Shown here in pieces: positions 1 through 44,741 of a stretch of 44,741 nucleotides of DNA (within the stretch, counting starts at the first letter, position 1; every line of letters begins with the position of its first letter). The stretch lies in the IMG/VR virus record IMGVR_UViG_3300044839_000066, positions 1-44,741 of that record; one strand, written 5' to 3'. Made by a program: the position numbers and the translations under genes. Source of the DNA: a virus. Under the pieces are notes generated by a model. The model had not been told where the DNA came from, did no database searches, and saw only the letters and a program-made list of their open reading frames with translations.

Positions 1-255
1 TCACGCGGGCCTTTCTCGGAAGCGCCAAAGGGTAATCAACATGCGTACAAGCATGGGTAATACACCGCGAAAGCTATTCAGCGACGGCGCGAGGTTATGG
101 CAGTGATCCGCGATCCGCGAATACTGGTCGAGAGGTCTTATTATGCCGTTGATCGCGGCAATGATCGCCAGCGCAATGCCGGCGGCGATGAGGCCGTGTC
201 CAATGTTGGTCGCCCCGGACTCGTCGGACAAGAATTTCACAAAACTACGCTTCAA
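1..255 (-). CDS. Flp-type pilin-like small protein (divergent)
   Basis: An 84-residue protein whose N-terminus resembles Flp/Fap type IVb prepilins: a basic start (MKRSFVKF), then DESGAT and a hydrophobic helix GLIAAGIALAIIAAINGI. In the family the residues after GAT are normally A-I-E-Y, where the glutamate at +5 of the mature pilin matters for processing and assembly. Here they read N-I-G-H, so both Glu and Tyr are missing. The tail after the helix is also longer than in typical 55–60 residue Flp pilins and looks unrelated. Translation appears to start at TTG (253–255) behind a GAGGAGG-type Shine–Dalgarno. It may be a decayed paralogue rather than a functional pilin. Confidence 0.6.
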   Translation of the reverse strand: MKRSFVKFLSDESGATNIGHGLIAAGIALAIIAAINGIIRPLDQYSRIADHCHNLAPSLNSFRGVLPMLVRMLITLWRFRERPA

Positions 256-714
256 ATTCAGCCTCCTCGGCGCTGGTTTGCTTCACTCCCCGCATGTACG
301 GGGCCATCGCCTAAGCCTGCATGAATCGTCGCATCTCAATTTAAGGTTCTCGAAGTACGTATAAATACGAAGCTCGAGCCGCGACGCCGCGCGAAATAGT
401 CCAACGGACCCAGGACCCAATCCGGCGCTCGCCTCACTGCCGCGGTCGTAAAACGCGGATAGCATGGCCGCCGATCTCAGCTACGGCAAGGTCGGTTAGC
501 CACCGACGTCAAAAAGCGCGAACTCTTCAAGAAGTTGGCAGTCGATCTCTGCGCCATGGCGCACGATATTCAATCCATGATCGGGGCACGTAGATCCGCC
601 GTGCGCGTCTACGTATTTCTACAAGATTGCGAATCAACTTGCGCTCACACATTGGTAACGCGGGAGACAGATTGGGAAATGTCGCAATCGGCTCCCAATA
701 CCGCGGGGGCTAGC
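256..714. other. Intergenic region with possible gene remnant
   Basis: No complete gene is convincing here. Between about 505 and 600 (plus) the reading frame gives a short helical stretch beginning DVKKRELFKKLA, which resembles the C-terminal part of small alphaproteobacterial hypothetical proteins. Its upstream half is missing or out of frame, so it may be a remnant. The promoter of the outer-membrane protein gene should lie in 600–700, but I could not identify clear -35/-10 boxes. Confidence 0.3.
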
Positions 715-1608
715 ATGAAGCGAACCGTTTTTTTCCTGGCGATAGCTGGACTAGCTGTGGCCGACGCAACCGCGCAGGTGACGGCTGCGGATGCGCCGCC
801 TCAGTCTTTTGTGCCGTCAAGTTCATTTTTCCTGGGCGTGGGTGGTGGTTACAACGTCTCCAACTTCGGTACTCAGAACGTCTATGCTGTGGGCACGTCC
901 AATGTTTATCAGAACGGATTGCTAACTTCTTCTGGATCGGCGGCAGGGCCTGCCAATATCGAAACGAACTCGCAATCGGCCGTCGCTTTTTCGGCACAGG
1001 GCGGTTATTTCCAGCACTTTTATAGCAGTGATTGGTTGTGGGGTGCCAAATTCGCGTACAGCTATTTGGGTGCAACCTCCATCGTTCGAAATGCACTGCT
1101 GCCGCAAGCAGGATCGTTCACGGCGACCGGAAGCAATACTGCCGTTCCCTTCACCGGAAACGCACTCGTGCAGTCTTTCCAGACCAATGTCACGCAGCAG
1201 CTGGCTTTTATTCCCTTCATCGGAAAATCGTTCGATAGGAGCATGGTCTATATCGGCGCAGGTCCGACCTTGTCGCAGGTACGAACCACATTGAACGGAT
1301 TGATCGGCTTCGCCGACATTAACGGAGCGCGCACGGACGTTTCCGGCAGCCCAGTCAATTTTTCCAGCACGACTTGGGTGTACGGTGGTGCCGCGACGAT
1401 CGGGGCGAGCTACTTCCTCAGTCAGTCCTTGTTCATTGATGTGAACTATACGTTTGCCATGACGGGCAGCAATACCAGCAGCTTCTCGGGTCCCTTCACC
1501 AATCCCAACGGCACCAATGGTTCGACCACTGTCGGAACGATGGTGGGCACATCCGCTGGCAAATTGATCACGCAGGGAATTGCGGCCACAATCAACAAGA
1601 CATTTTGA
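715..1608 (+). CDS. Outer-membrane beta-barrel protein
   Basis: A 297-residue exported protein. The ATG at 715 gives a classical signal peptide (MKRT, hydrophobic core VFFLAIAGLAVA, likely cleavage after DATAQ). An upstream in-frame extension would bury that signal and is rejected. The mature part alternates polar and hydrophobic residues with many Gly, Ser, Thr, Asn and aromatic residues (for example FFLGVGGGYN near the start and SLFIDVNYTF near the end), and it ends in Phe, the usual C-terminal signature for BAM-dependent insertion. This fits the small porin/OmpA-like barrel families of Bradyrhizobium relatives. Substrate and function are unknown. It stands alone in the host flank. Confidence 0.75.
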   Translation: MKRTVFFLAIAGLAVADATAQVTAADAPPQSFVPSSSFFLGVGGGYNVSNFGTQNVYAVGTSNVYQNGLLTSSGSAAGPANIETNSQSAVAFSAQGGYFQHFYSSDWLWGAKFAYSYLGATSIVRNALLPQAGSFTATGSNTAVPFTGNALVQSFQTNVTQQLAFIPFIGKSFDRSMVYIGAGPTLSQVRTTLNGLIGFADINGARTDVSGSPVNFSSTTWVYGGAATIGASYFLSQSLFIDVNYTFAMTGSNTSSFSGPFTNPNGTNGSTTVGTMVGTSAGKLITQGIAATINKTF

Positions 1609-1891
1609 TTTCCGTTATTCCGGCGGCCTGTCCAAGATTTAGAATTCACCCAAACCTCTGTGATGATTCGCAAAAGGCCTGCTTACGGAAGCGCAGAAGC
1701 AGGAGGCAGTCGATGCCGCTGAGGGTTGAGCGCGTAGCTCAATCAATCGTGGATGCCACTCCAGCTCCTCGCGGAGGGGTCGGTGGTTGAGTTGCAGGTG
1801 GTGCCGGCTGCCGGGAGTAAGGACGCCCACAACCCGCCCCTCGCACCTCAGGACAAATGGAACTTGTTCCGGTGTCGTGACTGTTCTTTAG
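1609..1891. other. Intergenic, nothing recognised
   Basis: This stretch between the beta-barrel gene and the DUF6894 remnant contains short overlapping open frames on both strands but none with a recognisable domain, signal peptide or ribosome-binding site. No clear terminator follows the beta-barrel gene. Confidence 0.5.
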
Positions 1892-2118
1892 ATGCCAAGG
1901 TATTTTTTCAACATCTACCATAACCGCACCTCGATTACGAGGGCGAGGAACTGCCGGACAAATATGCCGCTTGGCATGAAGCGACGGTATGGCTTGCCAA
2001 ATTTTGCAAGGTCTGGACGGCAGGCTGCGGCCGGAAAGGGATTGGCGGATGGAGGTGACGGACGAATTTGCGAACCCGCTTTACGTTCTCCATATTAACG
2101 ACGAGAAACCCAAGTGAG
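1892..2118 (+). pseudogene. DUF6894-family protein, disrupted by frameshifts
   Basis: The three frames together reconstruct a typical DUF6894 protein of about 75 residues, common in Bradyrhizobium-type genomes. Frame 1 gives MPRYFFNIYH from the ATG at 1892. The frame then changes near 1930 to give DYEGEELPDKYAAWHEATV, and changes again near 2010 to give DGRLRPERDWRMEVTDEF and a C-terminus ending INDEKPK with stop TGA at 2116–2118. Each frame alone yields nonsense beyond its segment. This is direct evidence for two indels in an otherwise well-preserved gene, so inactivation looks recent. Function of the family is unknown. Confidence 0.8.
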
Positions 2119-2141
2119 GCCGTCTTTTGGCGGCCTCTTTC
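2117..2141 (+). terminator. Rho-independent terminator after DUF6894 remnant
   Basis: A perfect 7-bp stem (GAGGCCG / CGGCCTC) with an 8-nt loop is followed by TTTCATTT. It begins inside the stop codon of the DUF6894 remnant, the expected position for that gene's terminator. Confidence 0.75.
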
Positions 2142-2619
2142 ATTTCAAGTTGATGTCGCTTGTTAGCACTTTCCGGACCTCCCGCGATGTCCTCGTGATG
2201 TCGGCTTTCAGGGGCAGATCGGAAGTCGCGATTGCGTTGCCCGACTTCCGAGTCTGTGAAGGTTTTCGGATGCCGGCCATGATGATAGCTCCGCGCACTC
2301 GGGGCCGGCGTACACAAACCTCCAAGGGAGGAAACCGCGGGACGTCGGGCAATGCGGAGCGTCAGACGCTGGGTTTCGGTTTTGAGCGAGATGCTGATGT
2401 GTTTCGCGTACCAATTCCGTGGTCGCTGGGTCTTCGGCCTCTTGGCGAGGATGGCCTGCACATCTGCCAGAATACGCCTATGGAAGTACCAGTTGTCGGA
2501 GCTTTGACGCTTAGTGGGACAAGTCATTCGTAGAACCATCGTGCAACACCCGTGTGTAACAGGAGCGGCGCGAAAAGCTCAAGCCTTCGAGTAGGCTATT
2601 GATGTTTCAAGGGAAAGGA
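2142..2619. other. Intergenic host DNA before the attachment site
   Basis: About 480 bases without a supportable gene. Open frames exist on both strands (2114–2533 plus, 2081–2539 minus), but neither resembles a known family and they overlap each other completely. A stretch around 2195–2235 resembles short dispersed repeats I associate with Bradyrhizobium genomes; that is recollection only. Confidence 0.35.
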
Positions 2620-2667
2620 TGGTGCTGCCAGACAGGATTGAACTGTCGACCTCTCCATTACCAATGG
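2620..2667 (-). other. Attachment site: displaced 3' half of tRNA-Thr(GGT)
   Basis: Read on the minus strand this is the 3' part of a tRNA: anticodon loop TTGGTAA (anticodon GGT, Thr), 3' side of the anticodon stem, variable loop, T arm GACAG–TTCAATC–CTGTC, and acceptor strand TGGCAGC–A–CCA ending at 2620. On the 5' side the expected anticodon stem is lost: pairing to TGGAG requires CTCCA but the sequence reads CGCCA, and no D arm or acceptor 5' strand follows. The integrase gene begins about 20 bp away. This is the classic footprint of integration into a tRNA 3' end, with the intact tRNA expected at the other prophage end. Confidence 0.85.
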
Positions 2668-2688
2668 CGCGGTTTACTTGTCAAAAGC

Positions 2689-4020
2689 CTAAGCACGGCG
2701 GGCCTTTTTCGGTTTCGGCTCAGCGCCGCGTGTCAGCTTTGTGCCCATATCGTCTAGCTCATTGACCAGTTGCCGGCGGTATTCCGGGGCATCGTGCGAA
2801 TACCCCATCACCGACCGGATATCCAGCCACCCGCCTTGTTCCATGGCGGACCGCGGGTCGCGCCGCAGCCACTTCTGCGCCAGCGCGTGACGGAACCAGT
2901 GTTGCGTCACCTTGCCGATCAGCGCCGCGTCAGCGCCCGCCTGGTCGCGTGCTTCGGCCGCGGCCTTGCGTTGCCCCGCTTTCGTCAGGCGCACATGGGT
3001 GGCCTTGCCAACGGCTAGGATTGCCGCTGCGGCCCGTCGCTTCGCGGCGTTGAAACCCGTCTTGTTCTGCCCGCCGCCCGCCTTGCCGTTGTCGGTGTAG
3101 GGCTGGCGCCGGAAGGTCAGGAACAGCGGGCCTTCGCGATCGTGAAGCTTGCCGCGCCACTTCAGATATTCCCTCAGAACGCCAACGGCGGTGGGATCGA
3201 GCGCGGCGTGAACGTCCTCGCCGTTCTTCGTCGCCGGGAAGGTGATCTGTTCCCGGCCCTTCGCCAATATCAGGTCGCACACCCGCGCTGCGTACAGGAT
3301 CGACGACACCCGCGCGCCTGTGGACCGTTCGACCGCGAGCTGCGCGCGTATGCTGATATGACAAGCGTCGAAAAGCCGCTGCACCATATCCGGCCGGAGA
3401 TCCCCGACACGTCGCCGGACGCGGCGGTTCGGATTGCGCGCGTCCTGGTCGCGCTCAAAGGATGGCACCGCGACAAGCCCGTGGTGGCGCTTGGCGAAGT
3501 TCAGGAAGGCCAGCAGCCCGCCGATGAACCGTTCCCGGGTCGCGGCCTTGTTCCCGGTCATGCGGCCGGTGATCGCCGTTCCGTCCGGCTTCGTGCCACC
3601 GTCAATCCATTGCTTCCATTCGTCGGTGCGGACTTCGTTCAGCCGGCGTCCGCCGAACTTTTTGACGGCCTCTTTAACGATGTTGACTGAGGCCGCGCCA
3701 AGCGGCCGTTTCCGCGGCGTCGAAAGATAACCGGCCGCTGCTATCGCAACTGGATCACCACGCCCGGCCTTGCCGGTGATCTTCGCCTTGATATCTTCGA
3801 CGAAGGATTCGAGCGCGCCTTCGGCTTCGGTTTGAGCGGTGGCCGCGATGGCCAAGTCAAGACTTTTTCGGATGCGGACTGAACGGCCTGCGACCCGTAG
3901 GGAACCAACAGCGTGCCAGAAGCCGTCGCGCTCTTGGAGCCTAACGCCGCGAGAACGCCGCCCGGGGCGCTTTCCCTTTCGATCGCCGCTTCGAGATTTT
4001 GGAATGCCGCTGTCGACCAT
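2689..4020 (-). CDS. int: Phage tyrosine recombinase (integrase)
   Basis: This 443-residue site-specific recombinase is expected to integrate and excise the prophage at the tRNA-Thr site next to it. Residues about 24–85 form an N-terminal arm-binding-like region, with a core-binding domain at about 90–190. The catalytic domain shows Arg237 in TGARVS, Lys265 in ATKNGED, His374-x-x-Arg377 in HWFRH, Trp398 and the probable nucleophile Tyr407 in MGYSHD, with the usual nine-residue W-to-Y spacing. It is the last gene of the leftward operon. Its first 93 codons overlap the 3' part of the preceding excisionase-like gene in another frame. Confidence 0.95.
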   Translation of the reverse strand: MVDSGIPKSRSGDRKGKRPGRRSRGVRLQERDGFWHAVGSLRVAGRSVRIRKSLDLAIAATAQTEAEGALESFVEDIKAKITGKAGRGDPVAIAAAGYLSTPRKRPLGAASVNIVKEAVKKFGGRRLNEVRTDEWKQWIDGGTKPDGTAITGRMTGNKAATRERFIGGLLAFLNFAKRHHGLVAVPSFERDQDARNPNRRVRRRVGDLRPDMVQRLFDACHISIRAQLAVERSTGARVSSILYAARVCDLILAKGREQITFPATKNGEDVHAALDPTAVGVLREYLKWRGKLHDREGPLFLTFRRQPYTDNGKAGGGQNKTGFNAAKRRAAAAILAVGKATHVRLTKAGQRKAAAEARDQAGADAALIGKVTQHWFRHALAQKWLRRDPRSAMEQGGWLDIRSVMGYSHDAPEYRRQLVNELDDMGTKLTRGAEPKPKKARRA

Positions 4021-4169
4021 ATTCGTTTCCGCCCGCGCATGGTGTGAAACTGAAACCGCCTATCATCGACGGCGCGTAACAGGTCCGCTGCCAACCACGT
4101 ATCGAGGCTTCGCTTGCTAATCCGCAGATCGGCGACAACCTCGTCTATTGTGCGGTCGCCAACGGCCAA
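3741..4169 (-). CDS. Excisionase-like helix-turn-helix protein
   Basis: A 142-residue protein. Residues 1–70 look like a small DNA-binding module: a helix-turn-helix (IDEVVADLRISKRSLDTWL) followed by a basic wing-like segment (MRGRKRIWSTAAF). Position just upstream of the integrase in the same leftward operon suggests a recombination directionality factor. The last 90 or so residues are encoded in a 280-bp overlap with the integrase N-terminus and are rich in Ser, Pro, Lys and Arg, so they may be little constrained. Function is inferred from domain type and context only. Confidence 0.6.
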   Translation of the reverse strand: MAVGDRTIDEVVADLRISKRSLDTWLAADLLRAVDDRRFQFHTMRGRKRIWSTAAFQNLEAAIERESAPGGVLAALGSKSATASGTLLVPYGSQAVQSASEKVLTWPSRPPLKPKPKARSNPSSKISRRRSPARPGVVIQLR

Positions 4170-4172
4170 GGT

Positions 4173-4400
4173 TCAAGCCCTTTCCGTCTGGCGGGAGGGA
4201 CTTAAGGAGCGCAATTCCGCTTCATACCGGAGCGCCAGCCGTTTCCAGCGGTCCCGCTCAGCGGCAAGTTGACGTTCCGAATCGGCTTGCTCTCGCGCTC
4301 GGGTTTCGCTAGCCATCTGCGCCTTGAACGACGCGACACGCGCTTGCATGGTGCGGAGCGCGGCGGCGTGGCTGAGCCGATCAAGATCAGGCGCGGACAT
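4173..4400 (-). CDS. Small coiled-coil protein
   Basis: A 75-residue, highly charged alpha-helical protein (LRTMQARVASFKAQ, then an Arg/Glu/Ala-rich stretch) predicted to form one long coiled coil. It lies 3 bp upstream of the excisionase-like gene in the leftward operon. I recognise no family. Tight spacing and coding character support it as a real gene. Confidence 0.6.
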   Translation of the reverse strand: MSAPDLDRLSHAAALRTMQARVASFKAQMASETRAREQADSERQLAAERDRWKRLALRYEAELRSLSPSRQTERA

Positions 4401-4405
4401 CTGGT

Positions 4406-4942
4406 TCAGCGTGTCCGCTTCGCGAGGGCTAAGAGCACCTTATAAAGATCATAGTACGCGAAGCGAATCCGTTGCTCGTAAACCTGCAATCCCCCCATTT
4501 CTTGGATCGCACCGCTGCCTACCGAAGGGTTGGGGTTTCCCCCGACGCGACCCTTGATGATAAGGGATACATAGCGCGCGTAACGTCCCACCTCTGCCTT
4601 GGATGACGGCACGGTTTTGATAAATTTCGTGAATAAGCGCTGCTCTTTCAAAGCAGCTTGATACGCCCTATTTTCAGCCGCAATGATCCCGAGTGCGAGC
4701 TTCTGGCGTCTCCATTCCCGATGCTCTGCGGCATCTTTTGGTGACCTTCCCGCAAGATGTGGATGGGCTTTGAGCAATCGCTGTTCCGTCCGATCGAGAG
4801 CGCGAGCACTCTGCAGGGCGGATTTATGTTCGGTAATCGCCTTGTCCAACGCGGATATTGGCGGGCGCTTGACCTTCGACGAGGCCCGTGCGGTGAAAAT
4901 TGGTAGCGGGTGGTTTGTGCGAGAAGCGGCGGTCTGTAACAT
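4406..4942 (-). CDS. Unknown prophage protein
   Basis: A 178-residue basic, mainly helical protein with no family I recognise. The ATG at 4942 is preceded by a GGGGGA Shine–Dalgarno. Residues 30–125 are Lys/Arg/Glu-rich (ALDRTEQRLLKAHPHLAG and beyond). The C-terminal part is more aromatic (RIRFAYYDLYKVLLALAK). It belongs to the leftward operon between the 235-residue coiled-coil protein and the small coiled-coil protein. Confidence 0.6.
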   Translation of the reverse strand: MLQTAASRTNHPLPIFTARASSKVKRPPISALDKAITEHKSALQSARALDRTEQRLLKAHPHLAGRSPKDAAEHREWRRQKLALGIIAAENRAYQAALKEQRLFTKFIKTVPSSKAEVGRYARYVSLIIKGRVGGNPNPSVGSGAIQEMGGLQVYEQRIRFAYYDLYKVLLALAKRTR

Positions 4943-5003
4943 ATCAATTCCCCCAACGGCGCGCGGCCGTCACGCCCGCGCTTGTGCGCGGATCATTTTC
5001 GGA

Positions 5004-5711
5004 TCAGATCGTCGAAGCGGCGGCGAGCCGTTCAACATCGCGGACGATGGAATGGGCCAGTTCAACTTCGCCCTCGGAGCCGTGGAACGATTCGCATTCC
5101 GCCTTGTAAGCGGCGATCTTCGCCAGCAAATCATCGCGAGATCGGGCAAGCAGCCGCGCCAGCTTCGCCACGAGCATTGACTGCTTGTCCGATGCCTTGC
5201 AGGTCGCTGTTTGGAGTTCATCGACCTTCAATCTGGCCGTGATGGCGCCGCACTTCTTTTCGAACGCTTCCGCAATGACCAGCTTGGCCTCCAGCCGCTT
5301 CAACTGTGCGCGCTGTTTCGCCGTCAGGGGAAAGCCTGCATCGGAATGCATGATGTGGTGAACGCCGTCCGCATGTTCGGACTTGGCCTTGTTGCTCCGG
5401 AGCCTTGCAATCTCGCGGCGAATTTCTGCCGGCATAATTGCGATATGAGCGGGGCGGCCTAGCGGGAAACAGGTCACGTCAGCAAGGTTTCGTTTCGTCG
5501 ACCGCAGCGCGGCTGGCGCGGCTGGCCTTGCATCCTGTTGAGCCTGCTCGGCGTCAGCGAATTTCCGGTGCGCGGCGATAAATTCCGCAGAGGCGGTTTC
5601 TAGCAAGGCGCATGTCCGAACGATCGGCGACAGATTGCGAGTTTTAGGGATTGCCGCCGAAGTCAGGAAGCGGACCTGGGCGGTCCGTGTCGCGGTAGGG
5701 ACTTGAAGCAT
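5004..5711 (-). CDS. Unknown coiled-coil prophage protein
   Basis: A 235-residue protein starting at the ATG at 5709–5711, which has a GGGAG Shine–Dalgarno. A longer frame up to 5774 lacks one. Residues 45–75 and 135–225 are strongly helical and charged (KQRAQLKRLEAKLVIAEAF; LLARSRDDLLAKIAAYKAE), suggesting long coiled coils. No enzymatic motif is visible. It sits in the leftward early operon and its role is unknown. Confidence 0.6.
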   Translation of the reverse strand: MLQVPTATRTAQVRFLTSAAIPKTRNLSPIVRTCALLETASAEFIAAHRKFADAEQAQQDARPAAPAALRSTKRNLADVTCFPLGRPAHIAIMPAEIRREIARLRSNKAKSEHADGVHHIMHSDAGFPLTAKQRAQLKRLEAKLVIAEAFEKKCGAITARLKVDELQTATCKASDKQSMLVAKLARLLARSRDDLLAKIAAYKAECESFHGSEGEVELAHSIVRDVERLAAASTI

Positions 5712-5739
5712 TGTCGTCACTCCCAATCGGACGCGCCGA

Positions 5740-5844
5740 TCACGCTCCGCAAATGATTGCGGACCAAGCTGCAATGGTCGAAAGGAAAAGGGCGATGGCC
5801 GCGAGCGTCGGAAACGATCCGGCCATGGTGCGGATGAATGTCAT
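5740..5844 (-). CDS. Small membrane protein (34 residues)
   Basis: A short frame from ATG 5842–5844 to TGA 5740–5742. The ATG overlaps the stop codon of the upstream 73-residue gene in an ATGA arrangement, typical of translational coupling. The product has one hydrophobic segment (FPTLAAIALFLSTIAAWSAI) after a short start. It fills what would otherwise be the only gap in this tightly packed leftward operon. Too short for family assignment. Confidence 0.5.
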   Translation of the reverse strand: MTFIRTMAGSFPTLAAIALFLSTIAAWSAIICGA

Positions 5845-6062
5845 TGCGCAGCCCCGTACAGTTCGGGGTAATAGTCGCGCGCGCAACTGACGCATTCTTC
5901 AGCCGTCGAGAGGGCTGCTTGCCAGAGGCGGGCGTGATCCGCGCCGACAAGCGCGGGGTCGCCCCACGAATTGACCATGGCGCTATCCTCAACGCGGGCG
6001 CGCAGCCTCGGATCAGCAATGGCGGCTATGAACGCATTGAATTTGGTTTCCGACCCGGTCAT
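5841..6062 (-). CDS. Unknown small prophage protein
   Basis: A 73-residue acidic protein starting ATG at 6062 and overlapping the stop of the upstream gene (TGA at 6059–6061) by an ATGA junction. It contains LWQAALSTAEECVSCARDYY, an amphipathic helix with two Cys. I do not recognise the family. The overlaps on both sides support a real coding sequence. Confidence 0.6.
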   Translation of the reverse strand: MTGSETKFNAFIAAIADPRLRARVEDSAMVNSWGDPALVGADHARLWQAALSTAEECVSCARDYYPELYGAAQ

Positions 6063-6211
6063 TGCGCCGCTACCTCATGAGCCATGCCGAGGGACGGGCA
6101 CACGCGCGGGTCGCCGCTGGCGGTGACGCCAAACACATAGAAGTCGACACCCCAAGTTTCGGGGACCGACCAAATTTCAATTTTTCCGTTTCGGAAAATC
6201 AGGCGCATCAT
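6059..6211 (-). CDS. Unknown small prophage protein
   Basis: A 50-residue protein starting at ATG 6209–6211, overlapping the stop of the antirepressor gene. The sequence MMRLIFRNGKIEIWSVPETW and the following beta-rich residues suggest a small folded beta domain. The frame continues further upstream but that part is antisense-like noise inside the antirepressor gene. Function unknown. Confidence 0.55.
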   Translation of the reverse strand: MMRLIFRNGKIEIWSVPETWGVDFYVFGVTASGDPRVCPSLGMAHEVAAQ

Positions 6212-7029
6212 CGGGCTGCTCCCGGTCCTGTGATCTGCGGAGACTCGGGTTCGGCAAGCAGGCGCTGCAGGAATGTCAGGCCCTTGCCGGTGACGACGGT
6301 TTTGTAAGCCGCGTGGCTGTTGCCATCCGGGTCTTTCCAAGGCCGCAGTTCGATCACGCGGAAATAATCAGCGTCGACGTATTTCTGGTAGGGCTGGTTG
6401 TTGCCCATCAGGATCGATTGACGACGCAGCCGCGCAAACAGCCGCGTCCGGCCGGTGCCGAGCACCTTCGCGACGGTGTTCATGTCCTGCGTATTCACGG
6501 CGTCGGCGACAGCGTCGTGGAACGACGCCTTCGGCACCATCACGGCGATCTCAGTTTCCTGCTGTGCGATGAGTTCGGCTTGGTCCGCCGCCAGCCTCAG
6601 CGCCGCCGCGAAGCTGCCCGGGACGGCGAAGTTGGGCGGGGTGGTGGTGCCGTAGGTGCCTGTCTTGCGAATGGCAGGCAGCACGTCATGGCGAACCCAT
6701 CGGTCAAACCGCTTGGCGTTCGGCTTGTTGCTTCGACCAACCAGCGCATACAGGCCGGGTTCTGAGATTATTGATAAGGATTGGCGACCGCCAAGGGTGT
6801 CGATTTCACCGACACCCTTTTCATCGTCATCTAGGCGGCTCACGGCGTCGCGGGAGTTGGCGATATCTAAGATCGAGCAGACATCGGTGGCAACAAACCA
6901 AGGGTCACCGCCACGGTCCAGTACGCGGAAAGGCCGACTGTCGAACAAGAACGTCGGCACCGGTGGCGTAAAGGCGCTGGCATGGGGGACAGGTGGCAAG
7001 GCGGCGGCTCCCGTGAGGTACGGGAGCAA
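6208..7029 (-). CDS. ant: Phage antirepressor, BRO-N and KilAC domains
   Basis: A 273-residue protein of the phage antirepressor type. Residues about 27–127 match BRO-N (FRVLDRGGDPWFVATDVC; IISEPGLYALVGRSNKPNAK; DRWVRHDVLPAIRKTGTYG). Residues about 150–262 match the KilAC/ANT DNA-binding domain (TVAKVLGTGRTRLFARLRR). Family members bind phage repressors or DNA and promote the switch to lytic growth. It is the first gene of the leftward operon, with a perfect palindromic operator only 4 bp upstream of the proposed TTG start, so the repressor probably silences it. The start is uncertain because there is no clear Shine–Dalgarno. Confidence 0.9.
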   Translation of the reverse strand: MLPYLTGAAALPPVPHASAFTPPVPTFLFDSRPFRVLDRGGDPWFVATDVCSILDIANSRDAVSRLDDDEKGVGEIDTLGGRQSLSIISEPGLYALVGRSNKPNAKRFDRWVRHDVLPAIRKTGTYGTTTPPNFAVPGSFAAALRLAADQAELIAQQETEIAVMVPKASFHDAVADAVNTQDMNTVAKVLGTGRTRLFARLRRQSILMGNNQPYQKYVDADYFRVIELRPWKDPDGNSHAAYKTVVTGKGLTFLQRLLAEPESPQITGPGAAR

Positions 7030-7032
7030 CTC

Positions 7033-7070
7033 AACACATTAATGTGTTAAGGTCAACACCGAAATAGGTT
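7033..7070. promoter_or_regulatory. Operators O1 and O2 before the antirepressor operon
   Basis: O1 (7033–7048) is a perfect 16-bp palindrome, AACACATT·AATGTGTT. O2 (7055–7070), AACACCGA·AATAGGTT, is a weaker copy with the same outer bases, 22 bp away centre to centre. Related sites recur in the repressor–cro intergenic region, so these are most simply repressor operators. On the minus strand a TTGACC (7051–7056) could be the -35 of the antirepressor promoter, with its spacer covering O1. Confidence 0.75.
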
Positions 7071-7740
7071 AGGCCGGCGAATCGCCCGTCTTGTCGAGGC
7101 GGCTATGTCGGCTAACAATGGGGTCGATGTTATAGGCGCTTTTTTCAAGAACGATTCTCTGCCCGTCTAGTGTTTCGCAGTGCAACATTTCTCCAGCAGC
7201 CTCTTTGAAGCGACCGAATTGAACGGTCGCCTCGAATATAAGGCTCAGTTCAAGTTGGAACATAATCACGAAGTTTCCTGGCTGCGGCGCCATCGCTGTA
7301 TCGACATACAGTACGTCTCCGTGAGCGAATGTAGGCTGCAGCTGGGAAGTAAGCACAGCTATTGCATATGAAACGTGCCGGTCTACCCACGCCGTAAGAA
7401 ATTGATTATAATAGAGAAGCTTAATGACACCCTCGTCCCTCAAAGCGAATGTAGGGAAGGAGTGATGCGCTGTCGGTAGAGGTGAATGCTTGCCGATTGT
7501 CTCCGTCCGCAGTCCCTTCAGCCGTTCGCTGGTGAGGACCACATTTTTCTCGGCAAGATCAAGCGCCGCTGAGATTTTTGGTAAGGAGCGCGAATAAACC
7601 GTTTGGCCGTTCTCGATCCGGTCAATGGTCTGCTGCGTCGTCCCTGCTTTTGCAGCAAGTTTTGCCTGTGACCAACCTAACCATTCACGGCGCGCGCGAA
7701 GATGCTGTGCCAACTCGGAAGATGTTGATTTGACGGGCAT
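7069..7740 (-). CDS. cI-like prophage repressor (XRE HTH plus S24-like domain)
   Basis: A 223-residue regulator. Residues about 8–62 are an XRE helix-turn-helix (LGWSQAKLAAKAGTTQQTIDR). Residues about 110–205 resemble the LexA/S24 fold (LTSQLQPTFAHGDVLYVDT, then PQPGNFVIMF). The Ser of TSQLQP is near the usual catalytic Ser, but the position where S24 peptidases carry the catalytic Lys reads LIFEATV, with no Lys. Self-cleavage may therefore be lost. It diverges from the Cro-like gene over a region of palindromic operators, and the ATG seems to coincide with the transcription start (leaderless). Confidence 0.85.
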   Translation of the reverse strand: MPVKSTSSELAQHLRARREWLGWSQAKLAAKAGTTQQTIDRIENGQTVYSRSLPKISAALDLAEKNVVLTSERLKGLRTETIGKHSPLPTAHHSFPTFALRDEGVIKLLYYNQFLTAWVDRHVSYAIAVLTSQLQPTFAHGDVLYVDTAMAPQPGNFVIMFQLELSLIFEATVQFGRFKEAAGEMLHCETLDGQRIVLEKSAYNIDPIVSRHSRLDKTGDSPA

Positions 7741-7746
7741 TTTTTA

Positions 7747-7775
7747 AATTTACCACACGGCTTTAGATAATCCAA
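7747..7775 (-). promoter_or_regulatory. Probable repressor promoter giving a leaderless transcript
   Basis: Minus-strand boxes TTGGAT (7770–7775) and TAAATT (7747–7752) are separated by exactly 17 bp. The expected start of transcription is about seven bases further on, at the A of the repressor ATG (7740), and no Shine–Dalgarno exists upstream of that ATG. The -35 overlaps an operator half-site. Confidence 0.5.
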
Positions 7776-7822
7776 CACATCGGCAACCCTTCGGTGTGTT
7801 GCTTTCAACCTATTAATGTGTC
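7774..7822. promoter_or_regulatory. Operator cluster between repressor and cro
   Basis: Three elements carry the half-site seen in O1. AACACAT lies at 7774–7780. A 16-mer AACCCTTC·GGTGTGTT is at 7785–7800. A second 16-mer AACCTATT·AATGTGTC is at 7807–7822, with its left half identical to the inverted right half of O2. Together they cover the repressor -35 and the region just before the Cro-like start codon, as expected for an immunity operator. Confidence 0.7.
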
Positions 7823-7833
7823 ATCTTGCCCGA

Positions 7834-8208
7834 ATGCACGACATTTCGCTTCCCGCGCCCGAAGTCATTCGAGGTTTGATCGCCGAAGCGGTCGCATTAT
7901 GTGGCGGCTCGGAAAAAAAGCTCGGCAAGGCGACTGGATACTCCCAGAACGCTATATGGAGCGCGAAGGTCAAGGGTCTCGTGTCGCCTAAAATGGCTAC
8001 ACAAATTGATGTAGCTACCGCCGGCCGCGTGCCCCGCTCGATGTTTCGTCCAGACATCTTCAATGCAGCGTCCATCCCATCGCCCGATGATACAGGTGGC
8101 CATGCTGCTGGATCATCCGGCGGTCCCAAATCTCGAACTCTCGAATCGCGGTCGCTCGCCGGTGGTGACTTAAGTCCCGCCTCTGTCCGGATTGACGCGA
8201 GCGGCTGA
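7834..8208 (+). CDS. Cro/YdaS-like DNA-binding regulator
   Basis: A 124-residue protein. Residues about 10–70 fit the YdaS/Cro-like helix-turn-helix family (EAVALCGGSEKKLGKATGYS, then AIWSAKVKGLVSPKMATQID and a C-terminal GRVPRSMFRPDIF, the usual YdaS end motif). The remaining Ser/Gly-rich tail is not recognised. The ATG at 7834 is preferred to one at 7816, because the latter falls inside an operator. It diverges from the repressor and is first in the rightward early operon, the position of cro. Confidence 0.8.
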   Translation: MHDISLPAPEVIRGLIAEAVALCGGSEKKLGKATGYSQNAIWSAKVKGLVSPKMATQIDVATAGRVPRSMFRPDIFNAASIPSPDDTGGHAAGSSGGPKSRTLESRSLAGGDLSPASVRIDASG

Positions 8209-8264
8209 CTGCTGACCGGCGTCGCCGCTGCTGGTCGTGTGCGCGTTCCATTGTGTAACCCTTC

Positions 8265-8855
8265 ATGAGCAAGTCGATGTCGCAGACATACGCGCCAACA
8301 TGCCCTGCCCCAAATTTGGGGAGTGGCGAAACGTGCACCACAATTCCGGAATCGTGCACCATTTCCCATCAAATTTCTGCGCTGTTCAAGTCGTTGTACC
8401 CGCGCAAGACATGGTCTGTTGTAGCCGGTTTTCTTGGGCTTTCCGAGCGCACGGCAAAATATCGAATGTCGGCGTCGAGGCCGTACACGGTCGACGAGCT
8501 ACAAACCATTTTGCAGGGAGAAGATGGTTTTGATTTTCTCCAGATGTTGATGGGGAAAGCGCAGCCGCGGTGGTGGTGGTGGGCGCAGCGTGTGATCGCA
8601 ATCGCAAGGCGGCGTCGGCAAGCCGCCGAGATCGACCAAGAAATTCTGAGATTAGAGACGAGCCCACTAGCCGGTGTTGGATCGAGCCGTCGCATCAAGA
8701 GTGACATTCATGCAAGCCAAAACATCGGTGCCAAATTCGCCCGAGCGGAAACCGCCCTGGGGATTTTTCCTCAGGACGTTGGTCGCGGTGGCATTGGCTC
8801 CATGGTTGAAGCCGAAGGAAAAACCCAAGCCCGCGCCGGAGCCCGCCGCGGATGA
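8265..8855 (+). CDS. Putative helix-turn-helix early protein
   Basis: A 196-residue protein. A central region (ALFKSLYPRKTWSVVAGFLG, then LSERTAKYRMSASRPYTVDE) looks like a helix-turn-helix. A charged helix follows the unusual PRWWWW cluster. The first 35 residues are low in structure and the true start may be further in. Its stop overlaps the next small frame (ATGA at 8852), and its last 50 codons overlap a second frame at 8710. Probably an early regulator. Confidence 0.55.
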   Translation: MSKSMSQTYAPTCPAPNLGSGETCTTIPESCTISHQISALFKSLYPRKTWSVVAGFLGLSERTAKYRMSASRPYTVDELQTILQGEDGFDFLQMLMGKAQPRWWWWAQRVIAIARRRRQAAEIDQEILRLETSPLAGVGSSRRIKSDIHASQNIGAKFARAETALGIFPQDVGRGGIGSMVEAEGKTQARAGARRG

Positions 8856-8862
8856 TGAATAG
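8710..8862 (+). CDS. Small single-pass membrane protein
   Basis: A 50-residue frame from ATG 8710 with a hydrophobic helix (WGFFLRTLVAVALAPWL) followed by a Lys/Pro/Glu tail (KPKEKPKPAPEPAADDE), a common layout for small phage membrane proteins. It overlaps the end of the preceding gene in another frame, so one of the two C-terminal readings may be spurious. Confidence 0.4.
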   Translation: MQAKTSVPNSPERKPPWGFFLRTLVAVALAPWLKPKEKPKPAPEPAADDE

Positions 8863-9007
8863 CACCTGCATCACCGGTGCCCTCGCCAAAGCAGCAGAGC
8901 AGAACTTGTCGCCAGACCGGAGGCGGCGCCGGTGCAGGGTGTCCCGGTGGGATGCGACCGGGACAACATCGGGAGTCCCGGTGGGACTGCAGCGGGAGTC
9001 CCGATGA
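8852..9007 (+). CDS. Possible small basic protein before the replication gene
   Basis: A 51-codon frame whose ATG overlaps the stop of the preceding gene (ATGA) and whose TGA overlaps the ATG of the replication gene (ATGA at 9004). The double overlap is the main support. The product is Arg-rich in the middle and unrecognised, and the second half spans the GTCCCGGT repeat cluster, so the frame could be incidental. Confidence 0.3.
   Translation: MMNSTCITGALAKAAEQNLSPDRRRRRCRVSRWDATGTTSGVPVGLQRESR
8941..9007. repeat. GTCCCGGT repeat cluster upstream of the replication gene
   Basis: GTCCCGGTGGGA occurs at 8941–8952 and 8975–8986, its inverse ACCGGGAC at 8957–8964, and the palindrome CGGGAGTCCCG at 8970–8980 and 8993–9003, exactly 23 bp apart. 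Such clustered direct and inverted boxes directly before a replication-initiation gene suggest a protein-binding region (autoregulation or origin function). Confidence 0.5.
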
Positions 9008-9795
9008 GCTGGCAGGCTACGTCATGGGCCATCAGACAAACGGTCGGATCGTCGTCGGTGAAGCTGTTGCTGTTGACGTTCGCCAACTACGCCGACGCCG
9101 ATGGTTGCTGTTGGCCGTCGCAAGAGGTCTTGGCGAAGGACACTGAGCAGAGCGTTGATACCGTTCAACGAAATATCAAAAAACTCGTCGACGCTGGGCT
9201 GATGCGAAAGGTTCCGAGGCCACAGGGCGCGGGCAGGTGGGATAGCCGAACCTACTTCCTAAACATGCCTGTTGCAGAAATGTCCAAGCCGCAATCTGCG
9301 GCACGGTCAGATGGTCCCGAGCAGAGCGCTGGCGTCGCCTTACCCGACGAAAACACCGTGCCGCATGACGCCCGCGACCATGCCGCAACCAGCCCGGTCA
9401 CCATGCCGCAACCAGCCCGGTCACCATGCCGCATAGCTGTGCGGTGTAAACCTTCACTTGAACCGTCACTTAAATCTTCACTTGAAGCATCATCATCAGC
9501 AAATCCAAAATCCACCGGAAATCCGGTGGACGCCAAGGCAGCCAAACCTCCAAAGCGGTCAGTCGCCGAAAGGCAGGAAGCCTTCAAGACAGGGAGGAAG
9601 GGCGTCGAAGTAATCCAGAACCGGATCGCCAGACGCCTTGGCTTTGACGGCTGGGAAATCCTCCAAGGCCTTAACACCACCGATCTTGAAATGATCACGA
9701 CGCTAGAAGAGCGCGGCAAGCTAGGTGCCGACGTGCTCGGACTGCTTCGCGCTCGAAAACCTCCGCACACAAACCAAACAGGAGCCAGCCAATGA
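9004..9795 (+). CDS. Phage replication-initiation-like winged-helix protein
   Basis: A 263-residue protein. Residues 1–85 form a winged-helix domain (MSWQATSWAI; SSSVKLLLLTFANYADADG; CCWPSQEVLAKDTEQSVDTV; then IKKLVDAGLMRKV) of the type found at the N-terminus of phage O-like and other replication initiators. A low-complexity linker (about 110–175) is built from DNA repeats, and a C-terminal helical part follows. It starts by an ATGA overlap at 9004. Lambda O likewise has a DNA-binding N-domain and the origin inside its gene, and here repeats lie inside the linker. Helicase recruitment by the C-terminus is inference. Confidence 0.7.
   Translation: MSWQATSWAIRQTVGSSSVKLLLLTFANYADADGCCWPSQEVLAKDTEQSVDTVQRNIKKLVDAGLMRKVPRPQGAGRWDSRTYFLNMPVAEMSKPQSAARSDGPEQSAGVALPDENTVPHDARDHAATSPVTMPQPARSPCRIAVRCKPSLEPSLKSSLEASSSANPKSTGNPVDAKAAKPPKRSVAERQEAFKTGRKGVEVIQNRIARRLGFDGWEILQGLNTTDLEMITTLEERGKLGADVLGLLRARKPPHTNQTGASQ
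9377..9433 (+). repeat. 23-bp tandem repeats inside the replication gene (iteron-like)
   Basis: Two identical 23-bp copies (9377–9399 and 9400–9422; unit starts ACCATGCCGCAACCAGCCCG) and 11 bases of a third (9423–9433). Because 23 is not a multiple of three, each copy is read in a different frame, so selection on protein sequence cannot maintain identity. A second array follows at 9454–9483: TCACTT three times at 12-bp spacing. Together they are a plausible origin. Confidence 0.6.
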
Positions 9796-10049
9796 GCGAC
9801 GACTTCGACTGGTCGCACAACAACGAGGATGTGGTCATGCCAGAACAGCGATCGACGGCGGTGTACGCCAATCAATTCGGCTCGGCAGTAATCCGGCAGG
9901 AAAAGAATTGGCCGGACGAAACCGATGACCCGTATTTGATAATCGACCATGCTCACCTGCCGGACGTGATCGCGAAGCTGCAAGCCATCGCCGATCAGCC
10001 CCGCCAGCGTGACCCGAGCGCGGCGGTCAAGTTCGCTGGCGAAAAATGA
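9792..10049 (+). CDS. Unknown early protein
   Basis: An 85-residue acidic protein coupled to the replication gene by an ATGA overlap at 9792. It contains DDPYLIIDHAHLPDVIAKLQ, a short alpha/beta-like segment. I recognise no family. It is followed by another overlap with the ParB-like gene (10046). Confidence 0.6.
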   Translation: MSDDFDWSHNNEDVVMPEQRSTAVYANQFGSAVIRQEKNWPDETDDPYLIIDHAHLPDVIAKLQAIADQPRQRDPSAAVKFAGEK

Positions 10050-11152
10050 CGCATCGCCCCATCGCCCCGATTGCGCTGAACGGCTGCGAACCCGGTGGCA
10101 CGCCGCGCGCCTTGCCGATCTTTGAATGGGTCGATCCCGGCACGTTGCTCGTTGACGAGGGTTATCAGCGCGACAGCAGCGAGCGCAGCCTAAAGCTTGT
10201 CCGCAAGATCATCAGCGGCTGGGATTGGGCCAAGTTCAAGGCGCCGGTCGGCGTCCTCGTCGACGAGGGGATCGAGTTGATCGACGGTCAGCATACCGCG
10301 ATTGCGGCATGCTCGCATCCCGACATTCCGCAGATCCCCGTGATGATAATAGAAGCGGCCGAGCGCACCGACCGCGCGGGCGCGTTTATCAGCCACAATC
10401 GTGATCGGATTGCCGTTACCGCTACGCAATTGCATGTCGCCGCGCTGGCGGCGAGGCAAGCTGATGCCCTTGCGGTCGAACGGGCCTGCGAAGCGGCAGG
10501 TGTAACGGTGCTGCGCACTTCGCCTGGAGCCGGGCGTTATCCGGCGGCCTCGACGGTAGCAGTGACCGCCATCGGCGCCCTCATCCGCGGTCGCGGGGAG
10601 GAAGCGGCCGCCCGTGTCTTGACGCTCTTAGCGCGCGCCGAGCTGGCACCAATAACGCAAGTCCAGATCAAGGCGACAGACCTGTTGTTGCACGATCCGG
10701 AATACAAAGACCTGTCGGCGGACAAACTACCGGCCATCATCGTCGCCATGGGACCGAAGGCCGAAGCCGAAGCGAAGATGTTCGTGGCGGCGCATCCGTC
10801 GATCGCGCTCTGGAAGGCGGTCGCGATCGCGTGGTTCAAGAATCGCCGTGTGCGGGCAGCATCCGTCCAGGCGGCTGGCGGCGTCACTGCGAATATTCGC
10901 AGTGACGGTGTCTATCTGGAAGAACTTACAGATGTTGAGCAGCGCAAAATTTCATCTGCGAATGACATTTCAGCCTCCCATCCAAGCAGCCGTGAGACAG
11001 GCAAGCGCGACGCTCGCCCGAAACTGAGCGGCTGGATTCCAGGTCCGGTCCTTCGCGTATGTCCCGGTTGCGATGAACGATACGTCGGCGACGTGAAGTC
11101 CAAGTCCTGCGCGGATTGCGCATACGGTTGCCGGGAGGCGAAGTCGGCATGA
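10046..11152 (+). CDS. ParB-like (DUF6551-type) protein with C-terminal zinc ribbon
   Basis: A 368-residue protein. Residues about 25–95 resemble the ParB/sulfiredoxin fold (FEWVDPGTLLVDEGYQRDSS; GIELIDGQHTAIAA, with the conserved D/E-G-Q-H motif). The middle is helical. The C-terminus has four cysteines in two CxxC pairs (CPGCDERY, CADCAY), a likely zinc ribbon for nucleic-acid binding. Such proteins are common in alphaproteobacterial phages, and their activity (CTP-dependent DNA binding or nuclease) is not established here. It is coupled to genes on both sides by ATGA overlaps. Confidence 0.7.
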   Translation: MTHRPIAPIALNGCEPGGTPRALPIFEWVDPGTLLVDEGYQRDSSERSLKLVRKIISGWDWAKFKAPVGVLVDEGIELIDGQHTAIAACSHPDIPQIPVMIIEAAERTDRAGAFISHNRDRIAVTATQLHVAALAARQADALAVERACEAAGVTVLRTSPGAGRYPAASTVAVTAIGALIRGRGEEAAARVLTLLARAELAPITQVQIKATDLLLHDPEYKDLSADKLPAIIVAMGPKAEAEAKMFVAAHPSIALWKAVAIAWFKNRRVRAASVQAAGGVTANIRSDGVYLEELTDVEQRKISSANDISASHPSSRETGKRDARPKLSGWIPGPVLRVCPGCDERYVGDVKSKSCADCAYGCREAKSA

Positions 11153-12609
11153 GCAACGCCGCCCCGCTAATCCAAGGCAACGCCGTCATCACGCCGGGGC
11201 GGGGCGGCGTGAACCGTCCCGAGCGGCATCTGATCGGAAGAAGATGCCCGTGTTGCGGACAACCGCTTGGCATGGTCGATGATCTGCAATGGAATATGTC
11301 GGCGCGCTCCCTAGTTGGGCGCGGGCTCGCTGTAACGCTATCGCCGCTCAAGGCAAGAATTTTTGATGTGCTCTGGCGCAATTGGCGAACCGGCAGGCTC
11401 ATCACGCGTGATCAGATGATGGACCTGGTCTACGCCAACGATCCGAACGGTGGGCCGGAATCGGAAAATATTATTTCGGTGCAAGTAGGTCTCACTCGCG
11501 AAGCAATCGCGCCGTTCGGTCTCACCATAAAAGGACGCATTGGCTATTCGCTCACGACATTGGAAGGCGTCGTCGCGGGGGGGGGGTGTGGTATGACGCA
11601 GGCGGCCATAACACTTTTGCACGGCGACGGCGCTGAAGTTCTGCGTTCGCTGGTACCGTGCTCTGTCGATATGGTGTACAGCGATCCACCTTTCGGCAAC
11701 GAGCAAATTTGGAAAGGTAAGGCCGGATCGTTTTCGGACAAATGGAATCCGTCCGCGAAGTCCGAACTCGGCTGGCAGAGCCTGCGAAATTTCAGCGCCA
11801 GCGGTCACGCGCTACTGCTCGCGGCTACCTCGACCAAGGCCGCGTCACGAGCTTATCTTGGTGTGATGGCCGGACTCTTGATCGAGGTGCGGCGCGTTCT
11901 AAAATTGACGGGGACGCTGTGGCTGCATTTTGACGACACGATGGGCGCCTATCTTCGGTTGATTGGTGACATCGTTTTCGGACCGGAAAACAGCGTCGGA
12001 ACGCTGGTCTGGAAGCGCACGGAAGGCGGCAAGAGCAGCGCGATCAAGTTTGGCCGCGTTCATGACACGATAGCCGTTTGGGGCCGCTCCAGGGCGTCCC
12101 GCTTCAAGTTATGGCGCTGCGGACGCGCAGTCGGCGACCCCATCAGTCGCGACCCCGATATCCACTTCAACGACTTTGCGGACGCTGCGCCACTCGGCTC
12201 GTTTTCGTCAAAGGAGCGCGTCGGTTATCCGACTCAAAAACCGGTGGCGCTGTTAGAGGAATTGATCACCGCCGCTACTGTGGCAGGTGATCTTGTTGTC
12301 GATCCAACTTGCGGATCAGGCACAACGTTGGTAGCGGCAGAAAAACTTGGGCGGCGCGCCATCGGCATTGATGCTTCGGCCGATGCCATCAAGGTATCAT
12401 CGTTGCGCCTTACCGCTGCGCGACCGCTGCAGAGCGATCTATTCTCGATCAGTAGCATCGCGAAGCCGCGCCTGTCGAAAGAATTAGCGGCGGCTCTAGG
12501 TGGAGCGCGGATCGTTAACCGAGCGCCCGAGCCTTTTACCAGCGGTAAAATTGCAGCAATTTCCACTGTGAAACAGGACGCGCGGCGCCAGCCATCAGGG
12601 CTGGTCTGA
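11149..12609 (+). CDS. Winged-helix domain fused to beta-class DNA methyltransferase
   Basis: A 486-residue fusion. Residues 30–42 hold a CPCCG zinc-type motif. Residues 58–136 are an OmpR/trans_reg_C-like winged helix (SPLKARIFDVLWRNWRTGRL; KGRIGYSL). From Met149 a complete DNA methyltransferase follows: DPPF at 179–182, YPTQKP at 360–365, and the AdoMet motif DPTCGSGTT at 385–393. That motif order fits beta-class N6-adenine or N4-cytosine enzymes. The two parts are joined in frame only by ten G residues at 11577–11586. One G less would end the first part at a TGA overlapping the ATG of the second. Probable role: modification of phage DNA, possibly regulated. Confidence 0.85.
   Translation: MSNAAPLIQGNAVITPGRGGVNRPERHLIGRRCPCCGQPLGMVDDLQWNMSARSLVGRGLAVTLSPLKARIFDVLWRNWRTGRLITRDQMMDLVYANDPNGGPESENIISVQVGLTREAIAPFGLTIKGRIGYSLTTLEGVVAGGGCGMTQAAITLLHGDGAEVLRSLVPCSVDMVYSDPPFGNEQIWKGKAGSFSDKWNPSAKSELGWQSLRNFSASGHALLLAATSTKAASRAYLGVMAGLLIEVRRVLKLTGTLWLHFDDTMGAYLRLIGDIVFGPENSVGTLVWKRTEGGKSSAIKFGRVHDTIAVWGRSRASRFKLWRCGRAVGDPISRDPDIHFNDFADAAPLGSFSSKERVGYPTQKPVALLEELITAATVAGDLVVDPTCGSGTTLVAAEKLGRRAIGIDASADAIKVSSLRLTAARPLQSDLFSISSIAKPRLSKELAAALGGARIVNRAPEPFTSGKIAAISTVKQDARRQPSGLV
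11577..11586 (+). repeat. Poly-G tract (10 G), candidate phase-variable junction
   Basis: Ten consecutive G residues read GCG-GGG-GGG-GGG-TGT-GGT-ATG. With nine G the frame becomes GGT-GTG-GTA-TGA, ending the winged-helix protein with an ATGA overlap on the methyltransferase ATG (11593). With eleven G it ends about 16 codons later, after reading through the ATG in another frame. The tract is also 6 bp before the ATG, a Shine–Dalgarno position. Confidence 0.7.
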
Positions 12610-12848
12610 TGGGGACCGCGCGCCAAGCACATTGGGCGAAGGGCTCCAAGGCTCGCTGCGGCGAGGGTCAATGCCGCGCCAGCACGACGATCAGCGTTGC
12701 GTTGTTTGAGCGTATCAGAACGAGCGCCAAAGGGCGCTACGCCAGCGTTTCCGAGGAAATCGCGAAAGCGCTGGCGAAGCAATATCCTGCGGAAGCATCA
12801 CCACAAGACGACGGGGCAACGAACAACAATGCCGAAAACCCAAATTGA
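12609..12848 (+). CDS. Small ribbon-helix-helix-like protein
   Basis: A 79-residue protein. Residues 25–60 (STTISVALFERIRTSAKGRY, then SVSEEIAKALAKQYP) match the beta-helix-helix pattern of Arc/CopG-type DNA-binding proteins. A Cys pair (RCGEGQC) lies at 16–22. Its ATG shares a base with the methyltransferase stop (TGATG). It may regulate neighbouring genes. Confidence 0.55.
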   Translation: MGTARQAHWAKGSKARCGEGQCRASTTISVALFERIRTSAKGRYASVSEEIAKALAKQYPAEASPQDDGATNNNAENPN

Positions 12849-13734
12849 AATTGAGCGGCTGCTGCTTTGGGCGTTCCGCGACGAGCTGTCCAAGCGGCAC
12901 GTATCGGCCGCCGAAGGCGTGTGGGAGAAAATCCGTGACTACGGGCAGCGCGGCGGCGTCGATGCCGATCCAGGCCACGGCGCCGCACAGCGCTACGCTC
13001 ATTTCGGGTTGCCGCACCCGGACGCGGAAAGGATCGAACGGACGATCGGGCAAATTCAGGACGTGGTCGTTGACTGGGCCGCAAGCCTTGACGTGCTGGC
13101 GGGGCCGATGGCCGGCCTCGTTTCCATCAATGACTTTTCGCGGCGACCGCATGGCGAGCCCGCAAAGCGCACCGTCGCCGGCTGGACAGACCCTAAAACA
13201 GGGAAATGGCAAAAAAAGGTAAACCAGCCGCGAGATGTGCTGTTGCTTGGAACGTTTCGCGCCAAGGCGCTGGTAACGATGCACGCGAGCGGCGGGACGC
13301 GGCCGGACTGGAGCGATCGAGAGCCGATGCCGCACAGGGTCCAGGCGGCGAAAGGTAAGAACGCAAAAATCGTTGGAGAATGCGAGGGACGCAACAGATA
13401 TTCGCTCGGGGCCTATTGTCCGATCGAATGGTTGCCGTCGCCGGTGTCGATCATCATGGGGCGCGCTGAATACGCTGTTTGGTGGGATGCTATGAATTGG
13501 CTGGTCGCCAACCTCGATCTTGCCGATTACGTCGCGCTCCCGCCGCGGGCACCGCCGACGCCATGGATCGAAAATAACGAGGCAGAGCAGAGCCGCGTTG
13601 TCCCCGTGATGCCGACCGGAAACAACTACGTCAGCGCCTGGGGAACGTTACCGCTCAATCCTATTCGCCGCATACTGGAGCCACTTCGCCGCGCAACGAG
13701 GGCTGCGCCGATAGCCGCAGCGGGGACCGTGTGA
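12829..13734 (+). CDS. Conserved phage protein of unknown function
   Basis: A 301-residue protein starting at ATG 12829, which overlaps the end of the ribbon-helix-helix gene. It is not a recognised enzyme. Residues about 40–90 are charged (HFGLPHPDAERIERTIGQIQ). Further on it contains RYSLGAYCPIEWLPSPVSII and RAEYAVWWDAMNWL. The composition is that of a folded cytoplasmic protein. A longer frame from 12697 is open but lies inside the previous gene. Confidence 0.55.
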   Translation: MPKTQIEIERLLLWAFRDELSKRHVSAAEGVWEKIRDYGQRGGVDADPGHGAAQRYAHFGLPHPDAERIERTIGQIQDVVVDWAASLDVLAGPMAGLVSINDFSRRPHGEPAKRTVAGWTDPKTGKWQKKVNQPRDVLLLGTFRAKALVTMHASGGTRPDWSDREPMPHRVQAAKGKNAKIVGECEGRNRYSLGAYCPIEWLPSPVSIIMGRAEYAVWWDAMNWLVANLDLADYVALPPRAPPTPWIENNEAEQSRVVPVMPTGNNYVSAWGTLPLNPIRRILEPLRRATRAAPIAAAGTV

Positions 13735-14165
13735 TGGGACATCGCCGCAAGACACCGTTGCTGCTGCATATCGAATTTCTTTTTGAGGTGGAGCATGCCG
13801 ACTACGCGCTCAAGCCCATCTATCAATCGATAGGCCGGGAGTTCTGGAAAGGCGCGTTCGGCAAACGCTCGGTCAAGCTGGTGATCATGACCGAGGAGTC
13901 GTCGCGGGAACTCGTCGCGCGCCTAAAGCTGGACGACATCACGTCGATCGCGGACTTTTCCTGCCACATCGCCCCGATTGGCGCGATCTGCAAACACGGC
14001 GGAATCAGTACCCTGCATTCAGCGCTGGACAAGGCGTGGAAGGCTGTCGGTGAGCGCCGGCATCCCGATTATCGAGGCCAGCGCGAACGGCTAAACCCGC
14101 GACATGAAGCCGTCGCCAGCAATCGCGACTTCGGTGCGATTCGTGAGCGCAAGCGGCACGGCTGA
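13734..14165 (+). CDS. Unknown early phage protein
   Basis: A 143-residue protein whose ATG shares a base with the preceding stop (TGATG). It is mixed alpha/beta (KTPLLLHIEFLFEVEHADYA; GKRSVKLVIMTEESSREL) with a His- and Cys-containing middle (FSCHIAPIGAICKHGG). I do not recognise it. It is the last gene before a terminator, so it closes the early operon. Confidence 0.55.
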   Translation: MGHRRKTPLLLHIEFLFEVEHADYALKPIYQSIGREFWKGAFGKRSVKLVIMTEESSRELVARLKLDDITSIADFSCHIAPIGAICKHGGISTLHSALDKAWKAVGERRHPDYRGQRERLNPRHEAVASNRDFGAIRERKRHG

Positions 14166-14190
14166 CGCTTATTCACAGAAGCGTTGTTTT
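14165..14190 (+). terminator. Terminator at the end of the early operon
   Basis: A 6-bp stem ACGCTT/AAGCGT (14165–14170, 14179–14184) with an 8-nt loop is followed by TGTTTTT, immediately after the stop at 14163–14165. Short stem but well placed. Confidence 0.55.
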
Positions 14191-14334
14191 TCTTGGAGAT
14201 GGCAGTTGACTTGCGGTCACAAGCTTGACAACACTCGCATCATCCGAAATCAGGTAAGAAATTCCGCCCGCCCCGGCACACCGCCGCGGCGGGCGGTTTC
14301 GTCATTGGCAGGCCAACATTTTAACGTTGATCAG
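14191..14334 (+). promoter_or_regulatory. Leader with candidate promoter and a second strong terminator
   Basis: TTGACT (14206) and TTGACA (14225) could be -35 elements, though no good -10 follows either. At 14264–14299 a perfect 9-bp GC stem (CCGCCCGCC/GGCGGGCGG) is followed by TTTCGT, a strong intrinsic terminator upstream of the sigma-like gene. A promoter–terminator leader before late genes is the layout used for antitermination in lambdoid phages. That role is inferred. Confidence 0.45.
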
Positions 14335-15480
14335 ATGCTTCACGACGAAGTCAAGGCGGCAGTGCTCACGGCTATTCGGGCCGGCCATTCGATCCGGTCC
14401 ATCCACCAGCAAGAGCTAGAACTTCCCGATCGCGGCACGATCAAACTTTGGCTGAATACGGATTTGGTTTTCGCGGCGGCCTTTGCCCAGGCGGAAAGAG
14501 ATCGCGGGCCTTCGGCGTCGTTTCGGAAGAGGCAAAAGCGGCCCCGCAAATCTAAGGGGCTGACGCCTCAGGTACGGGCGCAAATCTTAACAGCGGTCGA
14601 AGCCGGGGACTCGTTGAGTCGAGCCCTTGCGCCCAAGAAGGGTTTGCCGGCTCGAAGTACGGTCCTGAATTATGCCCTGACTGATTTGGAGTTCGCGAGG
14701 CGTCTCAACGCGGCTCGCGCTCGCGTCGGTATTCGCGCACTTCAAGCAAAGTGCCAAATAGCCAACAAGGAGAAGCAATACCTAGCGAAGTTTCCTGAAT
14801 TCATTCGGAGGATTGAGGATGGTCAGCTCGTGCGTAAGATATTTTCCGAAATGCGACTCGGTGGGCGGTCATTCGGAGCGTTCTTAAGAAGGAATCCGGC
14901 GAAGTACCAACAGCTGATCGAATTGCGCGTCCAAAGAGCCCGCCGCCGCTTTGCGCCAGAGCATTATGAGCAAGCCCTTGCTCGGTTCGTCTTAGATGTT
15001 TCCACCTCAGTTAATAACTTTAAACCGGAGAGACTTCCGAGTTACCACGCAATGCACCAGCGGTGCGCGCACCATCCGGAATTTGCGGAAGCGTTTGCGA
15101 TTGCGCGCCGGGAACGCATAGCGAAGCGGTGTCAGATCGTTTCGATTAAAAGGAAAAGCGGCGCCCGTCCTGTTTTCCAAACCGCTGTTCTGCGGGGGCA
15201 GCTACTGCAGGATGAACTTTACCGCGCAGCAGAGGCTGCTGTGGGTCGCGGGTTGCCGGAACATACTCGGGACGACGTAAAGGCGGACCTGATCGAAGCC
15301 GTTCTGCTAGATTCCTTTCCAATTGAGGAAATGGCAGAGCACGCCGCAGCATTCGTGACGGCGCATCACCGGCGGATGGAAACTTACAGGTCGAAGTCTC
15401 TTGATGAGACATTGTCCGACGACAACGATATGACCTTCCTCGATCGCCTCACGACGGATGACTACAGCTTTGCGGAATAG
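14335..15480 (+). CDS. Multi-HTH protein with sigma-factor-like C-terminus
   Basis: A 381-residue protein. About residues 7–57, 79–133, 153–206 and 210–262 are four divergent copies of a terminase-small-subunit-like helix-turn-helix module, each ending in a pattern like TDLEFARRLNAARAR or HHPEFAEAFAIARRER. Residues 292–381 (ELYRAAEAAV; RDDVKADLIEAVLLDS; YRSKSLDETLSDDNDMTFLD) resemble a small sigma-factor-like segment, including the SLD-plus-acidic-LxD linker known from sigma factors. It sits behind a terminator-bearing leader and before the packaging genes, so a late-transcription or packaging-site recognition role is plausible. The start at 14335 avoids the terminator hairpin. Confidence 0.6.
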   Translation: MLHDEVKAAVLTAIRAGHSIRSIHQQELELPDRGTIKLWLNTDLVFAAAFAQAERDRGPSASFRKRQKRPRKSKGLTPQVRAQILTAVEAGDSLSRALAPKKGLPARSTVLNYALTDLEFARRLNAARARVGIRALQAKCQIANKEKQYLAKFPEFIRRIEDGQLVRKIFSEMRLGGRSFGAFLRRNPAKYQQLIELRVQRARRRFAPEHYEQALARFVLDVSTSVNNFKPERLPSYHAMHQRCAHHPEFAEAFAIARRERIAKRCQIVSIKRKSGARPVFQTAVLRGQLLQDELYRAAEAAVGRGLPEHTRDDVKADLIEAVLLDSFPIEEMAEHAAAFVTAHHRRMETYRSKSLDETLSDDNDMTFLDRLTTDDYSFAE

Positions 15481-15496
15481 CTAGGAGCGCGGTCAA

Positions 15497-15784
15497 ATGC
15501 TCAGAGCCGGCGAGATGGTGCGCGCTGGCGGCGGGCGCCTGATGAAGATTTCCGACATCAGCAACGATGTTGCCGAATGCGTGTGGTTCGACGGGCGCGG
15601 CGCAATCCATGTTCGCGACTTCGACGTTGATAACCTAGACCCGTTCTGGTTGGCGACCGGGCCACGCTCCCTCTGGCCTTCGGTAAACGATATGCCGGAA
15701 GAAGTTGCAGCCGCAGCCGACGCCGCCGCAGAGGCAAGGCGTAAAGCGCGGAAGCCGCGGGCCAGCCACAAGATCAAAGGTTAG
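15497..15784 (+). CDS. DUF2158/YodC-like small protein
   Basis: A 95-residue protein with a TAGGAG ribosome-binding site. Residues 5–55 match the DUF2158 pattern: GEMVRAGGGRLMKISDIS, then CVWFDGRGAIHVRDFD, a small beta-barrel-like domain. A helical Ala/Arg/Lys tail follows. Function of the family is unknown. It occurs often in rhizobial prophages. Confidence 0.7.
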   Translation: MLRAGEMVRAGGGRLMKISDISNDVAECVWFDGRGAIHVRDFDVDNLDPFWLATGPRSLWPSVNDMPEEVAAAADAAAEARRKARKPRASHKIKG

Positions 15785-15787
15785 CGC

Positions 15788-15952
15788 ATGGCTCTGAACA
15801 GTTGCGCGAAGAAATCAGAGCACGGCGGACCAAAGCGCGGACAAGGCGCATGGTGCCGGAAGTATGAGGCCAAGCAAGCCGCGCGCAAACACCGCCGCGC
15901 CGCTAACGCGCGAATGGAACGCGAAGCCAAACTATCATTCGGAAGTGATTGA
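15788..15952 (+). CDS. Small basic protein with Cys residues
   Basis: A 54-residue Lys/Arg-rich protein from ATG 15788 ending at TGA 15950–15952, directly against the ParA-like start. It begins MALNSCAKKSEHGGPKRGQG and ends in an Arg/Ala helix. The packed position between two genes supports it. Probably a nucleic-acid-binding peptide. Confidence 0.55.
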   Translation: MALNSCAKKSEHGGPKRGQGAWCRKYEAKQAARKHRRAANARMEREAKLSFGSD

Positions 15953-16648
15953 ATGAGCAAGCCCCTCGTCATCATGGTCGGTGCCGACAAAGGCGGCGTC
16001 GGCAAGACTACCGTTGCACGGGCGCTTGACGATTACCTGCGGCACCGCAGGGCTGTCCGCAAAGTATTTGATGGTGAGTACCCGGCCGGGGATCTTCGAC
16101 AATTCAGCGATGCAGCCGAAGTCGTCGACCTACAGTCGCTTGACGATCAAATGAAGATGTTTGATCGGCTGCAGGGCGTTACGCTGATCGATATCAAGGC
16201 GGGGCTGTTTACCGAAACACTGAGCGCACTTCACCGCACCGGATTGCTTGACGACGTTCGTGCCGGCAATTTCAATCTGGCACTACTCCATGTCCTAGGC
16301 CCGAGCGCCGCCAGCCTTGGCGAGATCGCGGCTATCGCTGAAAAGCTGGGCACTGGCGCGCTTCATCTGCTGGTGAAGAACCTCATCAACGAGTCCGGCT
16401 TTAAGGAATGGGAAGCGGACCAACGGTTCAAGGCATCGCTGTTAGGATCACCAACGCTGACAGTTCCTCACCTCCAGGCGCGGGCTTGCACTGAGGTTCA
16501 ACGCCTCGGCATGTCGTTCAGCTCATACATCGCGGACGCGTCACAGTCTCGCATGCTCACTGGATATGTGCGGGCATGGCTGCGCGAAACATACTCGGCA
16601 TTCACAGAGGCTGGTCTGTATCAGCTTGTCGACGGCACGCGTGATTAA
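15953..16648 (+). CDS. ParA/MinD-like P-loop ATPase
   Basis: A 231-residue protein with a deviant Walker A motif at residues 11–20 (ADKGGVGKTT), the signature of ParA/MinD/Mrp ATPases, and a VTLIDIKAG segment at the Walker B position (Asp without the second acidic residue). The rest is a typical alpha/beta domain. Phage copies are found near replication or packaging genes. Whether it partitions DNA with the ParB-like protein at 10046 is unproven. No parS-like repeat was found next to it. Confidence 0.75.
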   Translation: MSKPLVIMVGADKGGVGKTTVARALDDYLRHRRAVRKVFDGEYPAGDLRQFSDAAEVVDLQSLDDQMKMFDRLQGVTLIDIKAGLFTETLSALHRTGLLDDVRAGNFNLALLHVLGPSAASLGEIAAIAEKLGTGALHLLVKNLINESGFKEWEADQRFKASLLGSPTLTVPHLQARACTEVQRLGMSFSSYIADASQSRMLTGYVRAWLRETYSAFTEAGLYQLVDGTRD

Positions 16649-16829
16649 GCGATATCGAATCGGCAGGCGGGCGCTATCCACACGCTACGCGACTGCAAGA
16701 GAGAACGCGGCGATTGTGCTGCGGCTGTCGTGGTCTGAGGCCGAAGCGATAAGGCGTCGGGGCGGCTTTGAGAAATTACGAAAGCAGCGCAAGCGGATGT
16801 TGCCGACACCGCAACCCTATCTGCGTTGA
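16641..16829 (+). CDS. Small basic phage protein
   Basis: A 62-residue protein starting at GTG 16641, overlapping the ParA-like stop by 8 bp and sharing a base with the next start (TGATG). It is Arg-rich with a central helix (LRLSWSEAEAIRRRGGFEKL). Unknown family. Confidence 0.55.
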   Translation: MIKRYRIGRRALSTRYATARENAAIVLRLSWSEAEAIRRRGGFEKLRKQRKRMLPTPQPYLR

Positions 16830-17200
16830 TGCCGAAGTCACAGGCTCAGAGGGAAACCAATCGCGATCATGACGCTAGGCGCCAGGCCGCGCAGCCTTGG
16901 CGCAAATGGTACGGCACCGCGCGCTGGAAGGCTATCAGGGCGAAACAACTCCGCTCGCATCCGGTATGTTGGCAATGCCAAGAGCGCGGCGTAACCACGT
17001 CGGCAACCGTTTGTAACCATGCTGAGCGTCACAACGGTGACCCGGTGAAATTCTGGAGCGGTCCATTTAATTCGATGTGCAAAGACTGTCACGACGTGGA
17101 CCAGCAGCGTATCGAGCACGGCGGCAAGGCGCGGCAAGCGGTTGGTGCGGACGGGTGGCCGATAGCGCCCGCTGCCGTCATCACTCGGGCTAATCATTGA
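16829..17200 (+). CDS. HNH endonuclease (packaging-associated)
   Basis: A 123-residue HNH nuclease. Cys47-x-x-Cys50 and Cys84-x-x-Cys87 form the structural zinc site. CNHAERH at 62–68 provides the catalytic His pattern, and FNSMCKDCHD closes the motif. HNH proteins of this type sit next to the terminase in HK97-like phages and assist DNA cleavage during packaging. Its position before TerS/TerL agrees, although a homing nuclease gene now separates them. Confidence 0.85.
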   Translation: MPKSQAQRETNRDHDARRQAAQPWRKWYGTARWKAIRAKQLRSHPVCWQCQERGVTTSATVCNHAERHNGDPVKFWSGPFNSMCKDCHDVDQQRIEHGGKARQAVGADGWPIAPAAVITRANH

Positions 17201-17229
17201 CGCGAGCGGCAAGGCGGCGGGGCGGTAGC

Positions 17230-17739
17230 ATGAAGGCGATCCCCGGCTTCCCCGGATACTTCGCTGCGTCCGAAGGTGAGATTTATTCGAACAGAACCGG
17301 TTCGCTAAAAGTTATCTCCCAGCATCTACATAAGGGGTATCTACTCGCCAACGTAAAGACTGGCGTCGGTCGCAGCACTAAGAAGAAGATGCCAGTTCAT
17401 CAATTGGTGCTGTTCGCTTTTCATGGACCGAAGCCATTTGACGATGCTGAGTCGCGGCACCTCAACGGGGTTGCGACCGATAATCGCGAAGACAATCTCG
17501 TTTGGGGAACAAGATTTGAAAACGCTCAAGATGCTGTTCGGCATGGCACCGCCAGCGGTTTGCGAAGGGGCGGCAGTCATAATCGCGCTTTGATATCGGA
17601 CGACGACGTTCGCACCATTCGACAGTCACCCGATGAATGTGTCGAAACGTTCGCGGTTCGGTTCGGTGTCATGGCGTCCTGGATTGGGCTTATCAGAGCC
17701 GGCAAGGTTCGAACGAACGTTGCCCCCCCTAGGGGGTAG
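17230..17739 (+). CDS. NUMOD4/HNH homing endonuclease
   Basis: A 169-residue protein. Residues 1–45 match NUMOD4 (MKAIPGFPGYFAASEGEIYS). Residues 55–95 form an HNH_3-type core (VHQLVLFAFHG; SRHLNGVATDNREDNLVWGT, with His57, His77, Asn79 and Asn89). Residues 118–160 form a NUMOD1-like DNA-binding helix-turn-helix. Such freestanding homing endonucleases spread between phages by cutting unoccupied sites. It lies between the HNH gene and TerS and is probably an insertion. The gene ends in a C7/G5 run. Confidence 0.85.
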   Translation: MKAIPGFPGYFAASEGEIYSNRTGSLKVISQHLHKGYLLANVKTGVGRSTKKKMPVHQLVLFAFHGPKPFDDAESRHLNGVATDNREDNLVWGTRFENAQDAVRHGTASGLRRGGSHNRALISDDDVRTIRQSPDECVETFAVRFGVMASWIGLIRAGKVRTNVAPPRG

Positions 17740-17847
17740 GCGAAACTAGCCGACCTTGGGGAGCCCGCACCGGTTGGGGCAAAATCTTTCATTATTGCAG
17801 ATTGATGTTTTGGATCATGCAATCAGCAATCAGGGATCAAGGGCGGT

Positions 17848-18255
17848 TTGAAAGTGGCTAAACGAGGGGTAAAGCCGAAGCCCGCGCATCTTCGCTTGGT
17901 CGACGGAACGCGCAACGTTACGCGCCATGGCAGCGAAGAAAAACTGCGCGAAGCAGTAGAAAAAGCGGTGACGAGTTTCGGAAAGCTGATGCGTCCGAAG
18001 TTTTTGAAGAGTCACGGGCTTGCGGCGTGGAAAAAATATATCGAGCCCGCCGATTGGCTTGATGCATCGCGCGAGCCGGCAGCGATCGCGTTTTGCGAAC
18101 TGTGGCAAGAATTTAGATTTGCACCGATCAGCTTTCCCGCAGCGAAGCACGGGCAGATGCGCGCGTACATGAGCGAGTTGGGTCTGACCGATGAGCGCAA
18201 TCGCGTGATCGATGCCGAAAAAAATAAAGAAAAGGACGAACACTTCGACGACTGA
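17848..18255 (+). CDS. terS: P27-family terminase small subunit
   Basis: A 135-residue protein. It begins with the typical basic, Pro-rich segment (RGVKPKPAHLRLVDGTRN), followed by LKSHGLAAWKKYIEPADWLD and AFCELWQEFRFAPISFPA, patterns of P27-like small terminases, which bind the packaging site and hand DNA to the large subunit. The start is TTG at 17848 or GTG at 17854. It overlaps the large subunit by 44 bp. Confidence 0.8.
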   Translation: MKVAKRGVKPKPAHLRLVDGTRNVTRHGSEEKLREAVEKAVTSFGKLMRPKFLKSHGLAAWKKYIEPADWLDASREPAAIAFCELWQEFRFAPISFPAAKHGQMRAYMSELGLTDERNRVIDAEKNKEKDEHFDD

Positions 18256-20086
18256 GCGAGCGGCGCCAGATCGTGCGACGGCTTACGCAAAGGATGTTAT
18301 CGCCGGCAAGATCGTCGCGGGACCGCATGTCAGGAACGCGTGCAGACGCCATCTGGACGATCTAAAGCGAAAGGATATTTGGTTCGACAAGGAAGAGGCC
18401 GCAAAGAAGATTCGCTTCTATGAAGAGAAGCTGATCCTCAGCGAAGGGCAATTTGAAAACACCCCCTTCATACTCGCGCCGGCCCAAGCATTCAAAATCG
18501 GCTCGCTGTTCGGGTGGAAAAAGTTAGACGGCACGCGGCGTTTCAGCCGGGCCTATATCGAGGAAGCGAAGGGGAATGGAAAGTCACCGCTTGCCGGTGG
18601 CTTAGGGTTGCTCGGGTTGACGGCCGATGGTGAAGCCGGTGCGGAAATCTATTCTGCGGGCGCCACCAAAGACCAGGCGGGAATCCTTTTCCGCGATGCC
18701 GTGAAGATGGTCTACAAGTCGCCGGCTCTAAACAGTCGGCTGCGTATGAGCGGCGGTGTAGGGCGCGAGATAAACATCGCGTATTTGAAAAAGTCGTCGT
18801 TCTTCCGCCCGGTGTCGAGAGAGACGAAGCGAACAGGCTCCGGTCCGCGCCCGCACTTCGCTCTTGTCGACGAGCTACATGAACACCCGGACGCCGGCAT
18901 TATCGAAATGCTGGAGCGTGGTTTTAAGTTCCGGCGTCAACCGCTCCTGGTGATGATTACGAACAGCGGGAGCGATCGTAACTCCGCATGCTGGACCGAA
19001 CACGAACACGCTATCAGGGTCGCGGCCGGAAATCGTGACGCGAAAGACGAGGATGCTCATTACCTCGGGCAGATAATCGACGATACGACGTTCAGTTATG
19101 TTTGTGGGCTGGACGTTGGCGACGATCCGCTTGAAGACCCGACATGCTGGCCTAAAGCAAACCCGCTGCTCAATGTCACCATCACCGAAAAATATCTAGC
19201 GGGCGTCGTCGCGCAGGCGAAGGGTATCCCGGCCAAGCTAAACAATATTTTGCGGCTTCACTTCTGCGTCTGGACCGAAGCCGAAACGGCGTGGATAACG
19301 CGGGCGGTGCTGGAGCCGTGTCTGGCGGACTTCGACCCGCGCGAGCATCACGGAAAGGCGGCATGGCTCGGCTGCGACCTTTCGCAGAACAAGGATATCA
19401 CGGCGCTCGGGTTTGTAGTCCAAACCGGCGTAGTCACTGAGGGCGAGCACACAGGCAAGCCAACCTTCGACGCTTGGGTTGAGGCATGGACGCCATGCGA
19501 TACGGTTTCCGCGCGAGCGCTGCGAGACAAGGCACCGTATCAGCAGTGGATCGACGACCACCACCTTCATGCACCGAAGGGAAAAAACATCAGCTACCGG
19601 CAAGTCGCGCAGGCGATTGCGGAAGCCGACCACGAATTTCTTATCAAGTGTCTCGCCTATGATCGGTATGCCTTCAGACGCGGCCTGGAGCCGGAGTGTG
19701 CCGACCTCGGATTGAAGATTGAGTTTGTCGAACACCCGCAAGGCGGCGTCAGAAAAGGCGCACCTAACGACGCCATGAAAGCGGCGGCGAAGCTGGGCAA
19801 GCGCGAACCCGAAGGGTTGTGGATGCCGATGAGCATCCGACAATTCGAGGAATTGCTGCTGGAGAAGCGAATCCGGATCAGACGAAGCCCGGTGGTGATA
19901 TCGGCGATCATGTCTGCGGTGACCGATAATGATCGTTGGGGAAACTATTGGCTCGCGAAAGAGCGCTCAACCCAAAAAATTGACTGCGCTATCGCGCTTG
20001 CACAGGCGATAGGCGCGGCTCGTTCATATGAGGGCGTGCGCTTGAACATTGGCGCACTGATATCTGCGGGACGGACTCTGGTATGA
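18212..20086 (+). CDS. terL: Terminase large subunit
   Basis: A 624-residue packaging motor of the Terminase_1 (HK97/P27-like) type. The ATPase has a Walker A-like motif EEAKGNGKSPLAG at about 117–129, Walker B FALVDELHEH at 216–225 with Asp220-Glu221, and coupling motif ITNSGSD at 249–255. The nuclease domain starts at WLGCDLSQNKDITALG with Asp389 as a likely metal ligand. It translocates DNA into the prohead and cuts it at the start and end of packaging. Full length, no damage. Confidence 0.95.
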   Translation: MPKKIKKRTNTSTTERAAPDRATAYAKDVIAGKIVAGPHVRNACRRHLDDLKRKDIWFDKEEAAKKIRFYEEKLILSEGQFENTPFILAPAQAFKIGSLFGWKKLDGTRRFSRAYIEEAKGNGKSPLAGGLGLLGLTADGEAGAEIYSAGATKDQAGILFRDAVKMVYKSPALNSRLRMSGGVGREINIAYLKKSSFFRPVSRETKRTGSGPRPHFALVDELHEHPDAGIIEMLERGFKFRRQPLLVMITNSGSDRNSACWTEHEHAIRVAAGNRDAKDEDAHYLGQIIDDTTFSYVCGLDVGDDPLEDPTCWPKANPLLNVTITEKYLAGVVAQAKGIPAKLNNILRLHFCVWTEAETAWITRAVLEPCLADFDPREHHGKAAWLGCDLSQNKDITALGFVVQTGVVTEGEHTGKPTFDAWVEAWTPCDTVSARALRDKAPYQQWIDDHHLHAPKGKNISYRQVAQAIAEADHEFLIKCLAYDRYAFRRGLEPECADLGLKIEFVEHPQGGVRKGAPNDAMKAAAKLGKREPEGLWMPMSIRQFEELLLEKRIRIRRSPVVISAIMSAVTDNDRWGNYWLAKERSTQKIDCAIALAQAIGAARSYEGVRLNIGALISAGRTLV

Positions 20087-20262
20087 CGAACGATCCGAAC
20101 GCTCCGCAAGAGAAGAAATCGCTGTTTGATGAGCGCGACGCTATCTGCCTAGTCGGCATCGTCATAGTCGCCATCGGTGTAGCGCAGTTTTCATGGTCAG
20201 TTGCCGCGATCGTGTCGGGCGTAATCCTGATTGCAGTCGCCTCTGGCCGCTTGATGAAATAG
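20083..20262 (+). CDS. Small two-helix membrane protein
   Basis: A 59-residue protein overlapping the TerL stop by an ATGA. After a charged start (KKSLFDERD) it has two hydrophobic stretches (AICLVGIVIVAIGVAQF and AAIVSGVILIAVA) joined by a short turn, so it is probably an inner-membrane hairpin. It sits between terminase and portal, where small membrane proteins are frequent. Role unknown. Confidence 0.65.
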   Translation: MTNDPNAPQEKKSLFDERDAICLVGIVIVAIGVAQFSWSVAAIVSGVILIAVASGRLMK

Positions 20263-20273
20263 GCGCAAACCAA

Positions 20274-21626
20274 ATGGGAGTTTTGAACCGAATAGCATCG
20301 GACGTGTCGACGCGTTCGGCTGTCACGCCAGGGCGTGGGTTGCGCGACCCGTTGCTAACTGCGTTGTTCGGCGATCTCGATCAAACAACCGCAGGAACCA
20401 ACGTCACGCCGGACAATGCGCGCGAGTGCCCGGAAGTTGACGCGGTTATCGGGCTGAACTCCGACACTATCTCCACCGTTCCGCTCGATCTGTTCGAAAG
20501 GAAGTCAGAAGACGAGCGAGTCCGCGCCTCTGGACACCCGCTGCACGTCTTGATGCACGATCAACCGAACCCATGGCAGACCTCTTCCGAATTTCGCGCC
20601 ATGATGGAGGGGTTTCGTGAGACGCACGGTAACGCTTATGCTCGGATTATCCCCGGCAAATCAGGCTTTCCGGTAGCACTGGAGCCCAGCCATCCGCGCG
20701 AATGGTGGCCCTACCGCACGCCAACGGGTGTTGCATACCGTTGGTCGCCCTCGGACTCGACGCCGCGGGTGTTGATGCAGCATGAAGTCCTGCATCTTCG
20801 CGACACGCCGTCTCACATTGTCAATCTTGCGATGGGGCAATCCCGAGTTCATCGCCACAGGGAAACGATCGGCCGAGCATTGGCGACGGGAAAATATCTT
20901 TCGTTGTTCTTTAAGAATAATGCGACGCCGAAAATCGCAATCACCGTTCCGGGCGAACTCGCCAACCAGCAGGTTGAAGATCTCCGCAATCAGTATCTGC
21001 AACTTCATGGCGGCGGGAATCTCGGCAAGCCGGTAATCCAGCATTCCGGGATGAAGGTTGAGAAGCTGGGCATCACCAACGATGAGGCTCAGGTCATCCC
21101 GATCTATCAACAGGCCACCGCGCAGATTGCGCGGGTCTGGGGAGTGCCGCTGCATCTGATCGGCGAAGTTTCGGGTTCGACGAGTTGGGGAACTGGCATC
21201 GAGCAGCAGTCGATCGGGTTCGTTCAATACTACATGCGCGCGAAGTTCGTTGCATGGGAGCAGGCCCTAAATCTTTCGCTCATGTCGAGTGAGTCGCGGG
21301 CGCGGTTTTATTTTGAGTTCAACATCGACGCGCTTCTCCGCGGCGACTTCAAAACCCGCATGGAGGGCTACGCCCTCATGATCCAATGGGGACTGGCGTC
21401 GCCAAATGAAATCAGGCGCCTGATGAACCTGCCGCCGGTTGCTGGCGGCAACGAGCGTATCACGCCGCTTAACATGGTGCCGGCATCGCGCATCATGGAC
21501 GTGCTCTTGAAAACTAATAACGGGTCGCCACAGACGCGCGAGCACGACGTGGACATTGCGACCCGGTTTATCGCGCAGATTATCTCGTCGATCAAAGAGC
21601 AGGAAAGGCCGCGCTTAGCGGCCTGA
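20274..21626 (+). CDS. HK97-type portal protein
   Basis: A 450-residue portal, forming the ring at the capsid vertex through which DNA passes. Typical features are EVDAVIGLNSDTISTVPLDL at about 50–70, the HPLHVLMHDQPNPWQTSSEF segment, and near the C-terminus MIQWGLASPNEIRRLMNLPP. The start at ATG 20274 is chosen because the frame upstream belongs to the small membrane gene. It is followed 22 bp later by the protease. A matching C-terminal segment reappears in the protease. Confidence 0.95.
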   Translation: MGVLNRIASDVSTRSAVTPGRGLRDPLLTALFGDLDQTTAGTNVTPDNARECPEVDAVIGLNSDTISTVPLDLFERKSEDERVRASGHPLHVLMHDQPNPWQTSSEFRAMMEGFRETHGNAYARIIPGKSGFPVALEPSHPREWWPYRTPTGVAYRWSPSDSTPRVLMQHEVLHLRDTPSHIVNLAMGQSRVHRHRETIGRALATGKYLSLFFKNNATPKIAITVPGELANQQVEDLRNQYLQLHGGGNLGKPVIQHSGMKVEKLGITNDEAQVIPIYQQATAQIARVWGVPLHLIGEVSGSTSWGTGIEQQSIGFVQYYMRAKFVAWEQALNLSLMSSESRARFYFEFNIDALLRGDFKTRMEGYALMIQWGLASPNEIRRLMNLPPVAGGNERITPLNMVPASRIMDVLLKTNNGSPQTREHDVDIATRFIAQIISSIKEQERPRLAA

Positions 21627-21648
21627 CCGTTTCCCCGGAGAAGCCAAA

Positions 21649-22308
21649 ATGGAAATCGAGCGCCGCGCCTTTGCAGCGGAGGGTCTTCACATTGAGAAGC
21701 GGGACAATGGCGAGCGCCGACTCGTCGGTCATGCCGCCGTGTTCAATTCGTTGTCGGAAGACCTTGGCGGCTTCCGTGAGCAGATCATTCCGGGCGCCTT
21801 TGCGGACGCCATCACGACGGACGACGTGCGCGCGCTCTTCAACCACGATCCTAACTTCGTGCTCGGTCGCAACCGGTCAAAGACGTTGCGGCTGGCGGAA
21901 GATGCTCGCGGCCTGGCCATCGAGATCATTCTTCCCGACACGCAAACCGTCAACGATCTTGTCGTGGCGCCGATCGAGCGCGGCGACGTTTCGCAAATGA
22001 GTTTCGCATTCGCAGCGAAGCCGGGCGGACAGGATTGGGCGAAGGATGATGAAGGCCGCGTGATCCGCAGCCTGAAAAAGGTCCGGCTGTTTGACGTGTC
22101 GCCTGTCACCTATCCCGCATATCAGCAGACGGATATCGCGGTTCGGTCATTTGTCGGGTTCTGCTCGGAACGCCTCGCGGCCGGCGACGACTCGGTCAAT
22201 GAAATTCGCAGATTGATGAAGCTTCCCCCGATTCAGGGCGGTGACCGCAAGCCCGCCGTTCCGATGAATTTGCTTCGTGCGCAGGAAATGCTCGCGCGCG
22301 CCATGTAA
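21649..22308 (+). CDS. HK97-family prohead protease (U35)
   Basis: A 219-residue serine protease that matures the capsid by cutting the scaffold domain of the major capsid protein. Key segments are GHAAVFNSLSEDLGGFREQI, His66 in FNHDPNFVLG, Ser118 in SQMSFAF, and LFDVSPVTYPAY with Asp149 where Glu is common. Residues 184–219 (NEIRRLMKLPPIQGGD onward) are not part of the usual protease and closely resemble the portal C-terminus. That tail is an unusual addition. Confidence 0.93.
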   Translation: MEIERRAFAAEGLHIEKRDNGERRLVGHAAVFNSLSEDLGGFREQIIPGAFADAITTDDVRALFNHDPNFVLGRNRSKTLRLAEDARGLAIEIILPDTQTVNDLVVAPIERGDVSQMSFAFAAKPGGQDWAKDDEGRVIRSLKKVRLFDVSPVTYPAYQQTDIAVRSFVGFCSERLAAGDDSVNEIRRLMKLPPIQGGDRKPAVPMNLLRAQEMLARAM

Positions 22309-22369
22309 CCCGCCGCGGAGGCGGTCAACCCCGGCCCGTGGTCACGGGTCATCACCAGGAGACGGATAA

Positions 22370-23593
22370 ATGTCCGACCGTTTGAAGGCTCTCCGCGAAA
22401 AGCGCGGTGTTGCAGTGAAGGAAATGCGCGATATCATCGATCTCGCGACTACCGAAAAGCGGGATATGACGCCCGATGAAGTCGACAAGCACGGCAAAGC
22501 CTTCAACGCCGTTGATGGCCTGCGTGTGCAGATCGAGGCGGAAGAGCGAACCGTCGAAGTCGAGCGCCAAGCAGCGGCTCAATCCGACAAGGATGGCGAC
22601 GAACGGCGTGAACGTGAAAAGGGCAAGGAATCCCCGACCGCGAAACTGATGGCCGGATACCGCAACTATCTGCGGACGGGCCGGTTCGTCGGCGATGGCG
22701 CCGAAGAGTTCCGTGCGTATCAGGCGGGGTCGGATGCTGAGGGCGGCTTCGTCAAGCCGCCGCAGGAAGTGGTGCAGACCTTCTTGAAGAACGTCGACGA
22801 CCTGATCTTCATTCGCCAGAAGGCCACGAAGTATCAACTGCCGACCGCGGAAAGTCTCGGCGTCCCGACCCTGGATGTCGATGCGGAAGATTGGGATTGG
22901 ACGACCGAACTGTCGACCGGCAACGAGGAAGACACGCTGCGCATCGGCAAGCGCGAACTCCGTCCGCACCCGATGGCGAAGCGGGTCAAGCTGTCCAAGA
23001 CGCTGATCCGCAAGGCTCCGGCGTTCGAACAGCTCATCATCGACCGCTTGAGCTACAAGGTCGGCGTCACCCAGGAGAAGGGATATCTGACCGGCGACGG
23101 CAAGCAGAAGCCGCTTGGTGTGTTCGTCGCCTCAAACGACGGCATTCCGACTTCGCGCGACGTGTCGACGAGCAACACCACCACCGCAGTAACAATGGAC
23201 GGAATCATTGAGGCGAAGTTCAGCCTCAAGGCCGCTTACTGGAATATTGCGGATTGGCTGTTCCATCGCGACGCGGTGAAGCAGCTCACCAAGCTGAAGG
23301 ATGGCGACGGCCAGTATATGTGGCGCATGTCGGTGCGGGATGGAGAACCGGATACGCTGCTGAGCCGGCCGCTGATGATCAGTGAGTTCGCGCCGAACAC
23401 GTTCACCACCGGCCAGTACGTCGGCATCATCGGCGACTTCTCCAAATACTGGATCGTGGATTCGCTGGACCTGCAGATGCAGCGTCTGATCGAACTCTAC
23501 GCCGAAACCAATCAGGATGGCTTCATCGGCCGCTATGAAGGTGACGGTGCACCCACGCTCCCGGAAGCCTTCGCCCGCGTCAAGCTGGCGTAA
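22370..23593 (+). CDS. HK97-fold major capsid protein
   Basis: A 407-residue capsid protein. The first 105 or so residues are a charged, helical scaffold (delta) domain. The mature domain begins near AGSDAEGGFVKPPQEVVQTF at about 119. Other family features are YKVGVTQEKGYLTGDGKQKP and the C-terminal VDSLDLQMQRLIELYAE. It has an AGGAGA ribosome-binding site. It assembles the icosahedral head after protease cleavage of the delta domain. Confidence 0.95.
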   Translation: MSDRLKALREKRGVAVKEMRDIIDLATTEKRDMTPDEVDKHGKAFNAVDGLRVQIEAEERTVEVERQAAAQSDKDGDERREREKGKESPTAKLMAGYRNYLRTGRFVGDGAEEFRAYQAGSDAEGGFVKPPQEVVQTFLKNVDDLIFIRQKATKYQLPTAESLGVPTLDVDAEDWDWTTELSTGNEEDTLRIGKRELRPHPMAKRVKLSKTLIRKAPAFEQLIIDRLSYKVGVTQEKGYLTGDGKQKPLGVFVASNDGIPTSRDVSTSNTTTAVTMDGIIEAKFSLKAAYWNIADWLFHRDAVKQLTKLKDGDGQYMWRMSVRDGEPDTLLSRPLMISEFAPNTFTTGQYVGIIGDFSKYWIVDSLDLQMQRLIELYAETNQDGFIGRYEGDGAPTLPEAFARVKLA

Positions 23594-23601
23594 CGATCAA
23601 C

Positions 23602-23622
23602 GGCCCGGCCGCGCGCCGGGCC
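23602..23622 (+). other. Stable hairpin after the major capsid gene
   Basis: A perfect 8-bp GC stem (GGCCCGGC/GCCGGGCC) with a 5-nt loop lies 9 bases after the capsid stop. It has no T run. It may protect the 3' end of abundant capsid mRNA or attenuate downstream transcription. Confidence 0.5.
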
Positions 23623-23657
23623 ACCATCCCCTCAATTTCAAATTCAGGAACCGAACA

Positions 23658-24101
23658 ATGCAGCTCAGCCCTCAAGTGAAAACCACGTTGTGCAAGTCGG
23701 CCGTTGCGGCCGGTAGCACCGATGTCACCGACGCGACCGAACTCGACATGGCGAACTTCGAAGGGGTTCGCTTCATTATCGGTTTCGGAACCATCACGTC
23801 CGGCGCGGCAACCTCGATCGGCGTCACCGGTAAGGACGCCACTGGCGGCACGCCTGGCACCGACGATCTCGCCGGCTCCAAACAGACGGTTGCGGACACC
23901 GACGATGACAGCGTGTTCATCGTCGATATTTTCCAGCCGGCTCAGCGCTACGTCCGGCCTTTCGTGAAGCGCGCCACTCAGAATGCGGTGGTCAATTTCA
24001 TCATCGCGGAACAGTACGGCCCGCGCAAACTGCCCACCACCAACGATGCGACGGTGCACGGGCAGGAGCTTTGGGTTTCGCCGGCTGTCGGCACCGCGTA
24101 A
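23658..24101 (+). CDS. Putative head decoration/stabilisation protein
   Basis: A 147-residue protein directly after the capsid gene with its own ATG at 23658 and an upstream CAGGAA ribosome-binding site. It is beta-rich (ANFEGVRFIIGFGTITSGAA; FIVDIFQPAQRYVRPFVKR). The capsid-adjacent position is that of decoration proteins, which stabilise the shell. No clear similarity to lambda gpD was seen, so the role is inferred from context. Confidence 0.6.
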   Translation: MQLSPQVKTTLCKSAVAAGSTDVTDATELDMANFEGVRFIIGFGTITSGAATSIGVTGKDATGGTPGTDDLAGSKQTVADTDDDSVFIVDIFQPAQRYVRPFVKRATQNAVVNFIIAEQYGPRKLPTTNDATVHGQELWVSPAVGTA

Positions 24102-24134
24102 ACGGCGCGCGCTTCGTAAGCAACTACGCCCAGC

Positions 24135-24163
24135 CTGGTCCCGTCGCGAATTGGCGGGACCAG
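24135..24163 (+). other. Stable hairpin in the head-gene intergenic region
   Basis: A perfect 9-bp stem (CTGGTCCCG/CGGGACCAG) with an 11-nt loop, followed by TTCCCC. It could be a weak terminator or an mRNA-stabilising element separating the decoration-like gene from the next. Confidence 0.5.
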
Positions 24164-24198
24164 TTCCCCATTTCACAATCGAATAGGAGAGCGACGCC

Positions 24199-24639
24199 AT
24201 GTCGGCTCAATCTGATACCCAGAACGTCAAGGTCGGCATTGAGCAGGGCGCCGAACGGCTCTTCGTCAAATCCGGTGGTGAACTCGACATTGAGACCGGA
24301 GGCAAGCTTAAGATCGGCGGCGTCGACGTTACGGCATCTGCGGGCGGTGCAGGAGTCGCTGGCGCGGCGGCGGGATACAAACTCGCCCGCAGCGCCGCTC
24401 CGGTAGCGCTTGATGGCAGCAATCCAACGTCGGTTGCTCACGGCCTCACCACCTGTTTGTCGGCGCATGTGCAACTCGTCGGGTCTGCGGCGCCTGGGCT
24501 CGGCACGTCCACTCTGACGTGTGTCATCAACGGCCCGAATATCGACGTGTACGGGTGGAAGCCGACCGGCGCCGGTGACACGACGCTGATCGCGTCGACC
24601 GGGGTTGAAAATTTCAACTGGCTCGCGATCGGGACTTAG
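24199..24639 (+). CDS. Putative head fibre/decoration-like protein
   Basis: A 146-residue Gly/Ala/Thr/Val-rich beta protein with a TAGGAG ribosome-binding site. Residues 20–50 (FVKSGGELDIETGGKLKIGG) resemble the short beta-repeat seen in head fibre and other virion surface proteins. The C-terminal half looks like a small compact beta domain. It lies in the head module, with the function inferred from that. Confidence 0.5.
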   Translation: MSAQSDTQNVKVGIEQGAERLFVKSGGELDIETGGKLKIGGVDVTASAGGAGVAGAAAGYKLARSAAPVALDGSNPTSVAHGLTTCLSAHVQLVGSAAPGLGTSTLTCVINGPNIDVYGWKPTGAGDTTLIASTGVENFNWLAIGT

Positions 24640-24643
24640 AACG

Positions 24644-25021
24644 ATGAGCTTCGTTCAACGTCAAATAGTCGCCCTTACCACGGCCGCAGATGGCTCTGCC
24701 ACGGCATGGTCAGAGGTCGTGACCGGTGCTGTTTCGCAAGTCCGGTATGTGAAGCCGGCAAGCGGCGGGTTCGACGACGGATCAACGATAACCATCACCG
24801 CCGAATCCACTGGCGAGACGATCTGGGCAGAGAGCAACGTCAACGCCAGCACCACTCGCGCCCCGAGGCAGGCCACGCATTCGACCGCTGGCGTTGCGTC
24901 CACCTTCGACGGCACCCGCGCGGCGCTGGACAAGATCGCCGTGGCTCAGGATCGCTTCAAGATCGTGATTGCAGCCGGCGGCAACACCAAGAACGCCACC
25001 TTCCACATCGTCCTGGAGTAG
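24644..25021 (+). CDS. Unknown head-module protein
   Basis: A 125-residue beta-rich protein starting 5 bp after the previous stop. It contains SASGGF-type loops and Thr-rich strands (STITITAESTGETIWAE). Composition and location fit a minor virion protein. I recognise no family. Confidence 0.5.
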   Translation: MSFVQRQIVALTTAADGSATAWSEVVTGAVSQVRYVKPASGGFDDGSTITITAESTGETIWAESNVNASTTRAPRQATHSTAGVASTFDGTRAALDKIAVAQDRFKIVIAAGGNTKNATFHIVLE

Positions 25022-25026
25022 TTTCC

Positions 25027-25227
25027 ATGAAAGTTCGAATGCTCACGACCAAGGCCGGTCCTGACGGTGGCTGGGATGCCGGCCAAGTCATGGATCATCC
25101 TGACGGCGAAAAGCTTGTCACCGATGGGCTGGCGGTGCCGCACAAGCCCGTTGTTAAAATCGAGCAAGCGACGGGTGGCCCGCAACGCAAACCGGACGCC
25201 GGTTCGCAGTCGAACCGGAAGAAGTGA
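25027..25227 (+). CDS. Small head-module protein
   Basis: A 66-residue protein starting MKVRMLTTKAGPDGG, with the pattern of the short phage proteins whose N-terminus is a small beta domain (DHPDGEKLVTDGLAVPHK) and whose C-terminus is basic. It lies between head-module genes, 5 bp after one and 5 bp before the next. Confidence 0.55.
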   Translation: MKVRMLTTKAGPDGGWDAGQVMDHPDGEKLVTDGLAVPHKPVVKIEQATGGPQRKPDAGSQSNRKK

Positions 25228-25231
25228 CCCG

Positions 25232-25951
25232 GTGCGCGGAACCTCAGTCCTTATCACGCCGCCCTCGGTCGGCGCGCTGACGCTCGCGGACTGTAAGGCT
25301 GCGCTGGGGATCACTGCCACTTCGCAGGATACGATTATTAGCGGTGCGATTGATGCGGTTGCGGCCGCCATGGACCCGGCATTTGGGGGATGGCTGGGCC
25401 GTGCGCTTCGCCCGCAGACGTGGGAGCTAAGGCTTCCGGAGTTTCCAGTCGGGGATTACGGTTTCGAGCCCGGCTATACCAACATCGGCTTGCCCTATCC
25501 GGTGCACACTGCGGTTTCCAGCGTCAAGTATGACGACGGCGACGGCATTGAGCGAACCTTGAATGAAGGGACGGACTATCGCGTCTTCGGCCTTGGCGGT
25601 CACAATAGGGCATACATCGCGCCAGTGATTAACAAGACGTGGCCCTACGCGCGACCCGACATGGAGTCGGTCCGGTTTCGGTATGTCAGCGGCTACGCCA
25701 GCGCGGTTGCGGCGGACCCGGCGCATGTCCCGCCGATCGCAGCCGTCGCAGACAAGATGCCGCCGCCGATCAAGCAGGCCATTGCGCTATCGGTCCGAAT
25801 GTTGCTGTCGAATGTTGAGAGAAATCTATTCCTCAGCCTGGACCGCGCCGAAGGCATTGGGGAAAAGCGTTACATCGTCTCGGACGTTGCGAACAAGCTG
25901 ATCGAGCAGACGACGGTTAACCTGCTCGCGAATTTTCGGGTTTACGGATGA
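25232..25951 (+). CDS. Head–tail connector protein (gp6-like)
   Basis: A 239-residue protein from GTG 25232. It shows the head–tail adaptor pattern: LTLADCKAALGITATSQDTI and AIDAVAAAMDPAFGGWLGR at the start, the middle beta part (LPEFPVGDYGFEPGY; YDDGDGIERTLNEGTDYR), and IKQAIALSVRMLLSNVERN near the end. This family forms the ring beneath the portal. Confidence 0.8.
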   Translation: MRGTSVLITPPSVGALTLADCKAALGITATSQDTIISGAIDAVAAAMDPAFGGWLGRALRPQTWELRLPEFPVGDYGFEPGYTNIGLPYPVHTAVSSVKYDDGDGIERTLNEGTDYRVFGLGGHNRAYIAPVINKTWPYARPDMESVRFRYVSGYASAVAADPAHVPPIAAVADKMPPPIKQAIALSVRMLLSNVERNLFLSLDRAEGIGEKRYIVSDVANKLIEQTTVNLLANFRVYG

Positions 25952-26337
25952 CCGCGGAAGAAGCCCTTGCGTCCCACAAGGCGCTGATCGATGAGGATGG
26001 ACAACTCGTAGCGATCGGCCGTTATACCGGGACGGGTCCAGGCCGCCCGCGCACCGATACTGTGACGCGCGCATATGTTCGGTATTACGGCTCAAGCGAA
26101 TTGATCGGGACCATAGTTCAAGGCGATCAGGTTGCGATTGCGCTGGTGGATGATCTGTCTGGAATCCTTCCGGTCACGGTGAACGACAAGCTGATCGTGG
26201 GCTTTCAAATAATCAACGGCGTCGTCACGATGAATGGCGCAACCACGGTCGGCGGCAAAGAGTTCGCGATCAAAAATCCGCAGAAGCGCGTTGTCTGCGG
26301 AACGCTCATCGCTCTTGAGATACATTCGAAGGGCTAA
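25948..26337 (+). CDS. Head-closure-like protein
   Basis: A 129-residue beta-rich protein coupled to the connector by an ATGA overlap. It begins MTAEEALASHKALIDEDGQL and contains a compact beta pattern (LVDDLSGILPVTVNDKLIVG). Position after the connector and before the gp10-like protein suggests the head-closure or stopper component. Sequence similarity alone is not decisive. Confidence 0.55.
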   Translation: MTAEEALASHKALIDEDGQLVAIGRYTGTGPGRPRTDTVTRAYVRYYGSSELIGTIVQGDQVAIALVDDLSGILPVTVNDKLIVGFQIINGVVTMNGATTVGGKEFAIKNPQKRVVCGTLIALEIHSKG

Positions 26338-26340
26338 GGG

Positions 26341-27027
26341 ATGGCCTTAGCGCGCTTTGACCCGACGCTTAAGTCTTGGGATGCAGCAATCCAGGAGGTT
26401 CGCGATCTCGCGCGCTTCGGAATCGCCGAAGCGGCAATCAAAGCCCATCTTGAAGTTATGGGAGCCGACCCGAAGCCGCTGAACTTCACGATCCATGTTG
26501 ACGGGGTAGAGGGCGCTTCGGAACGTGCGGTGAGATCGGATGGCATTATCGTCTATGACTATAACCGCCTCGACATCATCGCGAAGGATGCGCTCGATCT
26601 CCTGCGAAAGAACTCGCCATATAAAGATGGCGACTACGTTCGCGGTCATGTTCTTTATTTAAACCTCTCGCCTGTCGAAACGCTGAAGGAATGGAAGCAG
26701 GGTGACGAGGTGTCGATCACCAACACGGTGCCTCATTCCCGCGTAATCGAAACAGGGCGGCGCGGCCATCACGTCATCAAGTTCAATGCCCCGCCGCACG
26801 TATATGAAAGGGTCGCACAGGCGTTGCGCCGCACCTATTCGGGCTTCGCTGACATTCAGTTCACTTATCGAGCGGTGCTTGGCGGTGGCCAGGTCGACCA
26901 GTTTGTTCAGGGCGCCACAGGCCTGAAGCGCGGGAAAAAAGGGCGCTTCGTTAGCCGCGGCGGTGTTCGCACTCACAACAAGTCTGAGGTGCGATGGCCG
27001 ACAATCACGATAAATCCGGCCGCATAA
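26341..27027 (+). CDS. HK97 gp10-like tail completion protein
   Basis: A 228-residue protein. The central region (ALDLLRKNSPYKDGDYVRGH; VSITNTVPHSRVIETGRRGH) has the pattern of HK97-gp10-like tail completion proteins, where a helix followed by SP/TG and a beta pair ends in an E-x-G. The C-terminus is basic with a GLKRGKKGRF segment. It is expected to join tail to head. Confidence 0.65.
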   Translation: MALARFDPTLKSWDAAIQEVRDLARFGIAEAAIKAHLEVMGADPKPLNFTIHVDGVEGASERAVRSDGIIVYDYNRLDIIAKDALDLLRKNSPYKDGDYVRGHVLYLNLSPVETLKEWKQGDEVSITNTVPHSRVIETGRRGHHVIKFNAPPHVYERVAQALRRTYSGFADIQFTYRAVLGGGQVDQFVQGATGLKRGKKGRFVSRGGVRTHNKSEVRWPTITINPAA

Positions 27028-27039
27028 GGAAATTGTTCG

Positions 27040-27243
27040 ATGGCAGACGACGGACCTGTGACACTGGTTAAAATGCCCGACGCAAAGAACGAATTTGCTG
27101 CGGCTGGCGAGAACCTTCGCCGTCATCTTGACGACCTGATCGAGAACCAGCGGACTATCGCCAAGATTCGGCGTGCTGGTTATCTCGCTTACATCGCCGA
27201 AGGGTTTACCGAAGCCCAAGCGCTAGACTTGTGCTGGAGGTAA
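27040..27243 (+). CDS. Small unknown structural-module protein
   Basis: A 67-residue helical protein (MADDGPVTLVKMPDAKNEFA, then DLIENQRTIAKIRRAGYLAY and the end FTEAQALDLCWR). It lies 8 bp upstream of the tail-terminator-like gene. I recognise no family. Confidence 0.55.
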   Translation: MADDGPVTLVKMPDAKNEFAAAGENLRRHLDDLIENQRTIAKIRRAGYLAYIAEGFTEAQALDLCWR

Positions 27244-27250
27244 CGGCGTC

Positions 27251-27736
27251 ATGGCTGCTGATTATGCCGGCGCATGCGCTGCAATCCGCCAGCGATTCAC
27301 GGACAACTGGAAAGTCGGCGGCGTGCCGATCACGCCGGTTGATCACGTAAACGACTCGGCACCGGAGCCGCCCACCGACCCGGTTTCGAACAAGCCGATC
27401 CCATGGGTGTTTTTTGAGATCGTGCATAACGGGTCTTACATCGTCGGGAGCGGGACGCCTGGTCAACAGACGATAGTTTATGACGGCTTGATAAAAGGCC
27501 ACGTATTCACCGAGATCAACAGCGGCCCCGATGACGGCTTGGCAAAGGCCGTCGCGATCGGCGAGATGTTCCGCAATAAGTTGTTCTACAACGCCGTGAC
27601 CCCGGGCTGCTACGTGCGCTCCGGTTACGACAAGAACGGCCAACCGCGCATCGACGCTGGCGACATGACCTCGGATGACGGTCAGTGGTTCACGACCACG
27701 GCGACTATCAGCTTCGAATACTGGCACCTCGGGTAA
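27251..27736 (+). CDS. Tail-terminator-like protein
   Basis: A 161-residue protein. It begins with a helix (ACAAIRQRFTDNWKVGGVPI) and continues with beta strands (PIPWVFFEIVHNGSYIVG; GLIKGHVFTEINSGPDDGLA), the pattern of phage tail terminators that cap the tail tube. It lies where that gene is expected, just before the tail tube genes. Confidence 0.65.
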   Translation: MAADYAGACAAIRQRFTDNWKVGGVPITPVDHVNDSAPEPPTDPVSNKPIPWVFFEIVHNGSYIVGSGTPGQQTIVYDGLIKGHVFTEINSGPDDGLAKAVAIGEMFRNKLFYNAVTPGCYVRSGYDKNGQPRIDAGDMTSDDGQWFTTTATISFEYWHLG

Positions 27737-27744
27737 AATTAAAA

Positions 27745-28026
27745 ATGCCTTATGCTCACGTCGATCTAACGCCAGATGTACGGCATCTTCGGATCGTCAA
27801 TCTCGACAAGCCGGCCGAAGAATTCAACACCGTCATTGAGATCGATTCCGACGCCGGGTGGCTGCGGCGCATGGCGACGGACGCTGCAGGGAAGCTGGTC
27901 GTCAATCCGGATAATAGAAATGAATTTGTAGTTGAGCGCGTTGAAGGTCGGTTTCGCATCGACATCAAGCGTCCCGGTGAAACCGAATACAGCGAGTGGA
28001 AACCCGTCGCGGCGCCAGCGCAGTAA
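27745..28026 (+). CDS. Unknown tail-module protein
   Basis: A 93-residue beta-rich protein with its ATG at 27745. It contains VRHLRIVNLDKPAEEFNTVI and NEFVVERVEGRFRIDIKR, suggesting a small beta domain. Unknown family. A gap of about 107 bp with an AAGGAA ribosome-binding site separates it from the tail tube gene. Confidence 0.55.
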   Translation: MPYAHVDLTPDVRHLRIVNLDKPAEEFNTVIEIDSDAGWLRRMATDAAGKLVVNPDNRNEFVVERVEGRFRIDIKRPGETEYSEWKPVAAPAQ

Positions 28027-28133
28027 TCACCTCTTCAGAAAAATTTAATTCATCGGCGTGACGCCCGCGCCGCGAGAACCTATGCGCCGTTGGGCAGGGC
28101 GCTTCTCTTGCAGGCAACAAAGGAACCTTCCTC

Positions 28134-29381
28134 ATGACCGCAACACCCTATCAATCACAGGCCAACGCGCTGATGGCGTACAAGGTGCAGTCCGGTCAGG
28201 GCGTGCAATCGAGCGGCGGCGGTGCCACGCAGCTCAGGCTGGCGGACGGTAGCGCCGGCATCAAGATGAACAAGCCCGTCACCGAAAGCGGTGAGGTGCG
28301 TTCAGACGGGATGCGCGGGCGCGGGCGCCACGGTATCCAGAAAACGACCGGTGCCTGGAATCACCAGGCGTCGATCGGCTCTTGCGAGCCGATCATTGAA
28401 GCCATCATGCGCGATACCTACTCTGCCACCCTTGTCATCACCGAAGCGACCTCGGGCGGTCCGACCAGCGTCACGATCGGCGCGAACAGCATCATCGGCA
28501 ACAGCGGTTCATGGATCGTCGCAGGGCTCCGGGTCGGCGACGTGGTCCGCCCAACGAACCTGACGGACGCACCGAACAACAGCAAGAACGTCCGCCTCTC
28601 GGGTGTGTCGGCGCTCACGCTGACCACCGTCGAAACCATGACGCCGAACGCCACCCCGGACACGTCTTTCACCATCACGCGGCCGAAAAAACTGATCCAG
28701 TATTCTGCCGGCGTCTTGGTGCCGCGCTGGTTCACTGCTGAAGATTACGAAGGCGATATCGACGGGACGGAAGTCGCGACGGACTTCGTGTGGACCAACG
28801 CCAAGGTTGCCATGGCGCCGAATGGGATTTTAATGCTCGATCCCGGTGGCATCGGCACCGGTCAATTCCAGGCGTTGACCGGTGCCAGCGCGCCGCTGTT
28901 CACGTCGCCGACGCTTAACACCGCCGTGCCGCTGTCGGTGATCGACGCCACGCTTCGGCTCGGCACAACCGATCTCGTTGAACTGAGCGCGTTCGATCTC
29001 ACAATGGACATCGGCGGCATGGCGCCGGAAACGTTCGGCTCGGCTGCGCAGAGATATTCGCCGACCGTTTTCACGGGCCAGATGGGCATCAACATCAGCC
29101 TGACGGCGCTCCGGAAGGATCTGGCGTATGTCGCGAACTACATCGCGGAAGATGTTCTGACGCTGCACTGCCTTGCTGTCGAGAACACGGCAGAGCCGAA
29201 GAACTTCCTCGCATTCTCACTGACGAATTTCACGTTCGGCAGTGTGGACAAGTCCGCGCTTAACCGCGCCGCTGGTCCGCGGACGCAGACTATCCAGATT
29301 CCTGTCGGCCTCGTCGGTAAGGATGAGGCGGGCGGCGCGTATGACGGCACCATGATCAAGTGGCAGAGCACTGGCGCCTGA
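28134..29381 (+). CDS. Major tail tube protein
   Basis: A 415-residue protein with a long N-terminal arm, a domain containing GGPTSVTIGANSIIGNSGSW and beta-strand patterns (AYKVQSGQGVQSS; LVPRWFTAEDYEGD; FDLTMDIGGMAPETFG), and a C-terminal beta domain ending SLTNFTFGS and IPVGLVGKDEAGG. It fits long-form tail tube subunits of siphophages. It lies between the tail terminator and tail-assembly chaperone genes. Tail tube rings stack around the tape measure. Confidence 0.75.
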   Translation: MTATPYQSQANALMAYKVQSGQGVQSSGGGATQLRLADGSAGIKMNKPVTESGEVRSDGMRGRGRHGIQKTTGAWNHQASIGSCEPIIEAIMRDTYSATLVITEATSGGPTSVTIGANSIIGNSGSWIVAGLRVGDVVRPTNLTDAPNNSKNVRLSGVSALTLTTVETMTPNATPDTSFTITRPKKLIQYSAGVLVPRWFTAEDYEGDIDGTEVATDFVWTNAKVAMAPNGILMLDPGGIGTGQFQALTGASAPLFTSPTLNTAVPLSVIDATLRLGTTDLVELSAFDLTMDIGGMAPETFGSAAQRYSPTVFTGQMGINISLTALRKDLAYVANYIAEDVLTLHCLAVENTAEPKNFLAFSLTNFTFGSVDKSALNRAAGPRTQTIQIPVGLVGKDEAGGAYDGTMIKWQSTGA

Positions 29382-29385
29382 TAAG

Positions 29386-29415
29386 TTTTCTCTCTCTCTG
29401 CCTCTCCCCCCCCTC
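29386..29415 (+). repeat. Polypyrimidine tract with TC repeats and C8
   Basis: Directly after the tail tube stop the plus strand is almost pure pyrimidine: (TC)n dinucleotides, then a run of eight C (29406–29413). It lies about 25 bp before the next start. It may be a length-variable tract or a transcript feature. Confidence 0.5.
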
Positions 29416-29437
29416 GATTGAAAAAGGAAACGACCCC

Positions 29438-29632
29438 ATGGCTGACAACGAACGGTCCGTTCGCGAAGCGGCATCCGCGCTGAAGCAGGCAATCACCGAA
29501 GCGGTGACTGCCGGCTATCGCATCGACTGGCCCAGCAACGTGGCTGGCCTTGACACTATCGCAATCAGCGAAACCGGAGCGGTCAAACAGCCGGCCGCTG
29601 CACCGAAGCCGTCTGCGAACGACGATATCTGA
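29438..29632 (+). CDS. Small tail-module protein
   Basis: A 64-residue protein with a good AAGGAAA ribosome-binding site. The first half is helical (REAASALKQAITEAVTAGYR), the second half short and Ala/Pro-rich. Phages often carry a small gene between tail tube and chaperone. I recognise no family. Confidence 0.6.
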   Translation: MADNERSVREAASALKQAITEAVTAGYRIDWPSNVAGLDTIAISETGAVKQPAAAPKPSANDDI

Positions 29633-29741
29633 ATCCAATCCGGCGCCGCATACGCTGGAGCGAAGTAGCGCGCGCTGCACGGCGAGCGGCGTATCGGCGC
29701 CGCTCGTCACAAACCCACATTCCTTCCGATAGAGGACAATC

Positions 29742-30209
29742 ATGGAAACCGATATCAACACCAGCACGAAGCCGGCCGTCGCCAACCTTATGGACGATCT
29801 GCCGATGGATACTTCCGATCTTCACGTCGTGAAACCGGGCACCAACAAGCGCACGGGGTGGGTTGTGACCTTCGCAGGTCCAGGTCACCCGAAAACGATC
29901 GCACTCAACACCGAGACTTTGCGCAAGCAGCTTGACGAGGCGAAGCGTATCAAGCAGTCGCAGGCGAACAGCCGCAAGGTCAAACTCGATGACGAACAGC
30001 CGGAAGATAGTCGCCGCGAGTTCATTGAAGGGCTGGTCGCTCGTATCGTGACCTGGTCGCCGGTCGATTTCGGCGAAGGGCCGATTGAGTTTTCGGACAA
30101 GGCCGCGGTTGCATTGCTGCTCGATCCGAAGAAGGGCGCCTATGTCTCGCAATTCGTCGACTTCCTGATTGACGACCGGGCTTTTATGAAGGGCTCCGCG
30201 ACGACCTGA
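29742..30209 (+). CDS. Tail-assembly chaperone (upstream product)
   Basis: A 155-residue acidic protein in the position of the lambda G / HK97-type chaperone just before the tape measure. It has a helical and charged middle (LNTETLRKQLDEAKRIKQSQ) and a C-terminal VAALLLDPKK-like segment (KAAVALLLDPKKGAYVSQFV). Its last codons overlap a second frame that continues to 30586, so a longer frameshift product is expected. These proteins coat the tape measure during tail assembly. Confidence 0.8.
   Translation: METDINTSTKPAVANLMDDLPMDTSDLHVVKPGTNKRTGWVVTFAGPGHPKTIALNTETLRKQLDEAKRIKQSQANSRKVKLDDEQPEDSRREFIEGLVARIVTWSPVDFGEGPIEFSDKAAVALLLDPKKGAYVSQFVDFLIDDRAFMKGSATT
30173..30207 (+). promoter_or_regulatory. 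Programmed -1 frameshift window
   Basis: Frameshifting must occur between the -1 frame stop (30170–30172) and the zero-frame stop (30207–30209), only about 35 bases. The best slip point is T TTT at 30182–30185 in CGG-GCT-TTT-ATG, where the zero-frame TTT codon can re-pair with TTT one base back. It is not a canonical X-XXY-YYZ heptamer. Confidence 0.6.
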
Positions 30210-30586
30210 ACGCCGCAGCGGAGTCCAAATTCAGGCTGTCCGTCGAAGCTACAGGCGGCTACTCGGTTCGCGAGGAACTTGAGGGCCGGCTGGAGCGTAC
30301 CCACAGGCCCGATCGGCGAGCGGAGATCGAGGAAGAGTTAGCCGGCGTCCCGTTCCCGCTTGAGCTGCTGTATCTTTGGGACATCTATAACAAGATCAGG
30401 CGGCGAAAGGGTTCAAACGGTTTCGGCTCCAACCCGATCGAGGGGCACGATATCGAATCCTATGAGCGCCGCCATCACTGCCCGCTCGCGCCGTGGGAAC
30501 ATGAGGTTATTGAAGACCTCGACGATCTCTATATGAAGGTGCAAGCGGAGGCGGCGCGAGCAAAAACCGCAGCGTCAAAAACATAG
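30173..30586 (+). CDS. Tail-assembly chaperone, -1 frameshift extension
   Basis: The -1 frame opens right after a TGA at 30170–30172, passes the zero-frame stop at 30207–30209 and ends at TAG 30584–30586. It encodes GFYEGLRDDLNAAAESKFRL, a helical domain, and VPFPLELLYLWDIYNKI, with a C-terminal helix. It has no start codon of its own near its beginning, so it should be made by -1 ribosomal frameshifting as a GT-like fusion. Confidence 0.75.
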   Translation, partial: RPGFYEGLRDDLNAAAESKFRLSVEATGGYSVREELEGRLERTHRPDRRAEIEEELAGVPFPLELLYLWDIYNKIRRRKGSNGFGSNPIEGHDIESYERRHHCPLAPWEHEVIEDLDDLYMKVQAEAARAKTAASKT

Positions 30587-31066
30587 GTCGAGGCTGCACG
30601 TCGGCGACGGCTTGCGAAGATCGAAGGTGTGCCGACTACCATTTTGTTGGTTCAACCCATAAATTACCACGTTTTTGAAACCTAGGGTCCGGGCTTCTGC
30701 AAACGAGTTCAACACTTTCGTCACCAGCGCATACGTCGTTGGTCGGTCAATGTAGTTGCCGAGGAATGATAGTGCTGGGCAAGCATTCGGGGAGCCGGCT
30801 AGTCCATCATACTTTTCGCACTTCGTCTGAACGGTCACTGAGATATCGATCCCATTTTCCAGAAGCGCTCTGTCGATCTTGTCGACGTACTGAGACATCT
30901 CGGCAGTCTTGATCACCAACCCTTCTTTCGTCTTTTCAGGCTTGGCGTTGGTGGAATCGTAGCATTCGAGCCTGAGTTTTTGGTCTGAAATCCCTGCGCA
31001 CTTGCTCTGTGCCAGCGCGCCATCCAGCAATCCGATCAGAAAAAACAACGTCAGAAAATATCGCAT
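30575..31066 (-). CDS. Secreted protein of unknown function (probable moron)
   Basis: A 163-residue protein on the opposite strand to all surrounding tail genes. ATG at 31066 gives a signal peptide (MRYFLTLFFLIGLLDGALAQ) followed by SKCAGISDQKLRLECYD, a Cys motif seen at the mature N-terminus of several exported bacterial proteins, and further Cys (about nine in total), suggesting disulfides in the periplasm. It overlaps the chaperone end by 12 bp. An autonomous gene inserted into a late operon is typical of a lysogenic-conversion gene. The longer frame to 31168 would bury the signal. Confidence 0.75.
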   Translation of the reverse strand: MRYFLTLFFLIGLLDGALAQSKCAGISDQKLRLECYDSTNAKPEKTKEGLVIKTAEMSQYVDKIDRALLENGIDISVTVQTKCEKYDGLAGSPNACPALSFLGNYIDRPTTYALVTKVLNSFAEARTLGFKNVVIYGLNQQNGSRHTFDLRKPSPTCSLDLCF

Positions 31067-31144
31067 CGCTCTTCCTCCGCAGCAAACCGGGGAAGCATGC
31101 CGATATTTTCGGCGATGGCAAGTACCGTTAGAGGTTTTCGCTAC

Positions 31145-34100
31145 ATGCCCGCTCCCGTCGTCACTCAATTAATTATCGACGCAAGCGGTGCTCGGCAGGG
31201 CGTTGCCGAGTTCGAAGCGTCGATGGCCAAGGCGAAAGCTGCGGCGGTTGATGGCGGCGCTGCGACCGCGCAGTCATTCGAGTCCGCGCAAAGGCGTTGG
31301 GTTCAATCGCTTGGCGCGACTGACCCGGTAATCCGCGCTCAGATCAGAATGAAGGACGATCTCGCCAAGCAAGAGGCGATCAACACCCGGGCCGTCCAGC
31401 TCGGAATTGCGACGAGCGATGCTGCAAAATCGCAGATGGACGCCGTTCGGCAAAAGCACGAAGGGATGATTCAAACCATCCGGGAACAGACCGGGCAGCT
31501 TGCGGGTAATGAAAAGGCGTGGTTGGGGCTGAAGAACGCAACGTCCGGTGTGTCGGGACAGCTTATCGCACTGAGTGCAGGTGCCGGTCCGGTTGGCGTT
31601 TTCTTATCCGCATTGGGGCCTTGGGGAATTGCCGCCGCGGTCGGGATCGGCGCGATATCCGCAGCCATCAACCACATGATCTCGGAAGCCAATCGGATGG
31701 GCGAGGGCGCTATCGCCATGCGCACCTTTTCTGAGACTACCGGCCTTTCGATCACCCAACTGAAAACGCTGGGCAGGGCAGGCGCGGAGTTTGGAATTGG
31801 CACCGACATAATTTCTGCCAGCATTGAAAAGTTCACCGTCAACATGGAAGAGGCCCGAAAGGGCCAAGGGAAGCTATACGACGAGGTACGCAAAATTGAT
31901 GGCGGCCTTGCCGACGAACTCGCTGCTGCGACAACTACCGCTAAGGCGTGGGACGTGCTCGCCAAGGCGAGGGCGGCAGCGTCTGATCAATCAAAAAACG
32001 CGCTGTCGAAAGCTGCTTTCAACAAAGGAGGATTGGAAACAGGACTTGTTCTGGACGTAACGGCGGAGGCCGGCGGACTTGATGTGCTCGTTGCGAAACA
32101 GCAAAAACTCAACGGGATGACGGATGAGCAGATAAAAAAATGGGGGCTGACGAAAGTCCAGATCGACGAAACGCAGAAGCGAACCGCCAACATGATGGCG
32201 GCGGTGTACAGTCAAGAGGTATTGGACAGGCAATTGCAAGCCGCTCAATTGGAAGAGCGGATAACGCGCGCGTTGGTGGATGCAAACGCCCAGCGCCAGA
32301 AGCAGCGCAGCTATCTCGATTTGTTTTCGGCTGGTGTTGACACCAACCCGAAGACTCCGATGGAGACGGCTAAAGAAAATCTGAAGGCTGGCCTTTCTGC
32401 AGGGCAGAAGCTGGATACGTCCGGGTATGACGACCTGGCAAAGAAATTATGGGCTGTTGTTGACGCTGAAAAGGCGGAAGCGGATGCGCGGAAGCTGCAA
32501 GCGGATGCCGCAACTCGCAGCGCCAATAAGGACAGGGAAAGAATTGGATATCTCGGTTCTGCTGCGACCATTGAAGAGCGCCGCTTACTGAGGATGAAGG
32601 AGTTGGACGCGGCGGTAAAGAGTAATTTCGCTACTCAAACGACTTATGATCGGGCGGTGCAGGCCCTCGATCTCGATACCTTGGCCGCGAAGCAGAGTGC
32701 ATACGTCGCTGCTCTTGGCGCGTCAGCACCAATAGCGCAGATAGTCCTCGACAAGGAACTTCAGCTTCAAAAGCAGCGACTCCAAGACCCTCGTATCACA
32801 AAGGACATTATCGAGTCTCAAAAGCTGCTGATCGCATCGCAGCAACTCGGCACTTACCAAATTCAATCACAGATTGATGTCGAGAAGACGAAGCAAGACA
32901 CCATCGTCATGTCGGCTGGTGCTGCGGCGGCATATACGGCTGAGCAGACCAGGTTGAACAAGGCCCGCCAGGATGGGCAAATCCTGGCGCCGAAGGAATT
33001 GAAAGACCTTCGCGACAAGTCGGTGGCGCTGGGCGTAGCGACGCAGGCTTCCGCGCAAGCCGCTGCACAAAGCAAGGCGGACTTCGATCTTCAAACGATG
33101 TTCCTTTCGGATACCGAAAAGTCCATCGCTCAGGTTCAATTCCAGCTTCGCGGTAATGCTTGGCAGTCGTTCATGAACGACGGGCTTTCGGCATCGCTGC
33201 GATTGGTCGGCTCGTTCAAGGATCTTCAATCATACACCACGGGCTTTACTACCGATCTAGCGCATGGCCTGACGCAAGGTAAATCGTTGGTGGATTCACT
33301 TTCCGCCGCCGCCGTAAATTTGGGCCAGAAGCTGATCGACGCTGGCCTAAACAGCGCCATCAACATCGGTCTGAATGCGATTACGGGCGCGAGTGGTGCG
33401 GGCGGGGCGCTAGGCGGCGCGGCCGGTGGTGCAGCACTCACGGCAGGCGCTGCGACCGCCGGTGCCACGCTCATTGCCTCAGCAACGGCTGCTGCTGGTA
33501 TTCTTGCCGGTGCCGGGGTTGGCGCCGGTACGAGCGTGAGCCTCGGGGCGGCCGATGCTTCGCTACTGCTGGACTTCAGCGCGGCAGACGCCGCCGCGAC
33601 GCTGGGCATCGGTGGAGCTACGGCGGGGACCGCGCTTGATCTCTCAGCGGCCGCGGCCGGCGTGTCGCTGTCGGCTGGCGGTGCGGCGGCTGGTCTAGCG
33701 ATATGGGGACCGATCGCCGCCATCGCCGCAATTCTTATCGGCATCGGCCTTATGTCTGCCGGTGGCGAAGACAAGGTTAAAAAAGCGCAGGAAGAATGGA
33801 AAAAGGCCGGACCCGCGTTCCAGAAGTTTCTAACCGAAATGAGTGGCGGCGTTCAAGGTAACTTGTCGCAGCAAATTCAGGACGCGTCAGCCCGCGAAGC
33901 TGATTTTGAGGACCGGGCATGGAGGGCGAGAGACGTAGCAGCGATCAACGCGGCGCGCTCGGGATTGCAGCGCTTCTCCGACAACCAGAAGCGCCTGTTC
34001 CTATCGACAGTTTCCGCGACCGTTGAAGGGCTCAACGACGGGCTCGGCCTCGACAGCCCCTTTATGAAAGCTGTCGGGAACATCAAGACCGCCCTGAACT

Positions 34101-36667
34101 CTCAGCTCGCATTCATTGATGACGCGAATACTGCGCTGGGCGACCAATCGTATGACGGCGTTACACTCGAAAAGGCGCGCTCGGCTTCACAGGCTTATAT
34201 GGTCTCGCTGCTACAGCAACCCCCAGCGCTGTCAGCCGTGCAAACCGGACTAGCCCAAATCCACGGTACCGCCAACGCGCTGCAGGGCGCGCTGATGCAG
34301 CTAGGTCTATCGTCAACGGATGCGGCAAGAGCCATCAGCAACGGCGTCAGCAAGGCCATCGCAAATCTGAAAAAACAATTCGAGGAAGGGCTGACCGAAC
34401 GGCTCAATACCGCAAACGGGAAATCATACCTGAACGACGCCACGAAGTTGCTCGCTCAGCATCAACAGGATTTGACCGATGCAGCGTCGCTAGGAGTCGA
34501 CCCGGCGCGGGTTGCGACGCTCTTCCGAGCCGAGGCGCAGAAAATTATAAACGATGCGGGCCTGGTTGGCGGTGCTTTCACCGACTTCATCACTCAATTC
34601 CCGCAGCTCGCGGATATCGTCACGCAGGCGACCAAGGATATCGCCGGGGGAATATCTGATTTCAAAGCCGGGCTAACCTCTCGACTGAACATCGCGCACG
34701 GCTCGTCATTCCTGAACGATGCAGCATCACTTCTGAAGCAGCACCAGCAGGACTTGGCTGACGCCGCGAGGTTCGGCAACGATCCCGCTTTGATGACGCA
34801 AATTGCGACGCTGTTCGCGGCCGAAGCGCAGAAGATCGTTAACGGCGCGGGCTTGGTCGGTGACGCTTTCAGTTCCTTTAAAACGCAATTCCCCGATCTC
34901 GCGGGTGTTGTGGTCGAGGCGACCGATTCCATAGCGGCTTCGCAGAAGCAGCTACAGGACGGCATCAATTCGACTGCAAAAACTCTCGTAGATTATGTCG
35001 CCAGCATTACCACCGGACCGAACTCGACATCATCGCCGCAGGATCGGTTCAACGCCGCGCAAGCGGTTTACAGTGCAAAGCTGGTGCTGGCGCAGGGCGG
35101 CAACATCGACGCGCAGAACACCATTTCTCAGGATGCGGAGAACTATCGGCAAGCCGCGCGCGACCGATTCGGTTCGGCGATGGGCTATCAGAGCGTGTTG
35201 CAACAGATCAAGGCGCAGTTGCTCGCGCTTCCCGCCGTTCAGCAAACAACCGACCCCGTTGTTCAGGCGATGCGGGACGTTCTGCTGGCCATCCAGGCGA
35301 CCACAACTGCGGTGACGGGGACCACGTCGGCGATCACGGCGATGCAGGGCGCGCTGATCGGCGGGCTGGCCTCCAACAGCCCGGCGGCGATAGCAGGCGC
35401 TTTCCTGCAGGGTGGCATCGGCGTCGGCGGGCTTACCGCAGCGCAGTTTTCGTCGATCTTTGGCATCGGCCTGACCTTCGACCAGTTCAAGAACGGCTTC
35501 CCGCCCGGGCTCGCCAGCGACGCCACCTTGCACGATCTCTTTGACGTGATCGACGCCAACAAAGACGGCATTATCACGCAACTCGAATTGTTGCAGGCGG
35601 CATTGAAGCCCGCCATCGATTCCGGGAACGCTTCGGCGATTGCTTCTGCGCTGTCGAACTACTTCAACGCGATCGACACGAACACCAGTCAGACGATCGA
35701 TTTGAGTGAGATGCAAACCGCGTTGGCGGGCATGGCCAGCAATTCGGCGCTGGTGAGCATGTTCACCCGCCTTGATGCCGACAACTCTGGATCGATCAGC
35801 AGGCTTGAGCTGATCAAGGCTGCGTCGCAATCCACCACTAACACGGTTGCGACCGTTTCCGATACGATATCGACGGTTTCGGATCAAATCCACAGCACCA
35901 TCGTCCTGCAGGATGCGGCAAATTCACTGACGACGACGGCGAACAATATCGCCAACGCACAATGGGTTTTGCTTGACGCGATCAGGGCATTGCAGACGAC
36001 CGCAAATAGCCAATTTAATTTGCTCAATGCAGCGCTTAACCCCACAATCAATCCCGTCACCTTATTTTTCACGAAGACCGGCGCGGGGACGAGTGATCCA
36101 CAAAGTGAGCACACCGCAGTTAATGAGCAGGCGCTTACCGTTTTAGAAAAAATCAACATCAACACATGGGCGACTGCTGGTAACACACGCGCTCTTATTG
36201 TTGGTGCCGCCAACGTCTCAGCGCGTGACGGACTTTTCGCTGCTGGTGGATGGGTCACCGGCGGCACCCCTGGCGTGGACAGCGTTCGCATTCTTGCGCA
36301 GCAAAAAGAGTTCATCGTCAATCCATACGCTACGAGTGCCCTCACCAGAGATTACGGCCCCGGGGTGATGGACCTGATCAACAGCGGCAGGTTGCCGTCG
36401 AACGATAATTTCAGGGCGAGCAATGTAGTGGACTTCAGCGCTGCGTCACGGTTCCCCGCGACAGCGCCAGTCGATAATGGGCAGCACTTCGTCACTCTGG
36501 CGCAAACGCTTGCCAGGACAATGGTTGAAGTTTCTCTCACCGAAATGGCCTCTGCCAAAGAAGAGAGTGCCGCGCTCCGGTTGCAGGTCGCCGCTCTGAC
36601 TGCTGAGCTACGCAGCAAGCCCGCGCCGGAACGGCCGAACGCCAGACGTACCGGAACGAATAGATGA
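31145..36667 (+). CDS. Tape measure protein with EF-hand motifs
   Basis: A 1840-residue tape measure from ATG 31145 (AGAGG ribosome-binding site). Residues about 1–120 contain the typical start VVTQLIIDASGARQGVAEFE, and a hydrophobic segment lies near 145–195 and another near 740–875 (Ala/Gly-rich, then WGPIAAIAAILIGIGLMSAG). Residues 1082–1272 are a tandem duplication. Three EF-hand-like loops start at about 1470, 1511 and 1544. The C-terminus has the usual FAAGGWVTGGTPGVDSVRI and VMDLINSGRLPS segments. It sets tail length and may eject with DNA. By the usual ruler relation the length implies a long tail. Confidence 0.95.
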   Translation: MPAPVVTQLIIDASGARQGVAEFEASMAKAKAAAVDGGAATAQSFESAQRRWVQSLGATDPVIRAQIRMKDDLAKQEAINTRAVQLGIATSDAAKSQMDAVRQKHEGMIQTIREQTGQLAGNEKAWLGLKNATSGVSGQLIALSAGAGPVGVFLSALGPWGIAAAVGIGAISAAINHMISEANRMGEGAIAMRTFSETTGLSITQLKTLGRAGAEFGIGTDIISASIEKFTVNMEEARKGQGKLYDEVRKIDGGLADELAAATTTAKAWDVLAKARAAASDQSKNALSKAAFNKGGLETGLVLDVTAEAGGLDVLVAKQQKLNGMTDEQIKKWGLTKVQIDETQKRTANMMAAVYSQEVLDRQLQAAQLEERITRALVDANAQRQKQRSYLDLFSAGVDTNPKTPMETAKENLKAGLSAGQKLDTSGYDDLAKKLWAVVDAEKAEADARKLQADAATRSANKDRERIGYLGSAATIEERRLLRMKELDAAVKSNFATQTTYDRAVQALDLDTLAAKQSAYVAALGASAPIAQIVLDKELQLQKQRLQDPRITKDIIESQKLLIASQQLGTYQIQSQIDVEKTKQDTIVMSAGAAAAYTAEQTRLNKARQDGQILAPKELKDLRDKSVALGVATQASAQAAAQSKADFDLQTMFLSDTEKSIAQVQFQLRGNAWQSFMNDGLSASLRLVGSFKDLQSYTTGFTTDLAHGLTQGKSLVDSLSAAAVNLGQKLIDAGLNSAINIGLNAITGASGAGGALGGAAGGAALTAGAATAGATLIASATAAAGILAGAGVGAGTSVSLGAADASLLLDFSAADAAATLGIGGATAGTALDLSAAAAGVSLSAGGAAAGLAIWGPIAAIAAILIGIGLMSAGGEDKVKKAQEEWKKAGPAFQKFLTEMSGGVQGNLSQQIQDASAREADFEDRAWRARDVAAINAARSGLQRFSDNQKRLFLSTVSATVEGLNDGLGLDSPFMKAVGNIKTALNSQLAFIDDANTALGDQSYDGVTLEKARSASQAYMVSLLQQPPALSAVQTGLAQIHGTANALQGALMQLGLSSTDAARAISNGVSKAIANLKKQFEEGLTERLNTANGKSYLNDATKLLAQHQQDLTDAASLGVDPARVATLFRAEAQKIINDAGLVGGAFTDFITQFPQLADIVTQATKDIAGGISDFKAGLTSRLNIAHGSSFLNDAASLLKQHQQDLADAARFGNDPALMTQIATLFAAEAQKIVNGAGLVGDAFSSFKTQFPDLAGVVVEATDSIAASQKQLQDGINSTAKTLVDYVASITTGPNSTSSPQDRFNAAQAVYSAKLVLAQGGNIDAQNTISQDAENYRQAARDRFGSAMGYQSVLQQIKAQLLALPAVQQTTDPVVQAMRDVLLAIQATTTAVTGTTSAITAMQGALIGGLASNSPAAIAGAFLQGGIGVGGLTAAQFSSIFGIGLTFDQFKNGFPPGLASDATLHDLFDVIDANKDGIITQLELLQAALKPAIDSGNASAIASALSNYFNAIDTNTSQTIDLSEMQTALAGMASNSALVSMFTRLDADNSGSISRLELIKAASQSTTNTVATVSDTISTVSDQIHSTIVLQDAANSLTTTANNIANAQWVLLDAIRALQTTANSQFNLLNAALNPTINPVTLFFTKTGAGTSDPQSEHTAVNEQALTVLEKININTWATAGNTRALIVGAANVSARDGLFAAGGWVTGGTPGVDSVRILAQQKEFIVNPYATSALTRDYGPGVMDLINSGRLPSNDNFRASNVVDFSAASRFPATAPVDNGQHFVTLAQTLARTMVEVSLTEMASAKEESAALRLQVAALTAELRSKPAPERPNARRTGTNR
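34388..34960 (+). repeat. Tandem duplication in the tape measure
   Basis: Two copies, of 94 and about 97 codons, begin GLTERLNTANGKSYLNDA (34388) and GLTSRLNIAHGSSFLNDA (34670). Both contain LL-QHQQDL-DAA and AEAQKI-N-AGLVG-AF. A small insertion separates them in length. Codon-level divergence indicates an old event rather than assembly error. Confidence 0.85.
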
Positions 36668-37056
36668 GCGCTTCATCTTACCTGCGAAAAAAGCTGGTCG
36701 ACCTTCTTACCGGCGCCGCCTCCTATACGCCCGGCCCGCTCTATTTGTCGCTTCACTCGGCTGACCCGGGACAATCGGGATCGCATGCTTACGAAATAAC
36801 CGGCGGCGGCTACGCAAGGCAATCGCTGGCGGGAAACATGACGACGGCCGATCCTGTCACCGGAATCAGCATCAACATGGCGGCGATCAACTTCGGGCCT
36901 GCATCTTCGGATTGGGGAGTGGTCGCGTTCTTAGGGATCGAGGACTCGGTGTCCGGCGTGATGCTTATTCCAGGCGTGCCGGCGACACCGAAAACCATCA
37001 CCACAGGCCAACCGTTTCAGATCGCGCCCGGCAATCTGCGCCTTCGGCTTACCTGA
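36664..37056 (+). CDS. Tail protein, member 1 of a tandem paralogous pair
   Basis: A 130-residue protein starting by ATGA overlap with the tape measure stop. It has the pattern LRKKLVDLLTGAASYTPGPL, YLSLHSADPGQSGSHAYEI and a C-terminal beta half. The same order (N-terminal LVDLL/LLKLIF helix, Y-LALHTA-PG, G-YAR) recurs in the next gene. Location behind the tape measure suggests a tail-tip or distal-tail component. Exact role unknown. Confidence 0.6.
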   Translation: MSASSYLRKKLVDLLTGAASYTPGPLYLSLHSADPGQSGSHAYEITGGGYARQSLAGNMTTADPVTGISINMAAINFGPASSDWGVVAFLGIEDSVSGVMLIPGVPATPKTITTGQPFQIAPGNLRLRLT

Positions 37057-37107
37057 ACATTTCAATCTCAAAACTGCAACCACGTCCTAAACCAGGAGCG
37101 CTAGGCT

Positions 37108-37536
37108 ATGGGCTTTTCTTCCACGTTTCAGAATGACCTTCTTAAGCTGATATTCAATGCATCGCCAATCGCGAATGTTGCCGACAACGCGGCGGCTTCG
37201 CCTTTGACAAACATCTACCTCGCGCTCCATACGGCCAACCCCGGCACCACGCCGGCACAGACGACGAGCGAAGCGGCTTATTCGGGCTATGCCCGGGTTA
37301 CGGAGCCGCGGACATCGGGCAGCTGGACCGTGACCGGTAACAGCGTTTCCAACACCACGGAAATCTCATTCCCGATCGCGACCGGTGGCAGCGAAACGGA
37401 ACAATATGCATCGGTCGGTCAGGCCGCGAGCGGTGCCGGGAAGATCATCATTTCTGGCGCGCTGTCGCCAACCATCGTGGTTGCAAGCGGTGTTACGCCG
37501 GTGCTGACGCTTGCGAGCGCGATCACGATCAGCTGA
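37108..37536 (+). CDS. Tail protein, member 2 of a tandem paralogous pair
   Basis: A 142-residue protein with an AGGAG ribosome-binding site. It aligns with its neighbour: FQNDLLKLIFNASPIANVAD, IYLALHTANPGTTPAQT, SGYARVTEP, then beta strands and a C-terminal GVTPVLTLASAITI. The pair probably arose by duplication and diverged. Proteins of this type occur in siphophage tail-tip modules. Confidence 0.6.
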   Translation: MGFSSTFQNDLLKLIFNASPIANVADNAAASPLTNIYLALHTANPGTTPAQTTSEAAYSGYARVTEPRTSGSWTVTGNSVSNTTEISFPIATGGSETEQYASVGQAASGAGKIIISGALSPTIVVASGVTPVLTLASAITIS

Positions 37537-37538
37537 AC

Positions 37539-37880
37539 ATGCGACGGGAAACGTTCTTTGTCGGAATCTCGCGCAACGGTAAAGAGATCGACTCGCCCGG
37601 ATACGCGCGGAAGATCCTTGCGCTGGAGTATGACGAGGCAAGCGGCATGTTTTCCAACGCGCTGTCCGTCCAGTTCGATCCTGCGCTTCGACCGTATGGA
37701 TTCATCAACGGGCTGGTGCTTGCTCCATCGGCGGCCGGGGACGTGAAGGCGTTTTGCCCGTTGTTCTTTCCTTTGCACGTCGCCGCGGGCGTGGCGGCTC
37801 TGTTCCCGCAGGGCACGATCAACATGAACCTGCAATCTCTGGAATCGATCAGGGGCATTCGTCCGGTCGAAGTGAGTTAA
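37539..37880 (+). CDS. Unknown tail protein
   Basis: A 113-residue protein with mixed alpha/beta pattern (RRETFFVGISRNGKEID; ALEYDEASGMFSNALSVQFD) starting 2 bp after the preceding stop. No family recognised. It sits in the distal tail module between the paralogous pair and the repeat protein. Confidence 0.5.
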   Translation: MRRETFFVGISRNGKEIDSPGYARKILALEYDEASGMFSNALSVQFDPALRPYGFINGLVLAPSAAGDVKAFCPLFFPLHVAAGVAALFPQGTINMNLQSLESIRGIRPVEVS

Positions 37881-37884
37881 TTGC

Positions 37885-38877
37885 ATGTTCAGCCGCGGTC
37901 CCTTTTCGCAGCTTCCATTTTCGGACCAGGGCTCGCGCGCGGCGGCTCTTACGGCCTCAGCGACATCGGCAGCGTCGTTCGCGGCGACGGCGGGAAAGGC
38001 GGCGTTCTTTGCCTCAGCTTCCGGGTCTGCTTCATGGAAGGTTGTCGGCGGCACCAATTGGACAGCCAGCGGCTCAGGGGCGGCCCTGTGGCAGGGCGCA
38101 AGGGCCGCGGACCTGGCGGCGTCAGGGGCCGGCACGGCGACATGGAAGGCGGCTCAGGGCGCGATCTGGAGCGTTTCAGGTGCAGGTGCCGCCGCGTTTC
38201 AGTCAGCGGGCGCGGCGGGCTTCTCCGCTGCCGCTGTTGGCATTGCGGCATGGGGTGCTGGCAGGACATGGACAGCGACGGCGGCGGGCAGCGCAACTTG
38301 GATTGCGAGTTCCGGGGCGGGGTGGACAGCGACAGCGGGCGGCGTCGGCAACTTCGCCAGCGCGAACGCCGTCAACTTCACAGCCGCTGCGAGCGGGGCG
38401 GGGTCGTGGGCAACGGGTCGCGCTGCGATCTGGTCGGCGTCTGGATCGGGCAGCACGAATTGGGCCGCAAGCGGCGGCGCGCAGTGGACGGTTTCAGGGG
38501 CGGGGTCGGCGGACTTCAGGTCGGCGCCTGGAGCCATCTGGAGCGCGTCAGGGGCAGGTGCTGCGGCCTGGCGGTCCGGCCGGATATGGAACGCCAGCGC
38601 GTCGGGTACGGCTTCCTGGCGCGCTTCGCCGGGCTCGATCTTCGCCGCCAACGGGCAGGGCGTAACGAATTGGCTTGCGTCATCCGGCGCGATCTGGAGC
38701 GCGCCCGGCTTCGGTACCACGTCGTTCATTGCCGCGTCCGGTCCGATCTGGCGCGCGAGTGCGACCAGCCGCGCCGAATTTGCCGGAACCACGACGGTGG
38801 ATCAGATGCTGTCGGATGACTTGGCGCTGATTGCTTACTTCGCCGAACTTGAACCTCGCGTGCTGACGAGCGGCTGA
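37885..38877 (+). CDS. Trp-rich repeat protein of the tail module
   Basis: A 330-residue Ala/Ser/Gly/Trp-rich protein. After the start MFSRGPFSQLPFSDQG, residues about 45–300 consist of roughly 14 imperfect repeats of 17–18 residues with the pattern G-x-x-W-x-ASG-x-G-x-A-x-W (for example GAIWSASGAGAAAWRS). Alternation of aromatic and small residues suggests a beta-solenoid or stacked-strand fibre. The C-terminus (VDQMLSDDLALIAYFAELEP) is non-repetitive. The two other plus frames stay open across the repeats, but only this frame shows the protein repeat. A structural tail fibre or spacer role is inferred. Confidence 0.7.
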   Translation: MFSRGPFSQLPFSDQGSRAAALTASATSAASFAATAGKAAFFASASGSASWKVVGGTNWTASGSGAALWQGARAADLAASGAGTATWKAAQGAIWSVSGAGAAAFQSAGAAGFSAAAVGIAAWGAGRTWTATAAGSATWIASSGAGWTATAGGVGNFASANAVNFTAAASGAGSWATGRAAIWSASGSGSTNWAASGGAQWTVSGAGSADFRSAPGAIWSASGAGAAAWRSGRIWNASASGTASWRASPGSIFAANGQGVTNWLASSGAIWSAPGFGTTSFIAASGPIWRASATSRAEFAGTTTVDQMLSDDLALIAYFAELEPRVLTSG

Positions 38878-38882
38878 TCAGA

Positions 38883-40454
38883 ATGTTTCATCCCTTTAGC
38901 ACGCAACCGTTTCTGGCGAGCGGTCGCGAAGTCCGTGCCTATCTCGACATGCGCGTGGACCTTGATGCGTCGTTCGACTTTACGATCTATGTCACCACCA
39001 GGGCAGGGTACGCGACACGGCCGACAGACACGATCGCGAATCAACCGTTCAGGGGAGTGCTGCAAAGCTATTCGTTCCAACGCTCGATCCTGCAGCAGGA
39101 CATTGGAACATTTACGACCGGTGCTGGCCAACTGGTGATTTCCAACACCGATGCGCATTATGATTTCCTGCAGCAAGACTACACGATCGACGCGCGACCG
39201 ATCAATGTAAGGGTCGGTCGGGTCGATGCATCTTATGACGAGGCTTTCACGCTCGCGCGGCTCACTTCAACGGGATGGCGCGTCAACGTTGATCAGGTCA
39301 GCATCGACCTTGTCGATTACAGCTACAAGCTTGATGTTCCGATGCAGCCGAACGTTTACGGCGGTAGCGGTGGTGCGGACGGCGGCGACGACATCGCCGG
39401 CAAGCGAAAGCAGATGCTGTTCGGCTACTGCCGGAACGTCTCGATGCTGGCGGTTTGGCCGGGCCTGCTGATCTTCCAGGCGAACGACGGGTCAATGCAG
39501 GCGGTGGTCGCGGTTTACGATCGCGGGTCGGCGCTGTTGTTATGGGCGGACTATGCGACCTTCGACGCGCTTTCGCATGCAACCGTCCCGGCCGGTTACT
39601 ATGCGACTTGCCTTGCCGAAGGCTTCATCAGGCTCGGGGCTGAACCTTCCGGCACGCCGACCGCCGATGTCAGGGGCATGAACGCGCAAGGCTACATCGT
39701 GACGACGGCCGATATAGCGCGTTGGGCAATTCGAAACCGGACCGTGATTGTCGATCCTGACGGCCTAGCAACTGCATCATTCGCCACATTGAACACCGCG
39801 CCGATTGACTACTGCATCGCGCCAGATGACTCGATAACCGTTGCGGCCTTCATCGCCAACATTATGGGCGCCATCGGTGGTTGGGGCGGGCATCGCCGTG
39901 ACGGTCTCTTCGAAGTGCGGGTCTTTGCGGCGCCAACCGGAAATCCAGTCGCATTCTTCAGCCGCAAGGATATGATCAGCGGCGACATCGACCGACAGCC
40001 ACTGCCGTCGTCCTATCGCCCGCCGCCGTGGCGCTGGCGTATGGCTTACGCGAGATCATGGACCGTCCAAACCGATCTAAACGCCGATGTGCCGGGTGAT
40101 CACAAGGCGTTCGTTGCTGAGAGTTTCAGAGTTGCGGAAGCTTCAAACCCCGCTGTGAAGGTGAACTACCCGTTCGCCCAGGACCGCGACCCTGTTCAGT
40201 CCTATTTTTCTTATAAGCCTGATGCCGATGCTGAGGCGGCGCGCAGACTCGCGTTGTTCAATGGACTCGGTTCGATCTACCGCGAGACGTTGCCCCGCCG
40301 CGCGCTTCGCCTGAACATGGGCGATGAAATCCACATCACTCACGAACGCTTCGACCTTTCCCAAGGCAAAAACATGATTGTTGTCGAGATCGCCGAAAGC
40401 ATCAACTTCGCAGATAGTTCCGTGGATTCTGTTCAGGTCGCCGCCTGTGGGTAA
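38883..40454 (+). CDS. Conserved tail-tip protein
   Basis: A 523-residue protein starting 5 bp after the repeat gene. It has a beta-rich N-terminus (TFTTGAGQLVISNTDAHYDF), a GGDDIAGKRKQMLFGYCRNV segment characteristic of a tail-protein family in rhizobial phages, and a C-terminus with FDLSQGKNMIVVEIAES. It probably belongs to the tail hub or tip. Family function is not established to my knowledge. Confidence 0.65.
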   Translation: MFHPFSTQPFLASGREVRAYLDMRVDLDASFDFTIYVTTRAGYATRPTDTIANQPFRGVLQSYSFQRSILQQDIGTFTTGAGQLVISNTDAHYDFLQQDYTIDARPINVRVGRVDASYDEAFTLARLTSTGWRVNVDQVSIDLVDYSYKLDVPMQPNVYGGSGGADGGDDIAGKRKQMLFGYCRNVSMLAVWPGLLIFQANDGSMQAVVAVYDRGSALLLWADYATFDALSHATVPAGYYATCLAEGFIRLGAEPSGTPTADVRGMNAQGYIVTTADIARWAIRNRTVIVDPDGLATASFATLNTAPIDYCIAPDDSITVAAFIANIMGAIGGWGGHRRDGLFEVRVFAAPTGNPVAFFSRKDMISGDIDRQPLPSSYRPPPWRWRMAYARSWTVQTDLNADVPGDHKAFVAESFRVAEASNPAVKVNYPFAQDRDPVQSYFSYKPDADAEAARRLALFNGLGSIYRETLPRRALRLNMGDEIHITHERFDLSQGKNMIVVEIAESINFADSSVDSVQVAACG

Positions 40455-41232
40455 CGCTGCGCTAGCAGTCGACAATCTCGCCAACGGCGGGGTTGTTTCG
40501 GCATCAAGTCAGGTCCTGGCAATGCCGGCCGCCAATCTCTTGACGCCGCACACCACCGATCGTTGGCGCAGCCTGACAAATTCGGATTATTTTGTTCTGA
40601 ACAAAGAAAGCCCGATCGTCGCCGACACCTTCATGGCGGGTAGGTTGACTTGCGGAGTGAACAGCACGGCGCGGCTGCGGCTGTCGACCAGCGACAGTTC
40701 GGGCGCCGCAGGCGACGTGCTGGACACCGGCCCGATCGCCACAGGAACGCGAAATTTTGATGTTGGATTGTACAACTCGTTTGTCTGGCGGTTGCCTTCG
40801 CCCGCCGCGTGGCAATACGCGCGATTTGAACTAACCGACCCGGATGCGAGCTACGTTGAAGCGGGCTTCGCGGTCGACGGGCTTACCGAAGTGTTCGATT
40901 TCAATTTCACGCCGGGCAGTTCGATCCAGGATGTCGACCGCAGCCGCGTCACGCCGACATCGGCGGGCCTAACGTTAATTTGGCAAGACAACTCGTTCCG
41001 CCGACTGGATCTTCATTTCGATTGGGTTTCGGAAAATCAGCGCAACGGCATGATGGCGCGGCTCGATCGCGTGAAGGGGCGGCATGCCAACGTCTTGCTG
41101 CTGACCGACATCGCCGAAAGCAATCTTCCGCGCGCTGCAATCTATGGCCTGGTCACCGATCAGACGCCGGTCACCTTCGGTGCCACGGCAAAAATCTACG
41201 GCAAACAACTTCGCATAGACGAGAGGCTTTGA
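40447..41232 (+). CDS. Tail-associated beta-rich protein
   Basis: A 261-residue protein from GTG 40447, overlapping the preceding stop by 8 bp. The longer frame from 40378 lies inside the previous gene. It contains VDGLTEVFDFNFTPGSSIQD and a C-terminal beta sandwich-like half (LTLIWQDNSFRRLDLHFDWV; GATAKIYGKQLRIDE). It is often followed by a fibre gene in related phages, as it is here. Confidence 0.6.
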   Translation: MGNAALAVDNLANGGVVSASSQVLAMPAANLLTPHTTDRWRSLTNSDYFVLNKESPIVADTFMAGRLTCGVNSTARLRLSTSDSSGAAGDVLDTGPIATGTRNFDVGLYNSFVWRLPSPAAWQYARFELTDPDASYVEAGFAVDGLTEVFDFNFTPGSSIQDVDRSRVTPTSAGLTLIWQDNSFRRLDLHFDWVSENQRNGMMARLDRVKGRHANVLLLTDIAESNLPRAAIYGLVTDQTPVTFGATAKIYGKQLRIDERL

Positions 41233-41233
41233 G

Positions 41234-42685
41234 ATGGTTTTCGTTCCCCCGAAAGATCGCGTCCTGGAGCATTCCGCCACGGCCGGGACCGGACCTTATG
41301 CGCTCGCGGGCGCTGTCGATACGTCTTACAACGCGTTCAGCGCCTCCATGGCGGTCGGCGACACAACCATAGGCGCCATCATCGAGCCGGGGGTGGCGTT
41401 CGCTTCGGGCGTTCTGACCTATAGCGCCGCAAATCAGATCACGCTGACGACCACCAAGGAAAGCAAGGGAACGTTCGGCTCGGGCACAAAAGAAATCATG
41501 ATGGGATTGCCGGCGTCCAGCGCCGTGATGGTCGACGGTGATCAGTCGCTGAGTTCGACGGCGAAAACGCAGCTTCGCAAAAACATCGACTCCGCGTCTC
41601 TGCAGGCATTGGCCGCGTCGAACATCGCGATCAATGGGAAGGTGGATGTCTTTCAGGACGTGACGCTTGACGCGACCACCGTGCTTGTTTCCGGCACGGC
41701 ACGGTATCAGGCGGATTGCTGGGAACAGCAATATGTGCACGGCGCAAACACTGCCGTCTTATCGGCCTATGTGACTACGGGGAGTCTTGTCGCGCCGCCA
41801 GCCGGGTTCTCCAACCTGATGGGCACCTATCACGGCACCGCGATGGCGACGCTGGCGAACGGTGATTATTTCCTCTACCGCCAGAAGATCGAAGGCTATC
41901 GCATTGCCAAGCTTGGATGGGGCGCAGCCGCGCCGCAGTCAATTTCCTATGCGTTTATGGTTTACGCGCAAGTTGCCGGTGTCGCCTTCGTCAAGATTTC
42001 CAATAGCGACAAGAGCCGGTGCTACTACCAAGAATTTGCTGTGCCTGGCACCGGCGCGAGTTTGGTCAGCGGCACCATTCCCGGCGACACCGCGGGAACG
42101 TGGCTGACAACGAACGGCATCGGAATGCAGTTTGAAGTGCTCATTTCCGGCAAGGCGGCTTCCCCGGTTGCCCCGGGTGCATGGGGTTCCACCAATACGA
42201 CGCAGACGACGAACTCGACCAACGTCGCCAACGTCAACACTAACACCACCGGCGCCACGGGATTGTTTATCAAAGCCGGGTCGCAGCAAATTACTTCACA
42301 AGAAGCGCTGGCATCGCTGATGCGCCCGTATGCAGAAAACCTGCCGCTGTGTCAGAGATATTTCTACGCGCTCGGCTACAACGGGACCGCGCGAACTCCG
42401 ATTGCAGCTGGAATGATTTTCGACAGCACCACTGCAATTTTTGCTGGCATTAACTTTCCTGTGAAGATGCGCGCGGCGCCAACGGTAAGCGTTTCTGCCG
42501 CAGCAGATTTTGAGATTGTCACGGGCGGCACTAACATTGTCCCGTCAGCCATCGTCGCCAATACCGTTACGGTCGATGGTGGTGGCCTAAGTTGCACAGT
42601 AGCCGGGACCACGGCTGATAGGGGATCATTCTTCAGAACCGGAAATAATTCGACGGCGAGACTTAGCTACAATGCGAGGTTGTGA
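41234..42685 (+). CDS. Tail fibre protein
   Basis: A 483-residue protein. Residues about 1–90 (PPKDRVLEHSATAGTGPYAL; YSAANQITLTTTKESKGTF) match the N-terminal attachment domain of siphophage fibres. A beta-rich, Gly/Thr/Ser-rich middle follows (NTTQTTNSTNVANVNTNTTG), and the C-terminal 100 or so residues look like a receptor-binding end. It is the best candidate for host recognition. The next gene is coupled to its stop. Confidence 0.7.
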   Translation: MVFVPPKDRVLEHSATAGTGPYALAGAVDTSYNAFSASMAVGDTTIGAIIEPGVAFASGVLTYSAANQITLTTTKESKGTFGSGTKEIMMGLPASSAVMVDGDQSLSSTAKTQLRKNIDSASLQALAASNIAINGKVDVFQDVTLDATTVLVSGTARYQADCWEQQYVHGANTAVLSAYVTTGSLVAPPAGFSNLMGTYHGTAMATLANGDYFLYRQKIEGYRIAKLGWGAAAPQSISYAFMVYAQVAGVAFVKISNSDKSRCYYQEFAVPGTGASLVSGTIPGDTAGTWLTTNGIGMQFEVLISGKAASPVAPGAWGSTNTTQTTNSTNVANVNTNTTGATGLFIKAGSQQITSQEALASLMRPYAENLPLCQRYFYALGYNGTARTPIAAGMIFDSTTAIFAGINFPVKMRAAPTVSVSAAADFEIVTGGTNIVPSAIVANTVTVDGGGLSCTVAGTTADRGSFFRTGNNSTARLSYNARL

Positions 42686-43128
42686 TGGCTGAATATCGAC
42701 TTACGGCAGACGACGTTATCATTCGAACCGAGGATGGCGCTTCCATTCCAGGCGATCCAGACAATACCGATCGGCAAGTCTATGACGCATGGATTGCGAA
42801 GGGTGGCGTTCCTGATCCATATGTCAAACCGCCGCCCGCGATCCCGCCACAGATTTCAGATCGGCAGTTTTTTCAGCAGCTCGCGCTGGCCGGGACGATC
42901 ACAGAAAAAGAAGCGCTTGAAGCGGTAAAGGTCGGAACGATCCCGGCCGTGCTGCAGGGCTTCGTCGATGGCATCAAAGACCCTGAGCAGAAGTTTTCCG
43001 CGAACATGCTGCTGGCCGGCGCGACCGTTTTCGAGCGCGACCATCCCCTAACGGAAGCCATCGGCGAAGCGCAGGGCATGTCGCCTGATCAGGTCGACGC
43101 GTTCTTCACGGCCGCCGCGGCGCTCTAA
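42685..43128 (+). CDS. Conserved protein downstream of the tail fibre
   Basis: A 147-residue protein whose ATG (42685) shares a base with the fibre stop. The N-terminal 60 residues are acidic with a Pro-rich linker (VKPPPAIPPQISDRQFFQQL). The C-terminal half is helical (ITEKEALEAVKVGTIPAVLQ; ATVFERDHPLTEAIGEAQGM) and of a type I have seen repeatedly after fibre genes. A fibre-assembly or accessory role is inferred. It is the last gene before the terminator. Confidence 0.6.
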   Translation: MAEYRLTADDVIIRTEDGASIPGDPDNTDRQVYDAWIAKGGVPDPYVKPPPAIPPQISDRQFFQQLALAGTITEKEALEAVKVGTIPAVLQGFVDGIKDPEQKFSANMLLAGATVFERDHPLTEAIGEAQGMSPDQVDAFFTAAAAL

Positions 43129-43188
43129 GGTCCGTTGCGAAGTACGTAATGCGGCGGAACCGGCCCTGAGCCGGCAGTCGCGTGAAAG

Positions 43189-43224
43189 GCCGCTCAGGGG
43201 CTTCGCGCCCTTGGGCGGCTTTTT
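43189..43224 (+). terminator. Strong terminator closing the late operon
   Basis: A long GC stem from GCCGC…(43189) to …GCGGC (43219) closes on a TTCG-type loop and is followed by TTTTT. A smaller hairpin (CCGGC…GCCGG) just before it strengthens the end of the late transcript. No gene is supported in 43129–43379. An inverted repeat GGAACG/CGTTCC (43253–43270) also lies here. Confidence 0.75.
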
Positions 43225-43379
43225 CGTTTTCCACCGCGAAGTGGCGGGGGACGGAACGCTTCAACGTTCCGAACCACGGGTTAGTTTTCACGCCAGCCCG
43301 CCTGACACACGATTGCTCAATGCCAGCCCGCCAAGGCCACGCTAAGGCCCAAGGGCTTGCCGTCCGATTGAGCATCACA

Positions 43380-44231
43380 ATGAACAATGACTTAAGACGC
43401 GTCGCGCCAGTGCGGCCTGCTGCGGCGTACATCGGCGGAAAAAAGAGACTTGCCGAAATGCTCGCGCAGCACATCGGCGGGATTCCGCACGACCTTTATG
43501 CGGAACCCTTCGTCGGGATGGGCGGGGTGTTCTTTCGCCGCACGGCCGCGCCTCGGTGCGAGATCGTGAACGATTTTTCGCGCGAGGTGACGACATTGTT
43601 TCGCATCCTGCAGCGTCACTACCCGCAATTTATGGAAACGCTGAAATTCCAGATTGCGTCACGGCGGGAGTTCGAACGCCTGACGGCCGTCGACCCGGCG
43701 ACACTAACGGACCTGGAGCGCGCGGCGCGGTTCCTATACCTCCAGCGCCTCGCCTTCGGCGGCAAGGTGTCAGGCCAGAATTTCGGCATGGAGCGCTGGG
43801 GATCTTCGCGGTTCGACGTGCAACGGCTCGGGCCTGTCCTAGAAGCGATCCATGAACGGCTATCCGGCGTCGTTATCGAATGTCTGCCGTGGCGGAAATT
43901 CATTGAGCAGTACGACCGCGCGGGCGCGCTGTTCTATTTGGACCCGCCCTATGCCGGTTCGGAAGGTGACTACGGCGCTGGCATGTTTTCGCCATCCGAG
44001 TTTGGCCTGATGGCGGAAGTGCTGGCGGACTTGAAGGGCGACTTCCTGTTGTCGATTAACGACACGCCAGCGATTCGGGAAACGTTCGGCCGCTTCACCC
44101 TGACGCCGGTGACCACCCGCTACACGGTGGCCAACTCGGGATGGACCGACGCCAACGAACTGATCATCACACGCGAGCCGCTGAGAAGTACCGCGTTCGA
44201 TCTTTTTTCAACCGACGCGGGGGCGCAGTAA
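43380..44231 (+). CDS. dam: Dam-type (D12 class) N6-adenine methyltransferase
   Basis: A 283-residue enzyme with the D12-class order: an N-terminal GGKKRL (19–24) for substrate and AdoMet binding, the AdoMet loop EPFVGMGGVFF (42–52), and the catalytic DPPY at 188–191 in FYLDPPYAGSEG. It methylates adenine, in many family members at GATC, though the target here is not determined. The ATG at 43380 is used because the longer frame upstream crosses the terminator. It is separated from the late operon by that terminator and is convergent with small minus-strand genes. It probably protects phage DNA. Confidence 0.9.
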   Translation: MNNDLRRVAPVRPAAAYIGGKKRLAEMLAQHIGGIPHDLYAEPFVGMGGVFFRRTAAPRCEIVNDFSREVTTLFRILQRHYPQFMETLKFQIASRREFERLTAVDPATLTDLERAARFLYLQRLAFGGKVSGQNFGMERWGSSRFDVQRLGPVLEAIHERLSGVVIECLPWRKFIEQYDRAGALFYLDPPYAGSEGDYGAGMFSPSEFGLMAEVLADLKGDFLLSINDTPAIRETFGRFTLTPVTTRYTVANSGWTDANELIITREPLRSTAFDLFSTDAGAQ

Positions 44232-44369
44232 CGCTGCGCTTGCCTCGTAATATCCCGGCAGGCCTCCGATGAAGGCGAGAAAACGAATGCCTGGGAAGTC
44301 CCAAGTCAGCGGTGTCAACGGTACGCCGTCCGTCGTCTTGGCGCTGCGAATCTCAAATCGCGCGTCCAG
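44208..44369 (-). CDS. Possible small protein (start uncertain)
   Basis: The minus frame ending at TGA 44208–44210 gives a protein-like sequence with FEIRSAKTTDGVPLTPLTWD and GIRFLAFIGGLPGYYEASAA, but no ATG: the nearest ATG (44404–44406) is in another frame and reaches a stop after 30 codons. Either a CTG/TTG start is used or a frameshift has separated the start. It overlaps the methyltransferase end by 24 bp. Confidence 0.35.
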   Translation of the reverse strand: MDARFEIRSAKTTDGVPLTPLTWDFPGIRFLAFIGGLPGYYEASAALLRPRVG

Positions 44370-44409
44370 TCGCCGCTTGTGGGGTAGAGGTTTGCAAGCT
44401 CGGTCATTA

Positions 44410-44586
44410 CTAGTCCCGATCGACGTAGCGCGCGAACCGTTCCATTGCCGCCAACGTCTCAGCGTCGAACACGGCCATCGCCGCGTGACCGGCGCGCATC
44501 GCTTCGCGGTGCAAGGGCTCGTCGTCCGGGTTGAGCGGCTTGCGGACCAGGGGCGGCAGCAGCGGTGGTTCGGGGTCGGTGCTCAT
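44410..44586 (-). CDS. Unknown small protein
   Basis: A 58-residue protein from ATG 44586 with a Pro-rich first half (MSTDPEPPLLPPLVRKPL) and a helical end (AMAVFDAETLAAMERFARYV). It follows the next upstream minus gene by 5 bp. No family recognised. Confidence 0.5.
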   Translation of the reverse strand: MSTDPEPPLLPPLVRKPLNPDDEPLHREAMRAGHAAMAVFDAETLAAMERFARYVDRD

Positions 44587-44591
44587 TTTCT

Positions 44592-44741
44592 TCAAACGTC
44601 GTAGCTACCATCGGGCAATTTTTTGATTCGCTTCGGGTTATCTCTCGGCTTTACCGTTCGCGTGTCAGAGGTCTTTAGCTTCGGCTGGCTCATTTTGAGC
44701 GGCTTGCGCTTTGGCTTTTCTGTTGTCGGTCTTGTGGCCAT
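44592..44741 (-). CDS. Small basic protein at the window edge
   Basis: A 49-residue Lys/Arg/Pro-rich frame (MATRPTTEKPKRKPLKMSQP) whose ATG is the last codon of the window (44739–44741); an earlier in-frame start beyond the edge is possible. The end reads KRIKKLPDGSYDV. It is in the same orientation as, and close to, the downstream small genes. Confidence 0.45.
   Translation of the reverse strand: MATRPTTEKPKRKPLKMSQPKLKTSDTRTVKPRDNPKRIKKLPDGSYDV

Follow-up and report, generated by a model that had tools for sequence, protein, structure and literature searches.

The window (the whole stretch of DNA analysed here, 44,741 bases) is an IMG/VR virus record that resembles a temperate tailed phage, and it carries a temperate-phage gene set comprising a tyrosine integrase (2689-4020), an antirepressor, an HTH repressor, terminase, portal, capsid and tape measure. 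Rfam and tRNA scans of the window returned no matches. The locus considered here lies behind a ParB-like gene, a conserved neighbour that flags a variable slot, and consists of a winged-helix (wHTH) gene and a DNA methyltransferase (MTase) gene that meet at a run of ten guanines (G10; Table 1). The TGA of the ParB-like gene overlaps the ATG of the wHTH gene as ATGA.

Table 1. Features of the wHTH-MTase locus, in window coordinates
Feature	Position	Strand	Evidence or remark
ParB-like gene	10046..11152	+	phrog_1033 E 7e-13; relatives L005-L009, L154-L164
wHTH gene, OmpR/PhoB-type, single N-terminal CPCC knuckle	11149..11576	+	AlphaFold, Foldseek, 40 viral-contig relatives
G10 tract	11577..11586	+	third base of codon 143 plus GGG x3
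Shine-Dalgarno-like MTase leader (tract plus TGTGGT)	11577..11592	+	predicted anti-SD pairing -14.1 kcal/mol
beta-class N6/N4 DNA MTase, 338 aa from own ATG	11593..12609	+	PF01555 E 2.9e-30, phrog_67 E 2.2e-43
Small ORF after MTase	12609..12848	+	start overlaps MTase stop as TGATG

An earlier sequence-only reading of this DNA had placed the G10 tract between a complete winged-helix domain and a complete MTase and had described both as one protein of 486 residues. Our analysis bears this out, with the tract exactly at the positions given above and a single frame of 486 codons running from the ATG at 11149 to the TGA at 12609. It is also the case, as had been proposed, that nine G separate the two genes; the first ORF is then 148 aa long and closes with a TGA that forms an ATGA with the MTase start at 11593. 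A table of frames by tract length gave the same separate genes and ATGA overlap for 6 or 12 G, a fused frame for 7, 10 or 13 G (fusing lengths being 1 modulo 3), and for 8 or 11 G a first ORF of 161 or 162 aa with its stop 44 nt within the MTase gene. Two of the features that mark homopolymeric phase-variable loci, a mononucleotide tract of about eight or more bases in or beside a coding region and a one-unit change of length that alters the encoded product, are present at G10. The statement that almost every neighbouring gene pair shares the ATGA coupling was too broad: it applies to the three junctions just upstream (9792, 10046 and 11149) but not to nearly all pairs of the window, and the very next junction already differs.

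In the AlphaFold model, residues 61-137 of the wHTH protein have a pLDDT of about 90 and display the N-terminal strands, three helices and C-terminal wing hairpin of the OmpR/PhoB type, and the Foldseek matches in the PDB were the DNA-binding domains of SaeR, CovR and PhoB. The Pfam model Trans_reg_C remained below its cut-off for the window protein and was matched by 11 of the 22 aligned members (best E 2.8e-8). In the model, the final strand of the wing finishes at residue 137, six codons ahead of the codon in which the tract starts. The zinc-type motif described earlier is reduced to one CPCC knuckle at residues 33-36, as a second cysteine pair is absent from the protein. The fused 486-aa protein was modelled poorly, with a mean pLDDT of 51. 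In the MTase, the catalytic DPPF precedes the SAM motif DPTCGSGTT, which together with the PF01555 match places it in the beta class of N6/N4 enzymes; its PADLOC matches were to generic methyltransferase models.

The relatives of both proteins point to two genes rather than one. About 48 relatives of the wHTH protein (40 in viral contigs, the RR1-A phage gene and seven loci behind ParB-like genes) all stand alone; most of them end no further than about 15 residues past the wing, and in many the stop overlaps the next start. None of the 40 viral-contig relatives is fused to an MTase or has a G tract at its stop, and in the ParB-like loci L157, L158 and L160-L164 the wHTH genes, single or paired, likewise stand alone, with stops that overlap the next gene or lie just ahead of it. 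Similarly, none of the 81 MTase relatives has an in-frame wHTH, the longest open N-terminal extension being 62 aa against 148 in the window, and G runs of 7 or more are absent from the 80 nt upstream of all of them. The closest MTase (90%, L002) lies directly behind a ParB-like gene, with neither wHTH nor tract. Queries with the MTase and the wHTH against bacterial genome contigs gave no matches.

The most informative comparison is the record IMGVR_UViG_3300020202_000079 (L020/L160), which has homologous proteins in the same gene order, namely ParB-like, wHTH-a, wHTH-b and an MTase at 59%. It differs from the window in that all of these are separate, overlapping genes and the wHTH genes are two in tandem; its wHTH-b/MTase junction is ATGA, and the first codons of its MTase are out of frame. 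A G8 tract, the only such tract in this 64-kb record, lies only at the wHTH-a/wHTH-b overlap (L020:2571-2578), where 7 or 10 G would fuse both wHTH genes. Assessed post hoc, the position of this tract, independent of the window tract, is a notable coincidence. The stand-alone wHTH relatives, the wHTH-free MTase relatives and the L020 order with its ATGA give good support to the earlier proposal that two separate, coupled genes were probably ancestral. Absence of the tract from relatives, which would speak against the proposed switch, is found in part, as no other wHTH/MTase junction carries one; such absence is not decisive, since many alleles of Campylobacter jejuni cj0031 lack their G tract as well (PMC4889913).

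The slot itself is a cargo site whose edges are conserved. A relative whose ParB-like protein matches at 82% (L005) has a different small gene in the slot, and the tail of that gene resembles the C-terminal tail of the window MTase (SGKIAAISTVKQD), with a nearly identical common core SGKIAA-STVKQD. Across the window, L002, L005, L007, L008 and L154-L166, the cargo behind the ParB-like gene comprises wHTH plus MTase, MTase alone, small cysteine-containing proteins, or one to two tandem wHTH genes.

We also looked at how unusual the tract is. G10 is the longest homopolymer of the window, in which no other G/C run reaches 9 bases, and under order-2 and order-3 Markov models the expected number of G runs of at least 10 per window is about 0.005. 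The earlier reading is supported in so far as an unusually long tract stands where its length sets fused against separate products. A survey of 30 related virus records (~1.07 Mb) gave five G/C tracts of 8 or more; one has 11 bases and another lies at a contig end. The frequency of runs of 8-11 in this phage group is roughly one per 200 kb, and they are not confined to genes. G10 therefore exceeds the expectation from composition, yet the related phages show a heavy tail of long G/C runs.

The tract together with TGTGGT is also an excellent predicted Shine-Dalgarno match for the inner ATG. With an anti-SD sequence assumed to be of the alphaproteobacterial type, the predicted pairing is the strongest of the junctions tested and its energy stays constant between 9 and 13 G, as the 3' edge of the tract is fixed relative to the ATG; predicted strength is independent of length from about 8 G upward. 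While the placement proposed earlier was correct, the further idea that tract length tunes translation through this site is rejected, pairing energy being flat from G9 to G13. Among runs of 8 or more, 4 of 12 have an ATG 4-12 nt downstream, compared with 1 of 12 and 0 of 12 in the controls, and runs of 4-7 G have no enrichment at this position, which gives weak support to long G runs being SD sites in general.

Considering all of this, we favour as rather probable the view that separate, coupled phage genes meet at a slippage-prone, SD-like G run, and that the length recorded here is a derived or miscounted one that fuses them. The OmpR/PhoB-type wHTH and beta-class MTase genes would be interchangeable, translationally coupled cargo behind the ParB-like gene, and the G run, sitting in an unconstrained 3' tail of the wHTH gene, would double as the SD leader of the MTase. 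Slippage could lengthen such a run; multiples of three (6, 9 or 12 G) would then keep the genes apart with a 4-nt overlap, and the recorded ten would open one frame, as a mutant state either real in the phage or produced by a one-base assembly miscount. Both activities are predicted to survive in every length class, since the wHTH fold is finished by the time the tract begins and the MTase could initiate at its own ATG. A change of length would mainly alter the C-terminus of the regulator and the proportion made as a fusion ('C-terminal' variation) and would not switch methylation on or off. The epigenetic ON/OFF switch put forward in the sequence-only reading is accordingly judged unlikely on the anatomy of the locus, as the MTase keeps both its ATG and the same predicted SD at every length. 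Three observations weigh against this favoured view of coupled genes: the enrichment of long G runs at SD positions is weak, a 9-G sequence from the window's own lineage was not found in the viral contigs searched, and the G8 at another wHTH junction in L020 hints that such tracts may be more than passive.

It is unlikely, in our estimate, that the locus is genuinely phase-variable, with slippage in phage or host replication toggling a fused wHTH-MTase against two proteins and thereby changing methylation targeting or expression. Its rarity as the longest homopolymer of the window, its toggling position, the independent G8 of L020 (at a junction where 7 G would put both wHTH genes in one frame) and the precedents of Helicobacter canadensis HCAN_0660/0661 (PMC2823697) and C. 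jejuni cj0031 (PMC4889913) all speak for it. Against it, a DNA-pattern search of viral contigs, a set that may lack near-identical records, found no near-identical copy with another tract length, the other wHTH/MTase junctions are without a tract, long G/C runs in relatives are also non-coding (e.g. the 11-base run in G001), and both domains are predicted to be intact at every length. The more specific proposal of a contingency locus, where the toggling changes the site or amount of phage methylation and the L020 G8 is a second instance in the wHTH family, is distinctly doubtful.

To an equally doubtful degree, the tenth G may have been miscounted in sequencing or assembly, or may stem from slippage in a minority of molecules, and the phage itself would then have 9 G and two ordinary overlapping genes. 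Short-read consensus across ten bases is usually right, which argues against a miscount. However, 9 G would recreate the ATGA overlap found at the three upstream junctions and in L020, no relative examined shares the fused architecture, and homopolymers are known sites of sequencing artefacts (PMC8808543). A stable natural fusion, in which a regulator-methyltransferase binds its own operator like M.SsoII, is very improbable; the 486-aa frame is open and only a short glycine-rich linker stands between the wHTH fold and the MTase, but the linker is encoded by a homopolymer, no relative is fused, and M.SsoII is a C5 MTase and so of another class. Programmed slippage of RNA polymerase or the ribosome, yielding both forms from a single allele, is permitted in principle by ten identical bases and is scarcely credible, as a +1 ribosomal shift would be needed from 10 G to reach the ATGA stop and a conserved signal is absent in relatives.

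Among known systems, one of similar layout is HCAN_0660/HCAN_0661 of H. canadensis, where the length of a poly-G tract late in one gene decides whether two adjacent coding sequences are separate or merged, a behaviour termed 'C-terminal phase variation' (PMC2823697). In that case the two genes are hypothetical and sequence reads revealed the tract to vary in length (PMC2823697), whereas here a wHTH and a DNA MTase are concerned, in a phage, with one recorded length. In C. jejuni, cj0031 (cj0031/cj0032) is a Type IIG restriction-modification enzyme with a G9/G10 tract that joins or splits frames in a DNA-modification gene (PMC4889913). There a single enzyme contains the tract and loses its activity upon frameshift (PMC4889913); the window tract, by contrast, stands between complete domains and ahead of an MTase with its own start. 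M.SsoII offers a likeness of another kind, an N-terminal region that regulates transcription joined to a DNA MTase (PMC3978073). It belongs to the C5-cytosine class, whereas the window protein combines PF01555 with an OmpR-type wHTH and has no fused counterpart among the relatives found; the window protein is thus not assigned to the bifunctional MTases of the M.SsoII type.

Natural variation of the tract, if it occurs, would make this a phage case in which slippage determines whether a DNA-binding regulator and a DNA MTase are made as one protein or two. Otherwise the locus serves as a caution that a single G at an overlapping junction makes two ordinary phage genes resemble a new fused enzyme, and such fusions in metagenomic contigs should be compared against relatives.

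Other homopolymers were noted in the same material. The second longest in the window is a C8 at 29406-29413, just behind an ORF ending at 29381. The record with the closest MTase relative, G001, holds an 11-base G tract on the phage sense strand (G001:19963-19973), which lies beside a tRNA-like sequence and is probably non-coding. A related prophage record with ParB-like and wHTH genes has an inverted homopolymer pair C9G10 (L161:688-706) and a C10 (L161:2784-2793). Apart from these, the tape-measure-like protein of the window (1856 aa, 31097-36667) has EF-hand calcium-binding motifs at about residues 1478-1573, which is unusual in a phage tail protein.

Follow-up and report, generated by a model that had tools for sequence, protein, structure and literature searches.

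A paired EF-hand domain predicted in the distal tape measure protein of a temperate siphophage and some of its relatives

The tape measure protein (TMP) encoded by the window, by which we mean the whole 44,741-nucleotide stretch of viral DNA analysed here, carries in its distal part what is, judged by sequence and structural model, a real, selected and modular EF-hand domain. From this domain we infer calcium binding, its folding state inside the tail and a role in ejection. The evidence for the domain consists of pattern and profile matches, a predicted paired fold, the presence of the same block in other phage tape measures, and the conservation of the putative calcium ligands.

Results

The window encodes the tape measure protein of a siphophage

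The window carries predicted genes for an integrase, a terminase, a portal protein and an HK97-fold capsid protein, a content that marks it as a temperate siphophage of the HK97 type. Its open reading frame (ORF) 31097-36667 is predicted to be the tape measure gene, as it is long, lies 3' of a chaperone gene and matches TMP families. In particular, phrog_16823 ('tail length tape measure protein') matches TMP residues 814-1373 with an E-value of 1.2e-30. The identification is supported by the match of an upstream gene to a tail assembly chaperone family.

29742..30209, + strand: tail assembly chaperone, 5' of the tape measure gene (phrog_313, E-value 5e-4, a weak match)
31097..36667, + strand: tape measure protein, 1856 aa, bearing the EF-hand block (ORF; phrog_16823; homology to tape measures of prophages and contigs)

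Directly 3' of the tape measure gene, two adjacent small genes (36664-37056 and 37108-37536) each give matches to Pfam Gp80 (podophage GP4 fiber I protein) and to phrog_240, and they represent a tandem duplication. Matches to phrog_8917, a family of unassigned function, were found at 38883-40454 in the window and at 13479-14963 in the Halomonas element L007 described below, in both cases shortly 3' of the EF-bearing tape measure gene; the product is probably a tail tip component.

Three EF-hand loops are encoded in frame within the tape measure gene

The original prediction had placed three 12-residue EF-hand loops in this protein. Their coordinates proved exact, and translation puts all three in frame within the 1856-residue ORF.

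35552..35587, + strand: EF-hand loop 1, DANKDGIITQLE, canonical (PS00018 and Pfam)
35675..35710, + strand: EF-hand loop 2, DTNTSQTIDLSE, with Gln for Gly at position 6 (PS00018 and the Pfam EF-hand_7 pair)
35774..35809, + strand: EF-hand loop 3, DADNSGSISRLE, canonical (PS00018 and Pfam)

All three loops fit PS00018, the PROSITE EF-hand pattern, at ligand positions 1, 3, 5, 9 and 12, and they are followed by L, M and L, respectively. Loops 1 and 3 are canonical, as had been proposed. The middle loop had been called degenerate, but it matches the same pattern and its sole departure is the Gln at position 6, so that it is not seriously degenerate. No other PS00018 match was present in the 30,267 residues of window frames (stop to stop, at least 100 aa, both strands), and 5000 shuffles of the TMP gave a mean of 0.008 matches and a maximum of one.

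Pfam EF-hand models matched the whole TMP above their curated cut-offs. This was the case for EF-hand_6 (E-value 1e-11; 43.9 bits, cut-off 25), EF-hand_1 (38.4 bits, cut-off 25.4), EF-hand_5 (37.6 bits, cut-off 25.9) and the EF-hand_7 pair (35.4 bits, cut-off 30), which upholds the original prediction at the profile level. The EF segment alone scored better with Pfam EF-hand models than the whole TMP (2.5e-15 and 1.6e-14). A chance motif is ruled out by the Pfam E-values together with the shuffles and the window-wide pattern scan. Dockerin type I (PF00404) was rejected because the window segment reached 14.2 bits, which is under the cut-off of 22.9; the weak PF00404 matches observed in nine relatives are expected from the shared loops. 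An RTX or type I secreted repeat protein, with nine-residue GGxGxDxxx repeats, was rejected because the Pfam matches include no RTX repeat family. A PHROGs profile search with the EF segment alone returned no named family.

The loops are part of two predicted helix-loop-helix pairs

The EF block is located between a conserved helical module and the C-terminal region, in the distal third of the TMP and about 270-410 residues from its C-terminus.

35030..35239, + strand: helical module (SPQDRFNAAQAVYSAKLVLAQGGN...LLALPAV), directly 5' of the EF block, common to EF-bearing and EF-less relatives
35438..35857, + strand: whole EF-hand block, two helix-loop-helix pairs (AlphaFold2 model; second pair superposed on polcalcin)
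about 35438..35494, + strand: hand 0, a putative vestigial first EF-hand with two short helices and no usable loop (alignments; AlphaFold2 helices 6-14 and 19-24)

An AlphaFold2 model of 149 residues shows eight helices as well as short beta strands within loops 2 and 3. Its mean pLDDT is 74, and most of the block has values of about 75-86. An earlier, longer model, for which the alignment was thinner, was of lower quality (mean pLDDT 55.5); in that model, the upstream module forms three helices with pLDDT values of 61-83. The eight helices can be read as four hands in two pairs, in which hand 0 would be joined to the hand of loop 1, and the hand of loop 2 to that of loop 3. Within hand 0, the segment GLTFDQF aligns with IDGVLTREQL of group B. 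Thus, the three loops described originally are real, but they are not isolated, since they appear to belong to two pairs comprising four hands, one of which is loop-less.

The structure prediction that had been suggested as a check gave an EF-hand-like model. Its best PDB matches in Foldseek were, with few exceptions, calmodulin or other proteins of the EF-hand type, and the second pair, which alone was superposed, fitted the EF-hand pair of polcalcin Phl p 7 with a Z-score of 8.9 and 2.4 Å over 64 residues. This Z-score is modest, yet it agrees with the sequence profiles. A fold search of BFVD yielded no phage tape measure and weak matches only, some of which were giant-virus EF-hand proteins.

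By profile, loop and predicted paired fold, the block is assigned to the EF-hand fold family (PF13499/PF00036/PF13405). It shares with calmodulin, polcalcin and troponin C (PF13499, PF00036) the paired helix-loop-helix arrangement and the loop D-x-D/N-x-D/S-G-x-I-x-x-x-E, with Pfam scores above cut-off in the window TMP. However, those proteins are free sensors or buffers, whereas the hands of the window sit inside a phage tape measure, the first of them has no loop, and their calcium binding is a prediction.

The same block is found in other phage tape measures

Relatives were found with the EF block and the upstream module as queries, and the full TMP as query gave no match against viral contigs. 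Pfam EF-hand matches were present in 24 of the 34 TMP C-termini gathered, a fraction that is no prevalence because the collection was seeded partly with EF-hand searches and EF patterns. EF-hands are present in the tape measures of related phages as well. They occupy the same place in the tape measures of EBPR siphovirus 2, of IMG/VR contigs, of two alphaproteobacterial prophages (in a Hyphomicrobiales MAG and a Xanthobacteraceae MAG) and of a Halomonas plasmid. Since the same arrangement recurs in many independent contigs and prophages, an assembly or frame error that fused a host EF-hand gene to the tape measure was rejected.

EF-hands share one polypeptide with PhageMin_Tail in L025 (E-value 3e-40) and with TMP_2 in L006 (E-value 2.5e-44), and PHROG tape measure matches were obtained for the EF-bearing proteins of L006, L007, L008, L009 and L025. 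One C-terminal EF cassette is therefore common to N-terminal tape types that differ from each other. A more distant tape measure (L061; PhageMin_Tail, E-value 4.7e-26) has two canonical loops at the corresponding place, and its full protein gave no EF-hand Pfam match at an E-value of 1e-4.

The loop count across EF-bearing relatives ranges from 2 to 11. The highest count belongs to L007, the Halomonas qaidamensis 'plasmid' NZ_CP080628.1 of 45,853 bp, where the eleven loops are partly encoded by a 405-bp tandem repeat of 3.4 copies. The protein concerned (WP_264431568.1) is annotated only as 'EF-hand domain-containing protein', and its first 2131 residues match tape measure PHROGs. With its genes for a major capsid protein, a portal-like protein, tail proteins and the tape measure, besides one for a reverse transcriptase/maturase, this replicon looks like a phage-plasmid or an extrachromosomal prophage.

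Some C-termini carry further elements. The EF-bearing C-terminus of L051 (2263-3585) has an apparent DUF4214 domain with a GR.PDL.GLQYW-type motif, and PF13946 was matched by one of the 34 C-termini (3.3e-9). In L044 (8001-9545), three EF-like loops are followed by short repeats of the form LLTQ(A/Q)QL(S/A)ALGLS.D, which is a further repeat expansion within this region.

In genome samples the EF block is rare, with matches in 1 of 397 genomes for the order, 3 of 385 for the class and 1 of 398 for the phylum, each of these counts including G001, the prophage genome used as centre. The other two class matches, L059 and L060, contained no EF loops in the parts that were read. Short EF-hand frames of Streptomyces (L010 and L011) were excluded, as they showed no sign of a tape measure.

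The block is gained, lost and duplicated

The isolate phages Sansa, vB_MaeS-yong1 and Me-ZS1 have the upstream module in annotated tape measures with no EF loops. L031 and L046-L054, counted among the EF-less relatives, may either have lost the block or have lacked it from the start. In L028 (8001-9485) and L034 (8001-9287), an EF helix is kept (NAANVAAALQSYFNQIDPSG in L034) and the loop is gone, which looks like decay, that is, loss of an EF-hand. A tree of the upstream region implies that the EF trait was gained or lost four times or more, even when only well supported branches are counted. No tandem repeat was detected in the window DNA, and the two pairs of the window therefore appear to be old. 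Taken with the variable loop counts, these sequences indicate that the EF block is a cassette whose copy number varies and which has been duplicated or lost from one phage to another. Since the block is missing in the close relatives L028 and L034, ejection does not need it, which speaks against an obligatory gate, and with some relatives devoid of it, the block cannot be a universal ejection gate.

Repeated gain and loss would fit a host-specific use. Loaded hands might bind a tail-tip protein, or a host protein of the periplasm or inner membrane, in the way calmodulin binds its targets, and the number of hands would then reflect host choice. The predicted paired, calmodulin-like arrangement is in keeping with this, and so is HK97, whose ejection reportedly depends on PtsG and a periplasmic chaperone, a need linked to the TMP (Cumby et al. 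2015). The partner, however, is putative, and we regard such docking as unlikely.

The predicted calcium ligands are conserved

The EF block of the window is 68% identical to that of prophages L008 and L009, compared with 39-44% for the upstream flank and 33-39% for the downstream flank. The dN/dS ratios of the block in these comparisons, about 0.17-0.26, are rough because synonymous changes are near saturation. Among 72 distinct loop matches, which were chosen on positions 1, 8 and 12 only and include a few that are not real loops, the ligand positions are restricted to N/D/S at position 3, D/S at position 5 and S/D/T at position 9, and the non-ligand positions 2, 7, 10 and 11 vary. The predicted calcium ligands are, on this evidence, kept by selection.

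This pattern bears on the view that the EF pairs are spacers, that is, repeats that tune the length of the tape and are kept by descent, with a calcium function that was lost or never existed. Copy number does change by whole pairs, as in the tandem repeat of L007, and tail length is set by TMP length (PMC5099701). Nevertheless, mere spacers would not be expected to keep calcium ligand positions where neighbouring loop positions vary, nor to be better conserved than the flanking tape, and plain helix is the usual way in which tapes lengthen. We consider this explanation very unlikely.

Discussion

The best explanation for the block, which we hold tentatively, is that its hands fold on calcium during ejection. 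Calcium is low in the cytoplasm and high outside the cell. The TMP would be synthesised at the free calcium level of the host cytoplasm, about 0.1 uM, with its hands empty, and the segment would then be slim and weakly folded, so that it could be threaded together with the other TMP copies into the narrow tail tube. On leaving the tail tip with its C-terminal side first, the TMP would encounter calcium at millimolar levels, either in the periplasm or outside the cell. Its hands would then load and fold, which would help to pull the TMP out and stop it from sliding back, and folding would give a compact ejected form spanning the envelope. Extra EF pairs would strengthen the effect. A domain that is made where calcium is scarce, in the cytoplasm, and let out where it is plentiful, in the envelope, would thus be in a good position to fold on exit.

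Since the TMP C-terminus lies in the tail tip lumen of lambda (PMC10721106) and T5 (PMC11313276), and the TMP of RcGTA is a trimer that fills the channel (PMC7296036), the distal block would be one of the earliest segments to leave. However, its distance from the C-terminus probably places it somewhat above the tip, which counts against the mechanism, as does the only moderate confidence of the AlphaFold2 model. The slim-when-empty step is also doubtful, because apo EF-hand pairs are often partly folded. A parallel for the proposed mode is provided by the RTX proteins, which leave the cell by type I secretion (for a review, see PMC6891781). Their repeats are empty in the low-calcium cytoplasm and fold at external calcium, and PMC13224072 describes this folding as driven by calcium. 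RTX proteins differ in having a beta-roll instead of EF-hands, and in their carrier and route, so that this is an analogy only.

Alternatively, calcium might enter the finished virion, and the folded hands would pack the distal tape in the tail or in the tip cavity until a trigger, either falling calcium or receptor binding, frees it. Many phages do need calcium for stability or infectivity, and the interior of the TP901-1 baseplate is a large cavity filled by the TMP C-terminus (PMC5099701). Yet the block lies away from the extreme C-terminus, folded EF pairs of several TMP copies would presumably be hard to fit abreast in the tail tube, and the eleven-loop array of L007 would be larger still. 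Such static stabilisation is conceivable but not likely.

Accessory domains as such are already known in siphophage tape measures, and what is new is the EF-hand as one of them. Mycobacteriophage TM4 and T5 pb2 are examples with extra cell-wall-related domains. They resemble the window in that an accessory domain is built into a tape measure destined for ejection into the envelope, but theirs acts on peptidoglycan, whereas that of the window is a predicted calcium-binding fold of variable copy number. In the open-access literature, we found no description of EF-hands in a tape measure, in line with the absence of any known role that had been noted originally, and papers naming both do so for unrelated reasons only. 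In the only such screen that we found, the structural proteins of phage TP-84 were searched for EF-hands on the assumption of a calcium need, and none were detected (PMC5889276). The phage lysin LysGH15 has an EF-hand-like calcium site (PMC4022735); like the window TMP it is thus a phage protein with such a site, but it is a lysis enzyme, as opposed to a tape measure with paired EF-hands.

About two dozen related phages have kept and multiplied the EF-hands, which suggests, as far as sequences can tell, that calcium helps to control the TMP at DNA injection. For this siphophage family, it is possible, albeit doubtful, that calcium serves as a directional cue for genome delivery, with EF arrays that would be empty and slim during assembly, would fold in the calcium-rich envelope and pull the tape out, and whose number of pairs would be tuned by duplication. 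The exit of the tape measure from the tail, and its part in the passage of DNA across the envelope, are poorly understood, and the calcium need of so many phages usually lacks a molecular explanation. Natural variants with none to eleven loops, and predicted sites that can be mutated, would offer a direct test of both TMP exit and the calcium need, and EF-hands in the tape measure may be a sequence explanation to seek when such a phage is found to be calcium dependent.
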